Shown here in pieces: positions 1-64,000 of a stretch of DNA of 64,000 nucleotides. Every line of letters starts with the position of its first letter. Positions within the stretch are counted from its first letter, which is position 1. This DNA is from Yinghuangia seranimata (GTDB lineage Bacteria > Actinomycetota > Actinomycetes > Streptomycetales > Streptomycetaceae). The stretch covers positions 1 to 64,000 of the forward strand of contig NZ_JASAOI010000026.1 in assembly GCF_029953285.1 (NCBI RefSeq), written 5' to 3'. Made by a program: the position numbers and the translations under genes. The notes beneath the pieces are model-generated. The model was not told the DNA's origin, searched no databases, and saw only the letters and a list, made by a program, of their open reading frames with translations.

Positions 1-156
1 GGGGGCCCGCCCTCGGGCCGGCCGGGGGCGCCGGGGGGGGGGGCCCGGCGGGGCCCCCCCCCCCCCGGGCCCCCCCCGCCGTCCCCGTCGCCACCACCCA
101 TATTCGAGTCGCTTCGCTCCACCCCTTTTGCCCGTGGTGCGAGGGCGGGGTCCGGA
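1..156. other. Low-complexity G/C stretch at window edge, no gene
   Basis: Bases 1-80 are almost only runs of G and C. The remainder up to the acsA stop is ordinary GC-rich sequence with no open frame of interest. It lies 3' of acsA, where a terminator would be expected. The homopolymer runs look like those at 30556-30660 and may be a miscalled hairpin or a contig edge. Confidence 0.5.
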
Positions 157-2136
<1,980 letters not shown>

Positions 2137-2229
2137 GCGTCTTCCTCCGTCATACACAGACTCTTCCGGCACCTTCTCTCGGCTGTAGCGAATCAGTCAC
2201 GAGGCGCGGCTGACAAGACGCCGAAAGAA

Positions 2230-2245
2230 ATTGGTTTAGACCTCT
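2230..2245. promoter_or_regulatory. DasR-responsive element-like site upstream of acsA
   Basis: The 16-mer ATTGGTTTAGACCTCT matches the streptomycete dre consensus (ACTGGTCTAGACCACT) at 13 of 16 positions and keeps the GGT-TAGACC core. It lies about 95 bp upstream of the acsA GTG. DasR is the GntR-family regulator of N-acetylglucosamine use. Its role here is inferred from sequence only. Confidence 0.45.
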
Positions 2246-2283
2246 TGGGGTGCACCGCCGTGACTCGCGGCGGTGTCCGGGCG

Positions 2284-2325
2284 CGCCTGTGGAGCCGGGT
2301 TGGGGGGAGCCCGGCTCCACAGGCG
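2284..2325 (-). terminator. Terminator hairpin between the lipoprotein gene and acsA
   Basis: A perfect 16-bp stem (CGCCTGTGGAGCCGGG and its complement) with a 10-nt loop lies 150 bp after the lipoprotein stop. There is no T-tract, as is usual for high-GC actinobacterial terminators. It should insulate acsA from the upstream cluster. Confidence 0.7.
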
Positions 2326-2473
2326 TCGGAACCACCCTGGTCGGAGGTGATCAGCGGCCGATGGACGTTCCATGAACGCCGCCCGGCGAGTGCGGCGGCG
2401 TGGTCGCGGTGGGGCGGGTGCGCCGGTCGATTTCTGGCATGACGTGCCGGAAATCACGCCCGCGCGGACCGGC

Positions 2474-2986
2474 TCACGTGGGGTCCGGGGCGGGCGGCGG
2501 CGCGTCGTCGTCCGTCGCGGCGGGCTCACCGGTCGGCCCGGCGACGTTGTTCGCCGGCGCCGGGGCGTCCTCCATCGGCTCGGCGGGCGGCTGCCCGCTG
2601 CCGCCGAGCGGCGCCGCGAGCAGACCGGGGTCGGCGCCGAAGCCGAGGAACAGCTTCGCCCACTGCCGGTCGAGGTCGGTCGGCGGCTTGCCGTCGCAGA
2701 ACGGCTTGAGGCCGTTCGCGGTGTAGTGCCGCAGCAGCTCGAACACCTTGCCGGTGTCGCCGTCCTCCTCGGAGGTGTACTCGGTGCCCGGCTGGTTGCG
2801 CTGGTGCTCCTGGCAGGCCGCGGTCGGCGGCGCGGGCGCGAACGCTCCTTGGGCACCCGAGGGGCCGCCTTTGGCGCCGCCCCCGCCGCCGGACGAACAC
2901 GCGGTGAGGCCGAGCAGCGCGGCGAGCAGCACGGCGGGGACGGAGGCCGCGAGCCGCCGCCGCGGCCGGGACGAGGTGGTGTGCAT
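2474..2986 (-). CDS. Putative lipoprotein, unknown function
   Basis: A 170-residue protein with an N-terminal Arg-rich region, a hydrophobic segment and a lipobox (LTAC, then SSGGGGG), so probably an exported membrane-anchored lipoprotein. The mature part has two cysteines (ACQEH and PFCDG) that could form a disulphide, and it ends in an acidic/proline-rich tail. I recognise no domain. AAGGAA lies 7 nt before the ATG. It starts 37 bp after the NicO-type exporter stop on the same strand, so it is probably the last gene of the DUF4331-TPR-exporter cluster. Confidence 0.8.
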   Translation of the reverse strand: MHTTSSRPRRRLAASVPAVLLAALLGLTACSSGGGGGAKGGPSGAQGAFAPAPPTAACQEHQRNQPGTEYTSEEDGDTGKVFELLRHYTANGLKPFCDGKPPTDLDRQWAKLFLGFGADPGLLAAPLGGSGQPPAEPMEDAPAPANNVAGPTGEPAATDDDAPPPAPDPT

Positions 2987-3023
2987 GGCCGTTCCTTTCC
3001 GAACGTGGTTGGGACGCGCCGGA

Positions 3024-4826
3024 TCACCCGAACGCGGCAGGCGAGGACAACCCGCGCCACGCCAGCACCAGCCCGACCACGAGCACGAACGCAGCGGTCA
3101 GCACCGGCAGCCGGCTGACGACAGGACGGATCAGACGCAACGACCGCTCCCCGGCCCCACGCCGCCGGACCCGGTCCCGGATCCGGACGAGGACGAGTCC
3201 GGCGGCGGTGAGCACGGACGCCATCCCGAGGCCGTACGCGAGGACGAGGAGAACCCCGAACGCGGTCCGCCCGAGCGCGATGGCCCCGAGCAGTACGACG
3301 AGCGCCGACGGACTGGGCACGAGCCCACCGGCGACCCCCATCCCGACGAGCAGCCGCCGACGGGCGAGGCGGACGTGGTCGTGGTGGCTGTGGCTGTGGC
3401 TGTGGCCGTGGTCGGCGTGAGGGTGGGCATGCCTGTGGCTGTGGTCGTGGCTGTGCCTGTGGTCGTGGTCGTGGCTGTCGGCGTCGACGTGCCCACCTAC
3501 CCCCGAAAGGCTGACCCGCCCCGACATCGCAACTTCGACATCCACATCGCCCGTTGAGTGGGCAGGGGGGCTCCACCGCGCGGTCGGACCACGTTCGACC
3601 CGCCCCACCCCGACCGGCTCGCGCCGCCGCGTCTCGCCGCGGTGCACGTGCCCCGCACCGTGGCTGTGCTCGTGCCCGACGCCTGCTCCTTGCCACGCGC
3701 TCCGCAGCAGGCTCACTCCGACGCCAGCGACCAGCAGGCCGCTCAGGGCCCCTAGATACGCCAGGGCGCTCTCGCCCGTCAGGGACGTCGACAGCGTCAG
3801 CGCGAGCCCCAGCGCCAGCACTCCGGCCGTGTGGGTCAGTGTCACGGTCGCGCCGACCGTGACCGCGTCGCGCACGCCCTGGCGCCGGCCGTCGGCACCC
3901 CGGACCGCGAGGTAGGCGGCCATCACGGTCTTGCCGTGTCCCGGCAGCGCCGCATGGGACGCGCCGAGGAGGAGGGCGAGCAGCACAGCCGCGACGCCGG
4001 CGCCGAGGGTCATGTGGTCGGCGCCGACCAGACTGTTGAACGCCGACTGCACCGCGCCGTACGCCCGCACGACCACGTCCGGCAGCGGTCCTGACGGTGC
4101 CGTCGGTGCGGCGCCCGCCTGGTCGTGGCCCGGGGCGGTCGCCACGTCGATCCCGCGCACGTTGAGCGGGGAGCTCAGCAGGTCCACGGGGTACGTCCGT
4201 AGTTCGTCGCTGACGCTCGTGCGCGCGACGCCGTCCGGCGGCAGAGCCACCCCGTCGCCGACCGCGGTCATCTCGCGCCACCCGACCCGGTCGGCGAGGT
4301 GCGTGGTGGCGACGCTGAGCCGGGCGGGCCGGTCGAGTGCGGCCGGGGCGGTCAGTCGGCATTCCGTGCGGGTGGTCGGCAACCCTCCGCTGCCACGAGG
4401 CTGTTCGGCGTGCGCGGAGACGAGCGTCCATGCCGACGCTCGCCCGTCGACGGTGATCCGCAGGTCGTGCGCGATCTCCTCGCAGCCGGTTCGCGCGTAC
4501 GCCGCCAGCTCGGCCGTCGACGCGGTGCCGTCGTGGTCGGTGTCGAGCCGCCCGCGCGCCTGGAGTGTGGGCAGTTCCGCCTCGTCGAGGACGGCGAAGT
4601 CGTCCACCCGGTCGGGGTGCACGGTCAGCCCGTGGTACTGGTTCACGCTCAGGTTGCCCATCGGGTGCGCCGACGCCGTGCCCGCGCCGAACGCCAGTTG
4701 CCCGGCCGCGAGGACGAGCGCAGCGAGCCCGACCAGGCCCAGTCGTCGGGGAGCGAACGCCCCATCGCGCTTTCGGTCTTCGCGACCACGACGATTCGCA
4801 TGCGCCGCGCGCCCGGTCGTCCTCAC
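3024..4826 (-). CDS. NicO-family (RcnA/HupE-like) nickel/cobalt efflux permease, His-rich
   Basis: A 600-residue membrane protein. After a signal-like hydrophobic start comes an extracytoplasmic domain (HPMGNLSVNQYHG, with an EF-hand-like DTDHDGTAST stretch), then NicO-type transmembrane helices in two blocks, including SHAALPGHGKTVMAAYL. The blocks are separated by a long loop with extreme histidine clusters (roughly residues 380-395 and 449-487), probably metal-binding. GTG at 4826 overlaps the TPR gene stop as GTGA and has GGAGG 6 nt before it, so the two are translationally coupled. The likely role is divalent metal export. The substrate (Ni, Co or other) is not visible from sequence. Confidence 0.85.
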   Translation of the reverse strand: MRTTGRAAHANRRGREDRKRDGAFAPRRLGLVGLAALVLAAGQLAFGAGTASAHPMGNLSVNQYHGLTVHPDRVDDFAVLDEAELPTLQARGRLDTDHDGTASTAELAAYARTGCEEIAHDLRITVDGRASAWTLVSAHAEQPRGSGGLPTTRTECRLTAPAALDRPARLSVATTHLADRVGWREMTAVGDGVALPPDGVARTSVSDELRTYPVDLLSSPLNVRGIDVATAPGHDQAGAAPTAPSGPLPDVVVRAYGAVQSAFNSLVGADHMTLGAGVAAVLLALLLGASHAALPGHGKTVMAAYLAVRGADGRRQGVRDAVTVGATVTLTHTAGVLALGLALTLSTSLTGESALAYLGALSGLLVAGVGVSLLRSAWQGAGVGHEHSHGAGHVHRGETRRREPVGVGRVERGPTARWSPPAHSTGDVDVEVAMSGRVSLSGVGGHVDADSHDHDHRHSHDHSHRHAHPHADHGHSHSHSHHDHVRLARRRLLVGMGVAGGLVPSPSALVVLLGAIALGRTAFGVLLVLAYGLGMASVLTAAGLVLVRIRDRVRRRGAGERSLRLIRPVVSRLPVLTAAFVLVVGLVLAWRGLSSPAAFG

Positions 4827-6076
4827 GCCGCACCTCCGGAGCCGCTCGCCGCCAGCGCGGCCTTGATGTCCCGCAGGTGCCCCAGCGGCAGCGGGTCGTG
4901 CCAGCCGCCCGCGACCGCGCGTTCGGCGTACGTCAGCGCTTCCGCGTCGCGTCCGTTGCGGTGCAGCGCCCATGCGAGCGCATCGGCCACGAACACGGCC
5001 TGTCTGCGCCCCCATTCGGCCTGGGCGCGGCGCAGTGCCTCGGCGGGGTCGCCGTGGTCGGCCTCGAACTGGGCGCGGGCCAGGTCGTCGCTCGCGCCGT
5101 TCGCTTCGAGGAGCCGGAAGGACGCCGCGACCAGGTCGAACTGGGCGCGCGCGGCGTCCGGTCGGCCTGCCGCGTCGAGGAGTTCGCCGTACTCGACGAG
5201 GAACTGCGGCAGGGGGAGTGCGGCGGTGGCCGCGGCGTATTCGGTGAGCGCCTCGTCGCGGCGCCCGAGCGCTGCGAGTGCCGCCGCACGCCCGGCGCGC
5301 AGTGCGGGATTGCCCGGCGCGGCGGCGAGGCCCGCGTCGAAGTGCGCGAGGGCGCCGCCCGGATCACCCGCGCGGCGGGCGAGTTCGCCGAGGTAGCGGC
5401 GGCAGTAGGCGGTCTCGTCGGGTGTCGCGGCGATCTCCAGCGCGCGTTCCAGCGCGGTGCGGGCGTCGTCGGTGGCGCCGCGCAGTTCGAGGTCGTAGCT
5501 GGCCCGCGTGAAGGACGCGACGGACGGCCGCAGGTCGAGCATGCGCTGGATCGCCGCGGTGGCCTCGTGGGCCGCGCCGAGCTGGGTCAGCGCGTCGCCG
5601 AGCGTGCCGTAGACCGCGGCGTTGTACGGGGCGGCCTGCGCCGCCCGGTCGGCGAACCCGCGGGCCGCGCCGAAGTCGTGCCGGGCGTTGGCGAGTGCGG
5701 CCATCCCGACGAGCGCCGGAGCGTACGCGGCGGAGCCTTGCGGCGCGTGGGCGAGCGCCCGGGTGAGTGCCTCTTCGGCACGCGGGTAGTACGCCGGATC
5801 GCCGGTGGAGCGGGCCTGTTCGACGTACGCGGTGCCGAGCGCCGCGAGTGTGTCCGCGTCGTCGGGCCGGGTCCGCAGCCGCGCCTGCGCCGCCGCGATC
5901 ACGGCCTCCAACGAGCCTCGCCCGCTCGTCGCGTCCGGCGCCGCGAGCGGCACGGCGGCGGCGCGCGCCGGCGACCCGCCGTCACCGTGCCGGGCGACCA
6001 GCACCGGCACACCGATGAGCACCCCGGCCGCGACCACCGACGCCGCGGCAAGCCGTACTCGTCGCAGATTCCTCAT
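4823..6076 (-). CDS. Secreted or membrane-anchored TPR protein
   Basis: A 417-residue protein with an N-terminal membrane/signal segment (AAASVVAAGVLIGVPVLVA) followed by a chain of tetratricopeptide repeats such as AALGTAYVEQARSTGDPAYYPRAEEALTRAL. It probably scaffolds protein contacts outside the membrane. ATG at 6076 was chosen for the GGGGGA 7 nt upstream; the adjacent GTG at 6079 is possible. It sits between the DUF4331 gene and the NicO exporter and overlaps the latter by 4 nt. This trio recurs in streptomycetes (recollection). No function is established from the sequence. Confidence 0.85.
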   Translation of the reverse strand: MRNLRRVRLAAASVVAAGVLIGVPVLVARHGDGGSPARAAAVPLAAPDATSGRGSLEAVIAAAQARLRTRPDDADTLAALGTAYVEQARSTGDPAYYPRAEEALTRALAHAPQGSAAYAPALVGMAALANARHDFGAARGFADRAAQAAPYNAAVYGTLGDALTQLGAAHEATAAIQRMLDLRPSVASFTRASYDLELRGATDDARTALERALEIAATPDETAYCRRYLGELARRAGDPGGALAHFDAGLAAAPGNPALRAGRAAALAALGRRDEALTEYAAATAALPLPQFLVEYGELLDAAGRPDAARAQFDLVAASFRLLEANGASDDLARAQFEADHGDPAEALRRAQAEWGRRQAVFVADALAWALHRNGRDAEALTYAERAVAGGWHDPLPLGHLRDIKAALAASGSGGAA

Positions 6077-6104
6077 CACACGTCCCCCAAGGGAAGGCCG
6101 GCCC

Positions 6105-6144
6105 GCGGTCCCCGGGGCGGCGGCAGGCCGCCGCCCCGGACCGC
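6105..6144 (-). terminator. Strong hairpin between the DUF4331 and TPR genes
   Basis: A 17-bp GC stem (GCGGTCC plus GGGGCGGCGG, 2-nt bulge) with a 4-nt CAGG loop fills most of the 101-bp gap. It could partly terminate transcription or stabilise the upstream message, giving more DUF4331 product than TPR or exporter. Confidence 0.55.
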
Positions 6145-6177
6145 GTCCGGGAAAGACCCGGATCCGGTGTCCGCCCG

Positions 6178-7683
6178 TCAGCCCTTCGGGAGGGCGCGGT
6201 TGACCGGCCAGTACTCCGGCAGTCCGACGTACGGGAACGACCCGCCGAAGCCCTTGTTGTTGGCGTCGACCATGTCGCCCTTGGCCAGCGCGGGGACGAT
6301 CTGCCCGGTGGCCGCGGCCCCTTCGAGGGCCTGCAGTTCGATGTCGACGACGTCGTCGGACAGCCGCCGCCCGTTCGGGAAGCCGCCCAGGTCGCCGCCC
6401 AGGACGCCGAGCCGGTTGGGCTTCGCGGTCGGCGGGATTGCCGTGTTCAGCCGCAGTTCCTCGGCGGGCACGACCTTCTTCGGGTCGACGTCCTTGTTGA
6501 GCAACTGCGAGTTGAGGTCGGCCTTGATCGGCCCGTTGGCCGCGTTGGCGATGCCGGTCAGGAAGATCTCGACGAGGTCGGCGCGCGGCGCGGCCGGCGC
6601 CTTGAGGCCGTAGATCTTCTCGATGAGCTGCGGCACCTCGGGGTTCTGCACGCGGTCGACCAACTGCGGGACGGTCGCGTCCTGGTCGGGCCGCAGCGCG
6701 TTGAACCGGTCCTTGAGCGCGGCCGGCACGACGACCTCGTTGACGAGCGGGTTGCCGAGCCGCGAGACCTGCACGAACTTGCCCCAGTCGCGGTTCTTCC
6801 CGTCGTCCGTGACGATGTCCATCCCGCGCCGCTCGGTGGTGCTCCACACGCCGATGACGGGGTTGCGGGCGGCGTCGCCGTTGAGCGCGAGCGCGTTCTT
6901 GGGCAGTTGCAGCACAAGGGTGTTGACGTTGTAGCCGGCGACGGTGTCCTGCCCGACCTCGGTGAGGTTGCCGCCGTACAGCAGGTCGAAGACGCGCAGG
7001 TCGAGGAAGAACGGGTCCTCGGTCTGCCCGGCGAACGCCTTGCCGCCGCCCTGCACGTCGGTGACCGCGGCGTCGCGCAGCCCCTGGTAGTCGGGCATGG
7101 AGGCCTTGCCGACGTTGGACGGCGCGGCGACCGCGTTCTGGACGATCGTGCGCGGCGCCTTGCCGGGCCGGATCTCCTGCACGGTGTACGTCTGCCGGAA
7201 CAGCAGGTTCTCGTCGTCGAGCGAGGTGACGGGGCCGTTGTTGTAAAGGAACGTCGACGTCCCGCGCTTGTCCTGGTTCTGGAAGGTGAACCGGTAGGTG
7301 ACGTCGGGCTTGCCGTCGCCGTCGGAGTCGATGTTGAGGTTGTAGCGGGCGTCGGCGGCGAACGGGTAGAAGTTCGGCCCGCCGTTGGGTTCCTCGAACG
7401 GAATGAAGTTGGCGACCAACGTGACCGTGTCGGTCTTGTCGGGGCTGACGAACGCGTAGACGTCGGTGTTGTCGAGCTGCGGGCTGGTCGCGATCAGCGG
7501 CGCCTCGCGGTGGCTGGACGCGTGGGCCCGGCCGGGGCCCGGCACGGCGGCCACGCCGGCGGCGAGGAGCGCGCCCGCGCCGAGGACGGCGACGGCGCCG
7601 CTCCCGCGACGACGAACGGCCGTGCCGGACGAAGTCGTTCGGGACGTGCGGTTTCTGCGGGCGGTGCGCGTGCTGCGGCTCAT
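6178..7683 (-). CDS. DUF4331 family secreted protein
   Basis: A 501-residue protein with an Arg-rich N-terminus, hydrophobic signal segment (GAVAVLGAGALLAAGVAAV) and the DUF4331 hallmark SSHREAPLIATSPQLDNTDVYAFVSPD. A DSDGDGKPDVTYRF stretch resembles a Ca-binding loop. The family has no settled biochemical role. AAGGA lies 7 nt before the ATG. It heads a leftward cluster with the TPR protein, the NicO exporter and a lipoprotein, which suggests an exported metal- or redox-related function (inference). A terminator at 7711-7743 separates it from the SulP gene. Confidence 0.9.
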   Translation of the reverse strand: MSRSTRTARRNRTSRTTSSGTAVRRRGSGAVAVLGAGALLAAGVAAVPGPGRAHASSHREAPLIATSPQLDNTDVYAFVSPDKTDTVTLVANFIPFEEPNGGPNFYPFAADARYNLNIDSDGDGKPDVTYRFTFQNQDKRGTSTFLYNNGPVTSLDDENLLFRQTYTVQEIRPGKAPRTIVQNAVAAPSNVGKASMPDYQGLRDAAVTDVQGGGKAFAGQTEDPFFLDLRVFDLLYGGNLTEVGQDTVAGYNVNTLVLQLPKNALALNGDAARNPVIGVWSTTERRGMDIVTDDGKNRDWGKFVQVSRLGNPLVNEVVVPAALKDRFNALRPDQDATVPQLVDRVQNPEVPQLIEKIYGLKAPAAPRADLVEIFLTGIANAANGPIKADLNSQLLNKDVDPKKVVPAEELRLNTAIPPTAKPNRLGVLGGDLGGFPNGRRLSDDVVDIELQALEGAAATGQIVPALAKGDMVDANNKGFGGSFPYVGLPEYWPVNRALPKG

Positions 7684-7710
7684 GGACGTGTCCTTCGGTC
7701 CTGGGACGGC

Positions 7711-7743
7711 TCCGCGCCCGCCCCGGATCGGGGCGGGCGCGGA
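7711..7743 (-). terminator. Terminator after the SulP-carbonic anhydrase gene
   Basis: A perfect 15-bp stem (TCCGCGCCCGCCCCG and complement) with a 3-nt loop lies 150 bp downstream of the SulP-CA stop and just upstream of the DUF4331 gene. Confidence 0.75.
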
Positions 7744-7896
7744 TCTGTCAGGTCGGACCGGGTCCCCGGTGTCGTCCCGCCACGACGTCTGCAGCCGTCT
7801 CGCGTGGCGGTGCCTGTGAATCCACCCCTGCTTCGGAGCGGAACGGCCCGGGGTTGGGCCTGGTTTCCCGGAATTCTCCGGGCGGCCCGGGAAGGG

Positions 7897-10287
7897 TCAC
7901 GCCAAGGTGTGCTCCGGCTCCGGTTCCGCCGCGGTCTCGGCCACCGCGGCGGTCGGCGCGTCCACAGGTTCGAACGCCCCCGTGGCCGGGTCGTGTACGT
8001 ACATCTGCGCGGCGCCGATGTCGAAGTACAGGCCGAACAAACGCAGTTGCCCGTCCTCGACGGCCCGGTACACGACCGGGTGGCCGAGCAGGTTGTCGAG
8101 CTGCTGCAACACGTTCGTCAGGCACAGCTGTTCGAGGGGCGCGGGCGCGTAGCCGGACAGCGTCGGCGCGGGGCGTGCGAGGAACCGGTCGACGCTCGGC
8201 TTGCCGTGGGCGAGCCAGCGCCGCAGGTGCGGCGTGTGCTCGGGAGCACCGTCGCCGCCGTCGCCCTCCGATTCCTCAGCGGCGGCGTCCGCTTCCGCTT
8301 CCGCGTCGAGGCTGCCCAACAGGGCCTGCATCGCGCCGCATCCGGAGTGCCCGCACACGGTGATGCTGCGGACGCCGAGCACGGACACCGCGTACTCGAT
8401 GGCGGCGCCGACCGACGCGTCGTCGACGGGCGGTTCGGGCGCGTGCGCGGTGCCGTGGGCGTCACCGTGCGCGTGATGCGCGTGGTGCGGCACGAGGTTC
8501 CCCACATTGCGCACCGTGAACAGGTCGCCCGGGCCGCTCGCGGTGATCAGGTTGGGCACGATCCGCGAGTCGGCGCAGGTGATGAACAGCTGTGCGGGGT
8601 TCTGCCCTTCGATCGCGAGTCGTTCGAGGAACGGCTGGACGAGCGGCGCGGTGCGCAGCTGGAACTCGCGCGTCCCCGCGACCAGCGGGTGCGCGGGCGG
8701 GCGGCCGCGCCGCGGGTGCAGCCGCTGCCAGTGCCACCACGGCGCGAACCAGCGTGCGGACGGGGTGGGTCCGACGCGGCGCACGCCCGCGGGCCGGTTC
8801 AGGCCTTCGGCGGCGCGTCCGTAGTGGTCGTCGTGGATCTCCTCGATCTCGACCTGCCCGCCGCGCGCGACGTACGCGGTGCGCCACGTGTGTACGGCCT
8901 CGAACGCGGCCTGGTCGAGGTAGTCGACGGTCAGGTCGAGGACGACGTGCTCGCCGGGCGGCAGCTTGTCGAGCGCACGGGAGAGCCTGGGCACCGAGAG
9001 GAACGTCAGCGAGCCCTGCACGATGACGTGGAACGCGCCGTCGCGGAGGACCGTGCGCACCGTGCTGCGGCTGAGCCGCGCGAGGGCGATGGCCACCGCG
9101 ACGACGACGCCGAGCGCGACGCCTTCCAGCACGCCCGCGGCGACGACGCCCGCCACCGTGACGACGTACACCGGGAATTCGCGGTGCCGGTGCACGTGCC
9201 GGATGTGGGCGCGGTTGACCATCTGGACGCCGACGACCATGACCAGCGCGGCGAGCGCCGCGAGCGGGATGCGTTCGACGAGGAAGCCGAGCAGTCCGGC
9301 GAACAGCAGGATCCAGCAGCCGTGCAGGATCGCGGAGGCGCGGCTGTGGGCGCCGGCCCGGATGTTCGCGGTGGAGCGCATCGCGCCGCCGGACACCGGG
9401 AAGCCGCCGAGCATGCCGGACACGACGTTGCCGAGGCCCTGCGCGGCGAGTTCGCGGTCGAGGTCGGAGCGCGGGCCGTGCTGGAGCCGGTCGGTGGCGA
9501 CGGCGGACAGCAGCGATTCGACGGCGCCGACGACGGCGACCGTGACGACGGCGGTGACCAGCGCCGCCCAGCCGATCCCGGTCGGTGACGCGGGGAAGGC
9601 GACGGCCGCCGTCGGCAGGCTGATCCGCGAGACGTCCATGCGGCCCGCCGCCACCAGCAGCGTGGCGAGCGCGACGGCGACCAGCGGTCCCGGAACGCGG
9701 CGCAGCGCGCGGAGCACCGGCCGTTCGGGGTTGGGCAGCAGCGGCCAGGCCAACAGCGCGGCGACGGTCACCAGCCCGACGACGAGCTCCGGCGTGCGCA
9801 ACGTGGCGAACTGCTCCGGCAGTTGCCGCAGGTTGGCGAGTGCCGAGCTCTGCGGCGACCCGCCGAGGACGACGTGGAGCTGCGCGATGGCGATCACGAT
9901 GCCGATGCCGGCGAGCATCCCGTGCACGATCGCGGGGGAGAGGGCGAGTGCTGCGCGGGCCACTTTGGCGAGGCCGAGGAGCACCTGAAGTACACCTGCC
10001 AGCACGGTGATCGCGCAGGTGACGCGCCATCCGTAGGTCTGCACGAGCCCGGCGACGACCACGGTCAGTCCCGCGGCGGGGCCGCTGATCTGCAGTGGTG
10101 CGCCGCCGAGTGAGCCGACGACGATGCCGCCGACGACGGCCGCGACGATGCCGGCGGTCAGGGGTGCGCCGGCGGCGAGGGCGATGCCCAGTGACATGGG
10201 GATCGCGATCAGGAAGACGACCAGGGATGCGCCGAGGTCGCCGCGAATCTGGGGGAAGCGCGCTGCCGCGCGCGTCGTGAGGCTCAT
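7897..10287 (-). CDS. SulP anion transporter fused to a beta-class carbonic anhydrase
   Basis: A 796-residue fusion. The N-terminal part (about 1-400) is a SulP/SLC26 permease (GDLGASLVVFLIAIPMSLGI, SGGAMRSTANI). A short STAS-like segment follows near 420-500. The C-terminal part (from about 535) is a beta-carbonic anhydrase with both zinc motifs, CADSRIVPN and GHSGCGAMQ, so it looks catalytically complete. The likely role is bicarbonate (or related anion) transport coupled to CO2/HCO3- interconversion at the membrane. ATG at 10287 was chosen for GGAGGAG 8 nt upstream. An Asp/Glu/Ala-rich insert lies between the second zinc motif and the C-terminal helices. It is transcribed alone, divergently from the deacetylase gene. 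Confidence 0.92.
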   Translation of the reverse strand: MSLTTRAAARFPQIRGDLGASLVVFLIAIPMSLGIALAAGAPLTAGIVAAVVGGIVVGSLGGAPLQISGPAAGLTVVVAGLVQTYGWRVTCAITVLAGVLQVLLGLAKVARAALALSPAIVHGMLAGIGIVIAIAQLHVVLGGSPQSSALANLRQLPEQFATLRTPELVVGLVTVAALLAWPLLPNPERPVLRALRRVPGPLVAVALATLLVAAGRMDVSRISLPTAAVAFPASPTGIGWAALVTAVVTVAVVGAVESLLSAVATDRLQHGPRSDLDRELAAQGLGNVVSGMLGGFPVSGGAMRSTANIRAGAHSRASAILHGCWILLFAGLLGFLVERIPLAALAALVMVVGVQMVNRAHIRHVHRHREFPVYVVTVAGVVAAGVLEGVALGVVVAVAIALARLSRSTVRTVLRDGAFHVIVQGSLTFLSVPRLSRALDKLPPGEHVVLDLTVDYLDQAAFEAVHTWRTAYVARGGQVEIEEIHDDHYGRAAEGLNRPAGVRRVGPTPSARWFAPWWHWQRLHPRRGRPPAHPLVAGTREFQLRTAPLVQPFLERLAIEGQNPAQLFITCADSRIVPNLITASGPGDLFTVRNVGNLVPHHAHHAHGDAHGTAHAPEPPVDDASVGAAIEYAVSVLGVRSITVCGHSGCGAMQALLGSLDAEAEADAAAEESEGDGGDGAPEHTPHLRRWLAHGKPSVDRFLARPAPTLSGYAPAPLEQLCLTNVLQQLDNLLGHPVVYRAVEDGQLRLFGLYFDIGAAQMYVHDPATGAFEPVDAPTAAVAETAAEPEPEHTLA

Positions 10288-10660
10288 GGTCCCGTCTCCT
10301 CCGAGTCCTGCGGGGGTGTGGCGGGGGGTGACGCCTTGTGGGCGGAACGCCAAGACTGCGCTAAGTAGTGTTTACGCTACCGTCAGCTTCTCATAGTGAA
10401 ACGGTAAAAAGCTCCGTCAAACGGGTGAAAGGGTGACGTCGCTCGTGCCCCGTGACCTTCTGCGACCCGGTCAGTTGTCACTGAGAGCTGTGTGGCCAGC
10501 GTCACGGCGGGCCGGGCGTCCCTTCCTGGATTCGTCGGGTAAACGGCGTTAGTCGTGTATGGGCCATGCAACCGACCGACCGCGTCGTGCGTGTGTATGA
10601 GCAGGTAGTCGCGCCAGATCCGTCCAGGAGCGCGCGGTCTCGTCTATCTAGAGGTGAACT
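10288..10660. promoter_or_regulatory. Divergent promoter region between SulP-CA and deacetylase genes
   Basis: 373 bp without a gene. Bases 10355-10435 are clearly AT-richer than the surroundings (AAGTAGTGTTTACGCTAC, GTGAAACGGTAAAAAG) and probably hold the leftward SulP-CA promoter. Just before the rightward gene is TATCTA followed by AGAGGTGAACT and the GTG. No operator is confidently assigned. Confidence 0.4.
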
Positions 10661-11968
10661 GTGCGTTCTGTCCGGGGTGCCGCCGTCCTCGTGGTCGTGG
10701 CGGTGTTGGCCGCCATAGGCTTCGTCGTCTTCGCCAAGGACGGCGGCAAGGATTCCAACGCCTCGCCGACGAAGCACTCCGGCCCGGCGCCGGACCCGAG
10801 TTCCTCCTCCGCGAGCGGCGGTCCGCGCAAGGAAGTCCCGATCGGCGACGGCTCCACCGCCGACACCGGCCCGCAGCCCAACCAGCCGAAGACCGAGAAG
10901 CTCAAGCCGGGCGAGAAGCCCCCGCAGTTCGTGGTCTTCTCCTGGGACGGCGCCGCGGAGATGGACGGCGTGAACCTCGTCACCCGCTTCCGCAAGGTCG
11001 CGCGCGAGAGCAACGCGTACATGACGCTCTTCCTGTCCGGCATCTACGTGCTGCCGGAGTCGAAGAAGGCGCTGTACCAGGGCCCGCAGCACGGCGTCGG
11101 CGCGAGCGACATCGAGTTCCTCTACGACAAGAACGAGAAGGCGACGATCAAGGCGATCCGCGACGCCTGGCTCGAGGGCGACGAGGTCGGCACGCACTTC
11201 AACGGCCACTTCTGCGGCGCCAAGGGCGGCGACCACTGGTCGGTCGACGAGTGGAAGAAGGAGATCGACCAGGTCTACTCGTTCGTGCAGAACTGGCGGA
11301 CCAACTCCGGCTGGACCGACGTCCCGTCGCTGCCCTTCGACTACAAGAAGGAGCTCATCGGCGGCCGCGCCCCGTGCCTGGAGGGCCAGAAGACCCTGAT
11401 CCCCGCCGCCAAGCAGTACGGATGGCGCTACGACGCCAGCTCCAAGGGCGGCAACCAGGTCTGGCCGAAGAAGATCGACGGCCTGTGGGACCTGCCGCTG
11501 CAGTCGCTGCCGTGGCCGGGCAGCCCCACCAAGACGCAGCTGTCGATGGACTACAACATCATGGCTGAGCAGACCAACGCCAAGAAGGACGCGCCCAAGG
11601 AGCAGTGGGACGCGCTGCGCAAGCAGGCCACCGACTTCTACCTCGGCGGCTTCAACCGCGCCTACACCACCAACCGCGCCCCGCTGTTCATCGGCAACCA
11701 CTTCGAGACGTGGAACGGCGGCGTCTACATGGACGCGGTCGAGAACACCATGCGCACGGTGTGCAAGAAGGACGGCGTGCGCTGCGTCTCCTTCCGGCAG
11801 TTCGTCGACTGGCTCGACGCGCAGGACCCCGCGGTCGTCGCGAAGCTGCAGGGCCTCGGCCTCGGTCAGACCCCCGCGGACTGGGGGACGGTCACCGGCG
11901 GTTCGGGCGCGCCCGTCCCGCCGGCCGGCTCCGCTCCGTACATCAACCCGCCGGCCCGCAAGGAGTAG
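10661..11968 (+). CDS. Membrane-anchored polysaccharide deacetylase-like protein
   Basis: A 435-residue protein with an N-terminal signal anchor (AAVLVVVAVLAAIGFVVF), a Ser/Pro-rich linker and a carbohydrate esterase 4-like (NodB) domain. Seen: FSWDGAAEMD in place of the usual TFDDG motif and HFNGHFCG giving the metal-binding H-x3-H. The active site is therefore related to but altered from standard peptidoglycan or chitin deacetylases. The substrate is probably cell-wall or extracellular glycan. GTG start with AGAGGTGAACT upstream. Monocistronic, ended by the hairpin at 11993-12021. Confidence 0.85.
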   Translation: MRSVRGAAVLVVVAVLAAIGFVVFAKDGGKDSNASPTKHSGPAPDPSSSSASGGPRKEVPIGDGSTADTGPQPNQPKTEKLKPGEKPPQFVVFSWDGAAEMDGVNLVTRFRKVARESNAYMTLFLSGIYVLPESKKALYQGPQHGVGASDIEFLYDKNEKATIKAIRDAWLEGDEVGTHFNGHFCGAKGGDHWSVDEWKKEIDQVYSFVQNWRTNSGWTDVPSLPFDYKKELIGGRAPCLEGQKTLIPAAKQYGWRYDASSKGGNQVWPKKIDGLWDLPLQSLPWPGSPTKTQLSMDYNIMAEQTNAKKDAPKEQWDALRKQATDFYLGGFNRAYTTNRAPLFIGNHFETWNGGVYMDAVENTMRTVCKKDGVRCVSFRQFVDWLDAQDPAVVAKLQGLGLGQTPADWGTVTGGSGAPVPPAGSAPYINPPARKE

Positions 11969-11992
11969 CCGGGCGTTGTCGCCGGACGAGTG

Positions 11993-12021
11993 AGGGCGGG
12001 CCCGCTTGGCGGGCCCGCCCT
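11993..12021 (+). terminator. Rho-independent-like terminator after the deacetylase gene
   Basis: A perfect 13-bp stem (AGGGCGGGCCCGC and complement) with a TTG loop, followed by TTCGC. It lies between two convergent genes, so it may serve both. Confidence 0.85.
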
Positions 12022-12043
12022 TTCGCATGCGTACCGGCTGTGG

Positions 12044-13027
12044 TCAGGTCCGGGACGCGAGGGCCTGCGGGCCGAGCGTGAACTCGGGGTCGACCTGCGT
12101 CGTCAGGTCGACGCCGGTGCGCGAGTTCGCCCAGCTGTGCGCGTTCTTGACGTGGAACTCGACCATCTGGTCGGTGTAGCGCCGCCAGTCGCGCGTCTCG
12201 TGCGTCGCGTCGACGGCCTCGCGCATGCGTTCCAGCGCGGCGTGGTTGTCGGGCTCCAGTGCCTCGAACTCCGGCGCGCGGCCCTTCTCGATGTCCCGCA
12301 CGAAGTCCGACTGCCCGGCCCAGGTCAGCAGGTCGGCGCCGACGTGTTCGCGCAGGAACGCCAGGTCGTCGGGGCCCTGCACCTTGTTGCCGACGACGGC
12401 GAGCTTGATGCCCCAGTCGCGCGCGTACTCGCGGTACTGGCGGTAGACGCTGACGCCCTTGCGGGTCGGCTCGGCGACCAGGAAGGTCACGTCGAAGCGG
12501 GTGAACAGGCCCGACGCGAAGGCGTCCGAGCCGGCCGTCATGTCGACGACGACGTACTCGCCGGCGCCGTCGACGAGGTGGTTGAGCAGCAGTTCGACCG
12601 CGCCGACCTTGGAGTGGTAGCAGGCGACGCCGAGGTCGCCCTCCTGGAACGGGCCGGTCGCCATGATCCGGATGCCGCTGCAGCAGCTGCCGACGGGGCG
12701 GCGGCACGCGTCGTAGATCGGGTTGTCCTCGTCGAGCGTCAGCAGCCGCGAGCCGCGCCCGGGCGGCGTGGTCTTCACCATCTCGTCGGCGGACGCGATG
12801 CGCGGGTTGTGGCTGCGCAGGTACTCCTTGATCAGCGGGAGGTGCCCGCCGAGCGGCGGGATCGCGGCCGCCCGTTCCTCGGTCAGGCCGAGCGCGACGC
12901 CGAGGTGCTGGTTGATGTCCGCGTCGATGGCCAGCACGGGCAGCCGCGCGGCGCCGAGGTGGCGGACGAACAGGGAGGAGAGGGTGGTCTTGCCGCTGCC
13001 GCCCTTGCCGACGAACGCGATCTTCAC
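12044..13027 (-). CDS. CooC/ParA-type P-loop ATPase (MinD superfamily)
   Basis: A 327-residue ATPase with a deviant Walker A, GKGGSGKTTLSS, directly after the start, then DADINQHLGVALGL and a CC pair in PVGSCCSGIRIM, as in CooC-like metal-cofactor maturation ATPases. VVDMTAGSDAFASGLFTRFD gives the switch II/Walker B region. The start is GTG at 13027 (GGAAGG about 9 nt before it), which puts the P-loop near residue 7 as is normal. The family drives nickel insertion or membrane recruitment; here no CO dehydrogenase is nearby, so the client is unknown. It is divergent from the Fic-like gene, and a Zur/Fur-type box lies about 55 bp upstream. Confidence 0.85.
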   Translation of the reverse strand: MKIAFVGKGGSGKTTLSSLFVRHLGAARLPVLAIDADINQHLGVALGLTEERAAAIPPLGGHLPLIKEYLRSHNPRIASADEMVKTTPPGRGSRLLTLDEDNPIYDACRRPVGSCCSGIRIMATGPFQEGDLGVACYHSKVGAVELLLNHLVDGAGEYVVVDMTAGSDAFASGLFTRFDVTFLVAEPTRKGVSVYRQYREYARDWGIKLAVVGNKVQGPDDLAFLREHVGADLLTWAGQSDFVRDIEKGRAPEFEALEPDNHAALERMREAVDATHETRDWRRYTDQMVEFHVKNAHSWANSRTGVDLTTQVDPEFTLGPQALASRT

Positions 13028-13081
13028 GATGGCTGCCCTTCCGAGCGGCGGGCGGTCACGGCCGTCCCGCCCTGTCGAGAT

Positions 13082-13096
13082 TGACAATCGTTTTCG
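13082..13096. promoter_or_regulatory. Zur/Fur-type box upstream of the CooC-like ATPase gene
   Basis: TGACAATCGTTTTCG matches the actinobacterial Zur consensus TGAAAATCATTTTCA at 12 of 15 positions and lies in the 234-bp divergent region, 55 bp upstream of the ATPase GTG. It would imply metal-responsive repression (inference). Confidence 0.35.
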
Positions 13097-13261
13097 ACAA
13101 GGATCATCGGTTGCGGTGCGTGCCCGCGTCAAGTCGGAGAGTGATGTTCCGGTGTCCCTCGGTCACCGGAACCGGCGTGCGGAGGCTTGCCGCGAGGTGC
13201 CCGCCGCACGGATCTCAGGGGGCGTGCGCGCGGCCCCACGCGGGCGCGTAAGGTCGGCCGG

Positions 13262-14095
13262 GTGAGCACCGGAACCGCACCCCACGACCCGTTCGCCGCC
13301 ATCGCGGCGCTGCCCGGCGTCCCCGAGGCGGTCGAGGACGCCCGCAAGGCCGTCGACGGCCTACTCGGCCACCGCACCATGCGCCGCCGCAGCCCCGAGA
13401 TCAGCGCCGAGTCCGCGCTGCGCGGGGCGCGTGCCAGCGCCGCGCTCGAAGGCGCCGACTGGTCGCTCGAAGAGGTCCGGCGACGCACCGACTACTCGCA
13501 CACCGACGATACCGAGGCGGGCATCGTCGGCGGCGCGCTGCGCGTGTCCGCCGAGTACGGGACGCTCGTCGACGTGTGGCGGCGCAGTCCCATCCAGGTG
13601 CTGGCGCGCCTCCACATGGTCGCGGCCGCCGACGCCGTCCCGGCCGACGAGCTCGGCCGGCCCCGGCTCGCCGGCGAATCCGTCGCGGTCCGCCCCGACC
13701 CCGGCCCGCTGCCTTCCGCCGACGAGGTCGCCGCGCGCCTCGACGGCCTCGCCCGGCTGCTGCTCGTCCCGAGCGACGCGCCCGCGATCGTCGTCGCGGC
13801 CATCGTGCACGGCGAGATCCTCGCGCTGCAGCCCTTCGTGTGGGGCAACGGCCTGGTGGCGCGGGCCGCGCAGCGGCTGGTGCTGATCGACCGCGGACTC
13901 GACCCCAAATCGGCGGTGGTGCCCGAGGTGGGACACCTCGACCAGGGGGCCGACGCCTACGAGAAGGCCCTGCGCGCCTACGTGTCCGGCACCGGCGACG
14001 GCGTCGCCGAATGGGTGCGGCACTGCGCGGAAGCCGTCACCCTCGGCGCGCGCGAAAGCGTCGCGGTGTGCGAGGCGGTCATGCGCGGCATGTGA
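13262..14095 (+). CDS. Degenerate Fic-family protein
   Basis: A 277-residue protein resembling Fic-domain proteins in length and in the motif region. The Fic core HPFx(D/E)GNGRxxR reads QPFVWGNGLVAR here (residues 190-201): the catalytic His is Gln and the phosphate-binding Arg of GNGR is Leu. AMP-transfer by the normal mechanism is unlikely. The N-terminal ALRGARASAALEGADWS resembles the Fic N-terminal ASSxIEG-type region. The start is GTG at 13262 (AAGGTCGG upstream), divergent from the ATPase gene. The role may be binding or regulatory. Confidence 0.75.
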   Translation: MSTGTAPHDPFAAIAALPGVPEAVEDARKAVDGLLGHRTMRRRSPEISAESALRGARASAALEGADWSLEEVRRRTDYSHTDDTEAGIVGGALRVSAEYGTLVDVWRRSPIQVLARLHMVAAADAVPADELGRPRLAGESVAVRPDPGPLPSADEVAARLDGLARLLLVPSDAPAIVVAAIVHGEILALQPFVWGNGLVARAAQRLVLIDRGLDPKSAVVPEVGHLDQGADAYEKALRAYVSGTGDGVAEWVRHCAEAVTLGARESVAVCEAVMRGM

Positions 14096-14119
14096 GCCGC
14101 GGCCGGTGCGGCCGGCGCA

Positions 14120-14158
14120 AAAATGGGCGGCGCCCACGGGGAGGACGCCGCCACTTTT
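14120..14158. terminator. Bidirectional terminator between convergent Fic-like and HAD genes
   Basis: An A-tract, a TGGGCGGCG/CGCCGCCA stem with one bulged G and a C-TTTT tail make a canonical two-way terminator 25 bp after the Fic-like stop. The rest of the gap to 14528 holds no open frame or repeat that I can support. Confidence 0.75.
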
Positions 14159-14528
14159 GGCACTTCCATCGGGGTACCAGTGCGTGCACCGTGTTGACGG
14201 CCGGCCCGGAACGAAGTCCGGAGGTCCGGCGCGTTCGGCCCCTACGAGGGTCGGTCGCGCGTGGGTTCCCGATGTCCGTGCTCGGTCCGTGTGGCCGTCT
14301 GCCTCGGTGGAGCTTTCACTCCCCCCGGAGGCGGTCCCGCGGGCCGTTGATCCCCTTTCTACTTGCTCGCCGAAGTCAGCGGAACCCCCCGCCCAAGATC
14401 TTTACCTTTCGGGTCGAAGGTGATGGATCGGGCACGGATCATGTCCGGACCGGACAACGAAACGCCGGGATTCGGCGGAACCCGCGCGGGACTTCCGCCG
14501 GACCCCGCCGACCTCGTGCGAGCGGTCC

Positions 14529-15359
14529 TCAGCGGCGCCGCTTCGCCGCGTACCAGACCAGCCCGGCCGCCGCCGCGCCCGCGGTGAGCGCCGTCGCGGC
14601 CAGCACCGAACGGGACGGCACCGGCAACGACGGGACCCGCTGGCGCAGTTGAACCGGCCGGTTGAACGTCAGCACCGGCCAGCCGCGCGCGACCGCCTCG
14701 CGCCGCAGACCCCGGTCCGGGTTCACCACGTACGGGTGGCCGACCTCCTCGAGCATCGGCAGGTCGGTGACCGAGTCGCTGTACGCGTACGAGCGCGACA
14801 GGTCGTACTTCTCGGCCTCGGCGAGCTCGCGCACCGCGGCGGCCTTGTTCTCCGCGTACGCGTAGAACTCGATCTCGCCCGAGTAGCGGCCGTCCTCGAC
14901 CACCATGCGGGTCGCCACGACGCGGTCGGCGCCGAGCATCTCGCCGATGGGCTCCACGACTTCGGCGCCGGACGAGCTGACGATCACCACGTCGCGGCCG
15001 GCCGCGTGGTGCTCCTCGATCAGCGACGCCGCCTCGTCGTAGATCAGCGGGTCGATCAGGTCGTGGAGGGTCTCGGCGACGATCTCGCGTACCTGCTGCA
15101 CGTCCCACCCGCGGCACAGCGCCGACAGGTACTCGCGCATCCGCTCCATCTGGTCGTGGTCCGCGCCGCCGACGAGAAACACGAACTGCGCGTAGGCGCT
15201 CTTGAGGACGGCGCGCCGGTTGATCAGGCCGCCCTGATAGAAGGATCTGCTGAACGCCAGGGCGCTCGACTTGGCGATGATGGTCTTGTCGAGATCGAAG
15301 AACGCTGCGGTCCGCTTCGGTACGTGGTTTTCCACGTTGTCGAGGATAGGCCCCACCAT
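14529..15359 (-). CDS. HAD-IB family phosphatase with C-terminal membrane anchor
   Basis: A 276-residue SerB-like haloacid dehalogenase-fold hydrolase. Motif I FFDLDKTI (nucleophile Asp), motif II around VSSSGAEVV, motif IV AYSDSVTDLPML. A C-terminal hydrophobic helix (AATALTAGAAAAGLVWYAAKRRR region) suggests tail anchoring to the membrane. The cap region (SFYQGGLINRRAVLKSAYAQFVF) is typical of the actinobacterial subfamily. The substrate is unknown, possibly a phosphoserine-like or lipid phosphate. ATG at 15359 was chosen because it gives the usual short N-terminus; the RBS is weak. Confidence 0.88.
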   Translation of the reverse strand: MVGPILDNVENHVPKRTAAFFDLDKTIIAKSSALAFSRSFYQGGLINRRAVLKSAYAQFVFLVGGADHDQMERMREYLSALCRGWDVQQVREIVAETLHDLIDPLIYDEAASLIEEHHAAGRDVVIVSSSGAEVVEPIGEMLGADRVVATRMVVEDGRYSGEIEFYAYAENKAAAVRELAEAEKYDLSRSYAYSDSVTDLPMLEEVGHPYVVNPDRGLRREAVARGWPVLTFNRPVQLRQRVPSLPVPSRSVLAATALTAGAAAAGLVWYAAKRRR

Positions 15360-15482
15360 TCGGCGTAAACTCAGGCATGCGGGTTTGCCCGAGAAGCCTC
15401 TCGGGTACATCCTGGAAGCCACGGATCGTTCTGCGACCGTGCTAACCCGGTCCGGCTCCTCCCCCCCCGAGTCGGCCGTGGA

Positions 15483-15517
15483 GACGACCCCCGCTCTCCC
15501 CCCCGGCGGGGGTCGTC
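15483..15517. terminator. Terminator-like hairpin upstream of the HAD gene
   Basis: A perfect 12-bp stem (GACGACCCCCGC and complement) with an 11-nt C-rich loop, 125 bp upstream of the HAD start. Its direction is unclear; it could be an attenuator in the HAD leader. Confidence 0.45.
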
Positions 15518-16161
15518 GCTTGTCCGCGTGGCTTTCCGGCAGGGAGTACGTACCCAGCGCCGCGACCTGCGATGCCTCGTTCCGCTTACGGGCTCCGGGC
15601 GGCCTGTGGCCGGTCTTACGGGGGTGGTTCGCGGTTCGTCGGGGATTTCCGGTTTCCCGGGGGAAGCGACAAGTTCCGGCGCGTTCTGACGAGTTCCGGC
15701 AGCTTCCGGCAACTTCCTTCGGTTTTCCCTGAGTTGGCCGCGGACTTGGCTGCGCGGTCGGTGGTGTCGGATGTCCGGTTCGCACTGTGGCCGGGTGTAG
15801 GCGCTTGTGTACGGGGGGTTCTGCGATTTTCGTCACTCCGCGCTCGCATAACCACTCGATCGCTTCGTCCTCATCGCTCGTTCGGGTGATTTCGGTATCC
15901 ACAGGAGTCGCGTTATCCACAACTTTGCGGCGGAGAACCCGGGTTGGCCGCGGACCCCGGTCGCGGTGGGGCATGGTTGATCCGACCCCTTCGGGAGGCC
16001 GCAGAGACCCGGCTCCGAGCACTCGGACCGGAACCATGTGGCCATTGACGATGTGAACGCGCGCGGCGGCCCCGGCCCCGCGACTTGCCCGACCTCCCGA
16101 GCACATCCAGGCCCGCCCGCGCCCCGCGCGCCGGCCGGTCCGCCCGCAGGGAGGAACCGCC
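15518..16161. other. Gene-poor spacer with two DnaA-box-like 9-mers
   Basis: About 640 bp with no convincing gene. Bases 15640-15735 contain repeated TTCCGG words. GTATCCACA (15895-15903) and a perfect TTATCCACA (15913-15921) are 18 bp apart in the same direction. A short protein-like minus-strand stretch (about 15820-15915, DTEITRTSDEDEAIEWL) lacks an RBS and third-position bias. The rest is probably the upstream region of the tad locus. Confidence 0.4.
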
Positions 16162-17277
16162 ATGTCTCCGCCGCCCTCGCCGCCGTCCTTCCCCAGGACG
16201 CCCCGGCCGCCGGGCCCGCCCCGCCCGCTGCTGGTCACCGCCGACGCGCACATGCTCGACGCACTGCTGCGGCTGTGCGCCGCCACCGGCATCGAGCCCG
16301 AGGTGTACGTCGAGGCGGGCGCCGCCCGCGCGGCGTGGACCGCCAGCCCGCTCGTGATCGTCGGCGACGACGTGGCGGACGACGCGGTGCGCTGCGGCCT
16401 CCCGCGCCGCGACGACCTGGTGCTGCTCGGCTCCGACCTCGACGACGCCGAGGTGTGGCGGCGTGCCGTCGCCGTCGGCGCCGACCACGTGGTCTTCCTG
16501 CCCGACGCGGAGACCTGGCTGATCGACCGGCTGGCCGACGTCGCGGACGGGGCCTCGGCGACCGCCCTGTCCGTCGCCGTGATCGGCGGCCGCGGCGGCG
16601 CCGGCGCGAGCACCCTCGCCGGCGCCCTGGCCGTCGGCGCCGCACGCCGCGGCCGGAACACCGCGCTGGTGGACGCCGACCGGTTCGGCGGCGGCATCGA
16701 CATCCTGCTCGGCGGCGAGACCGAGACCGGCCTGCGCTGGCCCGACCTGACCGGCGCCCGAGGCCGCGTCGACGGCGGCGCCCTGTCCGCCGCCCTGCCC
16801 CGCCTGCACGGCCTCACCGTCCTGTCCTGGGACCGGGGTTCACCCGCCGACGTGTCGCAGGACGCGGTCCGCGCCATCGTCGGCGCCATCCGCCGCCGGC
16901 ACGAGGTCGTCGTGGTCGACATGCCCCGCCGCCCCGACCCCGCCGCCGAAGAGGCCCTGGCCCAATGCGGCACCGCCCTCGTCGTCATCCCCGCCGAACT
17001 CCGAGCGATCGCCGCCACGGCGCAGATCGTCGCCCTCTTCCGCCCCACCGTCCGCGACCTGCGCGCCGTGGTCCGCGGCCCATGGCCCCTGGGCCTGACC
17101 TCCACAGAGATCGCCGCCAACGTAGGACTCCCCCTGGCCGGCGAACTCAAGCCCGAACCAGGCCTCGTCGACTCCACCGACCGCGGCAAACCCCCAGGCG
17201 ACCGCCCCAAAGGTCCCCTAGCCCGCTTCTGCCGCGCGTATTGGGACGAGGCCACACCCGAGACGGCAGCGGCATGA
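16162..17277 (+). CDS. CpaE/Ssd-like septum-site/pilus ATPase homologue
   Basis: A 371-residue protein of the actinobacterial CpaE-like family (TIGR03815, helicase/secretion neighbourhood). A response-regulator-like N-terminal half is followed by a MinD/ParA-like domain with a deviant P-loop, GGRGGAGASTLAGALAVGAA, and VVVVDMPRRPD. The deviant P-loop lacks the Lys of GKT, as is common in Ssd/CpaE proteins. It probably localises the Tad secretion apparatus or influences septation. ATG with AGGGAGGAACCGCC upstream. First gene of the tad locus; the next gene starts 815 bp later, which is unusually far. Confidence 0.88.
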   Translation: MSPPPSPPSFPRTPRPPGPPRPLLVTADAHMLDALLRLCAATGIEPEVYVEAGAARAAWTASPLVIVGDDVADDAVRCGLPRRDDLVLLGSDLDDAEVWRRAVAVGADHVVFLPDAETWLIDRLADVADGASATALSVAVIGGRGGAGASTLAGALAVGAARRGRNTALVDADRFGGGIDILLGGETETGLRWPDLTGARGRVDGGALSAALPRLHGLTVLSWDRGSPADVSQDAVRAIVGAIRRRHEVVVVDMPRRPDPAAEEALAQCGTALVVIPAELRAIAATAQIVALFRPTVRDLRAVVRGPWPLGLTSTEIAANVGLPLAGELKPEPGLVDSTDRGKPPGDRPKGPLARFCRAYWDEATPETAAA

Positions 17278-17866
17278 GGGGCGGGCGTGTGACGGGCCGA
17301 CGTGTGCGGCGCCGTTGCCACCTTGGCGCGGAGCGGGCGCGACCGGCCCGTGCCCGACGCCGAGCCGGAAGCGCCGAGCGCTGTGACCAGGCCGTCAGAC
17401 ACGGCGGCCGATCCGGCCCGCGTGCGAGCCGGCGCATGCTGCCGCGGCCTGGATACGGCCGCCACGGGACGGGCTGGTGGGTGCGGGCCTGTTCCCGCGT
17501 CGGCGCGGAGCGGGCGCGTCTGGCCGACCGGTCCTGCCCGCACATGGCCCACCCGGTGCCACCCCTGTACGGCGGCTGCCGCGCGACGAACTGTCGGGTG
17601 CGGCGTTGCTGCAACGCGGGCGGGGAACGAGTGCGACGGCCTGGTCGATCACGCCGGCGTGCGGTCCGTCCTTTGCCTCTGCCGCCGTTCCAGCGGGCGG
17701 CGTTCGCGCCCTAGGGCGCCCTGCGTGCCTCCCCGCCGACCGACCTTCCCCACCGATGACCTTCCGCGGTACGGGCCTTCCGCGTCGCTGACCTTCCAGG
17801 GATTCCCCGGCCCGTCCGTCGGCCGGTCCTGCGGCCGCCCGCGCGCCCGCCTGTCTCTTCCGGATT
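17278..17866. other. Degenerate spacer between the cpaE-like gene and tadA
   Basis: No gene supported. GGCGCGGAGCGGGCGCG occurs at 17325-17341 and 17502-17518, 177 bp apart, with weaker similarity around both. The spacing is close to the 182-bp offset of the tadA-start duplication that follows, suggesting decayed tandem copies of a roughly 180-bp unit. Confidence 0.45.
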
Positions 17867-18188
17867 CGTCACCTCGTCCTGCACCCGACCGCCGTTCAGG
17901 AGCCCCACCCATGAGCACCACGTCGCGACTTCGCCCTGCCGTCCACGCCCCGACGTCCACCCGGCGTCGTCGTCATGTGCCCCGCTCCAGCCTCAGGCGC
18001 CCATCCGGCCCCGCAGGCCTCGATGAGCCTCCACACCAGTCGACCTGACGTCACCTCGTCCCGCACTCGATCGTCGTTCAGGAGCCCCACCCATGAGCAC
18101 CACATCGCGACTTCGCCCCGCCGTCCCCGTCCCGGGCGTCTACCCGGCCGCGCCGTCACTCGCTCCGCTCCCGCCTCAGGCGCCCATC
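17867..18188 (+). repeat. Imperfect direct duplication of the tadA translation-start region
   Basis: Copy 1 (17867-18005) and copy 2 (18049-18188) share the same leader, AGGAG ribosome site, ATG and first codons (MSTTSRLRPAV) with an offset of 182-183 bp. Both end in CCTCAGGCGCCCATC. They have diverged by substitutions and a small indel. Only copy 2 leads into the full tadA frame. Confidence 0.85.
17911..18048 (+). pseudogene. Truncated duplicate of the tadA 5' end
   Basis: The first copy of the duplicated tadA start has its own AGGAG site and ATG and would encode 45 residues (MSTTSRLRPAVHAPTS...) before a TGA. It could act as a decoy upstream reading frame affecting tadA translation. Confidence 0.6.
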
Positions 18189-19490
18189 GCGCCTCCGCGG
18201 CCGGCGGCACCACCGCCGGTGCCGCCGGCCCCGGCGCCCACTCCGGCGCCTGCCCAGCCGCCCGCGCGGCCTCCGGGGCGACCTCCCGTCGCACCACCCG
18301 CGGGCACTGATCAACAGTCGGGCGAGCCGCAGCTCGATCCACAGCTTGTGGAAGACGTACGGGCACGGCTTGCCGCCGACGGGAGCGAACCGACGCACGC
18401 CGCGGTCGCCGAGGCGGTCAGGGCTGCCGGACGAGTACTTGGCGACGCCGCAGTGCTCGCCGTATTACGCGCGCTCCGTTCGGAGATCGTCGGCGCCGGT
18501 CCGCTCGACCCCCTGCTCGCCGACCCTGAGACGACCGACGTCCTGGTCAACGCGTTCGACGAGGTCTGGGTCGATCGAGGCGCGGGCCCACAGCGCGCAC
18601 CGGTGACGTTCCCGGACGACGCCGCAGTGCGTCGGCTCGCCCAACGGCTCGCGAACACCGCCGGCCGCCGCCTCGACGACGCGTCGCCGTACGTCGACGC
18701 GCGGCTGCCCGACGGGACACGCCTGCACGCCGTCCTCAAACCGATCGCCGTGCGCGGCACCTGTCTGTCACTACGCGTTCCGCGCCGGACCGCGATGGGC
18801 CTGCCCGACCTCGTACGCGCCGGGGCGCTCGCCCCCACCTGTGCGGACCTGCTGCGCGCCGTCGTGGCGGCCAGGGTGGCGTTCCTGGTCTCCGGTGGCG
18901 CCGGGACCGGCAAGACCACACTGCTGGGCGCCCTGCTCAGTACCGCGCATCCCGCCGAACGCCTCGTCCTCATCGAGGACTCCGCCGAGCTCAACCCTCG
19001 GCACGCACACGTCGTGCGGCTCGAGTCGCGTCCGCCCAACATCGAGGGCGCGGGGGAGGTGACACTGCGGGACCTCGTCCGCCAGGCGCTGCGGATGCGC
19101 CCGGACCGGATCGTCGTGGGCGAGGTCCGCGGGGCCGAAGTCACCGAACTGCTGGCAGCGTTGAACACGGGCGCGGAAGGCGGCTGCGGCACGGTGCACG
19201 CGAACTCGGCCGAGGACGTCCCAGCCCGTCTCGAGGCGCTGGCGGCCACAGCAGGGCTGACCCGGGACGCGCTGCACAGCCAACTCGCGGCCGCGCTCGA
19301 CGTCGTGGTGCACCTCGTGCGCGACCGCGACGGCCTGCGCCGGATCGCCGAGATCCACGTCCTCGACCGCGACCCGACCGGCCGGGTCCGACCCGTCCCC
19401 GCACTGATCATGGAACGTTCCACCTCACCCCGCCCGGGCCCCGGCTACGCCCGCCTGTGTGCGCTGCTGACGGGCTGGTGGCGCCCATGA
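18093..19490 (+). CDS. tadA: TadA/CpaF-type secretion ATPase
   Basis: A 465-residue cytoplasmic motor ATPase for the Tad/Flp pilus or secretion system (TIGR03819-type). A Pro/Ala-rich N-terminus (about 1-75) precedes the CpaF N-domain. Walker A GGAGTGKTT at about 268-276, Walker B RPDRIVVGEVRG at 336-346, His box GTVHANS at 366-372. ATG at 18093 with AGGAG 9 nt upstream. Leu125 is encoded by TTA (18465-18467), the rare codon read by bldA tRNA in streptomycetes, which would tie translation to development. It is preceded by a decayed copy of its own start and followed by an 899-bp spacer instead of tadB. Confidence 0.93.
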   Translation: MSTTSRLRPAVPVPGVYPAAPSLAPLPPQAPIAPPRPAAPPPVPPAPAPTPAPAQPPARPPGRPPVAPPAGTDQQSGEPQLDPQLVEDVRARLAADGSEPTHAAVAEAVRAAGRVLGDAAVLAVLRALRSEIVGAGPLDPLLADPETTDVLVNAFDEVWVDRGAGPQRAPVTFPDDAAVRRLAQRLANTAGRRLDDASPYVDARLPDGTRLHAVLKPIAVRGTCLSLRVPRRTAMGLPDLVRAGALAPTCADLLRAVVAARVAFLVSGGAGTGKTTLLGALLSTAHPAERLVLIEDSAELNPRHAHVVRLESRPPNIEGAGEVTLRDLVRQALRMRPDRIVVGEVRGAEVTELLAALNTGAEGGCGTVHANSAEDVPARLEALAATAGLTRDALHSQLAAALDVVVHLVRDRDGLRRIAEIHVLDRDPTGRVRPVPALIMERSTSPRPGPGYARLCALLTGWWRP

Positions 19491-20101
19491 GGTCCGTCGA
19501 TCGGCCCCGAGGCCCACCAGGCTCATGACGGCGCGCCGGAGCCCGGCCAAACGCGGAGAGCACGGCCCCAGGAAGGTCGGCAACATGCCCCGGCCACCTA
19601 CCTGGGGCGGTGCCCCGCCGGATACCGGCTCGGGGCGGTGCTGTGCGCCCTGCTGGGTGCCGGCTCGTGGGCGGTGGCCGGGCCGGTTGCGCGGCCGGGT
19701 TGCCGAAACCGCCGGGCTGCGCTCGGTGATGGCGTCACCATCGCCGTCAGTCCGGCCTCAGCGACGAAGTAGTCCTGGCCGACGGCCGCGCAGATTGCGC
19801 GGTACCTGCGCCAGGCCGCGACTCGATCACGGAGGCATCGTCGGCGCCCCGGGCGCGTCCTGCGCGGACGCCCGTCGGGCCGCGCGGTCGGCGGCGCCGT
19901 GCCCCAACCTCAACCGTCTCGTGGGTACTTCCCGCCGTGACGCGCCACATCTGCCGCAGCGTGCTCGACGCGGACTGCGCGCCGATAGGCGTCCCGTCCA
20001 GCGGCTGGCGCGAGCAGGCCGTGTGTTCGAACTCGTGTCGGACAGGCCGCGTCGTGCTGAGCCAAGCCTTGGCGGCCTTCCTTCGTGCCGTACATGGGAA
20101 G

Positions 20102-20126
20102 GCTCCCCAGCCGTCGGCTGGGGAGC
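20102..20126 (-). terminator. Hairpin after the minus-strand remnant
   Basis: A perfect 11-bp stem (GCTCCCCAGCC and complement) with a 3-nt loop, 39 bp beyond the stop of the minus-strand coding remnant at 20165, as expected for its terminator. Confidence 0.6.
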
Positions 20127-20164
20127 GGCGCGAGGAGGGCCGCCAGGCCTGGCTTACTCCCCGG

Positions 20165-20365
20165 TCAGAACTCGTACTCGGCGTACTTGGAGGACGCCGG
20201 GCCATGACGACCTCCTATGAAACACCGCGGGGCGCGCTGACACGCGTCGTACACCTGCCCGTTCGCCAGCCCCCGCGCCCAACCCCAGTCGCCCCGCGCG
20301 CACTTCATGGCCTGCCACGCCACATGCGCCGCAGTGCGCGCACCGGTGACCACATTCCATTCCCC
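20165..20365 (-). pseudogene. C-terminal fragment of an unrecognised minus-strand gene
   Basis: The open minus-strand frame reads GLWDGEWNVVTGARTAAHVA... to KYAEYEF and a TGA. Codon third positions are mostly G/C, and the residue mix (Trp, Tyr, Cys, Lys, Phe) is unlike antisense shadow frames. No start or 5' part remains, because the frame runs into the tadB start region. I do not recognise the family. It lies opposite to the tad genes. Confidence 0.45.
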
Positions 20366-20389
20366 GTCCCACAGACCTTGGGAGGACCC

Positions 20390-21289
20390 GTGCCTGACCT
20401 GCTGCTTCCTCATTCACCTTCCCTCGCGGCCGTGGCCGCACCGGCGTTGGTGGCCGTCGCGATCCTGGTTGCCGGCGCGCGGGCCGGGCGGACCCGGGTC
20501 GGAGCCATCGCCGTCGTGAACTCCGCGAACCGGAAACGCGACTCACCATCGGCTCCAGCGGAGCTGCGGGTCCGCGTGGTGGCCTGGTCGGCTGATCCCG
20601 GAGTGCGTACCGCGGCCGTGGTGCTCGCCGCCACTGGGGTGACCGCGTTCGCGTTGTGGTCGCCCGTCGCAGCGCTGCTGGGCCCGCCTGCCGCCATCTA
20701 TGCCGCACGGCGACGGCGGCGTGCCCAGGCGCGACGGGACGCCGACCGGGTCCGGGCCGAGGCCGCGGACCTGGCCGGCGCGATGGTCGCCGAACTCCGC
20801 GCCGGGCAGCCCGTCTTCGAGGCCTTCACCCTCGCCGCGGGGACGCTCGACGGGCCGATGCGCGGCCTGCTGGTCGAGGCCGTTGCCGTGGCCCGTGTCG
20901 GCGGGGACATCCCGGCCGCGTTGACCCGGACCGCGTCCGCGCCCGGCGCGGAGGCCCTCGCCCGCGTGGCCGCCTGTTGGCGGGTCGCGGCCGAGCGCGG
21001 CGCAGGCTTCGCGACCGCCCTTGACCGCGTCGCCGCGGGCCTACGCGCCGAGGAGGCCGGGCGCGGCGAGCTGACGGCCGAGCTTGCCGGGGCACGCTCG
21101 ACGGCCCGACTCCTCGCTGGACTGCCGCTGTTCGGTGTGCTCCTCGGCACCGGGATCGGTGCCCACCCGACCGATGTCCTCCTACGAACTCCGCTGGGCG
21201 TCCTGTGTCTCACCCTCGGCCTTGCGCTGACGGCTGCGGGACTCACCTGGACCGACCGCATCGCCGACCACGCGTGCAGGGGGTGGTGA
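20390..21289 (+). CDS. tadB: TadB-like pilus assembly membrane protein
   Basis: A 299-residue type II secretion F-domain membrane protein of the Tad platform. An N-terminal helix (SLAAVAAPALVAVAILVAGA), a second segment at AAVVLAATGVTAFALW, the cytoplasmic GspF-like domain (AELRAGQPVFEAFTLAA), and C-terminal helices LLAGLPLFGVLLGTGIG and GVLCLTLGLALTAAGL. The start is GTG at 20390 with GGGAGGA 4-5 nt upstream. It normally pairs with TadC. A long spacer before it makes co-transcription with tadA uncertain. Confidence 0.88.
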   Translation: MPDLLLPHSPSLAAVAAPALVAVAILVAGARAGRTRVGAIAVVNSANRKRDSPSAPAELRVRVVAWSADPGVRTAAVVLAATGVTAFALWSPVAALLGPPAAIYAARRRRRAQARRDADRVRAEAADLAGAMVAELRAGQPVFEAFTLAAGTLDGPMRGLLVEAVAVARVGGDIPAALTRTASAPGAEALARVAACWRVAAERGAGFATALDRVAAGLRAEEAGRGELTAELAGARSTARLLAGLPLFGVLLGTGIGAHPTDVLLRTPLGVLCLTLGLALTAAGLTWTDRIADHACRGW

Positions 21290-21673
21290 CGGTGCCTCGC
21301 CGCATCCCTGGCGCGGCACCGCAGGCAGTGTCGGGACGGGACGCCGGACCCGACAACGAGCGCCCAGAGACCCGTTCGCGGCCTGCCGTTGGCGTGCCGC
21401 CGTCGTGGAGGTGTCCACGACCCGCGGCCCTCTCGGGGCGCGCGAGGTGGGGTTCACAGCCTGCCGGAGGTGTGGGGGCGTTGTGGCTGTCGCAACTCCT
21501 GGCGCTCTCGGGGTGCGCGAACTCGCGTTCGCATACCGCCGGACATGTGTCGTTGCCGTCGCGACCTCCACGATCCGCGGGCCCGCGAGGCTGTGCGATC
21601 AAGCGCCCATGGCCTCTCAGGGCGATGCCATCGGCATTTTGGCTACCCGCACTGCTCTCCAGGCGTGGTCCCG
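21290..21673. repeat. Degenerate repeats between tadB and tadC
   Basis: 384 bp without a gene. Related segments recur about every 75-85 bp: CTCTCGGGGCGCGCGAGGT near 21430, CTCTCGGGGTGCGCGAACTC near 21507, and GATCCGCGGGCCCGCGAGG near 21571, each preceded by a GTCGCGAC/GTCCACGAC-like word. They look like decayed tandem copies. Confidence 0.45.
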
Positions 21674-22441
21674 ATGGCTGATCCGACCGGTATGCCGGAC
21701 ACGGCCGTCGTCGGGCTCTGCGTGGCCTCGGCCGGGCTGGCCGGGTGGTTCGGGGTGCCGATTGGACGTACGCCGCGCGGGCTCGGCGTCGGCTCGGTGC
21801 CATTGACCGATCCGAACCCCGGGCCACAGACGTCCGGTCCGCGTTCGCGGCGTCGTGCGGCGGCCGGGTTGTGCGGGCTTTCGGCCGCCGTCCTGGTCGG
21901 CGGCCCGGCGGGGCTGCTGGTTGGCGCGGTCCTCGCGCCGCTCGTCGCCCGCTGGCTCGCCGGCCGTGCTCCGGCAGGGGAACTTCGTCGCCATGCCCGG
22001 CTGGTTGCGGATCTGCCGACCGCCGCCGACCTGCTGGCGGCGTGCCTGCTCGCGGGTGCGACGCCGGTCGACGCGGTGGCCACCGTCGCGGATGCCGTCG
22101 GCGGACCGCTCGGTGACGAACTGCGGTCGGCGTCCGGCGCGGTCCGGCTCGGCGCGGACCCGGTCCGCGCGTGGTCGGAACTGGCTCGGCACGGTGAACT
22201 CGCCGCACTGGCCCGTGCCCTCGCCCGCTCAGGCGACGGCGGGGCACCGCTCGCCGAACGCGTCGCCCGGCTCGCCGACGAGGCCCGCGAGCGGCAGCGG
22301 CGCCAACTGACCGCCGTCGCACGCCGCACCGCCGTGCGCGCGACCGTGCCGCTCGGCGTGTGTTTTCTGCCCGCGTTCCTGTGCGTGGGCGTGGTGCCCG
22401 TCGTCGTGGGCCTCGCCGGCCCTCTGCTCAACCCTGGCTGA
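21674..22441 (+). CDS. tadC: TadC-like pilus assembly membrane protein
   Basis: A 255-residue type II secretion F-family protein. An N-terminal helix (VVGLCVASAGLAGWFGVPIG), paired helices LCGLSAAVLVGGPAGLLVGAVLAPLVA, the cytoplasmic domain (LVADLPTAADLLAACLLAG), and a C-terminal helix LGVCFLPAFLCVGVVPVVVGLAGPLL. The RBS is weak; ATG at 21674 was chosen to include the first membrane segment, and ATG at 21692 is also possible. It forms the inner membrane platform with TadB. Confidence 0.85.
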   Translation: MADPTGMPDTAVVGLCVASAGLAGWFGVPIGRTPRGLGVGSVPLTDPNPGPQTSGPRSRRRAAAGLCGLSAAVLVGGPAGLLVGAVLAPLVARWLAGRAPAGELRRHARLVADLPTAADLLAACLLAGATPVDAVATVADAVGGPLGDELRSASGAVRLGADPVRAWSELARHGELAALARALARSGDGGAPLAERVARLADEARERQRRQLTAVARRTAVRATVPLGVCFLPAFLCVGVVPVVVGLAGPLLNPG

Positions 22442-22533
22442 AATCCGGCCCTGCGGCGGCCTCCAAGCCGCTCCAAAGCCTCCCGAGCCCGTCCTGCCAT
22501 CCGTACGAACACCTGACTGTCGAAGGAGACGTC

Positions 22534-22776
22534 ATGTCCGCGAACCCCACCGCCCCGCCCGCGATCCGACAGCGGATCGGCCGCCGTGCGCACGTCGTCC
22601 TGGTCCGTCTAGGGCGTGCCAGCCGTGACGAATCCGGCATGTCGACGGCCGAATACGCCGTCGGCACCGTCGCGGCTGTCGCGTTCGGCGGCGTGCTCTA
22701 CAAGGTCGTCACCAGCGACTCGGTGATGACCGCGTTGAGCGGGATCATCGGCAAGGCGCTCAATGCGTCGTTCTGA
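22534..22776 (+). CDS. DUF4244 (Flp pilin-like) protein
   Basis: An 80-residue protein with a basic N-terminus, then DESGMSTAEYAVGTVAAVAFGGVLYKVV, the pilin-like motif and single transmembrane helix of DUF4244 proteins found in actinobacterial tad loci. Probably the major Flp-type pilin or pseudopilin, cleaved near the ESGMSTAEY motif. Strong RBS GAAGGAG before ATG 22534. It overlaps the following tadE gene by 14 nt. Confidence 0.88.
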   Translation: MSANPTAPPAIRQRIGRRAHVVLVRLGRASRDESGMSTAEYAVGTVAAVAFGGVLYKVVTSDSVMTALSGIIGKALNASF

Positions 22777-23152
22777 CCGGCGCCGTACCCGCAGGATCCG
22801 GCCACGGCGCGACGCCGGTTACGTGACGGCCGAAACCGCCGTCGTGCTGCCGGTCCTGGTCCTGTTCGTGCTGGGGCTGACCCTGGCCGTGCTCGCGGTC
22901 GTGGCCCAGATTCGGTGCGTGGACGCCGCCCAGGCCGGTGCCCGCGCGGCGGCGCGGGGCCAGCCGCCCGACGCCGCGACGGCGGCCGCGCTCGGCACCG
23001 CGCCTCGGGGCGCGCGTACCGAACTGGTCGCCGAGGACGGGCTGGTCCGGTTCACCGTCACGGCCGACGCCCGGCTGCCGGGCCTGTGGTCCGCGGTGCA
23101 CATCCCGGTCCGGTACTCCGCCGTCGCCGTCGACGAGGCGGTGCCGCCGTGA
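22763..23152 (+). CDS. tadE: TadE-like minor pilin
   Basis: A 129-residue protein with the TadE motif RDAGYVTAETAVVLPVLVLFVLGLTLAVLAVV (membrane helix after an Arg-rich start), then a small extracytoplasmic domain. The conserved Glu in AETAV is typical of TadE/pseudopilins. It overlaps the pilin gene at its start and the next gene as GTGA at its end, so the three are probably translated together. Confidence 0.88.
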   Translation: MRRSDRRRTRRIRPRRDAGYVTAETAVVLPVLVLFVLGLTLAVLAVVAQIRCVDAAQAGARAAARGQPPDAATAAALGTAPRGARTELVAEDGLVRFTVTADARLPGLWSAVHIPVRYSAVAVDEAVPP

Positions 23153-23595
23153 CCAGGATGCGGGCGCCCCGGCCCGACGGCGCCATGACCCGGCGGCGCA
23201 GGCGGTGCCGTCCCGGCGGTGCGGTCGGGGCTGCGGCCACAGCCGTCCGCCGACCCGACTCCGGCTCCGCGACCGTGTGGGCGGCGGTCTGGGCGCTGGT
23301 GCCCGTCTGGGCGGTCCTGGTGGTGCTGGCTTACGGCGGCGCGGTCGGTGCCCGGCACCGGGCTGCCTCGGCGGCCGATGCCGCGGCACTGGCCGCCGCC
23401 ACGCAGGCCGGGCTCGGCGCGGCGGAGGCCGAGGCCTGCGCCGCGGCGGGACGACTCGCCGAGCGGCACCGGGCGGTGCTGGTGGGGTGCACGGTGCGGT
23501 CCGGGTTCGCGGACGTGGTCGCGGAGGTCCGTCCGGTGCGCCCGCTCGACCGCTTCGGCGCCGCCCGCGTACCGGCGCGCGCCGGACCACGCTGA
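23149..23595 (+). CDS. TadE-like helicase/secretion-neighbourhood protein
   Basis: A 148-residue protein of the TIGR03816 type. The Arg-rich N-terminus is followed by DSGSATVWAAVWALVPVWAVLVVLAYGGAVGARHRAASAADAAALAAA, the helix and Ala-rich segment shared with Flp-associated TadG/TadE-like proteins. The start is GTG at 23149, overlapping the tadE stop (GTGA). Last tad gene; a small hairpin follows directly. Confidence 0.8.
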   Translation: MTRMRAPRPDGAMTRRRRRCRPGGAVGAAATAVRRPDSGSATVWAAVWALVPVWAVLVVLAYGGAVGARHRAASAADAAALAAATQAGLGAAEAEACAAAGRLAERHRAVLVGCTVRSGFADVVAEVRPVRPLDRFGAARVPARAGPR

Positions 23596-23598
23596 CGG

Positions 23599-23614
23599 CG
23601 CACGGCCCCGTGCG
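23599..23614 (+). terminator. Short hairpin after the tad genes
   Basis: A 7-bp stem CGCACGG/CCGTGCG with a 2-nt loop, 4 nt after the last tad stop. The rest of the gap to 23963 has no supported gene. Confidence 0.4.
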
Positions 23615-23963
23615 GGTGGAGTCGTCCGACCAGGTCCGACACGGCGTGTCCCGCCCGCTTTCCGATCGTTGGCTCAACTCGAACGAACACCGTTCAGTCG
23701 TCCGGACTCTGACGGGCGCTCAGGCCGCGCGGACCCGCGCCTGACGCCCTGACCGGTGCGCGCAGGGTCGCACGGGGGTCGGCCCCGCACCGCGCACCAA
23801 CCCCGTCCCGGGCCGCCGCGCCACCCCGCCGCGACCCGGGACGGCCCCGAACCGGCCCCGCCGCGCCTGTGCGCGGACGGTCTCCGCGACCCGCCTACTC
23901 GCTCCTCCGCGCCCTCTAGTGCTCTGACCGCTACGGTTCGCCGGGTCGAGAGGTAGGACCGGA

Positions 23964-24202
23964 GTGTTCGTCGAGATCGTGTTCGTGGGGCTGCCGATCG
24001 ATCGTGACGAGGTCGAGGAGGCTCTCGAGGCGGCGTTCGAGCTCGACGGCGAGGTCACCGGCGCGGGCAGCGGTATGGGTCGCTCCATCTCGACCTCGAG
24101 CTCGCGCCGGACTCCGACCCTGCTGCGGCCCTGGAGCGGCTTCGGGCGGTGCTGTCCGAGCTGGGGGTCGCGGACTGCGCGACCTTGAACGTCAGTGAGT
24201 GA
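23964..24202 (+). pseudogene. Frameshifted small conserved-type gene
   Basis: Starting at GTG 23964 (AGGA 5 nt upstream), the first 38 codons read VFVEIVFVGLPIDRDEVEEALEAAFELDGEV. Near 24070 the coding signal moves to another frame, which continues SLHLDLELAPDSDPAAALERLRAVLSELGVADCATLNVSE to TGA at 24202. Both halves have strong G/C third positions, and one inserted base near 24068-24078 would give a continuous 79-residue alpha/beta protein. Either a real disruption or a one-base sequencing error. Function unknown. It converges on the helicase gene. Confidence 0.65.
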
Positions 24203-24358
24203 CCGGGCCACGATTCGCGCTCGTCCGCCCCAGCGCCGGCTGGCGCGCCACGCTCCACGGCTGGGCGTCGCTCTCGGCCCCGTCCAGGGCTACCACCCGC
24301 CGCACCGTCCCGCCTCGTCCAAGCCCTCGGTCGAGCGCCGCTCTCGGCCCGTCCGGAC

Positions 24359-26707
24359 CTACTCCGGCCGGCCCCGTAGCAGGACTCCCAGGAGCCGCAC
24401 TGCTCCCGCCTTGTCGAGGGGGTGGTTGCCGTTGCCGCATTTGGGGGATTGGACGCAGCTCGGGCAGCCGGATTCGCATTCGCAGGCCGCGATGGCCTCC
24501 TGGGTTGCGGAGAGCCAGCGGGGGGCCGTGGCGTAGGCGCGTTCGGCGAAGCCTGCGCCGCCCGGGTGGCCGTCGTAGACGAAGACCGTCGGGAGGCCGG
24601 TGTCCGGGTGGAGGGCTGTGGAGACGCCGCCGATGTCCCAGCGGTCGCAGGTCGCGAACAGGGGCAGGAGGCCGATCGAGGCGTGTTCGGCGGCGTGGGC
24701 GGCGCCGGGGAGTTCGGAGTCGTCGAGGCCGGCCTCGGCGACCTGGTCGGGGGTGACGGTCCACCACACGGCGCGCGTGCGCAGGGAGCGTTCCGGGAGG
24801 TCGAGGCGGTGTTCGCCGAGGACTTCGCCGGTGACGATGCGGCGGCGCTGGTAGGACACGACCTGGCTGGTGACCTCGACCGCGCCGAAGTGGAGGCGGG
24901 CCGCGCCCCAGTCCTCGGACCTGACCTCTTCCAGCACCCGGATGTCGGTCTTCTCGCGGGCCGACGTCGTCCAGTCGGGCGCGGCGGGCCGGACGAGGGC
25001 GACGGCGTCTTCGAGGTCGAGGTGGACGACCACGAAGGTCTCGCCCTGGTGCAGGTGGATCGCGCCCTGGTGGACGGCGCTGTGCGCGGCCGCCCCGTCG
25101 ACGGTCCCCAGCACGCGGCCGGTGCCCTCCTCGACCACGCGCACCGCCTGTCCGCCGGCGCCGCGGATGTCGGTCAGGTCCGTGGCGCGTTCGGGGCTGG
25201 TCCAGTACCAGCCCGTGCTGCGTCGGCGCAGCAGGCCGCGTCGTTCGAGGCCGGGGAGCAGCGGGGCGGCGACCGGGCCGAAGAGTTCCAGGTCGGCGTC
25301 CTGCAGTGGCATTTCGGCGGCGGCCGCGCACAGGTGGGGCGCGAGCACGTAGGGGTTGTCGGGGTCGAGGACGGTGGCCTCGACGGGGCGGTCGAAGAGT
25401 GATTCGGGGTGGTGCACGAGGTAGGTGTCGAGCGGGTCGTCGCGGGCGATGAGGACGGCGAGCGCCTCCTGGCCGGAGCGTCCGGCGCGGCCGGCCTGCT
25501 GCCACAGGGAGGCGCGGGTGCCGGGGTAGCCGGCGAGGAGGACCGCGTCCAGGCCGGAGACGTCGACACCGAGCTCGAGGGCGGTGGTCGCCGCGACGCC
25601 CATCAATCGGCCGTCGTGCAGTGCGCGTTCGAGGTCGCGGCGTTCCTGCGCCAGGTAGCCGGCGCGGTAGGTGGCGACCCGGTCGGCGAGCCCGGGGTCC
25701 ATGCGGAGGAGCTGGTCGCGGGCGATGACGCGGACGACCTCGGCGCCGCGCCGGGAGCGGACGAAGGCGATGGTGCGCACGCCGTCGGCGACGAGGTCGG
25801 CCAGCAGGTCGGCGGCCTCGGCGGTCGCGGTGCGGCGTACGGGGGCGCCGCGCTCGCCCTTGAGGTCGGTGAGCGGCGGCTCCCACAGCGCGAAGGTCAG
25901 GCCGCCGCGCGGCGAGGCGTCGTCGGTCACTTCCACCACGTCGCCGTCGGGCACGCCGATGAGCCGGGCCGCCGAGCCGCCCGGGTCGGAGACGGTCGCG
26001 GAGGCCAGCACGAAGACGGGGTCGGACCCGTAGCGCAGGCAGATCCGGCGCAGTCGGCGCAGCACCTGCGCGACGTGCGAGCCGAAGACGCCGCGGTAGG
26101 TGTGGCACTCGTCGATGACGACGTACTTCAGCGTTTTGAGGAACGCCGACCACGTGCGGTGTCCGGGCAGCAGCGAACGGTGCAGCATGTCCGGGTTGGT
26201 GAGGACGTACGACGCGTGGGCGCGGGTCCAGCGGCGTACTTCGGTCGGCGTGTCGCCGTCGAAGGTCGCCGCGCGGACGGCGGAAAGCCCGGTTCCGGCG
26301 CCGCGCAGCGCGTCCACGGCCCGGAGTTGGTCCGCTGCGAGTGCTTTTGTCGGAGAAAGATAGAGCGCGGTGGCACCACGTCCGTTCGGAGCCCGGGTAC
26401 CCTCCAAGAGGGCGGTGAGTACCGGCAGCAGGTAGGCCATGGACTTGCCCGATGCGGTGCCGGTCGCCAACACCACGGACCGGCCCGACACGGCGGCCGA
26501 TGCGGCATGCGCCTGGTGTTCCCAGGGGTGGTCGATACCGGCCGCCCGAAAAGCGTCCACGACTTCCGGGCGCGCCCAATCGGGCCACACGGTGGGCCTG
26601 CCCTCGCGAGGGGGTATCCGCCGAACGTGGGTCACTCGATCAGGTTGCGCGCGGACCGCAAGGAGGCGGCCCAACAGGGCTTCCTGAGAGTGTGGATTGG
26701 GCGACAT
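24359..26707 (-). CDS. DECH-box helicase with C-terminal DUF1998-type Cys cluster (MrfA/Hrq1-like)
   Basis: A 782-residue superfamily 2 DNA helicase of the tad-neighbourhood family TIGR03817. Walker A ATGTASGKSMAY, motif II VIDECH, motif III SATVSDP, motif VI QQAGRAGRSGQ. The C-terminal module ends in four cysteines (CECESGCPSCVQSPKCGNGNHPLDK), as in MrfA (B. subtilis YprA) and Hrq1, which act in repair of interstrand-crosslinked or damaged DNA. ATG at 26707 was preferred, with a weak RBS; 26725 is possible. It diverges from bldG. Confidence 0.9.
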   Translation of the reverse strand: MSPNPHSQEALLGRLLAVRAQPDRVTHVRRIPPREGRPTVWPDWARPEVVDAFRAAGIDHPWEHQAHAASAAVSGRSVVLATGTASGKSMAYLLPVLTALLEGTRAPNGRGATALYLSPTKALAADQLRAVDALRGAGTGLSAVRAATFDGDTPTEVRRWTRAHASYVLTNPDMLHRSLLPGHRTWSAFLKTLKYVVIDECHTYRGVFGSHVAQVLRRLRRICLRYGSDPVFVLASATVSDPGGSAARLIGVPDGDVVEVTDDASPRGGLTFALWEPPLTDLKGERGAPVRRTATAEAADLLADLVADGVRTIAFVRSRRGAEVVRVIARDQLLRMDPGLADRVATYRAGYLAQERRDLERALHDGRLMGVAATTALELGVDVSGLDAVLLAGYPGTRASLWQQAGRAGRSGQEALAVLIARDDPLDTYLVHHPESLFDRPVEATVLDPDNPYVLAPHLCAAAAEMPLQDADLELFGPVAAPLLPGLERRGLLRRRSTGWYWTSPERATDLTDIRGAGGQAVRVVEEGTGRVLGTVDGAAAHSAVHQGAIHLHQGETFVVVHLDLEDAVALVRPAAPDWTTSAREKTDIRVLEEVRSEDWGAARLHFGAVEVTSQVVSYQRRRIVTGEVLGEHRLDLPERSLRTRAVWWTVTPDQVAEAGLDDSELPGAAHAAEHASIGLLPLFATCDRWDIGGVSTALHPDTGLPTVFVYDGHPGGAGFAERAYATAPRWLSATQEAIAACECESGCPSCVQSPKCGNGNHPLDKAGAVRLLGVLLRGRPE

Positions 26708-26833
26708 CGGGCACCAGTCTCGCATCGAATGTCGTGGGATTCATCGTCCTGTAGCGCCCATAAGTGGTTGAATGCCTTGGCGGCTGCCGATCCTTGGGGG
26801 GCGACCGCTCGATAGCAAGGTGCTGGAGGATCC

Positions 26834-27175
26834 GTGGACCTGTCCCTGTCGACCCGAACCGAGGGCGGCCGTACGGTCGTCGAGGTGGGCGGCGAGATTG
26901 ATGTGTACACCGCCCCCAAACTTCGCGAGCAATTGGTGGACCTCGTCAACGAGGGTAGCTACCACCTGATCGTGGACATGGAGGGCGTGGACTTCCTGGA
27001 CTCGACGGGTCTGGGCGTCCTGGTCGGCGGGCTCAAGCGCGTACGCGCGCATGAGGGCTCGCTGCGCCTGGTGTGCACTCAGGAGCGCATCCTGAAAATC
27101 TTCCGCATCACCGGCCTGACGAAGGTGTTCCCCATCCATGCCACAGTCGCCGAGGCCGTTGCGGCCACGGACTGA
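26834..27175 (+). CDS. bldG: BldG anti-sigma factor antagonist
   Basis: A 113-residue STAS-domain protein. The phosphorylated-serine motif DFLDSTGLG places Ser57 where BldG and SpoIIAA/RsbV are phosphorylated. Unphosphorylated BldG binds anti-sigma factors and frees sigma factors that control aerial growth, stress response and antibiotics in Streptomyces. The start is GTG with GGAGGA 4 nt upstream. The next gene encodes its anti-sigma-like partner, as in S. coelicolor. Confidence 0.95.
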
Positions 27176-27321
27176 CTGACGGGCTTGATGGCGAAGGACT
27201 GATCGCGAGCGCCCGTCCGCTCCCGGCGGAGGGGCGTTCCGCCCGCCACCGCTCAACCACGTAGCGCTTCGCACCGGATAGACCGCCGGTCGGATCGTCG
27301 GCAAGTACGGCTGGGGGATCT

Positions 27322-27792
27322 ATGGCCATCGTCGAGTTGCGCTTCACCGCGCTTCCCGAGCACGTCCGGACCGCGCGCCTGGTCGCGGCCGCTGTCGCGC
27401 GCCGCGCGGGCGTGGCCGAATCGGTGCTGGACGAAGTGCGGCTCGCGGTCGGCGAGGCGTGCCTGCGCGCGGTCGGGCTGACCCGGCAGATGGGCGGCGA
27501 AGAGCCCGTCACGGTGACGCTGGACGACGGCGAGGGCCGTTTCTCGATCGAGGTGCGGGACGCGGTGCCGCAGCCCGTGGCGGCCGGCGTCGGCGGTTCC
27601 AACGGGTCCGCCGCGGACGCATCCGGCGCGGCCGCGAACGGCGCGAGCCTGGATGTCGGGGAGAGCGAGCTGGGCCTCGCGGTGATCCTCGGCCTGGTCG
27701 ACGAGCTGGATGTGAAGGCCGGCGCGGAAGGCGGCGTCATCCGGATGTCGTGGCCGTCCGCGAAGGACAAGCGCGGCGGTACGGAGCTCTGA
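27322..27792 (+). CDS. Anti-sigma factor-like HATPase protein, BldG partner
   Basis: A 156-residue protein with a GHKL (RsbW/SpoIIAB-like) fold signature, encoded 146 bp after bldG; its S. coelicolor equivalent (orf3/ApgA) is known to associate with BldG. The nucleotide-binding motifs are eroded: the N-box reads GEACLRAV, with Arg49 where SpoIIAB-type kinases have the Mg-binding Asn, and the DxGxG box is replaced by RDAVPQPVAAG with a Gly/Ala-rich insert. It may bind BldG or sigma factors without being an active kinase (inference). ATG with GGGGGA upstream. Confidence 0.85.
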   Translation: MAIVELRFTALPEHVRTARLVAAAVARRAGVAESVLDEVRLAVGEACLRAVGLTRQMGGEEPVTVTLDDGEGRFSIEVRDAVPQPVAAGVGGSNGSAADASGAAANGASLDVGESELGLAVILGLVDELDVKAGAEGGVIRMSWPSAKDKRGGTEL

Positions 27793-27848
27793 GTTCCCCT
27801 TAGCGCGCGCATGGCGCCCGGTGCGCCGGGCGGGTGAATTTCGACGTA

Positions 27849-27881
27849 CGGCGGGCGGCCCGATTCCCGGGCCGCCCGCCG
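27849..27881 (+). terminator. Terminator after the bldG operon
   Basis: A perfect 14-bp stem (CGGCGGGCGGCCCG and complement) with a 5-nt loop followed by TTGT, 56 bp after the stop of the anti-sigma-like gene. Confidence 0.85.
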
Positions 27882-28004
27882 TTGTCGTGTCCGGGGGCGG
27901 TCGCGGGAAGCCCGCCATATCCCGGCGTGGGGCCGGGAAAACCTGTTTAACCTGGGGATTGTCCGTTACGCGGCAAAGCACGCGTATTTCATAAGTAATT
28001 TGCT

Positions 28005-28041
28005 ATGATCATGAAGATTTCAATGGTGTGTTCTTGATCAT
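28005..28041. promoter_or_regulatory. AT-rich leader with paired TGATCAT palindromes upstream of hppA
   Basis: Bases 27985-28075 are the most AT-rich stretch in the backbone part of the window. ATGATCAT (28005-28012) and TGATCAT (28035-28041) are about 30 bp apart, three helical turns, and TATGAT at 28004 could be a -10 element. The position suggests regulation of hppA; the factor is unknown. Confidence 0.4.
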
Positions 28042-28128
28042 TTGCATACACTCCCATTCACGTTGTAAAAGATCGTCTAGCGCCCGTCTGAGCAGCCAGT
28101 CCGAAACATCCCTCGCGATGGAGGACGC

Positions 28129-30525
28129 ATGTCCGGGCTCCAACACACCGATCCAGCCGTCGTCACAGCAAGCTCGTCCGCCGCACAAGTCGCCGGGAGC
28201 GACCTGACGTACGTCGTGGTGGTCGCGGTCATTGCGCTGGCCGCCCTCGGCGTCGCGGCGGTACTGGTACGCCAAGTGCTCGCCGCCGACGAGGGCACGG
28301 AGAGCATGAAGCGCATCGCCGCGGCCGTCCAGGAGGGCGCCGCGGCGTATCTGACCCGACAGTTCCGCACCCTTGCGGTGTTCGCCGCCGGGGTGTTCTT
28401 CCTTTTGATGCTGCTCCCGGCCGACGGCTGGGGCCAACGCATCGGCCGTTCCCTGTTCTTCCTCGTCGGCGCGGTGTTCTCCGCCGTGACCGGCTACACC
28501 GGGATGTGGCTCGCGGTGCGCAGCAACGTGCGCGTCGCCGCGGCCGCGCGCGCCGGATCCGGGCCCGAGGGCTCGCACGCCGCGATGCGGATCGCGTTCC
28601 GCACCGGCGGCGTGGCCGGCATGTTCACCGTCGGCCTCGGCCTGTTCGGCGCCGCGCTCGTGGTGCTGATCTACCGCGAGAACGCCCCGACGGTGCTGGA
28701 GGGCTTCGGCTTCGGCGCCGCGCTGCTGGCGATGTTCATGCGTGTCGGCGGCGGCATCTTCACCAAGGCCGCCGACGTCGGCGCCGACCTGGTGGGCAAG
28801 GTCGAGCAGGGCATCCCGGAGGACGACCCGCGCAACGCCGCGACGATCGCCGACAACGTGGGCGACAACGTCGGAGACTGTGCGGGCATGGCCGCCGACC
28901 TGTTCGAGTCGTACGCCGTCACCCTTGTCGCCGCGCTCATCCTCGGCAGGACCGCGTTCGGCGACGCCGGGCTGGTGTTCCCGCTGCTGGTGCCCGCGAT
29001 CGGCGTCGTCACCGCGGTCATCGGCATCTACACGGTCGCGCCGCGCACCGGCGACCGCAGCGGCATGACGGCCATCAACCGCGGCTTCTTCCTGTCCGCG
29101 GCGATCTCCCTGGTCCTGGTCGGCATCACCGCGTTCGCCTACCTGCCCGACAAGTTCAGCAAGCTCGACGGCCTCTCCAGCACCACCGAGACCGGCAGGG
29201 CGATCCTGGACCACTCGGGCGACCCGCGGGTGTTCGCGCTGGTGGCCGTGCTCATCGGCATCGTGCTGGCCACGGTGATCCAGCAGCTCACCGGCTACTT
29301 CACCGAGACGTCGCGGCGCCCGGTCAAGGACGTCGTCAAGACCGCGCTCACCGGCCCGGCGACGGTCATCCTGTCCGGTATCTCGCTGGGCCTGGAGTCC
29401 GCGGTGTACGCGGCGGTGCTCATCGGCATCGCCGTCTACGCCGCGTACCTGCTCGGCGGCGGCATCATCATGCTCGCGCTGTTCGCCGTGGCACTCGCGG
29501 GAACCGGCCTGCTGACGACCGTCGGTGTCATCGTCGCCATGGACACCTTCGGACCGGTGTCCGACAACGCGCAGGGCATCGCCGAGATGTCCGGCGACGT
29601 CGAGGGCGAGGGCGCGCGCGTGCTCACCGACCTCGACGCGGTCGGCAACACCACCAAGGCGATCACCAAGGGCATCGCCATCGCGACCGCGGTGCTCGCC
29701 GCGACCGCGCTGTACGGCTCGTACCGCGACGCGGTCGAGACCGCGCAGAGCGAGGTCGGCGCCGACGCGCTCGCGGGCATGTCGCGGCTGCAGACGCTGT
29801 CCTTCAGCCTCGACATCTCGCAGCCGAACAACCTCGTCGGCCTGATCCTCGGCGCCGCCGTGGTGTTCCTGTTCAGCGGCCTGGCGATCAACGCGGTCTC
29901 GCGCGCCGCGGGCGCGGTGGTGTTCGAGGTGCGCGAGCAGTTCCGCACCCGGCCGGGCATCATGGACGGCTCCGAGCTGCCGGAGTACGGACGCGTCGTC
30001 GACATCTGCACACGTGACTCGCTGCGCGAACTCGCCACCCCCGGGCTGCTCGCCGTGATGGCGCCGATCGCGGTCGGCTTCGCCTTCGGTATCGCGCCGC
30101 TCGGCGCGTACCTCGCGGGCGCGATCGGCGCGGGCACGCTCATGGCGGTGTTCCTCGCGAACTCCGGCGGAGCGTGGGACAACGCGAAGAAGACCGTCGA
30201 GGACGGCACGTTCGGCGGCAAGGGCACCGACGCGCACGCCGCGACGGTCATCGGCGACACCGTCGGCGACCCGTTCAAGGACACCGCGGGCCCGGCGATC
30301 AACCCGCTGCTGAAGGTCATGAACCTCGTGTCGCTGCTCATCGCCCCCGCCGTGGTCAAGCTGACCGTCGGCGAGCACGCCAGCGGCGGACTGCGGGCCG
30401 GCATCGCGGTGCTGGCGATCCTCGTCATCATCGGCGCCGTGTGGTTCAGCAAGCGGAAGTCGATCGCCGTCGGCACCCCTAACAACAACCACGGCGCGAA
30501 GGAGGCCGAAGCGGTGGTCGGTTGA
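28129..30525 (+). CDS. hppA: Membrane-bound proton-translocating pyrophosphatase, K+-independent type
   Basis: A 798-residue integral membrane protein with about 16 helices that couples PPi hydrolysis to H+ pumping. Substrate motif DVGADLVGKVEQGIPEDDPRN, acidic motif DNVGDNVGDCAGMAADLFES, and the C-terminal GDTVGDPFKDTAGPAINPLLK are intact. GNTTKAITKG carries Lys at about residue 510, the marker of the K+-independent subfamily (K+-dependent enzymes have Ala). ATG with GGAGGACGC upstream. Monocistronic, downstream of bldG as in streptomycetes, with an unusual AT-rich upstream region. Confidence 0.96.
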   Translation: MSGLQHTDPAVVTASSSAAQVAGSDLTYVVVVAVIALAALGVAAVLVRQVLAADEGTESMKRIAAAVQEGAAAYLTRQFRTLAVFAAGVFFLLMLLPADGWGQRIGRSLFFLVGAVFSAVTGYTGMWLAVRSNVRVAAAARAGSGPEGSHAAMRIAFRTGGVAGMFTVGLGLFGAALVVLIYRENAPTVLEGFGFGAALLAMFMRVGGGIFTKAADVGADLVGKVEQGIPEDDPRNAATIADNVGDNVGDCAGMAADLFESYAVTLVAALILGRTAFGDAGLVFPLLVPAIGVVTAVIGIYTVAPRTGDRSGMTAINRGFFLSAAISLVLVGITAFAYLPDKFSKLDGLSSTTETGRAILDHSGDPRVFALVAVLIGIVLATVIQQLTGYFTETSRRPVKDVVKTALTGPATVILSGISLGLESAVYAAVLIGIAVYAAYLLGGGIIMLALFAVALAGTGLLTTVGVIVAMDTFGPVSDNAQGIAEMSGDVEGEGARVLTDLDAVGNTTKAITKGIAIATAVLAATALYGSYRDAVETAQSEVGADALAGMSRLQTLSFSLDISQPNNLVGLILGAAVVFLFSGLAINAVSRAAGAVVFEVREQFRTRPGIMDGSELPEYGRVVDICTRDSLRELATPGLLAVMAPIAVGFAFGIAPLGAYLAGAIGAGTLMAVFLANSGGAWDNAKKTVEDGTFGGKGTDAHAATVIGDTVGDPFKDTAGPAINPLLKVMNLVSLLIAPAVVKLTVGEHASGGLRAGIAVLAILVIIGAVWFSKRKSIAVGTPNNNHGAKEAEAVVG

Positions 30526-30555
30526 CGGGGCGCGCGACAGGCGCACCCGAGTGTC

Positions 30556-30660
30556 GGGGGGGGGGGGGGGGGGGGGGGGGCGCGGGGCGCCCCCCCCCCC
30601 CGCGGGGGGGGGGGCGCCCCCCCCCCCCCGGGGTGGGGGGGGGGGGGCCGGGGCCGGCCC
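30556..30660. repeat. G/C homopolymer tract after hppA
   Basis: A run of 25 G (30556-30580) is followed by alternating C and G runs of about 9-14. The arrangement could fold into a very strong hairpin where a terminator is expected, but such runs are also typical of unreliable base calling. The exact length should not be trusted. Confidence 0.5.
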
Positions 30661-30739
30661 GCGCCCCCTCCGCCCGCGTCGTATGCGACCCTCGGACACG
30701 CCCGAGGCGTAACGGCGATGCGAAAAGACGGAGACGAGC

Positions 30740-31495
30740 GTGGCGAGGAAGAACCCGGCGAAACTCCCGGCGCTGGTGGTCGCGGCGGCCGCCCTGCTGG
30801 CCATGACGGCGGGGTGCAGCGACAGCGGCGGTGGCGACGACAAGAACAAGCAGGCGCTCGCCGACTGGGCCGCGAAGGTGTGCACCACCGACGTCACGGG
30901 CAAGATCGACGAGTCCAAGGCCGCGCTCGCCGACATGAACGCCGTCGTCCCCAAGGAGACGCCCGACGCGCTCAAGGCCCGCCTTGCCGCGGACGTCACC
31001 AAGCTCGCCGACGCCGACACCGCACTGGCCGTCGCCCTCGACAACGCCGGCGACCCCGTGGTCAAGAACGGCAAGGCCCAGGCCGTCGCCGCCGCGGGCG
31101 AGCTCCGCGCCGCCGCCACCGGCTGGAACGGCCTCAAGACCGAGGTCGAGGCGCTCCCGACGACGGACCAGAAGGCCTTCGCCGACGCCCTGCGCGCGCT
31201 CCAGCCCAACATCTCCAAGTACACCGCCGGCTCCCGCAGCGCCCTGGAGGAGCTCCACAAGGGCGAGTTGGGCAAGGCCCTGGCCGCCACGCCGGGCTGC
31301 GCCGCGACCGTCCCGGCCCCTGCCGCGAGCACTCCGGCCGCCGCCGCGAACGCGCCTGTCCCTGCTGCGAGTGCGCCGGCCCCGGCGGCGAGCACGCCCG
31401 CGGCGAGCACGCCTGCTCCCTCCGCGAGCACGCCGGTTCCCGCCGCGAGCACGCCCGCCGCCGCGACGAGCACGCCGGCCCCCGCCGCCACGTGA
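30740..31495 (+). CDS. Small secreted lipoprotein with Pro/Ala/Ser-rich tail
   Basis: A 251-residue protein. The signal peptide has lipobox TAGC (then SDSGGGDD), followed by a helical domain of about 160 residues (QALADWAAKVCTTDVTGKIDESKAAL) with two cysteines, then a tail of PAAS/TPA repeats from about residue 195 that probably spans the cell wall. GTG start with GGAGACGAGC upstream. Small secreted proteins of this type are found next to hppA in streptomycetes (recollection). Molecular function unknown. Confidence 0.85.
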   Translation: MARKNPAKLPALVVAAAALLAMTAGCSDSGGGDDKNKQALADWAAKVCTTDVTGKIDESKAALADMNAVVPKETPDALKARLAADVTKLADADTALAVALDNAGDPVVKNGKAQAVAAAGELRAAATGWNGLKTEVEALPTTDQKAFADALRALQPNISKYTAGSRSALEELHKGELGKALAATPGCAATVPAPAASTPAAAANAPVPAASAPAPAASTPAASTPAPSASTPVPAASTPAAATSTPAPAAT

Positions 31496-31507
31496 CGGTC
31501 CGCCGCA

Positions 31508-31527
31508 CGGGCGGGCGGGCCCGCCCG
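31508..31527 (+). terminator. Hairpin after the lipoprotein gene
   Basis: A 9-bp stem CGGGCGGGC/GCCCGCCCG with a 2-nt loop, 12 bp past the stop codon. The remaining sequence to 31739 shows no gene. Confidence 0.5.
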
Positions 31528-31739
31528 ATCCGAACCGCCGCGTGGGCGGGCGGCGATCGGCTCACGGTGATCCGCCGCGGCACGTCCGACGGTTCCGCCG
31601 TCGGAGCCCGCGCGGCACGTCGGGGTGCCGCTTCGTCGTGACCTCGTCCACCCGTCCCGAGCCGCGCATACGGGTCGCGCCGCAGTGTCCCGCCCCGCCT
31701 GTGGCCGATCCGCGCCGCGGGCGAGGCAGGATGGTGTCT

Positions 31740-33215
31740 GTGACGATGCACGACTCCTCCCAGGTCGCCCGGCTGCGTGCCGCGCTGGACGACGCCGACT
31801 ACACCGTGGACGGCTGCCTCGACGCGCTCGGGCCGCAGGCCTACGGGGCGTTGTCGCGCAGCGAGACCGTCCCGGCGCTGCGCGCGCTGCGCGGCGACGG
31901 CGGCCCGTTGGCGACGCTGATCCGGCTGTTCCTGCTGCAGACCCGCGTGCCGTACGCGCAGGCGCTCGGCGCGCTGCCGTTCGACGAGGCGGTGGCCGGC
32001 GGCCTGTTGGAACGGGACGGCGACGAGGTGCGCGCGCTGGTCGACATCCGGCCGTACGGCGAGGCCGACACCGACTGGTGGGTGGTCTCCGACCTCGGCA
32101 GCGGCATCGGCGGCGTGTCCGGGCCGCTGCGTCCGGACCACGTGCTCGGCATCGGCGGGGCGTCGACGACGCTGGCGGGCATCACCGTCCGCGAGCCGGC
32201 CGACCGCGTCCTGGACCTCGGCACGGGCTGCGGCGTGCAGGCGCTGCACGCGTCGCGGCACGCCCGTTCGGTGACCGCCACCGACGTGAACCGGCGGGCC
32301 CTGGACCTGACCCGGCTGACGATGGCGCTGTCGGGCGTGTCGAACGTGGGCCTGGCGGAGGGCAGCCTGTTCGAGCCGGTCGAGGGCGAGACGTACGACC
32401 TGATCGTGTCGAACCCGCCGTTCGTGATCTCGCCGAAGGGCCGGTTCACCTACCGCGACGGCGGCCTGCCCGGCGACGGGATCTGCCGCCGCCTGGTCGG
32501 GCAGGCGCCCGCGTACCTGGCCGACGGCGGGTTCTGCCAGCTGCTGGCGAACTGGCAGCACGTGAAGGGCCAGGACTGGCACGACCGGCTGCGGGACTGG
32601 CTGGCGCCGACCGGGTGCGACGCGTGGGTGGTGCAGCGCGAGGTGCAGGACCCGGCGCAGTACGCCGAGTTGTGGCTGCGCGACGCCGGCGACCACCAGA
32701 GCCCCGAGTACGCGGCGCGCTATGACGCGTGGTTGGACGCGTTCGAGCAGGACGGCGTCGAAGGCGTCGGCTTCGGCTGGATCACGTTGCGCAAGTCGGG
32801 CTCGGCCGATCCGGTGGTGCACGTCGAGGACTGGCCGCACCCGGTCGAGCAGCCGCTGGGCTCCGAGGTCGCGGCGTGGTTCGCGCGGCAGGACGCGTTG
32901 CGCGCGCACGACGACGCGGCGCTGCTGGACACGGCGTTCACGCTGGCGCCCGCGGTCCTCCAGGAGCAGACCGGCCAGCCGGGCGCGGAGGACCCCGAGT
33001 ACGTGGTGCTGCGCCAGCAGCGCGGCATGTGCCGTGCGGACCGGGTGGACACGGTCGGCGCCGCGCTGGCGGGGGCGAGCGACGGCCGGTTGACGGCGGG
33101 CGCGATCGTCGACGCGATCGCGGAACTGCTGGGCGAGGACCGGCTGGCGCTGCGCGAGGCGGTGCCCGGCCCGCTGCGGTCGCTGGTCGCCGACGGCTTC
33201 CTCATGTTCCCCTGA
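31740..33215 (+). CDS. Class I SAM-dependent methyltransferase (DUF7059/MTS-type)
   Basis: A 491-residue protein. The N-terminal helical region (1-130) is followed by a methyltransferase core: SAM motif I VLDLGTGCGVQALHAS, motif II TATDVNRRALDL, and catalytic NPPF in DLIVSNPPFVISP, which marks N-methylation of a planar amide or amine (RNA/DNA bases or Gln). A C-terminal domain of about 150 residues follows. Several in-frame starts exist (31731, 31734, 31740, 31746); GTG 31740 was chosen for AGG spacing. Its end overlaps the convergent exporter gene by 14 bp. Target unknown. Confidence 0.85.
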   Translation: MTMHDSSQVARLRAALDDADYTVDGCLDALGPQAYGALSRSETVPALRALRGDGGPLATLIRLFLLQTRVPYAQALGALPFDEAVAGGLLERDGDEVRALVDIRPYGEADTDWWVVSDLGSGIGGVSGPLRPDHVLGIGGASTTLAGITVREPADRVLDLGTGCGVQALHASRHARSVTATDVNRRALDLTRLTMALSGVSNVGLAEGSLFEPVEGETYDLIVSNPPFVISPKGRFTYRDGGLPGDGICRRLVGQAPAYLADGGFCQLLANWQHVKGQDWHDRLRDWLAPTGCDAWVVQREVQDPAQYAELWLRDAGDHQSPEYAARYDAWLDAFEQDGVEGVGFGWITLRKSGSADPVVHVEDWPHPVEQPLGSEVAAWFARQDALRAHDDAALLDTAFTLAPAVLQEQTGQPGAEDPEYVVLRQQRGMCRADRVDTVGAALAGASDGRLTAGAIVDAIAELLGEDRLALREAVPGPLRSLVADGFLMFP

Positions 33216-34794
33216 CCGATGCCTTGTCGGCACCCGCCCGCTTCACCGGCAGGCGGGTGTCGCGCATCGACGCGGCGGCCGCGAGTCCCAGCAGCGTGCA
33301 CGGGATGACCACGAGGTACACGCCGCTGATGCCGGCCGAATACGCGTCGTGCACGGCGTCCTGGAGGGCCTGCGGGTAGCCGCGGAGGGCTTCCGGGCGG
33401 GGGAGCGCCGTGCCGCCGGCCGGGAGCCCCGGGCCGCCGGCCTCCGCGGCGCCGTGCGCGGCGAGCGCGTCCGGCAGCGTGTCGGTGAAGCGCCGCGCGA
33501 TGACGGCGCCGAAGACGGCCGTGCTGATGGTGCCGCCGAGGGTGCGGAAGAAGGAGATGGACGACGTCGCGACGCCCAGGTCGCGGCGTTCGACGGTGGT
33601 CTGCGCCGCGAGGATCAGCACCTGCGAGGTGAACCCGATGCCGAGTCCGGCGACGACCATCGCGGGCCACAGCGCGACGGCGGGCGCGTCGGTGGCGCGC
33701 ACCTGCCACGCGAACAGGACGGCCGCCGCGGTGGACAGCGCCATGCCGATGACCGGGAACGGCTTGACCCGTCCGGTGCGCCCGATCAGCCGTCCGGACG
33801 TGGTCGACCCGACGAAGTTGGCGGCGATGAACGGCAGCGTCAGCAGCCCGGCCTCGGTCGCGCTGAAGCCGCGCCCGAGCTGGTAGAGCTGCGGCAGGTA
33901 GACCATCGACGCGTACATGCCGGTCCCCATGAGGAACGCCGACGCGCACTGCGCGGTGAAGGAGCGGCTGCGGAACATGCGCGGCGGCCACAGCGGTTCG
34001 GCGGCCCGCCGCTCCCACAGCGCGGTCGCGGCGAGCAGCGCGAGCGCGGTGCCGCCCAGCGCGTACGCGGTGCCCGACGTCCACGCGAAGCGCTGCCCGC
34101 CGAAGGACACCAGCAGCAGGAGCGCGCTGACCCCGGAGACCAGCAGCAGCGCCCCGGCGTAGTCGACGGAGACGTCGGCGCGGCGCGGCGGCAGGGTCAG
34201 GCTGCGCTGGATGACCACGAAGGCGAGTACCGCGAACGGCAGCATGGCGAAGAAGCACCACCGCCAGCCGACGGTGTCGACGAAGACGCCGCCGAGCAGC
34301 GGTCCGATCGCGGTGGACGACGCGAAGGCCGCGCCGATCCAGCCCTGCCACCGGCCGCGCTCCGCGGTGGCCACGATGTCGCCGATGACGGCCTGGCAGA
34401 GCGTGATCATTCCGCCGACGCCGGCGCCCTGGACGGCGCGGAAAGCGATCAGCTGCCATATGCCGTCCGCGAAGCCGCAGAGTGCCGTGCCGGCGGTGAA
34501 GACGCCGATGGCGGTGAGCAGCAGCGGCTTGCGACCGTACAAATCGGACAGCTTTCCCCACAGCGGGGTAGCGGCACAATTGGTGAGGAGGTGTCCGGCG
34601 ACCACCCAGGAGACCTTGTCGACGCCGCCGAGCTCGCCCGCTATCGTCGGCAGGCCGGTGGTGACCACGGTGCTGGCCAACGCGGCGATGAACATCGCGA
34701 TCAGCAGCCCGGTCCCGACGGTGCGGCGCTGAGCTGCGGATATGTCGGGTTCGGCGAGGGGTGTCGCCGGTTCGGCGGCGGCCTCTCGGCTCAT
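33202..34794 (-). CDS. DHA2 (EmrB/QacA) family multidrug efflux MFS transporter
   Basis: A 530-residue protein with about 14 transmembrane helices. N-terminal GLLIAMFIAALASTVVTTGLP, loop motif GKLSDLYGRKPLL (MFS motif A), motif C-like GAAFASSTAIGPLLGGVFVD, and a periplasmic loop between the last helices (ALRGYPQALQDAVHDAYSAG). Probably H+-coupled export of drugs or natural products. ATG 34794 with GGGAGG about 10 nt upstream. Divergent from topA with an inverted repeat between them; convergent with the methyltransferase. Confidence 0.9.
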   Translation of the reverse strand: MSREAAAEPATPLAEPDISAAQRRTVGTGLLIAMFIAALASTVVTTGLPTIAGELGGVDKVSWVVAGHLLTNCAATPLWGKLSDLYGRKPLLLTAIGVFTAGTALCGFADGIWQLIAFRAVQGAGVGGMITLCQAVIGDIVATAERGRWQGWIGAAFASSTAIGPLLGGVFVDTVGWRWCFFAMLPFAVLAFVVIQRSLTLPPRRADVSVDYAGALLLVSGVSALLLLVSFGGQRFAWTSGTAYALGGTALALLAATALWERRAAEPLWPPRMFRSRSFTAQCASAFLMGTGMYASMVYLPQLYQLGRGFSATEAGLLTLPFIAANFVGSTTSGRLIGRTGRVKPFPVIGMALSTAAAVLFAWQVRATDAPAVALWPAMVVAGLGIGFTSQVLILAAQTTVERRDLGVATSSISFFRTLGGTISTAVFGAVIARRFTDTLPDALAAHGAAEAGGPGLPAGGTALPRPEALRGYPQALQDAVHDAYSAGISGVYLVVIPCTLLGLAAAASMRDTRLPVKRAGADKASVRGT

Positions 34795-34962
34795 GGGGGA
34801 ACCGCCTCCCTCATTCGGCCCGGCGCAGATCTGATGGCCCATCAGAGTTACGGGCCGTGGTCGAGGAAGCAAGATGTACCGCGCAACCATCGAGGCCCCG
34901 AACGCGCCAGCGGCGCGCCCGGGGCGTCCGAGGTGGCGGAGGGTTAGCGGCCCGGGAAGCGG

Positions 34963-34988
34963 GAACGGTTGCGTGCGCGTTACCGTTC
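34963..34988. promoter_or_regulatory. Inverted repeat between the exporter and topA genes
   Basis: GAACGGT and ACCGTTC are separated by 12 nt, about 170 bp upstream of the exporter start. The form suits a TetR- or MarR-type repressor. No regulator gene is adjacent. Confidence 0.35.
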
Positions 34989-35133
34989 GAGTGGCATCGG
35001 GCCGATCCGTGTCGTATACCGGGCAGGGCCGGTTTGACTTCGGGGGCTGGGGTACCGTCACACTCCGCCACCCGGCGGCTACAGTCCCCTGAAGGCCCCG
35101 GCCGCCACCAGCAACCTGGAGAGAAGAGCGAAG

Positions 35134-37980
35134 GTGTCCCCGAGCAGCGAGACCGCGCGCGAAGGCAGTCGACTCGTCATCGTCGAGTCGCCCGCCAAGG
35201 CGAAGACGATCAAGGGCTACCTTGGGCCCGGTTACGTGGTCGAGGCCAGCGTGGGTCACATCCGCGACCTCCCCAACGGCGCCGCCGAGGTCCCGGCCGC
35301 GTACGAGGGCCAGTCGTGGGCCCGTCTCGGGGTCAACGTCGATGCCGACTTCGAGCCGATCTACGTCGTCAACGCGGACAAGAAGCAGCAGGTCGCCAAG
35401 CTCAAGAAGCTCCTGAAGGACGCCGACGAACTCTTCCTCGCGACGGACGAGGACCGCGAGGGCGAGGCCATCGCGTGGCACCTCCAGGAGGTCCTCCAGC
35501 CGAAGGTCCCGGTCCGCCGGATGGTCTTCCACGAGATCACCAAGGACGCCATCCAGTCGGCCGTCGCCAACCCGCGCGAGCTCAACCAGCGCCTGGTCGA
35601 CGCCCAGGAGACCCGCCGCATCCTCGACCGGCTCTACGGCTACGAGGTCTCCCCGGTGCTCTGGAAGAAGGTCGGCCCCAAGCTGTCGGCCGGCCGCGTC
35701 CAGTCGGTCGCGACCCGCCTGGTGGTCGAGCGCGAGCGTGAGCGCCGCGCCTTCCGCTCCGCGTCCTACTGGGACGTGCTGGGCACCTTCGACACCGGCC
35801 GGGCCGGCGACGCCAGCGACCCGCGCACCGTCAACGCGCGCCTGGTGAACCTGGACGGCAAGCGCGTCGCCACCGGCCGCGACTTCGGCCCGGACGGTCA
35901 GCTCAAGGGCCGCGACGTGCTGCACGTCGACGAGGCCGGCGCCCGCGCGCTGGCCGCCGCGCTCGAGTCCGCGGCGTTCTCGGTGCGGGCCGTCGAGCGC
36001 AAGCCGTACCGCCGCTCGCCGTACGCGCCGTTCCGCACCACCACGCTCCAGCAGGAGGCCTCGCGCAAGCTCGGCCTCGGCGCCAAGGCGACGATGCAGG
36101 TCGCCCAGAAGCTGTACGAGAACGGCTTCATCACCTACATGCGTACCGACTCGACCACGCTGTCGGACACCGCGATCACCGCGGCCCGCGCGCAGGTCCG
36201 CGAGCTGTACGGCGCCGAGTACCTGCCGGACGCGCCGCGCTCGTACGCCGGCAAGGTCAAGAACGCGCAGGAGGCGCACGAGGCGATCCGCCCCTCCGGC
36301 GACCGCTTCCGCACGCCCGCCGAGACCGGCCTGACCGGCGACCAGTTCCGGCTCTACGAGCTGATCTGGATGCGCACCGTCGCGTCGCAGATGAAGGACG
36401 CGGTCGGCCAGTCCGTCACGGTCCGCATCGGCGGCGTCGCGGCCGAGGCCGAGGGCCTGCCGGGGCGGGACGCGGAGTTCACCGCGTCCGGCAAGATCAT
36501 CACCTTCCACGGCTTCCTCAAGGCGTACGTCGAGGGCTCCGACGACCCCGAGGCCGAGCTCGACGACCGCGAGCGCCGGCTGCCGATGGTCGACGAGGGC
36601 GACCCGCTCACCGCGACCGAGCTGACCCCCGAGGGCCACGCCACCAAGCCGCCCGCCCGCTACACCGAGGCGTCGCTGGTCAAGGAGCTGGAAGAGCGCG
36701 AGATCGGCCGCCCGTCGACGTACGCGTCGATCATCGGCACGATCCTCGACCGCGGCTACGTCTTCAAGAAGGGCACCGCCCTGGTGCCGTCCTTCATCGC
36801 GTTCGCCGTCGTCGGCCTGCTGGAGAACCACTTCGGCCGGCTCGTCGACTACGACTTCACCGCGAAGATGGAGGACGACCTCGACCAGATCGCGCGCGGC
36901 GAGACCGAGTCGGTCCCGTGGCTGCGCCGCTTCTACTTCGGCGAGGACACCCCCGGAGGCCAGTCCGGCGACCACCTCGAGGGCCTCAAGAACCTGGTCA
37001 CCGACCTGGGCGCGATCGACGCGCGCGAGGTCAACTCCTTCCCGGTCGGCGAGGGCATCGTGCTGCGCGTCGGCCGCTACGGCCCGTACGTCGAGCGCGG
37101 CGACCAGCGCGCGGACGTGCCCGCCGACCTGCCGCCGGACGAGCTGACCGTCGAGAAGGCCGAGGAGCTGCTCAACAAGCCGAGCGGCGACTACGTGCTG
37201 GGCACCGACCCGGCGACCGGCCACACGATCGTCGCCAAGGACGGCCGCTACGGCCCGTACGTCACCGAGGTGCTGCCGGAGCCCGAGGCGGCCCCGGCCG
37301 CCGCCGAGCCCGAGCCGGCGCCGGTCGCGGACGCCGAGGGCTCCGCGCCGGCCAAGAAGACCGCGGCGAAGAAGACCGCCAAGAAGACCGCGAAGAAGGC
37401 CGCCGCCAAGGGGCCCAAGCCGCGCACCGCGTCGCTGTTCAAGTCGATGGCGCTGGACACCGTGACGCTCGAGGACGCGCTCAAGCTGTTCTCGCTGCCG
37501 CGCGTGGTCGGCGTCGACCCGGCCAGCGGCGAGGAGATCACGGCGCAGAACGGCCGCTTCGGCCCGTACCTGAAGAAGGGGACGGACTCGCGGTCGCTGC
37601 AGACCGAGGACCAGCTCTTCGACGTCACCCTCGAAGAGGCGCTGGCCATCTACGCCCAGGAGAAGCAGCGCGGCCGCACCGCCAAGCCCCCGTTGAAGGA
37701 GCTCGGCACCGACCCGGTCAGCGGGAAGCCGGTCACGGTGAAGGACGGCCGCTTCGGCCCGTACGTCACCGACGGCGAGACCAACGCCACGCTGCGGGCC
37801 GCCGACAGCGTCGAGGAGATCACCCCCGAGCGGGGCTACGAACTCCTCGCCGAGAAGCGCGCCAAGGGCCCCGCGCCCAAGAAGCGCGCGGCGGCCAAGA
37901 AGGCCCCGGCGAAGAAGGCTCCGGCGAAGAAGACCACCAGCCAAGCAGCGAAGAAGGCTCCGGCCAAGAAGACGACCTGA
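35134..37980 (+). CDS. topA: DNA topoisomerase I (type IA)
   Basis: A 948-residue enzyme that relaxes negative supercoils. N-terminal TOPRIM (VIVESPAKAKTI, TDEDREGEAI), active-site Tyr335 in TYMRTDSTTLSD, then the toroid domain. The C-terminal part has four repeats with GRYGPY/GRFGPY signatures and long Lys/Ala tracts (AKKTAAKKTAKKTAKK near residue 745 and again at the end), as in streptomycete TopA, where they aid DNA binding and processivity. GTG start with GGAGAGAAGAG upstream. Single gene ended by the hairpin at 38023-38050. Confidence 0.97.
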   Translation: MSPSSETAREGSRLVIVESPAKAKTIKGYLGPGYVVEASVGHIRDLPNGAAEVPAAYEGQSWARLGVNVDADFEPIYVVNADKKQQVAKLKKLLKDADELFLATDEDREGEAIAWHLQEVLQPKVPVRRMVFHEITKDAIQSAVANPRELNQRLVDAQETRRILDRLYGYEVSPVLWKKVGPKLSAGRVQSVATRLVVERERERRAFRSASYWDVLGTFDTGRAGDASDPRTVNARLVNLDGKRVATGRDFGPDGQLKGRDVLHVDEAGARALAAALESAAFSVRAVERKPYRRSPYAPFRTTTLQQEASRKLGLGAKATMQVAQKLYENGFITYMRTDSTTLSDTAITAARAQVRELYGAEYLPDAPRSYAGKVKNAQEAHEAIRPSGDRFRTPAETGLTGDQFRLYELIWMRTVASQMKDAVGQSVTVRIGGVAAEAEGLPGRDAEFTASGKIITFHGFLKAYVEGSDDPEAELDDRERRLPMVDEGDPLTATELTPEGHATKPPARYTEASLVKELEEREIGRPSTYASIIGTILDRGYVFKKGTALVPSFIAFAVVGLLENHFGRLVDYDFTAKMEDDLDQIARGETESVPWLRRFYFGEDTPGGQSGDHLEGLKNLVTDLGAIDAREVNSFPVGEGIVLRVGRYGPYVERGDQRADVPADLPPDELTVEKAEELLNKPSGDYVLGTDPATGHTIVAKDGRYGPYVTEVLPEPEAAPAAAEPEPAPVADAEGSAPAKKTAAKKTAKKTAKKAAAKGPKPRTASLFKSMALDTVTLEDALKLFSLPRVVGVDPASGEEITAQNGRFGPYLKKGTDSRSLQTEDQLFDVTLEEALAIYAQEKQRGRTAKPPLKELGTDPVSGKPVTVKDGRFGPYVTDGETNATLRAADSVEEITPERGYELLAEKRAKGPAPKKRAAAKKAPAKKAPAKKTTSQAAKKAPAKKTT

Positions 37981-38022
37981 CGCGGCACCCCGCCGGCCGT
38001 GGCCGGAAACCGGGCAAAGGCC

Positions 38023-38050
38023 GAGCCCCCGGACAACTGTTCGGGGGCTC
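38023..38050 (+). terminator. Terminator after topA
   Basis: A 9-bp stem GAGCCCCCG/CGGGGGCTC, extendable by weaker pairs, 42 bp past the topA stop. Confidence 0.7.
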
Positions 38051-38163
38051 GCGCGCGTACCGCCGCGGCCGTGACGCAAGTGTGACGGACCACGCCGAGG
38101 CCGTGGGGAAACGCCGTATCGAACGTCGTTTCCCGCCCCGCCGTCCCGGCTAGGGTTGACGGC

Positions 38164-41100
38164 ATGACGCAAGCCGAGCAGCAGAAGGCCGAGGCGGCCA
38201 TACCGCCCCGGGCCACGGATCCCGTGCACGGTATCGGGGGCGTCCTGAAGATCGCCCCGTACCGCCGGTTCTGGACCGCCGTCGCCGCGTCCGCGCTCGC
38301 GGACTGGCTCGGCCTGCTCGCGCTGACATCCGCCGCACTGTGGACCGTCGACGGCGACTACCTCGACTTCGCCGCGGCCGTGGCCGCGGTGTTCGTGCTG
38401 CGCCTCGTGCCGGCCGCGCTCGTCGCGCCGCTCGCCGGCCAGATCGTCGACCGCCTCGACCGGCGCTGGACGATGGCGGTGTGCGACGTCATCCGGTTCG
38501 GGCTGCTCGTGTCCGTGCCGTTCGTCGACGAACTGTGGTGGATCCTCGCGGCCACCGCCCTCGGCGGCATCGCCGGGGCCTTCTGGGGTCCGGCCCGGGA
38601 CGCGACGGTGCCCAACCTCGTGCCGCGCCAACGGCTGGCCACCGCCGCACAGTTCAACCTGGTCACCGGCTACGCGGCGGCGCCCGCCGCGGCCGTGCTG
38701 TTCATCCTGCTCTCGCTGCTGACCCGGCTGCTGGTGCCGTCGGTCTCCACGCTGCAGACCCACCCGTCCGACATCGCGCTGTTCGTCACCGCCGCGATCC
38801 ACCTGGTGTCCGCGGTGTGCGTGTACATGCTGCGCATGCCCACCCGCGGCCGCGCGGTCAGCGCCCGGCGGGCCAACCCGCTCACCGTCCTCGGTGACGG
38901 GCGCCGCGTCTTCGGCAACGGCCGCACCACGCGCGGCCTCGTCACCGGCCTGCTCGCGCTGTTCCTCGCGGGCGGCGTCCTGGTCGGGCTCACGCCGCTG
39001 TACACCGCCGAACTCAAGGCGGGCAACGCCGCGTACGGCACGGTCTTCCTGGCCCTGCTCGGCGGCATCGCGCTCGGCCTGCTGTGGGGGCCGCGCGTCG
39101 TCCCGGCGTTCAGCCGCCGCCGGCTCTTCGGTATCGCCGTCGCCGCCACCGGCGTGGTGCTGCTGTTCATCGGCGTCATCCCGAACGTCGTCGTCACCGT
39201 GGTGCTGACCACCGCCCTCGGCGCGCTCGCGGGCATCGCGTGGGTCACCGGCTACACGCTGTTCGGCTTCGAGGCCGGCGAGGACCTGCGCACCCGCGCG
39301 TTCGCCTTCGTCCAGGCCGCCGCGCGCATCACGCTGGTGGTCGGGCTCGCCGCCGGCGCGCTGATCGCCGGCGCCATCGGGCTGCACACCTGGACCGCCT
39401 CCCGGTACGTGTTCACCTACAACGGCTCGGCGATGGCGCTGGCCGGCACCGGCGTCGTCGTCGTGCTGCTCGGCGTCGTCGCGCTGCGGCTGGTCGACGA
39501 CCGGCCCGGCACCCCGCTGGTGCGCGACCTGATCGACTCGGCCCGCAACGTCGACCACGTCAACGGGCGCCCGGCCGGCACCCCCGGCTACTTCATCTCG
39601 CTCGAGGGCGGCGAAGGCGTCGGCAAGTCCACCCAGGTCGAGGCGCTCGCCGCGTGGATCCGCAGCAAGGGCCACGAGGTCGTCGTCACCCGCGAGCCCG
39701 GCGCCACCGAGATCGGCAAGCGGCTGCGCGCGATGCTGCTCGACATCGACAACACCGGCATCGACCCGCGCGCCGAGGCGCTGCTGTACGCCGCCGACCG
39801 CGCGGAACACGTCGCCACCGTCATCCGCCCCGCGCTCGCCCGCGGCGCGATCGTCATCACCGACCGCTACGTCGACTCGTCCGTCGCGTACCAGGGCGCC
39901 GGCCGCGACCTCGGCACCCGCGAGATCGCCCGGGTCTCGCGGTGGGCCACCGACGGCCTCACGCCGGACCTGACGATCCTGCTCGACCTCGACCCCGAGA
40001 TCGGCCACGCGCGCTTCACCGAGGCGCCCGACCGGCTCGAGTCCGAGCCGCAGAGCTTCCACCACCAGGTCCGCGCGGCGTTCCTCGACCTGGCCGCCGC
40101 CGACCCCGACCGGTACCTCGTCGTGGACGCCGCCCAGGAGCCGGACGCGGTCACCACCGCCATCCGCCACCGCCTCGACCGCGAACTGCCGGTCTCCGAG
40201 CAGGAGAAGCGGCAGGCCGAGGAGCTCGCCCGCCGCGAACGCGAGGAAGAGGAGCGCCGCAAGGCCGAGCGCGCCCAGGCCGAGGCCGAGAAGCAGGCCC
40301 TCATCGCCCGGCTCCGCGCCGAGAGCGAGGAGCGCCAGCGGTTCGCCGAGCAGCAGCGCCTCGCCGAAGAGGCCGCCAAGCGCGCGGAGGAGGAGCGGAT
40401 CCGCGCCGAGGAGGAGGTGCGGCGCCGCGCCGAGGAGCAGGAGCGCCTGGCCGCCGAGGCCGTCCGCCTGGCCGAGGAGGCCAAGCAGCGCGCCGAGGCC
40501 GATCGCCTGCGCCTCGAAGAGGAGGCCGCCCGCCGCGCCGAGGAGCAGAAGCGGCTCGCGGAGGAGGCCGAGCGACGCGCCGAGGAGGCCCGCCGACGGG
40601 CCGACGAAGAGGAGCGCATCCGCGACGAGCAGCGGCGGCGCATCGAGGAGGAGACCGCCCTCCGCGCCGAACGCGACCGCGTCGCCGCCGAGCACGAGCG
40701 CGCCGCCGAGGCCGAGCGCCGCCGCCGCGCCCAGGAGGAGCGGCACCGCCGCGAGGAGCAGGCCGCCGCGGACGCCGCGCGCCGCCGCGAAGAGGCCGCC
40801 GCCCGCGCGGTCGAGGCCCAGCGCCGCGCGGAGGAGCGCGAGCGCGCCGAAGAGGCCCTGCGTCTCGCCGAGGCCGAACGCCGCGCCGCCGAGGCGGACG
40901 CGGCCCGCGCCGTCGTCGCCGCCGCGGCCGCCCAGGCCCGCGCCGCGAAGGAAGCCGCCGCCCTCGCCGCGGAAGCCGACAAGACCCCGCTCCACGGCAC
41001 CCCGATGGTCACCGACGAGGACGAGACCCCCCTCCACGGCACCCCGCTGAGCACAGCCAACGGCTCCGCCCCGGATGCCCCGGAAGCCCCGGAAGGCACC

Positions 41101-41451
41101 CTCCCGGCCGACCCCGAGGCCCCGTCGGACACCACCGAGCCGGAAACCACCGAACTCCAGGTCGTCCGCCCCGGCCCGACCGAGGAACCGCCGGCCGGAT
41201 CCGAGGACGACACCCAGCAGATCCCCAAGCTGAAGCTGGACGCCAACGGCAAGCTCCCCCCGCTGGCCGACCACCCGGCCCCCGCCGACGAAACGGCCGT
41301 CCTCCCCGCCCTCACCCCCGACCAGCTCAACGGCGACGACCCGGACCACACCCTGGCCGACGACCTCCTGGGCCCCTGGGGCCGCACCGACCCCCGCCCC
41401 GAACCCGAAGAGGCCGAACCAAAGCGCACCCGCTGGCGCCGCAAGCCCTAG
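38164..41451 (+). CDS. tmk: MFS-like membrane domain fused to thymidylate kinase and long coiled coil
   Basis: A 1095-residue three-part protein. Residues about 25-450 are an MFS-type membrane domain with about 12 helices. Residues about 475-690 are dTMP kinase with P-loop EGGEGVGKST, REPGAT (Ala for the usual second Gly) and DRYVDSSVAYQG. Residues about 690-945 are an extraordinarily charged Glu/Arg/Ala heptad region (EERRKAERAQAEAEKQ...), then an acidic Pro-rich tail ending RWRRKP. It phosphorylates dTMP for DNA synthesis, apparently at the membrane; the transporter part may be structural. A related membrane-kinase protein sits between topA and holB in S. coelicolor (recollection). Confidence 0.92.
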   Translation: MTQAEQQKAEAAIPPRATDPVHGIGGVLKIAPYRRFWTAVAASALADWLGLLALTSAALWTVDGDYLDFAAAVAAVFVLRLVPAALVAPLAGQIVDRLDRRWTMAVCDVIRFGLLVSVPFVDELWWILAATALGGIAGAFWGPARDATVPNLVPRQRLATAAQFNLVTGYAAAPAAAVLFILLSLLTRLLVPSVSTLQTHPSDIALFVTAAIHLVSAVCVYMLRMPTRGRAVSARRANPLTVLGDGRRVFGNGRTTRGLVTGLLALFLAGGVLVGLTPLYTAELKAGNAAYGTVFLALLGGIALGLLWGPRVVPAFSRRRLFGIAVAATGVVLLFIGVIPNVVVTVVLTTALGALAGIAWVTGYTLFGFEAGEDLRTRAFAFVQAAARITLVVGLAAGALIAGAIGLHTWTASRYVFTYNGSAMALAGTGVVVVLLGVVALRLVDDRPGTPLVRDLIDSARNVDHVNGRPAGTPGYFISLEGGEGVGKSTQVEALAAWIRSKGHEVVVTREPGATEIGKRLRAMLLDIDNTGIDPRAEALLYAADRAEHVATVIRPALARGAIVITDRYVDSSVAYQGAGRDLGTREIARVSRWATDGLTPDLTILLDLDPEIGHARFTEAPDRLESEPQSFHHQVRAAFLDLAAADPDRYLVVDAAQEPDAVTTAIRHRLDRELPVSEQEKRQAEELARREREEEERRKAERAQAEAEKQALIARLRAESEERQRFAEQQRLAEEAAKRAEEERIRAEEEVRRRAEEQERLAAEAVRLAEEAKQRAEADRLRLEEEAARRAEEQKRLAEEAERRAEEARRRADEEERIRDEQRRRIEEETALRAERDRVAAEHERAAEAERRRRAQEERHRREEQAAADAARRREEAAARAVEAQRRAEERERAEEALRLAEAERRAAEADAARAVVAAAAAQARAAKEAAALAAEADKTPLHGTPMVTDEDETPLHGTPLSTANGSAPDAPEAPEGTLPADPEAPSDTTEPETTELQVVRPGPTEEPPAGSEDDTQQIPKLKLDANGKLPPLADHPAPADETAVLPALTPDQLNGDDPDHTLADDLLGPWGRTDPRPEPEEAEPKRTRWRRKP

Positions 41452-42708
41452 CCCCGACGAGACGCCGGCCCCGGCGGTGCGCCCGCACAACGGGCCACCG
41501 CCGGTTCCACACCCAGAGACCGACGAGGCCGAGCCGAGGCCCGGCCGCGGCTGCGGCTGGTCCCGACGAGCGGTGGAACCCGGCATGCGGAGGCTGCGCG
41601 GAGCCACGTCTGGACGCCGACGAGGCCGAGTCGCAGCGTGACGGGGACGGAGCGCTGAAGCCGGCGGTGGGCCCCCCGAAGGGCTGTCGCCGGTTCGCGC
41701 CAGGACGCCGCCGCAGCGCGGCCGCCGGCGCCGCAAGCCCTGGCGCCGACGAGGCCGCCGAACGGTGTACGCCGGCGCCGCAAGCTACGGCCCCGACGGG
41801 CGCTACGGCCCCACAAAGGGCCACCGCCGGTTCCCGCTCGGCCCCGCTTCGCCGCAGCCGCCACGAACAGGGCGCGCACCGCGTCGCAGGCCTGCCGCCG
41901 GTGCGGCGTCTGCGCGCCCGGTCGTCTGCGTGGACGCGTGGCCGCACCGCGATCGACGGATCGCCCCGGCCGCGCAGCCGACGAAGGCCACCGCCGGTCC
42001 CGCGCCCGGCCGCGCTCCGCTGCTTCCCGGCATTCCGCCGTCCAAGGGCTGCGCGGAGCCTCGTCCGGACGCCGAGGAGGCAGGCCGAGTCGCAGTGCGG
42101 CCGCTGGCGCCGCAAGTCCGCCGACGGGTGCAGCGTCTGCGCGCCCGGTCGTCTGCGTGGACGGGGGGCCGCACCGCGATCGACGGATCGCCGCGGCCGA
42201 CGAAGGCCCAGTCCCGCGCCCCGCGCCGCGCTTTGCTGCTCCCGGTGCACCGGCCCGGGTGAGCATCACGTCCTGCCGCCGGTGCAGACGCCGCGCGGAG
42301 CCACGCGGGGGCACCTGCGCGGGCCGGTGACCGCACCGCGATCGACGGATCGCCCCGGCCGCGCTTCCGACAAAGTCCACCGCCGGTCCCGCGCCCGGCC
42401 GCGCTCCGCTGCTTCCCGGCATTCCGCCGTCCAAGGGGGAGGCAGGCCGAGTCGCAGTGCGGCCGCTGGCGCCGCAAGTCCGCCGACGGGTGCGGCGTCT
42501 GCGCGTCCGGTCGCCCGGACGGGCTGTGACGGACCCGCGGTCGGCCTGTGTCGCTGTCGGGCAGCCACCGCTGCGGGGTGCCGGCGATCGCACCCGCCCG
42601 TCCGGCGATGTCGTGGTCGGTGGTCGGGCGGGCCGGCGTCGTGTCGTGGCGCTGTTCGCTCGCTGTCGGGTGGCCCGGGTACCGTCGTAGCGGAGCCCGT
42701 CCGCCTTT
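41452..42708 (+). repeat. 1.25-kb degenerate direct-repeat region after tmk
   Basis: No gene supported. The 15-mer CGCTGGCGCCGCAAG that ends tmk (41431) recurs at 42102 and 42464, with one-base variants at 41723 and 41770. A longer block (41942-42048) is repeated at 42331-42437 with 389-bp offset and few changes, and a third partial copy starts at 42169. The GCAGTGCGGCCGCTGGCGCC block follows the first two with a 27-bp indel. The pattern suggests repeated duplication from the tmk 3' end followed by decay. Confidence 0.75.
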
Positions 42709-42768
42709 GTGGCGTCCGAGGTGCCGTTGTTGGAGCGTTGCAAGCCCGTACTCGAGGAGCCCGTACCC

Positions 42769-43959
42769 GTGACCGTGTGGGACGACCTCGTCGGCCAGGA
42801 CCGAGTGATCGCGCAGCTGCGGTCCGCCGCGGTGGGGGCGCGGGGGGTGCTGGCGGGGGAGGAGTCGTCCGGCGGCATGACGCACGCGTGGCTGTTCACC
42901 GGGCCGCCCGGGTCGGGGCGGGCGACGGCGGCGCGGGCGTTTGCGGCGGCATTGCAGTGTGTGAGTCCTGACCTGTCCCTCGGCGGTGAGCCGGGGTGCG
43001 GGCATTGCGACGGCTGCCACACGTCGTTGACCGGTACGCACGCGGATGTCGACGTCGTCTCGACCGAGCTGCTGTCGATCGGCGTCAAGGAGACCCGCGA
43101 CCTGGTCCGCCGTGCCGCGTTGTCGCCGGCGGGAGGCCGGTGGCAGGTGATCGTTCTCGAAGACGCCGACCGTCTGACGGAGGGCGCCGGGAACGTGCTG
43201 CTGAAGGCGATCGAGGAGCCGGCCCCGCGCACCGTCTGGATGCTGTGCGCGCCGTCGGTCGAGGACGCCCTGCCGACGATCCGGTCCCGGTGCCGCCACG
43301 TCGCGCTCCGCACGCCGCCGGTCGCCGCCGTCGCCGACATGCTCATGCGGCGTGACGGCATCGACCCGGAGATGGCCTCGTACGCGGCCCGCGCGACCGG
43401 CGGGAACATCGACCGTGCCCGCCGCCTCGCGACCGACGAGCAGGCCCGCAGCCGGCGCGCCGAGGTGCTCGGACTGCCGCTCCAGTTGGGCGACATCGGC
43501 AGCTGCATGGCCGCCGCGCAGCGGCTCGTCGACGCCGCGGCCGCCGACGCCAAGGAGATCACCGCCGAGCTCGACGCCCGCGAGACGGAGGAACTGCGCA
43601 ACGCGCTGGGCGCGAACGGCCCAGGCGGCCGCCTCCCGTCGGGCACGGCGGGCGTCGTCAAGGAGCTGGAGAACCGTCAGAAGAAGCGTGCGACGCGTAC
43701 GCAGCGCGACTGCCTCGACCTCGCGCTGGTCGACCTGACCGCGTTCTACCGGGATGTCCTCACCGTCCAACTCGGCGCCCCCGTACCGCTGGACAACGAG
43801 CAGGTGCGCCCGTCGGTGGACCGCGTGGCGCGGGCCGGGACGCCGGAGGACACGCTGCGCCGCATCGAGGCGATCCTCGCGTGCCGCGAGGCGATCGACG
43901 CGAACGTCGCGCCGCTGCTGGCGGTCGAGGCGATGGCGTTGACGCTGCGCGCGGGCTGA
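42769..43959 (+). CDS. holB: DNA polymerase III subunit delta'
   Basis: A 396-residue clamp-loader AAA+ subunit. N-terminal VWDDLVGQDRVIAQL, modified P-loop GPPGSGRATAARAFA (Arg in place of the catalytic Lys, as expected for the non-hydrolysing delta' subunit), zinc-binding cysteines (CGHCDGCH), LEDADRLTEGAGNVLLKAIEEP, and SRCRHV as sensor/arginine-finger region. GTG at 42769 was chosen (GAGGAG 9 nt before). Together with tmk it forms a DNA-replication pair, here split by the repeat region. Confidence 0.93.
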   Translation: MTVWDDLVGQDRVIAQLRSAAVGARGVLAGEESSGGMTHAWLFTGPPGSGRATAARAFAAALQCVSPDLSLGGEPGCGHCDGCHTSLTGTHADVDVVSTELLSIGVKETRDLVRRAALSPAGGRWQVIVLEDADRLTEGAGNVLLKAIEEPAPRTVWMLCAPSVEDALPTIRSRCRHVALRTPPVAAVADMLMRRDGIDPEMASYAARATGGNIDRARRLATDEQARSRRAEVLGLPLQLGDIGSCMAAAQRLVDAAAADAKEITAELDARETEELRNALGANGPGGRLPSGTAGVVKELENRQKKRATRTQRDCLDLALVDLTAFYRDVLTVQLGAPVPLDNEQVRPSVDRVARAGTPEDTLRRIEAILACREAIDANVAPLLAVEAMALTLRAG

Positions 43960-43979
43960 TCAGGGGCCGCCGCGGTGCC

Positions 43980-44006
43980 GCCGTTCGGTAAAGATCCCCG
44001 AACGGC
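43980..44006 (+). terminator. Terminator after holB
   Basis: A 9-bp stem GCCGTTCGG/CCGAACGGC with a 9-nt loop, 20 bp past the stop. Confidence 0.65.
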
Positions 44007-44127
44007 GTAAGGCAGGGAACCCGGAGCGGGGTTCGGAGCGTCGACATGGGAGAGTTCGGGACGGCACATCTGCCGCCTCCCCGGTCACATCGACCTCAGC
44101 CGCAACCCCCCAAGGACGGTGCAACCA

Positions 44128-45633
44128 GTGCGACCGGCGACGCGGAAAGCGCTTACGGCCCTGCTGATCGCGGTGACGTTGGGCGTCGCGTACGCGCTGG
44201 TGTCCCGCTCGCGGCGGGCGCCCGCCGAGCCCGCCGCTGTGCCCGACGAGGCGCCGCGGCCCGTCGAACCGGAACCCGTCCGTCCGGAACCGGTGCTTCC
44301 CGTACGCGAGTTCCGCGCCGCCCCGGCGGCCCCGGCCGAGCCCGCGCGGCGCCCTGAAGCCGAGCCCTCGGCCGTCCGCGCCGCCGACCGAAAGGCGAGG
44401 CCGACCCCGTCGCGCGCGTCCCTTCCGGTCGAACCGCCCCGGCCCGTACCGGACATCGTCGAGATCGACCCGGACCGCCTGCCTCCGGTCGCGCCCGTCG
44501 CGAACCCCGTCCCCGTGTCGGAGGTTCCGCCCGCCGCGGACGCGAAGCCGGCCCGCGGCGGGCGCCGTTCGCAGTTCGTGGTCGGCGGCGTCGCACTGGC
44601 GTTCGTGGTCACCGCCGCCGCGATCGGCACGATGGTCTACGGCAGTGTGTCGGACAAGGACAACGCGAAGTCCGCCGCGTCGTCGGCGCCCACGGGCCGC
44701 GGCGCGAGCCCGTCCGCCAGCCCGTCGGCGACGTTCGCGCCGCTGCCGCCGCAGAAGTTCGAGTCGGCCGGCACCCGTTCGGGCGGCGCGCTCAACCGCC
44801 TCACGCTGTCCGGCCGGCGCTCGGGCGTCACGGCGGACGTATGGGTGTGGCTGCCGCCGCAGTACCAGCAGAAGGAGTTCGCCGGGAAGACGTTCCCGGT
44901 GCTGGTCGTGCACTCGTCGTACCCCGGCGTGGACGCGAACTCGATGCTGGACCAGAAGTCGGGCCTGCTCGCCAAGCTGACCGAGGGCGTGTCCAACGGT
45001 TCGCTGCCGCCGTTCATCGTCGTCGCGCCGGAGCTGACGCCGTACACCCAGGCCGAGTTGGACCAGGCCGCCGACCCTGCGACGCTCGACACCGAGTGCA
45101 GCGACATCCCCGGCAAGCCCCGCATGGCGACGTTCCACAACGAGGATGTGCGCGAGGCGGTCGCCGCGACCTACCGCGTCGCGCCGGACCGCACCGCGTG
45201 GGCGCTGCTCGGCGAGGGCGCCGGCGGCCTGTGCGCCGCGAAGTACGCGCTGCAGTACCCGCAGTACTACGCCGCCGCGGCGAGCCTGTCCGGGCGTACG
45301 ACGCTGCGCTCGCCGCTGTGGCCGACCCCGGCGGCCCGCTCCGCGCAGGACCTCGCGCAGCTGCTCGCGGCCAAGCCGGACGTCCGTGTGCTGCTGTCGA
45401 ACACGACTGGCGACACGACGGGGCGCCAGGCGTCCACGGCGCTCAAGGACGTGGCGAAGGCCCCGACCGTGGTCGAGGCGAGCAGCGTCACGGGCACCGC
45501 GTCCGGCACCGGGTCGGGCGACACGGCCAAGCAACTGCCCGCCGCCCTGACGTTCCTTGATCGCTACATCGTCGACCCGACCGCCGCGGGTACCCCGGCG
45601 ACCGGCGGCACGCGGCGCTCGTCGGGGCGCTGA
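44128..45633 (+). CDS. Membrane protein with esterase-D-like alpha/beta-hydrolase domain, nucleophile missing
   Basis: A 501-residue protein. A first helix near residues 8-24, a Pro/Glu-rich linker, a second helix (QFVVGGVALAFVVTAAAIGTMVY, about 150-172), a Ser/Ala linker, then a putative-esterase domain (VWVWLPPQYQQKEFAGKTFPVLVVHS, FIVVAPELTPY). The nucleophile elbow, usually GxSxG, reads G362-E-G-A-G, so the catalytic serine is absent and ordinary esterase activity is unlikely. It may be a cell-envelope binding protein, as proposed for inactive mycolyltransferase-fold relatives (inference). GTG 44128 was favoured over GTG 44119 by AAGGA spacing. Confidence 0.8.
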   Translation: MRPATRKALTALLIAVTLGVAYALVSRSRRAPAEPAAVPDEAPRPVEPEPVRPEPVLPVREFRAAPAAPAEPARRPEAEPSAVRAADRKARPTPSRASLPVEPPRPVPDIVEIDPDRLPPVAPVANPVPVSEVPPAADAKPARGGRRSQFVVGGVALAFVVTAAAIGTMVYGSVSDKDNAKSAASSAPTGRGASPSASPSATFAPLPPQKFESAGTRSGGALNRLTLSGRRSGVTADVWVWLPPQYQQKEFAGKTFPVLVVHSSYPGVDANSMLDQKSGLLAKLTEGVSNGSLPPFIVVAPELTPYTQAELDQAADPATLDTECSDIPGKPRMATFHNEDVREAVAATYRVAPDRTAWALLGEGAGGLCAAKYALQYPQYYAAAASLSGRTTLRSPLWPTPAARSAQDLAQLLAAKPDVRVLLSNTTGDTTGRQASTALKDVAKAPTVVEASSVTGTASGTGSGDTAKQLPAALTFLDRYIVDPTAAGTPATGGTRRSSGR

Positions 45634-45717
45634 ACGGCGGCCGACCGGCCGCTGACCAGCCGCCTTCGGCCCGCCGCGGCCCAACGGGCGGGGGGATCGG
45701 CGTGATAGTCATGCCAT

Positions 45718-47388
45718 GTGACTATCCCTGCCCGCCCCGCCTCGCGCGCCCGTACCGCGGGCCGCCGCGCGATACCCGCGGCCGTCCTCGCCGCCGCCCT
45801 GCTGGCCGGCTGCTCGTCCGGCGGCGGCACCGCCGCCGACAAGGCCAAGGAGGCCGCCGACCGCGCCGGTTCGGGCGGCTCCGCGAACCCGTCCGACGCG
45901 CCCGGCGGCCCCGCGACCGCGCAGAGCAACCCGGCGCTGAAGGCGTTCTACGGGCAGAAGCTCGCCTGGAAGCCGTGCGAGGACGACCCGGACACCAAGA
46001 AGAAGGACGAGTCCGACTTCCAGTGCGCGACGATGCGCGTGCCGCTGGACTACGCGAACCCGGGCAAGCGGTCGATCGACATCGCCGTCATGCGCATGCC
46101 CGCCGCGAAGCAGGCGTCCCGCAAGGGCTCGCTGCTGACCAACCCCGGCGGCCCGGGCGGCTCCGGCATCGACTACCTCAAGCAGGCGTACGAGCAGTTC
46201 GACGGCACCGTCCACGACAACTTCGACGTCGTCGCGTTCGACCCGCGCGGCACCGGCGCCAGCACACCCGTCGCGTGCCTGGACGACGCCACCCGCGACC
46301 GGCGCAACGCCGAGGACGGCCCGGACCCGCAGGACCACAAGGCGTCCAAGGACTTCTCGGACAAGCGGTCGAAGGAGTTCGCCGCCGCGTGCCAGGCGAA
46401 GTCCGGCGACCTGCTGCCGTTCATCGGCACCCGCAACGTGGCCCGTGACATGGACGTCCTGCGCGCCCTCGTCGGCGACCAGCGGCTCAACTACCTCGGC
46501 TACAGCTACGGCACCTACCTCGGCGCCCTCTACGCCGAGGAGTTCCCCGACCGGGCCGGCCACCTCGTCCTCGACGGCGCTGTCGACCCGAACGAGGACC
46601 CGCTCGACAGCTCCGTGAACCAGTCCGTCGGCTTCGAGAAGTCCTTCACCCGCTTCGCGAAGGACTGTGCCAGTCGCAGCGACTGCCCGCTGGGCACCGA
46701 CCCGAACAAGGCCGCCCAGATCGGCGCCGACTTCCTCGACGGGCTGCGCACCAAGCCGCTGCCGACCCGCGACAAGGCCGCCCGCAAGCTGAGCTCCGGC
46801 CTCGGCTGGACCGGCGCCATCAGCCTGCTGTACGGCGACGAGGACCGGGCGTGGAAGTACCTGCGCGAGGCCCTCACGTACGCGATGCAGCGCGGCGACG
46901 GCACCGCCCTGCTCTTCTACGCCGACAACTACAACGGCCGCGACACCTCAGGCCACTACGACGGCTCCGAGGACGCCCTCCCGGCCATCCGCTGTGCCGA
47001 CCGCCGCGCCGACGCCCCCACGCCGGAGCACATCGCGCAGGCGCTGGACCGGCTGCGCCGCGAGGCCCCGCTGTTCTCGCGCGACACCGACCAGTCCGAC
47101 TTCGAGGGGCCCGACTGCGAGTTCTGGCCGTACCAGACGCCGGAGAAGCCGCACACCATAAAGGCGCCCAAGGACCACCCGATCCTCGTCGTCGGCACCA
47201 CGGGCGACCCGGCGACGCCGTACGCGGCGTCCGAGAGCCTCGCGGCCGGGATGGAGAACGCCACGCTGCTGACCCTGGAAGGGGAAGGGCACACGGCGTA
47301 CGGCAAGGGCAGCACCTGCATCGACACGGCGGTCAACGCGTACCTGATGGACGGCACGATGCCCGAGAAGGGCAAGCGCTGCACGTGA
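45718..47388 (+). CDS. Secreted TAP-family alpha/beta-hydrolase peptidase (lipoprotein)
   Basis: A 556-residue protein: signal peptide with lipobox LLAGC, linker, then a tripeptidyl aminopeptidase-type hydrolase. Nucleophile Ser in LNYLGYSYGTYLGA, oxyanion motif LLTNPGGPGGSG, acid Asp in GTTGDPATPY, and His in EGEGHTAYG with the C-terminal TAP domain. It probably trims N-terminal peptides outside the cell. No clear ribosome site precedes GTG 45718, so the message may be leaderless. The neighbour at 47596 is a paralogue. Confidence 0.9.
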   Translation: MTIPARPASRARTAGRRAIPAAVLAAALLAGCSSGGGTAADKAKEAADRAGSGGSANPSDAPGGPATAQSNPALKAFYGQKLAWKPCEDDPDTKKKDESDFQCATMRVPLDYANPGKRSIDIAVMRMPAAKQASRKGSLLTNPGGPGGSGIDYLKQAYEQFDGTVHDNFDVVAFDPRGTGASTPVACLDDATRDRRNAEDGPDPQDHKASKDFSDKRSKEFAAACQAKSGDLLPFIGTRNVARDMDVLRALVGDQRLNYLGYSYGTYLGALYAEEFPDRAGHLVLDGAVDPNEDPLDSSVNQSVGFEKSFTRFAKDCASRSDCPLGTDPNKAAQIGADFLDGLRTKPLPTRDKAARKLSSGLGWTGAISLLYGDEDRAWKYLREALTYAMQRGDGTALLFYADNYNGRDTSGHYDGSEDALPAIRCADRRADAPTPEHIAQALDRLRREAPLFSRDTDQSDFEGPDCEFWPYQTPEKPHTIKAPKDHPILVVGTTGDPATPYAASESLAAGMENATLLTLEGEGHTAYGKGSTCIDTAVNAYLMDGTMPEKGKRCT

Positions 47389-47444
47389 GCCGACCCGGCC
47401 CGCCGCGAGCCCTCGACGGTGCGTGACGCCGTGTCGCGTGTCAT

Positions 47445-47475
47445 GTGAGCCCCGCCCCCTCCGGGCGGGGCTCAC
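47445..47475 (+). terminator. Terminator between the two TAP peptidase genes
   Basis: A perfect 13-bp stem GTGAGCCCCGCCC and complement with a 5-nt loop, 57 bp past the first peptidase stop, so the paralogues have separate transcripts. Confidence 0.85.
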
Positions 47476-47595
47476 GCATGTCCGGGATTCCCGCCGCGCG
47501 CCGCCCGTCGGTGCCGGGCCACGGCACCGGTCGGCGGCTACGCTCGTGGGTACGAAGCAAGCGATCCGGCTGCCGCGCGCGGCCGAGGGCCGACG

Positions 47596-49137
47596 ATGCG
47601 AGGGGCGGTACGGGTGAGGCGAGGCGTCGGCGCGGTTGTGGTCGCGGCGGTCCTGCTGGCCGGGTGCTCGGGAGCCGGCGACGTCAAGGACGCCGCCAAG
47701 CACCCGCCGAGCGGCTCACCCCTCCCCTCCGGCGGCGCGACCACCTCCGTGCCGATGCCGGAGGCCGGGCACATCAGCTGGTCGAAGTGCCAGGACGGGT
47801 TCGAGTGCGGCGTCCTGCAGGTGCCGCTCGACTACGCGGACCCCGGCGGCGAGAAGATCAAGCTCGAGCTGATCCGCAAGAAGGCCACCGGCCCCGACCG
47901 CATCGGCTCGCTGCTGGTCAACCCGGGCGGTCCGGGCGGCTCCGGCGTCGCGTTCGCGCGGTACGCGGCGAGCGAGTTCCCGAAGAACGTCCGGGCGCGC
48001 TACGACATCGTCGGCTTCGACCCGCGCGGCGTCGGCCGCAGCACGCCGGTCAAGTGCCTGAGCGACCCCGACATGGACAAGTTCACGCAGCTCGACCAGA
48101 CCCCCGACAGCCCCGACGAGGAGCGCGCGCTCGTCGACGGCTTCACGCGCTTCGCCGACGGCTGCAAGTCCAACGCGGGCAGCCTCCTGGGGCACGTCAG
48201 CACGGCGGACGCGGCCCGCGACATGGACCAGATCCGGGCCGCGCTCGGCGAGCCAAAGCTCAACTACCTGGGCGCCTCGTACGGCACGTTCCTCGGCGCC
48301 ACCTACGCCGACCTCTTCCCCGACAAGGTCGGCCGGCTCGTCCTCGACGGGGCGATCGACCCGAGCCAGCCCGCCGTGACCGCCAACCGTATCCAGGGCG
48401 GCGGCTTCGAGACCGCGCTCAACGCCTACCTCGACGACTGCGTCGCGGGCGGCTCGTGCTTCCTCGGCCCCACCCGGGACGCCGCCAAGGCCCGCATCAG
48501 CGCGCTGCTCGCCCAGCTGGACGCGAGCCCGCTGCCCGGCGACGGCACCCGCCGCGTCGACGAGGCCATCGCCACCACCGGCATCCTGTCGCCGCTGTAC
48601 TCGCGCGACCAGTGGAGCGACCTCACCCTGGCCCTCCAGGCGGCGCTGCGCGGCGACGGCAAGCCGCTGCTCGAACTCAACGACATGTACTACGAGCGCG
48701 GTTCCGACGGCCACTACACCAACCTCATGTACGCCAACGCCGCCGTGAACTGCCTCGACGGCCCGCCCGCCGCCACCACCCCCGACCAGGTCAAGGCGCA
48801 GGTCCCCGAGTTCACCCAGACCTCGCCCACCTTCGGCCGCGCGCTCGCCTGGGCCGGCCTGACCTGCGGCACCTGGCCGACCGCCCCGACCGGCACCCCG
48901 CACACGATCAAGGCCCCCGGCGCCGCCCCGATCCTGGTCGTCGGCACCACCCGCGACCCGGCCACCCCCTACGCCTGGGCCCAAGCCCTCGCCGGCCAGC
49001 TCTCCTCCGGCCACCTCCTCACCTACGACGGCGACGGCCACACCGCCTACCTCCGCGGCAGCACCTGCGTCGACACCGCCGTCGACACCTACCTCCTGAC
49101 GGGCACCACCCCGCCCGACGGCAAAACCTGTAATTGA
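47596..49137 (+). CDS. Second secreted TAP-family alpha/beta-hydrolase peptidase (lipoprotein)
   Basis: A 513-residue paralogue of the preceding gene. Lipobox LLAGC, LLVNPGGPGGSG, nucleophile Ser in LNYLGASYGTFLGA, Asp in GTTRDPATPY, His in DGDGHTAYL. Likely an extracellular aminopeptidase. ATG 47596 has GAGGG 7 nt upstream; GTG 47614 with GAGGGG is an alternative that keeps the lipobox. Last chromosomal gene before the tRNA that carries the mobile element. Confidence 0.9.
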   Translation: MRGAVRVRRGVGAVVVAAVLLAGCSGAGDVKDAAKHPPSGSPLPSGGATTSVPMPEAGHISWSKCQDGFECGVLQVPLDYADPGGEKIKLELIRKKATGPDRIGSLLVNPGGPGGSGVAFARYAASEFPKNVRARYDIVGFDPRGVGRSTPVKCLSDPDMDKFTQLDQTPDSPDEERALVDGFTRFADGCKSNAGSLLGHVSTADAARDMDQIRAALGEPKLNYLGASYGTFLGATYADLFPDKVGRLVLDGAIDPSQPAVTANRIQGGGFETALNAYLDDCVAGGSCFLGPTRDAAKARISALLAQLDASPLPGDGTRRVDEAIATTGILSPLYSRDQWSDLTLALQAALRGDGKPLLELNDMYYERGSDGHYTNLMYANAAVNCLDGPPAATTPDQVKAQVPEFTQTSPTFGRALAWAGLTCGTWPTAPTGTPHTIKAPGAAPILVVGTTRDPATPYAWAQALAGQLSSGHLLTYDGDGHTAYLRGSTCVDTAVDTYLLTGTTPPDGKTCN

Positions 49138-49160
49138 TCACCGCGCGGGCTGTGTATGCT
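49134..49160 (+). promoter_or_regulatory. Putative promoter of tRNA-Thr
   Basis: TTGATC (49134-49139) and TATGCT (49155-49160) with a 15-bp spacer, 32 bp upstream of the tRNA. The short spacer lowers confidence. Confidence 0.4.
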
Positions 49161-49192
49161 TATCGCCGTCCCCACCACCACGGTGGCGACAC

Positions 49193-49266
49193 GCCGCCTT
49201 AGCTCAGTCGGCCAGAGCGACGCACTCGTAATGCGTAGGTCAAGGGTTCGATTCCCTTAGGCGGCT
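49193..49266 (+). tRNA. tRNA-Thr (anticodon CGU)
   Basis: A 74-nt cloverleaf: acceptor GCCGCCT pairs with AGGCGGC (49259-49265); D arm GCTC/GAGC; anticodon stem ACGCA/TGCGT with loop CTCGTAA (anticodon CGT, reads ACG); T arm with GGTTCGATTCC; discriminator T, no encoded CCA. Its 3' half is the presumed integration site of the element to its right. Confidence 0.95.
49230..49266. other. Presumed attL core within the tRNA 3' half
   Basis: AICE integrases of this type recombine at the anticodon-to-3' end of tRNA genes, and the intact tRNA next to the integrase fits. The boundary is approximate, because the second copy needed to define the core is not in this window. Confidence 0.5.
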
Positions 49267-49311
49267 CAGCGTAAAGACGCTGGTCACAGGCCAGTTGTCC
49301 ACTGCCCGTCC

Positions 49312-49341
49312 GGAACACTCCGGGCGGGCAGTACGCATTTT
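49312..49341. terminator. Terminator between tRNA-Thr and the integrase gene
   Basis: A 13-bp stem CTGCCCGTCCGGA with its partner TCCGGGCGGGCAG (one G-T pair) and a 4-nt loop, followed by TACGCATTTTG. It can serve both the tRNA and the convergent integrase gene. Confidence 0.75.
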
Positions 49342-49365
49342 GTACACGTGGTTCCGGGCGGGTGC

Positions 49366-50634
49366 CTACGCGACCAACGCGGTTTGGGGTGTGCGCGGCG
49401 TCGGGATCGCCGTCGGAGCACCCCGCTCGACGACCGCCCGCATCGCCGTGACGAGGCGCGTGCGCAGCAGCAGCCGCTCCCGCTTCGCGTCGAGCGCGTC
49501 GGCTACCTCGTCGAGCCGGTCGGGCCACAGGTGCCCGTAGATGTTCAGCGTCATGGCCGCGTCCTTGTGCCCGAGCATGAGCTGAATCACCTTCACGTCC
49601 GCGCCAGCTGCAATGGCCAGCGAGGCCGCGGTGTGCCGCAGCTTGTGCGGCGTGATCCCGAGACCGCCGAGCCCGGCCGCCTTCACAGCCTTGTCGAACA
49701 CCCGGCCCCGGAAGTTGCTGTACCGGAGCGGCCCGCCCCCGGGCGCGGTGAACAGCAGATCGGCCGCCTTCAACCCGGCCGCCGCCGCGCTCAGTTCCTC
49801 GGCGAAGGAACGGGGGAGCGGGACGGAGCGCTTCTCGTGGTTTTTCACCGGCCCGAGTGCGAGCACGCCCTTCACGTCGCTATACGCCTGGACGATCCGC
49901 AGACGCCGCGTGGCGGCGTTGATCCGGCCGACCTTCACCGCGGACGCCTCACCCCAGCGGATCCCGCAGTACCCGAGAACCAGGATGAGTGTGCGGTAGT
50001 CGTCGGCCGCGTCCGCCAGCCGTTCCAACTGCTCGTGCGTCAGATAGACGTGATCGTCGTCATCGTCGACGGCCGGCAACTCGTGATCGGTCGCCGGGTT
50101 CACCGCGATGCGACCGGACTTCACCGCGTGCTTCATGACCATGGCGAACACCCGGTACGTCTTGATGACCCGCGCCGCGCCCAGCTTCCGACCGGACAGC
50201 CCCGGCTGATCGCACAGTTCAGCGATCCACGCGGACACCTCGGCCCACTGCACCGCCGAGACCTGCCAGCCACTCCACTTCGGCAGCACGTAGCTGTCCA
50301 GGAGTTCGCGGTAGTCCCGCAGCGTGGTCCGCGCCTTGCTGCGCTTCGTCGCGAACCACTCCTCGGCGACGACGGAGAACAGCGCCTTCCCGAGTGCGGG
50401 GTCGCGGTAGCTGCCCTTGTCGAGCCGCGTCGTGATCGCCGTGACCTCGGCCTCGGCCTGCGGCAGCTTCCCGAACGTCTTGGCCTTGCCCTTCCCGTCC
50501 GGCCCGTACCAGCGCACGCGCCACCGGCCCGGCGGCTGCCGTTTGCTGCCGGCCTTCTTGGCCGCTTTCCACTTGACGATCGCCTCTTGGTAGTCGGCGT
50601 GCGTCTCCCGGTCCTCAATCCATACCCGTGCCAT
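49366..50634 (-). CDS. int: Tyrosine site-specific integrase
   Basis: A 422-residue integrase. N-terminal arm-binding region, SAM-like core-binding domain (residues about 85-175), catalytic domain with Arg226 (GYCGIRWGEA), His330-x-x-Arg333 (PHKLRHTA), His356 (LGHKDAAMT) and nucleophile Tyr366 (NIYGHLW). All key residues are present, so it should be active for insertion at the tRNA-Thr 3' end. The ATG at 50634 shares one base with the stop of the upstream XRE gene (TGATG) and is preceded by GGAGAGGA, so the two are translated together. Confidence 0.95.
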   Translation of the reverse strand: MARVWIEDRETHADYQEAIVKWKAAKKAGSKRQPPGRWRVRWYGPDGKGKAKTFGKLPQAEAEVTAITTRLDKGSYRDPALGKALFSVVAEEWFATKRSKARTTLRDYRELLDSYVLPKWSGWQVSAVQWAEVSAWIAELCDQPGLSGRKLGAARVIKTYRVFAMVMKHAVKSGRIAVNPATDHELPAVDDDDDHVYLTHEQLERLADAADDYRTLILVLGYCGIRWGEASAVKVGRINAATRRLRIVQAYSDVKGVLALGPVKNHEKRSVPLPRSFAEELSAAAAGLKAADLLFTAPGGGPLRYSNFRGRVFDKAVKAAGLGGLGITPHKLRHTAASLAIAAGADVKVIQLMLGHKDAAMTLNIYGHLWPDRLDEVADALDAKRERLLLRTRLVTAMRAVVERGAPTAIPTPRTPQTALVA

Positions 50635-51080
50635 CAGTCCTCTCCGGCTGGATAGAAGTTCTCGCGCCGGCCAGGCGGGCGAGCGTAGAAGTTCCACGTC
50701 AAGAGGCGACCCTCTGGATCGCCGGGGTTGATGGCTTCGATGGGCATGGCCCCATCGGCCCAGTCCCACGCACGATCAGCGCTGACCGCGCCAACGCCTG
50801 TGAGGTCGGCAATCTCGGCGTGGTCGTCGGTGAACGGCAGCAACATCGTTGAGACGTTGACGCCGAGGACGATTGCGAGCGCGACGAGATCGTCGACATC
50901 AACGCGACGGGTTCCGCTCTCGATGCGCGAGATACCCAGCGGCGGAATGGGGCGCCCCAACTCACCTACAGCGTCGGAGAGTTGCTTTTTCGTGAGCCCG
51001 CGCGCTTCGCGGAGCCGTGCGAGGTTTACGCGCACCTGATGCCCGGTCGGCCCCAACGGATTCTTCTTCTCGTCTGCCAC
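50634..51080 (-). CDS. XRE-family HTH regulator, co-translated with integrase
   Basis: A 148-residue protein with an N-terminal Cro/C1-type helix-turn-helix (VRVNLARLREARGLTKKQLSDAVGELGRPIPPLGISRIESGTRRVDVDDLVALA) and a short C-terminal region ending in an aromatic stretch. It probably binds the intergenic dyads (51094-51201) to control the int operon and the divergent excisionase gene. GTG start with weak GAGGCG upstream. Its stop overlaps the integrase start. Confidence 0.88.
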   Translation of the reverse strand: MADEKKNPLGPTGHQVRVNLARLREARGLTKKQLSDAVGELGRPIPPLGISRIESGTRRVDVDDLVALAIVLGVNVSTMLLPFTDDHAEIADLTGVGAVSADRAWDWADGAMPIEAINPGDPEGRLLTWNFYARPPGRRENFYPAGED

Positions 51081-51093
51081 CGCCTCAGAGTCG

Positions 51094-51106
51094 CATCAAA
51101 ATGATG
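51094..51106. promoter_or_regulatory. Dyad operator upstream of the XRE-int operon
   Basis: CATCA-AAA-TGATG, a perfect 13-bp dyad 14 bp before the XRE GTG in the 121-bp divergent region. A second looser dyad, ACGCA-N9-TGCGT, is at 51162-51180. Likely autoregulatory sites. Confidence 0.5.
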
Positions 51107-51182
51107 TGCGCGCAATCCCACTTGTTCCCTCCACCTCCATGGGCTTACTCTCGATCCGTCGACGCATCGTAATGTTGCGTAC

Positions 51183-51201
51183 GACTATCGAAGGGATAGT
51201 C
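51183..51201 (+). promoter_or_regulatory. Inverted repeat covering the excisionase ribosome-binding site
   Basis: GACTATC-GAAGG-GATAGTC is a perfect 7-bp inverted repeat ending directly before the ATG at 51202, with the GAAGGG ribosome site in and next to its loop. It may act as a DNA operator or as an RNA hairpin that gates translation. Confidence 0.55.
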
Positions 51202-51444
51202 ATGCCTGAAGACGGATGGCTGAAGGCGGCGAAGACGCTCGCCATTCCGACCGACCCCGACGCGCTCCTCACGCCCGAGCAGGTCAGCGAGTGGACACAG
51301 CTCGAAGAGCAGACGCTCGCCAACATGCGGTGGCGCAAGACCGGCCCGACGTACCTCAAGCTCGGCGCCAGTCGCGGCGCCCCGGTGCGGTATCGCCGCC
51401 GCGACGTCGACGCGTGGCTCGACAGTCGCGTCGTCGCTGCCTGA
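51202..51444 (+). CDS. xis: Excisionase-like small HTH protein
   Basis: An 80-residue MerR/excisionase-type winged helix: LLTPEQVSEWTQLEEQTLANMRWRKTGPTYLKLG followed by RYRRRDVDAWLDSR, the usual recognition-helix and wing layout. It directs integrase towards excision. ATG 51202 with GAAGGG 6 nt upstream inside the inverted repeat described. Divergent from the XRE-int operon, an arrangement suited to a switch between integrated and excised states. The 150 bp to the next gene hold no gene. Confidence 0.82.
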   Translation: MPEDGWLKAAKTLAIPTDPDALLTPEQVSEWTQLEEQTLANMRWRKTGPTYLKLGASRGAPVRYRRRDVDAWLDSRVVAA

Positions 51445-51595
51445 TCCCGGCGTGGAGCGACCCCCGCCAGGAACCCCGGTGCTACCAACACCGGCCCAGC
51501 GGAGGCCGCGAAGCGAACCCAACTCAAGAGATGCGAAAGCCCCAGGTCACCGGCTACCAGACCAGACCCCGGGGCTGACGCTGAAAGGAACGCTG

Positions 51596-51940
51596 ATGCC
51601 CAGCATCGCACAACCCCGAACGCCGGTCACCGGCGCCGACCTCAAGCGCATCATGCCGGTCGACCTGCCCGACGGCCTCGCCAAGACCGTCGCCGCCGCC
51701 GGCGCGCTCGTCTTCATCCTCGCCCGCCCGGCCATGCCGCCCCACACCGACGGACTCGTGTGGGACGAGCGAGACATCCCCCTCGCCCTCGTCATGGCCG
51801 ACGACCTCGACCCCGCGCGCTTCGCCGAGGTCGGCGACATCGCCATCCGCGCGTGGTTCCACTCCGGACCCGACGAGTACCGCGAACCCCGCTGGGGCGC
51901 CAAGACCATCGCCGTCGGCAATCGCGCGGACGGTGCCTGA
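51596..51940 (+). CDS. Hypothetical AICE protein
   Basis: A 114-residue soluble protein (LKRIMPVDLPDGLAKTVAAAGALVFILARPAMPPHTDGLVWDERDIPLALVMADDLDPARFAEVGD...). No domain recognised. Good ribosome site AAAGGAACGCTG before ATG. First of four coupled genes (TGATG, GTGA, GTGA junctions) leading to the DUF927 gene, so probably part of the replication/excision operon. Confidence 0.75.
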   Translation: MPSIAQPRTPVTGADLKRIMPVDLPDGLAKTVAAAGALVFILARPAMPPHTDGLVWDERDIPLALVMADDLDPARFAEVGDIAIRAWFHSGPDEYREPRWGAKTIAVGNRADGA

Positions 51941-52260
51941 TGAACACCACCACCACCCCGGAAGCCGTCGTCAGCGTCGAGGCGTTCGCCGAACACGCCG
52001 CCCGCCACGGCTACGACGACACCGACGCCGACATGACCATCGTGCGCGTCGCGCTGCCCTTCGGCGCCATCGGATACGGCCTGGTCGACGACAACGGCCG
52101 CCGCTGGCTCGTCGTCGCCGAAACCCTCGGCGAGTACGCCGCCCACATGTTCGGGCTCTACTTCGCCGACGTCCTCGACCGTCACCCGGACAAGGCCGAC
52201 GAGCTGATCCGCATCGCCGAACACGTCCCGGGAACGTTCGTCGACGGGCCGGTCGAGTGA
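51940..52260 (+). CDS. Hypothetical AICE protein
   Basis: A 106-residue acidic alpha/beta protein (VSVEAFAEHAARHGYDDTDADMTIVRVALPFGAIGYGLVDDNGRRWLVVAE). No family recognised. The ATG overlaps the previous stop (TGATG), indicating coupled translation. Confidence 0.75.
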   Translation: MNTTTTPEAVVSVEAFAEHAARHGYDDTDADMTIVRVALPFGAIGYGLVDDNGRRWLVVAETLGEYAAHMFGLYFADVLDRHPDKADELIRIAEHVPGTFVDGPVE

Positions 52261-52763
52261 CCAGCACCGACACCGCCGGAGCCCGGGGCGCATGGCCGCC
52301 CCGGGCCTCCCGGCCTACCCACCTCGACGGCCCCGCGGTGCGTGCCTGGCTCACGGCGCAGGCAGACGCGCTCCACGCCCTCGAACCCGGCTCCGACATC
52401 CCACAGTTCGGCACGCTCGAGTGGGAGCAGGCCGGCGAGACCATCCGCCGGGTCGCCGCGCTGCGGTTCGCCGCCGCCCGGTACGAGGACGACGTCGAGC
52501 TGCGCGAGCGCTTGCGCCTCGAGGTCGCGGACATGCGGGCCGCGCGGCTCGCCTACGAAAACGACGTCGTCGACGAGATCACCGCCGCCGTCCGCCCCGA
52601 CCGGCACGACCTCGCCCGGCTCCCGACGCTCGAAGTCCTCCAGGCGCGGCGCCGCGAATACCCCGAACCACGACCCATGATCCAAGCCCCGGGCTGGCCT
52701 GCCCCGATCATCCCCGGATCGGGCGGGCGACGCCTGGGCGAACCCGAGACGGGTGCAGCGTGA
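52257..52763 (+). CDS. Hypothetical AICE protein, helical
   Basis: A 168-residue protein rich in Arg/Glu/Asp helices (VAALRFAAARYEDDVELRERLRLEVADMRAARLAYENDVVDEI), likely coiled-coil in the middle, with a Pro-rich C-terminus. GTG at 52257 overlaps the previous stop (GTGA), and its own stop overlaps the DUF927 start. Function unknown; position suggests an accessory to the P-loop protein. Confidence 0.72.
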   Translation: MTSTDTAGARGAWPPRASRPTHLDGPAVRAWLTAQADALHALEPGSDIPQFGTLEWEQAGETIRRVAALRFAAARYEDDVELRERLRLEVADMRAARLAYENDVVDEITAAVRPDRHDLARLPTLEVLQARRREYPEPRPMIQAPGWPAPIIPGSGGRRLGEPETGAA

Positions 52764-54487
52764 CCGACCAGCAAGAAACCGCCGACGGCGGTACCGGACT
52801 CGGCGCCTTCCGGCGGATCATCCGCCCGGACGGCACCGCCGTGGACCGGTACCGCTGTCCGACCGGGTACCGCGCGGACACACGCGGTATCTGGGCCGTA
52901 CGCGAGACCCGGGAAGGCGACGTCCTCACGCGGGTCACGTACGCCCCCTTGATCATCCGCGCTGTCTACGTCGACCCGTCCGGCGACCAGACGGTGGAAC
53001 TCGCATGGATCGACAACGGCCGCGTCGTCCCCCGCATCGTGGCCCGGTCGACCGCGAAACGCGGGCGCCTGCTCGTCGCCACCCTCGGCGACGCCGGACT
53101 GCCCGCGATCGAAGCGGACGCCAAGCTCCTCGAACGGTGGCTGGCCGCGTGGGAAGCGTGCAACTGGGACGCCATCCCGCGGTTCAACCTCGCCCGCACC
53201 CTCGGGTGGCAACCGGACGGCACGTTCGTCACGTCGCAGGACTCGCCGCTGCGGGTCGAGGTGAAGTACGACGAGCAAAAGCCCGCGCTGGCCGCACACG
53301 CCCCTCACGGCACCCTCGACGGGTGGCAGGACGCCGTCAAGCATCTGGAGGGCTACCCGGCCGCGCAGACCGCCCTCCACGCCGCTTTCGCCGCGCCGCT
53401 GCTGCCGATCCTCGGCGTCAACTCGTACGTCCTCGACATCGCCGGCCGGTCCACCCGCGGCAAGACCACCGCGGCGGCGGCCGGGCTGAGCGCGTGGGCT
53501 GACCCGAGCGAGAAGTCCGACGGCATGTACTCGTGGCGAACCACGATGCTCGCGCTTGAGAAGCGGCTCAACCTCGTCAACGGCCTGCCGGTCGTCGTCG
53601 ACGAGACGAAGCTGGTCAAGGACCCCGAGTTCGTGCACGCCGTGCTCTACCAGGTACCCAAGAACCGCGGGCAGGCACGCGGCGGCGGATGGCCCAGCGG
53701 CCTGCCGTGGCACACCATCGTCATCTCCACCGGGGAACAGTCCGTCCTCACGTACACCACCGACCAGGGCGCCGCCGCGCGCGTCCTGACCGTCAAGGAA
53801 CCGCCGTTCGGCACGGACGGCCCGGCATCGGCCGCCGCGGCCATCGCCGTACGGGACGGGTGCGCGGAGAACCACGGCACTGCCGGCCCCCGCTTCGTCG
53901 AGCACCTCATGCGCCTGCTCGCCGCCGAAGGGAAAACCCGGCTCGTCGCCCGACACCGCGAACTCGCCGACGCGTGCCGGGGCGAGAACGACATGAGCGC
54001 GCGGCGCGCCCCGCTCGTCGCCGCCCTCATGCTCGCGGCCGAACTCGCCCACGCCTGGGGCATCATCCCGTTCGCTCCTCCGGAATCCAGCGCGTGGAAG
54101 CGGCTGTTCACCTCCTCCGAGCCGACCGACAACCGCGGGGAAATGGCCCTCGACGTCGTCCGCGAGTACGTCGCCGCGAACAGCCGCGCCGTGTGGCGCC
54201 CCCACAGCACGGACGACGCGCCCGTCACCGGCTGGATCGGCCGCGAACTCGTGGAAAGCGGCCGGTCGACGGTGGCTCTCCTGCCCGAGCGGCTGAAGGA
54301 GTCCCTCCGCCGCGCCGGGTACGAAGTGGAGTCGGTCATCCCCGGGTGGCGGGAGAGCGGGGTCCTGATCGAGAACGCGTCGTACCGGCCCGCCTACCTG
54401 ATCAAGAAGAAGATCAATGGCTCCGTCGCCCGGATGTACGTCTTTTCGCCCGACGTGTTCGCCAGCGACACGAACGACGGAGAGTGA
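52760..54487 (+). CDS. DUF927-domain P-loop ATPase (putative replication helicase-like)
   Basis: A 575-residue protein. The DUF927 region runs from about residue 60 to 340 (PLIIRAVYVDPSGDQTVELAW, FNLARTLGWQPDG, FAAPLLPILGVNSYVLDIAG), with Walker A GRSTRGKTT near residues 229-237 and an acidic motif VVVDETKLVKD. DUF927 proteins occur with primases in phages and integrative elements and are thought to be helicase-like replication factors. It lies just upstream of the iteron-like dyads and 2.6 kb before the prim-pol gene, so a role in AICE replication is likely (inference). GTG start coupled to the previous gene. Confidence 0.85.
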   Translation: MTDQQETADGGTGLGAFRRIIRPDGTAVDRYRCPTGYRADTRGIWAVRETREGDVLTRVTYAPLIIRAVYVDPSGDQTVELAWIDNGRVVPRIVARSTAKRGRLLVATLGDAGLPAIEADAKLLERWLAAWEACNWDAIPRFNLARTLGWQPDGTFVTSQDSPLRVEVKYDEQKPALAAHAPHGTLDGWQDAVKHLEGYPAAQTALHAAFAAPLLPILGVNSYVLDIAGRSTRGKTTAAAAGLSAWADPSEKSDGMYSWRTTMLALEKRLNLVNGLPVVVDETKLVKDPEFVHAVLYQVPKNRGQARGGGWPSGLPWHTIVISTGEQSVLTYTTDQGAAARVLTVKEPPFGTDGPASAAAAIAVRDGCAENHGTAGPRFVEHLMRLLAAEGKTRLVARHRELADACRGENDMSARRAPLVAALMLAAELAHAWGIIPFAPPESSAWKRLFTSSEPTDNRGEMALDVVREYVAANSRAVWRPHSTDDAPVTGWIGRELVESGRSTVALLPERLKESLRRAGYEVESVIPGWRESGVLIENASYRPAYLIKKKINGSVARMYVFSPDVFASDTNDGE

Positions 54488-54488
54488 C

Positions 54489-54785
54489 ATGACCCGGCCA
54501 CGGACCGAAAACACAGCCCCTCTCTGGGCTTTGCGTGCGTACCCCCGGGTCTGCAAGGCAAAGCCACAGGTCAAGTCCTATGTGGCAGGGGTACGCAGTC
54601 GCGCGTACCCCCAGAACCGCTCAGGCGGGGGTACGCAGCTGCGCGTACCCCTCGCCGGAACCAGGTTTACGCAGGTCAGGGCCGCTTCTGCTATCGCGTC
54701 CCACGGGGGTACGCAACTGAGCCGAGAACAGGGCCCGCTGTTCGGAGCGCAGACACACATCGTGACGACGGACGACCCGGCATGA
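54489..54785 (+). CDS. Doubtful small frame over the iteron cluster
   Basis: A 98-residue open frame directly after the DUF927 gene (GTGACATG junction). Its composition (many Arg, Ser, Gln) and weak third-position bias are unlike neighbouring genes, and it is filled by the GGGGTACGC repeats. More likely non-coding. Confidence 0.25.
   Translation: MTRPRTENTAPLWALRAYPRVCKAKPQVKSYVAGVRSRAYPQNRSGGGTQLRVPLAGTRFTQVRAASAIASHGGTQLSREQGPLFGAQTHIVTTDDPA
54536..54715. repeat. Iteron-like cluster: two GGGGTACGC-N6-GCGTACCCC dyads plus outer half-sites
   Basis: Dyads at 54588-54611 and 54628-54651 are identical in both arms, each with a 6-nt spacer, and their centres are 40 bp apart. Single half-sites flank them: TGCGTACCCCC at 54536-54546 and GGGGGTACGCA at 54705-54715, with a degenerate TTTACGCAG at 54666. 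The cluster lies between the DUF927 gene and the next operon. It is the best candidate for the element's replication origin or the binding array of a replication or transfer protein. Confidence 0.75.
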
Positions 54786-54997
54786 CCAACCCTGACGACC
54801 GCGTCGCCCGCATGGTCGAGGACGCCCGCCGACGGCGCGAGCAGCAGACCGCCGACCGGGCCGCGTTCGCCGCCGCCCGCGCGGCCGGACTCCGCTCCCG
54901 CCACGCCCAGAAGCTCGCCCGACTCCGCGGCGACCTCACCGACCCCGAATCCCTCGACGAACCCGACGATGACGACCCCGGCCCGACGCCCGCGTGA
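54782..54997 (+). CDS. Small charged AICE protein
   Basis: A 71-residue protein, strongly charged and helical (DRVARMVEDARRRREQQTADRAAFAAARAAGLRSRHAQKLARLRGDL), with an acidic C-terminus (DEPDDDDPG). No recognised family. Third-position bias supports coding. It follows the iteron region and lies 10 bp before the HTH gene. Confidence 0.6.
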   Translation: MTNPDDRVARMVEDARRRREQQTADRAAFAAARAAGLRSRHAQKLARLRGDLTDPESLDEPDDDDPGPTPA

Positions 54998-55007
54998 GGA
55001 CAGCGGC

Positions 55008-55415
55008 ATGAACCCGAACCGGCCGGCATCCGCATACGTCCACGGCAACGGCGCCGTCGTCATCGTCCCCGGCCGGATCGCCGCACTCCTCGACAAGCTC
55101 GTCGACCTCACCCGACTGCGCATCGACGTCCGCGGGCAAGACCCCGAACTCGACAACGTGCTCGTCGCCCTGCGCGTCGCCGCCCTCGCGTGGCGGGCGT
55201 CCGTCGGCGGACACACCGAGCGGACAACCCCGGACCCGATGCCAGCGTGGATCACGACCGGACAGACCGCCGACCTCCTCGGCGTCGACCCCCGGCACGT
55301 ACGACGCCTCGCCGCCGGAGGCCGACTCGCCGGACGCCAACTACCCCACGGGGCATGGCTCATCGAACGCGAATCCGCCGAGCACTACCGCGCGGTCCGA
55401 CACCGGGCCGCCTGA
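55008..55415 (+). CDS. Helix-turn-helix (excisionase-type) DNA-binding protein
   Basis: A 135-residue protein. The N-terminal 70 residues are unassigned (VVIVPGRIAALLDKLVDLTRLRID); the C-terminal part is a MerR/excisionase-like HTH (WITTGQTADLLGVDPRHVRRLAAGGRLAGRQLPHGAWLIERESAEHYRA). ATG 55008 with GAGGA 7 nt upstream. It could bind the nearby GGGGTACGC array (inference from proximity). Confidence 0.78.
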   Translation: MNPNRPASAYVHGNGAVVIVPGRIAALLDKLVDLTRLRIDVRGQDPELDNVLVALRVAALAWRASVGGHTERTTPDPMPAWITTGQTADLLGVDPRHVRRLAAGGRLAGRQLPHGAWLIERESAEHYRAVRHRAA

Positions 55416-55429
55416 CCGTAAGGACCCCC

Positions 55430-56014
55430 ATGGCCACCGCCGAGCAGATCCACGACAACTACGCCCGCCGCGTCGACGCCATCCGCGGACGCCGCGAACT
55501 TTCCGACCACGCCCGCCGCGTCGCCCTCGCCCGCGCCCACCGCGACACACAGAACGCCCTCACCGAACTCCACGACCAGGCCCTCGCCGACGTCGCCCAC
55601 GAACGCACCCGCCTCGAACGGAAGATCTTCGGCAACACCGGCACCACTGACCCCGCCGCCGCCATCAGCCGCCGCGACGCCGCCGACCGCGCCGCCGGCC
55701 TCACCGACCCCCGTGCCGCCGCCCAACTCCTCGCCCGCGCCGAACGCTCCAGAGACGAACACCTCGCCCAAGCCGTCGCCGCCCACGCCGCCGAAAACGG
55801 ATGGGGCGACATCCTCACCAGCTACACCGCCACCCGGCCCGCCGCCGCGCAGGCCCTCGACGAGCTGTCCAGCCTGCCCAACCCCGACGACCTACAGCTC
55901 AACTTCATGCGCCTGGTCGCCCACCAGGCCCCCACCCCGCCCGAACTCGGCACCCTCAGCGCCTGGCAGATCGCCCAGCTCGCCGACACCGACGAGTACG
56001 GAGACCTCGCATGA
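55430..56014 (+). CDS. Hypothetical AICE/phage-type protein, helical
   Basis: A 194-residue mostly alpha-helical protein (AEQIHDNYARRVDAIRGRRELSDHARRVALARAHRDTQNALTELHDQALADVAHERTRLERKIFG), like the coiled-coil proteins common in actinobacterial prophage-like elements. RBS GTAAGGACC before ATG. Overlaps the next gene by ATGA. Function unknown. Confidence 0.75.
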   Translation: MATAEQIHDNYARRVDAIRGRRELSDHARRVALARAHRDTQNALTELHDQALADVAHERTRLERKIFGNTGTTDPAAAISRRDAADRAAGLTDPRAAAQLLARAERSRDEHLAQAVAAHAAENGWGDILTSYTATRPAAAQALDELSSLPNPDDLQLNFMRLVAHQAPTPPELGTLSAWQIAQLADTDEYGDLA

Positions 56015-56757
56015 CCTACGCAGCCCAAGCCCTCGCCGCCGCCCGCGCATACGGCCTCCCCATCCCGGACCAGGTCGACCAGGCCGACGCGCTGCACGCC
56101 GCGGTACACGCCGCCGCGAACGCCCACGACCCCGACCCGCCGCAACTCCCCACCAGCGCCGACGACCTCCCCGGCATCCTCGCCACCTACGGCCAAGACG
56201 TCGCCGCCGTCCATGCCGCCCGCGCCGCCGCGGCAGCCATGTGCGCCCCCGCCGCCCAACAACTTCACCAAGCCGTCGCCGCCATCGCCGCAGGGTGGAT
56301 CAAGGTGCTCGCCACCGACTTCGACACCTCCGCAAAGCAGTTCACCGCCAAGGCACGCAACATCCCCTACAACGCCCGCGAAGACTCTCTCGGCCAGCTC
56401 AACCCCAAGCAGTTCGGCGACTGGCAACAGGCACGCAAACACGCACACACACTCGACACCATCACCGAACTCCGCGAGACCATCGCACGCGCAGCAGGCG
56501 AACCCACGCACCACGACAAGGCCCTGTTCGCCGTAACCCAACTACCACCCGCACCCGACAACCCCGACAACTGGCCCGACATCGCAGCCCACATCACCGC
56601 GTGGCGCGACCGACGAGCCGACCCCGTACGACGATGGGTCACCCTCACCACCGCCGGCCTCCCCCTCACCCTCGCCCCCCTCGGCGCACCCACCGAACGC
56701 GCAGCCGAACGCGAGCGATGGAGAGAGAACTACATCAACCGCAAGCAACGACGTTGA
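56011..56757 (+). CDS. Hypothetical AICE protein
   Basis: A 248-residue protein, helical N-terminal half (AAQALAAARAYGLPIPDQVDQADALHAAVHAAANAHD), with a basic C-terminus (ENYINRKQRR). No recognised domain. Coupled to the preceding gene by ATGA. The end of the gene and the sequence just after it are A/C-rich and less GC-rich than elsewhere. Last gene before the terminator at 56922-56948. Confidence 0.75.
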   Translation: MTYAAQALAAARAYGLPIPDQVDQADALHAAVHAAANAHDPDPPQLPTSADDLPGILATYGQDVAAVHAARAAAAAMCAPAAQQLHQAVAAIAAGWIKVLATDFDTSAKQFTAKARNIPYNAREDSLGQLNPKQFGDWQQARKHAHTLDTITELRETIARAAGEPTHHDKALFAVTQLPPAPDNPDNWPDIAAHITAWRDRRADPVRRWVTLTTAGLPLTLAPLGAPTERAAERERWRENYINRKQRR

Positions 56758-56921
56758 TCAACCGCAAGACAAGAACAACGACAAGACGAACGAGAACAGC
56801 AACGCGGACACGACGCGGCAGCAGCACAGCCCCACAACACCGGCCCGAACCACCGGCCCCCGTCACCGCAACCGCGGTACGGGGGCGACCCGCACTCAGA
56901 CCGGGACGGACATGGGCATAC

Positions 56922-56948
56922 CCCCCTGGGGCCCAACCCCCCAGGGGG
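56922..56948 (+). terminator. Terminator at the end of the long AICE operon
   Basis: A 10-bp stem CCCCCTGGGG/CCCCAGGGGG with a 7-nt loop, flanked by ATAC and CATAT. It ends the 54782-56757 transcript. Confidence 0.7.
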
Positions 56949-57049
56949 CATATCGGGCCTATCGGCTCGTGTAGCAGCTCCGATCCTGTACGGGTTGCCG
57001 GGCCTCTGACCTGCGGGTTTGCGGGCCGCCTCACGGGCTTGATCGCTCC

Positions 57050-57067
57050 GCCGAATCGACATTCGGC
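57050..57067. promoter_or_regulatory. Inverted-repeat operator upstream of prim-pol
   Basis: GCCGAAT-CGAC-ATTCGGC, 7-bp arms with a 4-nt spacer, about 17 bp upstream of the putative -35. The same half-site recurs in the palindrome at 58348-58359. Confidence 0.5.
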
Positions 57068-57083
57068 GAATGTGCTGGTCAGC

Positions 57084-57113
57084 CTGCCAAAGGTGTAACG
57101 CTCGCCGTAGACT
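57084..57113 (+). promoter_or_regulatory. Sigma-HrdB-like promoter giving a leaderless prim-pol mRNA
   Basis: CTGCCA (57084-57089), an 18-bp spacer and a consensus-type -10 TAGACT (57108-57113). The GTG start codon begins 7 bp after the -10, so transcription should start at or near the GTG. No ribosome site is present. Confidence 0.6.
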
Positions 57114-57119
57114 GGCTGC

Positions 57120-57746
57120 GTGGCGAAGGGCAGCGTGTGCGCGCACTGCGGGGCGGAGATGCCGCTGCGGTCCCTGGCGTTGACCTGCTCGAACGCGTGT
57201 CGGCAGGCGGCGTACCGGGCGCGCCGGAAGGCGGAGCGGGCTGCGGCGGTGCCGGCCGAACTGCGGGCGCGGGCGCGCTGGGTGCGGCACGCGGCGAAGC
57301 GGCCGATGCGCACGGACGGGAAGTGGGCGTCGACGACGGACCCGTCGACGTGGTCGGACTACGCGACGGCGCGGGACTGTGCGCGGGGCGAGGGGATCGG
57401 CTACGTGCTGGCGCCGGGCGACGGCGTGGTCGTGGTCGACCTGGATCACGCGGTGCGCGCGGACGGCGGCCTGGAGCCGTGGGCTCGCCTGATCGTGGAC
57501 GCCCTGCCGACGACGTTCATGGAGCGGGGCCGGTCTGGTACCGGCCTGCACCTGTGGTTCCGTGGCGAGCTGGTGCACGGACGGAAGATCCGTCGCGGTG
57601 AGGTCGCCCTCGAGGTGTACGGCCGCGACCGGTACATCATCCTCGGCGACCGGGTTCCGGGTTCGCCTTCTGAGCTTGCCGAACTGCCGGATGTGGCAGC
57701 GGTGATCAGTGGCCTTGTGGCTACGCGCCCGGGCTCCACGCCTTAA
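57120..57746 (+). CDS. Compact primase-polymerase (RepPP-type) with N-terminal zinc finger
   Basis: A 208-residue protein. The N-terminal zinc finger has Cys7, Cys10, Cys23, Cys27 (CAHC...CSNAC) followed by a basic helix. The prim-pol domain has catalytic DxD in VVVVDLDHAV, the nucleotide-binding GRSGTGLHLWF, and EVYGRDRYIILGDR. Bifunctional DNA primase/polymerases define the RepPP class of AICE. It is short compared with multi-domain prim-pols, so the helicase function may come from the separate DUF927 protein. The 3' end overlaps the convergent cargo gene by 26 bp. Confidence 0.88.
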   Translation: MAKGSVCAHCGAEMPLRSLALTCSNACRQAAYRARRKAERAAAVPAELRARARWVRHAAKRPMRTDGKWASTTDPSTWSDYATARDCARGEGIGYVLAPGDGVVVVDLDHAVRADGGLEPWARLIVDALPTTFMERGRSGTGLHLWFRGELVHGRKIRRGEVALEVYGRDRYIILGDRVPGSPSELAELPDVAAVISGLVATRPGSTP

Positions 57747-58308
57747 TCGTCGTGTTGATCTTCTTCAGCTCATCGGCAACATCATGGATGTCCCGCGTGT
57801 CCAGGGTGGTGACGTCGCCGAAGACGGCGAGGTCGAGGAGGTAGACCTCCGGCGTGACCACGCCAAATGGCCCGGTGCACGCAACGGTTGCTGTGTACTC
57901 CATGGGTTCCGTGGAGTTGACGCGGTTGGGTCCGGTGTCCAGGAAGGCCGTCAATCGCTGACCTGGCGGGAGCGTGGGGATCCCCTTCTTGAACATCGTC
58001 ACCTCAGCGATGACGTAGCCCTCCGATGGCTTGGCGCTCGTCAGGGGCGGGTCAAACACGATCCTGACGTCACGCGCCACAGACTGGCCGACGTTCTGGA
58101 CAACCACGTTGAACGTCTTGCGGATAACCTCGAACGAGACGACGACATGCGGCTCGAGGCTCTCGCGGCGCGCCTGGATGGCCTGTTGAACTTGCTTTTC
58201 AGCGGCTTCGGTTTGACGCCGAGCCAGCTTGAGGGTGATCGGCGCCGCAACAATGGCCACCAGCAACGCGACGCAAGCAACGATGAACGACCACCATTCG
58301 ACTGTCAT
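57721..58308 (-). CDS. Membrane-anchored protein of unknown function (cargo)
   Basis: A 195-residue protein: an N-terminal transmembrane helix (WWSFIVACVALLVAIVAAPITLKLA), a short basic coiled coil (RRQTEAAEKQVQQAIQARRESLEP), then a beta-rich domain (HVVVSFEVIRKTFNVVVQNVGQSVARDVRIVFDPPL...). GC content and third-position bias are lower than in neighbours, suggesting recent acquisition. It is opposite in orientation to prim-pol and stands alone, as cargo genes often do. No family recognised. Confidence 0.75.
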   Translation of the reverse strand: MTVEWWSFIVACVALLVAIVAAPITLKLARRQTEAAEKQVQQAIQARRESLEPHVVVSFEVIRKTFNVVVQNVGQSVARDVRIVFDPPLTSAKPSEGYVIAEVTMFKKGIPTLPPGQRLTAFLDTGPNRVNSTEPMEYTATVACTGPFGVVTPEVYLLDLAVFGDVTTLDTRDIHDVADELKKINTTIKAWSPGA

Positions 58309-58347
58309 GTTCGGACGGTAGCCATACACCGTGAGTGTCCTGCCTGG

Positions 58348-58359
58348 ATTCGGCCGAAT
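58348..58359. promoter_or_regulatory. Perfect palindrome upstream of the cargo gene
   Basis: ATTCGGCCGAAT, 40 bp upstream of the cargo ATG. It carries the same CCGAAT/ATTCGG half-sites as the prim-pol operator, in the opposite arrangement. Confidence 0.4.
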
Positions 58360-58371
58360 GACGGCATGCCG

Positions 58372-58412
58372 AAGGCCGGTACCCGGGCCTGCGCGCTCCG
58401 GGTACCGGCCTT
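58372..58412. terminator. Terminator after the small-gene pair
   Basis: A perfect 15-bp stem AAGGCCGGTACCCGG and complement with an 11-nt loop, lying downstream of the minus-strand gene ending at 58525. It isolates the cargo gene from its neighbours. Confidence 0.75.
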
Positions 58413-58524
58413 TCGCATGACCCATGGCCCGGGGCGGGGGCGTGTGGGTCGGCCCGCGTCTGTGCGGCGCGGGGTTGGTCGTCCGCGGCCTGTGGGGGCC
58501 GGTTGTGGCGCGCGGACGACCGTC

Positions 58525-58839
58525 TTAGGGGCAGGGCCGGCGGTGGGCTCCCTGATTCCCAGGTGCCGGCCCCGCGTCCGTGGTGGCCATGGCGCGCTCG
58601 CGCGCGGCGTTGCCACTGTTAAGGCGCTCCTCGTGGAACGCGGCGAGGTCGAGGCCGAGCAGGCGTACGGCGAGTTCGCGGGCGGGTTCGTCGAGGACGG
58701 CGAGGAGTTCCCGTACCCGGGCGACGACCTGGTCGCGGTCGAGGAATACGAACCGGTACTCGCCGTCAGGGCAGACGAGCGTGATCGCTGCGGAGTCAGG
58801 CTCACCACCGCGCGAGACCTCGAGAACGTCCAGGATCAC
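58525..58839 (-). CDS. Small AICE protein of unknown function
   Basis: A 104-residue protein (VILDVLEVSRGGEPDSAAITLVCPDGEYRFVFLDRDQVVARVRELLAVLDEPARELAVRLLGLDLAAFHEERL). The beta-strand plus helix pattern suggests a small alpha/beta fold. GTG at 58839 overlaps the previous stop (GTGA). Small gene pairs of this kind sit opposite XRE/TPR regulators in streptomycete genomes and elements (recollection). Confidence 0.75.
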   Translation of the reverse strand: MILDVLEVSRGGEPDSAAITLVCPDGEYRFVFLDRDQVVARVRELLAVLDEPARELAVRLLGLDLAAFHEERLNSGNAARERAMATTDAGPAPGNQGAHRRPCP

Positions 58840-59054
58840 GAAGCGCCCCCGTGGTTGTGGTTGGCAGTGTGGAGTTCGGGTCGGCACACGGGACACCGGC
58901 ACGCTGGGTAGGCCATGGTCGACGGCATCAGGAGTTCGCCGGCGACGACCGTCCGCGGGGCGGCGAGTTCGGTCCGAGCGCCAGTGCCCGGCTGCACGCG
59001 ATACACCCCGATCGTCATCTGATGGAGGCGTGGCACGCATCCGAGGTCGTCCAT
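58836..59054 (-). CDS. Small cysteine-containing AICE protein
   Basis: A 72-residue protein ending with a CRCPVCRPELH motif that could bind a metal. ATG 59054 with GGGAGA upstream; an internal ATG at 59018 is possible. Divergent from the XRE/TPR regulator with a dyad between them, and coupled to the following gene. Function unknown. Confidence 0.72.
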   Translation of the reverse strand: MDDLGCVPRLHQMTIGVYRVQPGTGARTELAAPRTVVAGELLMPSTMAYPACRCPVCRPELHTANHNHGGAS

Positions 59055-59154
59055 TGCCGTCGTCTCCCGGGTCGATGGGTGCGCTGCTGTCCAGCAGGGT
59101 GCCGGTGCTGGAGCGTGGGCGGGACGCTTGCAAAACGGGCGCAGATGCGCGCGA

Positions 59155-59188
59155 TTCACACGGGGTGTGAACACGCCGTCGTTACGCT
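59155..59188. promoter_or_regulatory. Dyad operator and -10 element between the divergent genes
   Basis: TTCACAC-GGG-GTGTGAA (59155-59171) is a perfect 7-bp dyad. TACGCT at 59183-59188 is a plausible -10 for the rightward regulator, placing the dyad across its -35. Suits autoregulation by the XRE protein. Confidence 0.5.
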
Positions 59189-59228
59189 CGACATGAGAGC
59201 AGCGAAGAGCCGACGAGGCGGGGGCAGC

Positions 59229-60566
59229 ATGAGCCCGAACAGTTTGCTGGGGGCGCTCCTTGACGAGGCCGGCGTCTCGCGGGCGGGACTCGCGAAGCGC
59301 GTCAACGACCTTGCCGCGGCGACCGGCCGAACGACCCGGTACGACCACACATCAGTCGGTCGTTGGATTCGCGGGCAGCGCCCACGGCCGTGGGTGATCG
59401 AGCTGGTCCGCACCGCCGTCGGGGAGCGTCTGCAACGCCCGGTGTCCGTCGAGGACATCGGCATGGCGGCACCCGGAAGCGTCGACCCCACCACGGTTCC
59501 GCTACCGACATTCGTGGAGAGGGTCCCCGCGCTGTGGCGTGCCGATCAGCGGCGCCCGGACGAACGCGACGACGCCCCGGCGACCGGGATGGACGCGATC
59601 GCTCCGGTGTGGCAGTGGGAGAACCCGCCCGACGACCGCGACGTCTCGCACCGCGGGAGCACCCGTGTCGACCGCGACGACCTCGAGGTGCTGCGCGCCG
59701 CGCGGACGCACTACGAAGCGATGTACCGACAGGCCGGCGGACTCGCCGCGCACCCGCGAGTCCTCGGCTTCCTGACCGACTACGCCGCACCCGCGATCCG
59801 CGGCAGCTACAGCGACACGACCGGCCGCGAACTCCTGCGCGCCGTCGGGGGCCTGGTCGCGGTCGCGGGTATCTGCGCGTACGACTCCGACCGGCAGGGC
59901 ACCGCACAGCGCTACTTCCACCAGGCGCTCCGGATGGCCAAGGCCAGCGGTGACCGCGGGTTCGGCGGGTACGTGATCGCGCTGCTCGTGAACCAGGCGC
60001 TGTACCTGCGCGAGTACCGGCAGGCCACAGCTTTCGCGCAGGCTGGCATCCGGACCGCAGGACCGCATCTGTCCGCAGCGCTTGCGGCTGACCTCTACGT
60101 CATGCAGGCAAAGGCGTACGCGAGGATGCGCGACCAGGCCGGCGCACACCAGGCGATGCGGCAGGCAGAGCAGGAAGCATCGTCGATCCGCCGCAGCGAG
60201 GAGCCGCCCGAGACCGCGTACGTACAGCCGGGTCTCGTCGAGGCACAGTGCGCTGAGACGCTGCTCAGCCTCAACGACCCCGCCGCCGCCCAGGCGTACG
60301 CCGAGGAAGCCGTACGCGTCGACGCTCACGCCCGTGGGCGCGTTCACCGGCTGGGGACGCTGACGAGCGTTGCGGTCGCCTGTGGCGACGTCGACCGTGC
60401 GGCGACGACGGCAAGCGCGATGCTCGACGCGTTGCAGGGCATGGAGTCCCGTCGACTCCACGACCACCTTCGTGGCGTACATCGCCGCCTCGCGCGGCAC
60501 GCCGACGCCCGACCGGTACGCGACGTTGTCGACAGGGTCGAGACTGTCCTTGCGATGCCTGTCTGA
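59229..60566 (+). CDS. XRE/TPR-type transcriptional regulator
   Basis: A 445-residue protein. The N-terminal HTH (SLLGALLDEAGVSRAGLAKRVNDLAAATGRTTRYDHTSVGRWIRGQRP) is followed by a long helical region with TPR-like repeats (LLRAVGGLVAVAGICAYDSDRQGTAQRYFHQALRMAKASGD...). This architecture is common in streptomycetes and is often linked to small genes encoded opposite to it. ATG 59229 was chosen after GGCGGGGGCAGC; ATG 59193 is an alternative. It precedes a NUDIX gene by 34 bp, a pairing seen in several AICEs (recollection). Confidence 0.85.
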   Translation: MSPNSLLGALLDEAGVSRAGLAKRVNDLAAATGRTTRYDHTSVGRWIRGQRPRPWVIELVRTAVGERLQRPVSVEDIGMAAPGSVDPTTVPLPTFVERVPALWRADQRRPDERDDAPATGMDAIAPVWQWENPPDDRDVSHRGSTRVDRDDLEVLRAARTHYEAMYRQAGGLAAHPRVLGFLTDYAAPAIRGSYSDTTGRELLRAVGGLVAVAGICAYDSDRQGTAQRYFHQALRMAKASGDRGFGGYVIALLVNQALYLREYRQATAFAQAGIRTAGPHLSAALAADLYVMQAKAYARMRDQAGAHQAMRQAEQEASSIRRSEEPPETAYVQPGLVEAQCAETLLSLNDPAAAQAYAEEAVRVDAHARGRVHRLGTLTSVAVACGDVDRAATTASAMLDALQGMESRRLHDHLRGVHRRLARHADARPVRDVVDRVETVLAMPV

Positions 60567-60600
60567 GGCAGGCCACCCCGGCGCAAGGAGTCGACACCCG

Positions 60601-61131
60601 ATGCAGTGGCGCAACCTCGGCGAACGCGACGTCTACAGCAACCAGTGGTTCACCATCAAACTCGCCGACGTCGAGCTGCCCGACGGTCGGCATCTTGACC
60701 ACTACCTGTTGCGACAGCGCCCGGTCGCGCTGGCAACGATCGTCGACGACCAGGACCGTGTTCTGCTGCTCTGGCGCCACCGGTTCATCACCGACACGTG
60801 GGGGTGGGAGCTGGCGGCCGGCGTGGTCGACCCCGGCGAAACGATCGAGGACGCGGCGCGGCGCGAGATGGTCGAGGAGACCGGCTGGCGCCCCGGGGAG
60901 CTTCATCACCTCGCGACTGTCGAGCCGTCCAACGGGTTCTCCGATGCGGCGCACCACATCTACTGGTCGGCCACCGGTGAGTACCTCGGCCCGCCTGTCG
61001 ACGACTTCGAGTCGGACCGTGTCGAGTGGGTGCCGCTCAAGGACGTCCCGGACATGGTCGCCCGCGGAGAGGTTCGGTCCGCGAATGCGGTCGCCGGCCT
61101 CCTGATGCTGCACCGCCTCCGGGGCCTATAA
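60601..61131 (+). CDS. NUDIX hydrolase
   Basis: A 176-residue protein with a perfect Nudix box, G74-x5-E80-x7-REMVEETGW (residues about 74-96), on an ADP-ribose/ADP-sugar pyrophosphatase-like framework (YSNQWFTIKLADVELPDGRHLDHYLLRQRPVALATIV). It probably hydrolyses a nucleoside diphosphate derivative. In the model element pSAM2 a NUDIX protein is encoded next to the regulator Pra and is linked to control of the transfer/replication state; here it pairs with the XRE/TPR gene. AAGGAG lies upstream of the ATG. Confidence 0.9.
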   Translation: MQWRNLGERDVYSNQWFTIKLADVELPDGRHLDHYLLRQRPVALATIVDDQDRVLLLWRHRFITDTWGWELAAGVVDPGETIEDAARREMVEETGWRPGELHHLATVEPSNGFSDAAHHIYWSATGEYLGPPVDDFESDRVEWVPLKDVPDMVARGEVRSANAVAGLLMLHRLRGL

Positions 61132-61139
61132 GGCCCGTA

Positions 61140-61176
61140 AGGGGCGCAAGATCGCTGGTCGCGGCCTTGCGCCCCT
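61140..61176. terminator. Terminator between convergent NUDIX and traB genes
   Basis: An 11-bp stem AGGGGCGCAAG/CTTGCGCCCCT with a 15-nt loop, 8 bp past the NUDIX stop. Can serve both directions. Confidence 0.7.
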
Positions 61177-61229
61177 CATGCGGGCCCCGCATGATCCTTA
61201 CGGGTTCCCCGTGATTTCTTCCGCCCCCC

Positions 61230-63293
61230 TTACCCCGGTTCCCCCAGCCTGTGGGCAGCGGTTTCGACGTCGTCCCGCCGGTATCCGCGGCGCGTTCCGG
61301 CCCCGGGGAAGTGCATGGGGTTCGGGGTCACGCCGAGCGGGCGGAGCAGGGTGGCGAGGTGGTCGACGTCGTCCGCCTGGTCGAGCTTGTCCGCCAGCTC
61401 TGCCGACGTGATGCGGTCGCGGCCGTCGCCGATGATGTCGAGGACGTTCCGCAGCAGCACCGCCCGCGGGTCGTCGTCGCCAGCACCGGGCAGCGTCCCG
61501 GCCTGCTTGCGCAGCTCGTACGCGCGGCGGGCGACGTCGTCGGCGTGCGCGTCCGGGGTGTAGAACCCGCGGACCCGGGTCGGGGTCGAGGACTCCGACA
61601 GGAACAGGCCGGCGCCCTGGTGTTCTTCGGCGAACTCCATGGCGTTGAACCCGCGGCCGGCCATGCCGCGCCCGAGGATGGTGTCGGACATCTCCGGTGT
61701 CGAGCAGCGTCCGGCCCACCGGTATTTGATCAGGTCGCGCAGGAACGACGGGATCACCTTGTCCTCCGGCTTCTGGGTGAGCAGCACCGGCACGATGCCC
61801 GCCGCGCGTCCCTCGGCGGCGATCTTCCGCAACAGCTCCTTGATGGTCTTGCCGTGGTCGGGGTCGAGGCACAGGCCGGCCAACTCGTCGATCCACAAGA
61901 ACAGCAGCGGCAGGCCCATCGCGGGGTCGAGCTTCTTGGCGCCCGCGGCGAGGATGACGTCGTACCGGCGCCCCATCTCCTCGACCGCGTCCTCGAGGAG
62001 CGCCACCACACTCGCCGCGTCGTCCGGAACCGACAGGCGCGTACAGATCGGGTGCCACGCCATCGTGTCGACGCCGCGTTTGACCGGGGTCAGCCACAAC
62101 TCGGCGTGCGGGTCGAGGCCCACCGCCATGAGCAACGCCAGCGCGCTCATGCTCTTGCCCGCCCCGGGTTGCCCGCCGTACAGGAACGAGCCCTCGAACG
62201 CCGAGACGGTCACCGGGCGGTCGCGGATGTCGCGGAACAGCTCGACCCGGCCCCACATGTCCGTCTGCCCCGCACCGGGGCGCGCGAGCGGGTTCGTGGG
62301 CGAGTCGCCGGTGAACGGGTGCTCGTTGTAGACGCGCAGCAGAACCCGCCCGCCGTGGCCGCGTACGTGCGCGAGGTCGACCTGTGCGGGGTCGGTGCCG
62401 AACGCGGACGCCAGCTCGGCGCCGCGCCTCACGGCCTTGTCCGCCGGGACCCCGCCCGGCAGCTCGACCATGGCCACCCATGCCGTGCCGTCGCTCGCCA
62501 CCGGGCCGACCACCCGCACGGCGCCGAGCTTCGCCGCGGCGAACGCTTCGCGGACGGCCTTGCTGCCCAGACGTCCGGTCACCAGTGCGGGCCCGGTGTC
62601 GGCGGGTACGCGCCTGCGCTTCTCGACCGCGGCGGCCGTGCCGAACACCGCGGCGCCGAGCAGGTACGGCGTGGCCGGCCACTGCGCGACGTCGCCGACG
62701 GTGCCGAGCAGGCCCCCGACGGGCCCAAGATGGTCGAGGAGCCACCCGACCGGCTTGTCAACGACCGGCAGCGCATCAACCGCCGTGAACCCGGCCGTCC
62801 CGCCGACCGACCACGTGAGCGTCTTCCGCCGCCGCGCCCGGATCTTCTCGACCATCTCCGGCTTCTCGGCGCGGTGGTCGGCGTACTCGTCGGCGCGCAC
62901 CCACCGCCACAGGAGACCGGCGCCCCGCGCGGTACCCGCCAGCCCAAGTACGAGCGTCTGCCCGGCCACCCTGGCGACCACCACGGGCGCCACCCGACGA
63001 CCACCCGTAACCCGGTGCACGAGCCGCTTGGCGGTCGTCGAGGTGGTGTCATTGACACCACCTGCGGTGGTCGTCTTGATGGTCGTGCGACCGGCCGCCG
63101 CGGCGACCAGCGGGACCGTGGAGCGTGTCACGACCGCGCCCTCGACGAGACCGGCCTGACGCAGCATCTCGTCGGTGTCGACGACCGGGATGGTTACATT
63201 TGTAACCGTTGCCTGGGGTGCGAGAGCACCGGACGGGCGGCCGTGCACGAACTCCGGCTCGTCCTCCGGCCGGTGCTGGATGACCTCGGTCAC
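61230..63293 (-). CDS. traB: FtsK/SpoIIIE-type conjugative DNA translocase (TraB)
   Basis: A 687-residue protein. N-terminal membrane-associated region with hydrophobic segments around residues 100-130, 160-175 and 205-222; motor domain with Walker A YGGQPGAGKSMSA (about 371-383) and Walker B LLFLWIDE (463-470); TQKPEDKVIPSFLRDLIKYRWAGR as RecA-fold motifs; C-terminal winged helix (ITSAELADKLDQADDVDHLATLLRPLGVTPNP). Such TraB motors form membrane pores and pump double-stranded plasmid/AICE DNA into the recipient. GTG at 63293 overlaps the previous stop as GTGA. Confidence 0.93.
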   Translation of the reverse strand: MTEVIQHRPEDEPEFVHGRPSGALAPQATVTNVTIPVVDTDEMLRQAGLVEGAVVTRSTVPLVAAAAGRTTIKTTTAGGVNDTTSTTAKRLVHRVTGGRRVAPVVVARVAGQTLVLGLAGTARGAGLLWRWVRADEYADHRAEKPEMVEKIRARRRKTLTWSVGGTAGFTAVDALPVVDKPVGWLLDHLGPVGGLLGTVGDVAQWPATPYLLGAAVFGTAAAVEKRRRVPADTGPALVTGRLGSKAVREAFAAAKLGAVRVVGPVASDGTAWVAMVELPGGVPADKAVRRGAELASAFGTDPAQVDLAHVRGHGGRVLLRVYNEHPFTGDSPTNPLARPGAGQTDMWGRVELFRDIRDRPVTVSAFEGSFLYGGQPGAGKSMSALALLMAVGLDPHAELWLTPVKRGVDTMAWHPICTRLSVPDDAASVVALLEDAVEEMGRRYDVILAAGAKKLDPAMGLPLLFLWIDELAGLCLDPDHGKTIKELLRKIAAEGRAAGIVPVLLTQKPEDKVIPSFLRDLIKYRWAGRCSTPEMSDTILGRGMAGRGFNAMEFAEEHQGAGLFLSESSTPTRVRGFYTPDAHADDVARRAYELRKQAGTLPGAGDDDPRAVLLRNVLDIIGDGRDRITSAELADKLDQADDVDHLATLLRPLGVTPNPMHFPGAGTRRGYRRDDVETAAHRLGEPG

Positions 63294-63976
63294 CGGCCCG
63301 CCCCCACGACCTCGCGCCGCAGCTCGACCGCACGCCGCCGGGAGACGCCGAGCGTGGTCCGCAATGCGTCGACGGTCACCGGCCGGCGCGTGGTCTGCAG
63401 CGCGTCCCGCTGCAGCTTCCGCGCGGCCCGCCGCAGCTCGGTGTCAGACAAGACCTGTTGTCCGATGGCCTCGACCGCGTCGAGGTCAGGGATACGCGCG
63501 GTCTGCGCACCCTCCGCAGTGAGGGTCGGGACTACTCCCGACCCTTCGGTGACCGTGGCGATATGAGCACGGTTCCGACTGGCATCTGTGGTCGCCTGGA
63601 CCGTGGTTGCGTCTGCGCGCGTGACGGAACCCGCGGCCGGGAATACGAGCGGCTGGTCGACCACCGGCGCGACCATCTCCCCGGGATCCCGGGAAGTTTC
63701 CGGGTGGTCGTGCGCCTGGTCGTCGAGTCGGTCATCCCGTACCGGTGCCGACGACCACCCGGCGACCACGGCGGGTGCATGGGGTCGGTCGGCCGGCGCG
63801 CTGTGCGTGGGGTCGGTCATCTGGTCGTCGAGGTGGTCGTCTGCCCGGTCGTCCCACGGGGCCCGCCACGGCTCTTCCCACGACGACGGCTCGTCGGCGG
63901 AATCGGTAACAATGTCAAAGGTTTCCGCCCCGGCGGCGACGGGGTCGGTACTACCGACGTCATCAGCGCCGACCAT
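63290..63976 (-). CDS. Acidic protein with C-terminal HTH, upstream of traB
   Basis: 228 residues from ATG 63976; the frame stays open to the window edge, so the true start may lie further right. The N-terminal half is acidic with Asp/His-rich repeats (DDRADDHLDDQMTD, DDRLDDQAHDH); the C-terminal region is an HTH (LRRAARKLQRDALQTTRRPVTVDALRTTLGVSRRRAVELRREV). Translationally coupled to traB. It could act as a regulator or DNA-recognition partner of transfer. Confidence 0.72.
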   Translation of the reverse strand: MVGADDVGSTDPVAAGAETFDIVTDSADEPSSWEEPWRAPWDDRADDHLDDQMTDPTHSAPADRPHAPAVVAGWSSAPVRDDRLDDQAHDHPETSRDPGEMVAPVVDQPLVFPAAGSVTRADATTVQATTDASRNRAHIATVTEGSGVVPTLTAEGAQTARIPDLDAVEAIGQQVLSDTELRRAARKLQRDALQTTRRPVTVDALRTTLGVSRRRAVELRREVVGAGR

Positions 63977-64000
63977 TTTCGCGGCGCCCCGAAGATGGTC

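Follow-up and report, generated by a model that had tools for sequence, protein, structure and literature searches.

Directly behind a DUF927 gene in Yinghuangia seranimata lies an array of short repeats that is, in our judgement, very probably the replication origin of an excised circular AICE, with the DUF927 protein from the preceding gene as its initiator. The array is in a stretch of 64,000 nucleotides (the window), and an original prediction from the letters of this stretch had named it a candidate AICE origin. That proposal is supported by the array itself, by the conservation of arrays in a fixed place behind DUF927 genes, and by the Rep/Cch fold family of the protein, all of which come from sequence comparisons.

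The element and its DUF927 protein

The array sits within a 15.9-kb AICE-like element that is integrated in tRNA-Thr. The left attachment site (attL, 43 bp, 49225-49267, + strand) is at the 3' end of tRNA-Thr(CGT), and its exact 43-bp repeat (attR) lies 15.9 kb away, at contig position 65135-65177, beyond the window. Besides these att repeats at a tRNA gene, the element has the other parts by which AICEs are recognized: a tyrosine integrase (49366-50634, - strand; PF00589, E = 4e-23), an FtsK/SpoIIIE-type (TraB-like) transfer gene (61230-63293, - strand; PF01580, E = 9e-9), and, as a replication protein of the RepSA, RepAM, or Prim-Pol kinds (PMC3218068), a small Prim-Pol (57120-57746, + strand; PF09250, E = 4e-11), which is likely to be the primase of the module. 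In gene content, the element corresponds to an AICE with Prim-Pol. Among the element proteins that we scanned, there was no match to RepAM (DUF3631) or to the Rep_3 initiators of classical iteron plasmids, and there was no terminase among 17 proteins scanned. The element also encodes an XRE protein (at 50634), an HTH_17 protein (at 55008), and a NUDIX protein. A strong G/C-rich inverted repeat (56909-56946, around CATACCCCCCTGGGGCCCAACCCCCCAGGGGGCATAT) lies between the gene that ends at 56757 and the Prim-Pol gene.

The DUF927 gene (52760-54487, + strand) encodes a putative initiator-helicase with a C-terminal HTH_56 (Cch-type) domain (PF06048, E = 4e-33; PF18662, E = 4e-7). We chose its start from gene overlap and from relatives: it is probably the GTG at 52760, which overlaps the stop of the open reading frame at 52257-52763, rather than the upstream ATG at 52292. 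We modelled the protein with AlphaFold2, using 16 relatives and leaving out sequences from the plasmid collection (mean pLDDT 81, pTM 0.69). In a fold search, the model matched SaPIbov1 Rep (8tch, E = 4e-26) and SCCmec Cch (5dgk, E = 2e-25), and a sequence search with the protein found the same two structures (E = 1e-15 for 8tch). Part of the model (about 107 residues) had a weaker match (E = 0.03) to TcpK, whose structure was solved on oriT DNA. The C-terminus of the model is winged-helix-like; the C-terminal domain spans about residues 455-575, and the Walker A residue is K235. The protein is thus modelled as an initiator-helicase with the SaPIbov1 Rep / SCCmec Cch fold and a C-terminal winged-helix domain, and both HTH_56 and the model predict that this domain binds DNA.

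Six exact half-sites

The array is made of six mismatch-free copies of GGGGTACGC within 178 bp (54537-54714), and the first half-site lies 49 bp 3' of the stop codon of the DUF927 gene. Half-site 1 (54537-54545, - strand) and half-site 6 (54706-54714, + strand) stand alone. Between them are two inverted pairs of the form GGGGTACGC-N6-GCGTACCCC: dyad 1 (half-sites 2 and 3, 54588-54611) has AGTCGC at its core and dyad 2 (half-sites 4 and 5, 54628-54651) has AGCTGC, with 40 bp from centre to centre. The original prediction gave the positions of both dyads and their 40-bp distance exactly. It also called the dyads identical, which is true of the arms but not of the cores, and it correctly noticed the single half-sites on either side, but its starts for them (54536 and 54705) are one base off.

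No other exact copies of GGGGTACGC are in the window. The genome has 181 copies in 9.8 Mb (elsewhere, about one per 54 kb), so a stretch of 178 bp would be expected to contain just 0.003 copies; the probability of finding six there is about 1e-13 (corrected for the whole genome). The full dyad, without mismatches, has no second occurrence anywhere in the genome. Within the part of the element that is inside the 64 kb, an equally strong repeated 8-mer was found in 0 of 270 other 400-bp segments.

We compared the array to that of the closest relative (locus L046/L053), whose DUF927 protein is 66% identical and whose element carries an FtsK-like gene. All six half-sites, along with both copies of a second motif (the box described below), are within 1 bp of their positions in the window. 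Half-sites are identical at 54 of 54 positions and boxes at 15 of 18, while spacers are identical at just 52 of 127 (P = 1e-16 for half-sites versus spacers, Fisher exact test), and the unpaired half-sites are as well conserved as the paired ones. In two other loci (L021 and L023), the half-sites are in the same order as in the window, and the gaps in the dyads are 10 bp longer, which is one helical turn. This pattern suggests that proteins bind along one face of the helix, and it speaks against the sequence being coding or acting as hairpins.

An open frame does run through the array (54489-54785), but it had no match in a Pfam scan, and where it differs from the closest relative, it is exactly the half-sites, not the codons, that have been spared. 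We therefore rejected a coding use of this frame, in agreement with the original impression that the array does not look coding. The proposed origin region (54488-54781, + strand), which extends from the DUF927 gene to the open reading frame at 54782-54997, is probably non-coding.

Arrays behind other DUF927 genes

We gathered relatives of the DUF927 protein from reference genomes, viral contigs, plasmids, and relatives of the host, and we read the DNA 3' of each gene. (For genome contigs, a scan with a single protein found no loci, while an alignment of three proteins found six.) The survey of arrays leaves out the low-identity loci L032, L033, and L037-L043, and some of the loci that we call actinobacterial-type are unclassified viral contigs. 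An array of a short motif lies directly 3' of the stop codon in the window and in 19 other actinobacterial-type loci with a full-length relative (29-66% identity). In a blind count of repeats at the first 14 loci, the array was the strongest repeat of the locus in 8 cases. In the other six (L024, L025, L028, L029, L031, and L019), rival segments matched the array, which was recognized partly via relatives; the weakest array, at L028, was identified through its relatives and not by the repeat count.

The motif changes by lineage. The window, its closest relative, Frankia torreyi, and Parafrankia soli all have GGGGTACGC, and at other loci the motif has drifted to GGGCTACGC, GGGGTACGT, CCGGTACGC, CCGGTACGA, CCGGTTACGC, GGCGTTACGC, GGCGTAACGC, CCAGTTACCC, or GGGGGAACAG. 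The pairing of the half-sites varies as well (N6, N16, or direct repeats). So, when it was suggested to look for conserved dyads after other DUF927 genes, the expectation was borne out for arrays, which are behind every full-length actinobacterial-type relative that we examined but one (L065), and not for the exact dyads. The conserved feature is an array of half-sites behind the gene, plus the box.

Among more distant relatives, there is an array behind the DUF927 gene in 8 of 9 loci, namely phages of Thermoanaerobacterium, Faecalibacterium, Ruminococcus, and Roseburia and plasmids of Geobacillus, Eubacterium, Enterobacter, and Citrobacter. (For the Ruminococcus phage, a small gene intervenes, and the array of the Roseburia phage was judged by eye.) The exception is a megaplasmid gene from Antarctobacter (L064), which has no array behind it and no detectable HTH_56 domain. 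The link between arrays and HTH_56 is imperfect, because the Enterobacter protein has an array and no detectable HTH_56. Another gene without an array directly behind it encodes a 1115-amino-acid DUF927 protein on plasmid pPR2 of Planobispora rosea (L065, which is not among the 20 loci); its match to HTH_56 is weak and internal. L065 is a counterexample to the general rule.

Several features of individual loci are worth recording. Many of L025, L027-L031, L035, L036, L020 (pFP4), and L019 have a long alternating purine-pyrimidine tract (CATGCGCATGTGCGCG...) behind the DUF927 gene, and several of these origins have a purine-rich AGAAGAGAAGAAGAAAGAG tract just 5' of the second box. Both kinds of tract are missing from the window origin. 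From reading the sequences, the DUF927 domain of L035 appears to be fused to an N-terminal primase of the TOPRIM/DnaG type and that of L036 to one of the Prim-Pol type; both loci retain an array and a box like those of the others, and the type of primase seems to be interchangeable. In L047 (G647:C12:29811-31454), the matched stretch of the DUF927 relative has four in-frame stops and the array behind it is intact; this is possibly a decaying or frameshifted element. Finally, the exact dyad has 12 matches in viral contigs. These look like chance matches because a motif count in the retrieved stretches found no array like the window's (at most one extra half-site, over 1 kb away), and we rejected them. 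One of them (L014) shares its contig with the DUF927 locus L031, at which the array is built from a different motif.

A second conserved box

Besides the half-sites, the window array contains two copies of another motif, which the original prediction overlooked: CAGGTCAAG at 54567-54575 (+ strand), which has the same position in the closest relative and a similar place in the L021 group, and CAGGTCAGG at 54672-54680 (+ strand). When 14 origins were compared, the most widely shared 8-mer was CAGGTCAG, which is not a half-site and was present in 12 of the 14. Across 19 loci, there are 19 occurrences, distributed over 15 of the loci, versus 0.3 expected from shuffled sequences, although these counts overstate the case because the loci are not independent. 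The box was noted in the window, L019, L021, L022, L024-L031, L035, L047, and L048. If one mismatch is allowed, there are often two copies per origin, and they are frequently 19-21 bp 5' of a half-site.

The box is common to origins that are otherwise very unlike each other, and it is better conserved across loci than the half-sites are. It is not the same as the DnaA box of Streptomyces (consensus in PMC3583192). It may be the site of a host factor, a second contact for the initiator, or a signal for melting or priming. We tentatively raise the possibility, which we consider rather less than an even bet, that the actinobacterial DUF927 origins form a distinct class with two signals: a fast-drifting half-site that would be read by the C-terminal domain of the initiator, and a slowly changing CAGGTCAG box, usually in two copies, that would be read by a conserved factor (a host protein or the helicase).

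Comparison to known origins

The layout of an initiator gene with iterons downstream is already known from phage-inducible islands. It has been reported (PMC7581432) that the C-terminus of SaPI Rep recognizes iterons immediately following its own gene and that SaPIbov1 Rep and Cch are related proteins. Rep-ori segments from PICIs drive plasmid replication, and in these origins, two sets of iterons flank an AT-rich segment (PMC6092414). The window shares with the SaPIbov1 Rep-ori and the PICIs an initiator helicase of the DUF927 family, a predicted C-terminal DNA-binding domain, and short repeats directly 3' of the gene, which the 19 relatives have as well. In contrast to the SaPIs and PICIs, the window element is of the conjugative type (with an FtsK-like transfer gene and integration in a tRNA gene) and, as far as we can see, is not phage-inducible. 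Its origin is also high in GC, has the extra CAGGTCAG box, and lacks an AT-rich segment between two sets of iterons: we searched the window origin for an AT-rich melting segment, and the lowest GC content in any 40 bases was 55%. (In Streptomyces-type relatives, the middle of the array is 30-38% GC.) Because of the missing segment, the window copy, whose function is predicted, is an incomplete member of the SaPI/PICI class of origins. The window array most likely works like a SaPI/PICI origin, and the idea that it could be a new type of replication origin was too strong, since SaPIs and other PICIs already show this layout.

Other systems are similar in part. SCCmec Cch, which is also a DUF927 protein, shares its fold with the window protein; we found no published set of iterons for Cch in the open-access literature. 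Cch2 belongs to a different helicase family, but its C-terminal domain likewise binds repeats between its own gene and the next gene (PMC7581432). The Streptomyces phage-plasmid pFP4 and the S. virginiae plasmid NZ_CP108092 encode a Prim-Pol and a DUF927 protein (about 40% identity), and an array comes immediately after the DUF927 gene, but unlike the window, they have the motifs CCAGTTACCC and GGGGGAACAG, an AT-richer middle, and phage genes. The origin of pFP4 may already be described in the paper on this plasmid (Plasmid 2012). In the repAB-iteron locus of Streptomyces plasmid pWTY27, the initiator binds an adjacent GTGGGAAC array, as seen by gel shift and footprint, and 300 bp are needed for replication (PMC3583192). 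This locus also combines a Prim-Pol (RepB) with an initiator and an adjacent array, but RepA is called hypothetical.

A probable binder of the array and a proposed mechanism

The original prediction offered three proteins as possible binders of the array: the DUF927 protein, the Prim-Pol, or the HTH protein. The DUF927 protein fits best, because it is the only gene of the window element that we found beside all of the arrays (the other element genes are not common to the loci), and because the C-terminus of proteins in the Rep/Cch family is reported to act on downstream iterons. The Prim-Pol and the HTH protein fit less well. Together with the conserved arrays, the reported binding by relatives with the DUF927 fold supports the origin reading, with the DUF927 protein as the probable binder. 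Similarity of half-sites was correlated with similarity of the C-terminal domain (r = 0.40, or a partial correlation of 0.27 given the helicase core), while the partial correlation with the helicase core was -0.09; these values are from a hand-made alignment of motifs and from related sequences. That half-sites vary more in step with the C-terminal domain than with the helicase core is a weak but concordant sign.

Binding, ring loading, duplex opening, priming, and origin activity are all expected from the family. The C-terminal winged-helix domain of the DUF927 protein would bind the GGGGTACGC half-sites, and pairs of half-sites would help helicase rings to assemble, perhaps two hexamers, which is the arrangement suggested for SaPI Rep. 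The duplex would open nearby, and the rings would load onto single strands and unwind the DNA. The Prim-Pol and host enzymes would then prime and copy it. What counts against the origin reading is that the AT-rich segment of PICI origins is absent from the window, that the covariation with the C-terminal domain is modest, and that L065 has no array directly behind it.

Alternative explanations

Instead of an origin, the array might be an operator, from which a repressor (the HTH_17 protein, the XRE protein, or the initiator) controls the downstream operon. The array does precede a run of small genes that includes the HTH_17 protein. Also, many initiators are regulators as well, which is compatible with an origin, and the arrays could in principle regulate the module too. 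However, an array is retained while the downstream genes differ between loci, and at least six sites across 180-350 bp is long for an operator. Nor did a scan for sigma-70-like promoters, which covers Streptomyces-type promoters only partly, find one at 54300-54900. We consider an operator improbable.

It is quite unlikely that the array is a clt locus, or double-stranded DNA that is bound by the FtsK/SpoIIIE-like transfer protein. The element does encode such a protein, and short repeats are present in the clt sites of Streptomyces plasmids. In pWTY27, a 159-bp clt adjoins traA (PMC3583192). But our array is about 6.5 kb from the transfer gene and adjoins the DUF927 gene instead, and the same layout is found in phages and plasmids with no annotated transfer gene in the stretches viewed. 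We give the least credence of all to a role in RNA, in which the dyads downstream of the DUF927 gene would form hairpins that serve as terminators or processing signals. As RNA, GGGGTACGC-N6-GCGTACCCC could fold into a strong hairpin, but a terminator scan shows no T-tailed hairpin at the dyads, relatives have arms with 16 bp between them, or direct repeats, which could not pair, and isolated half-sites are no less conserved than paired ones.

Implications

A replication origin remains our preferred reading of the array. The origins of Prim-Pol AICEs have hardly been described, and when AICEs were surveyed, the replication genes beside Prim-Pol were left as "unforeseen AICE replication modules" (PMC3218068). 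In open-access text, we found no report of an origin of the DUF927 type in AICEs; similarly, we could not find a description there of its occurrence in AICE-like elements, of the breadth of the rule, or of the CAGGTCAG box. The window provides a precise and cheaply testable candidate origin for one such class of AICEs. More broadly, AICE-like elements, phage-plasmids, phages, and small plasmids from several phyla have much the same layout. A practical rule is to search the DNA right after any gene for a DUF927 protein that ends in HTH_56; this would find the origins of many elements that lack annotation. The drifting half-sites are natural variants for learning how the C-terminal domain reads DNA. 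And if there is a class of origins with two signals, then the initiator and its origin would be a portable module, and the DNA that follows the gene would reveal the motif of the module.
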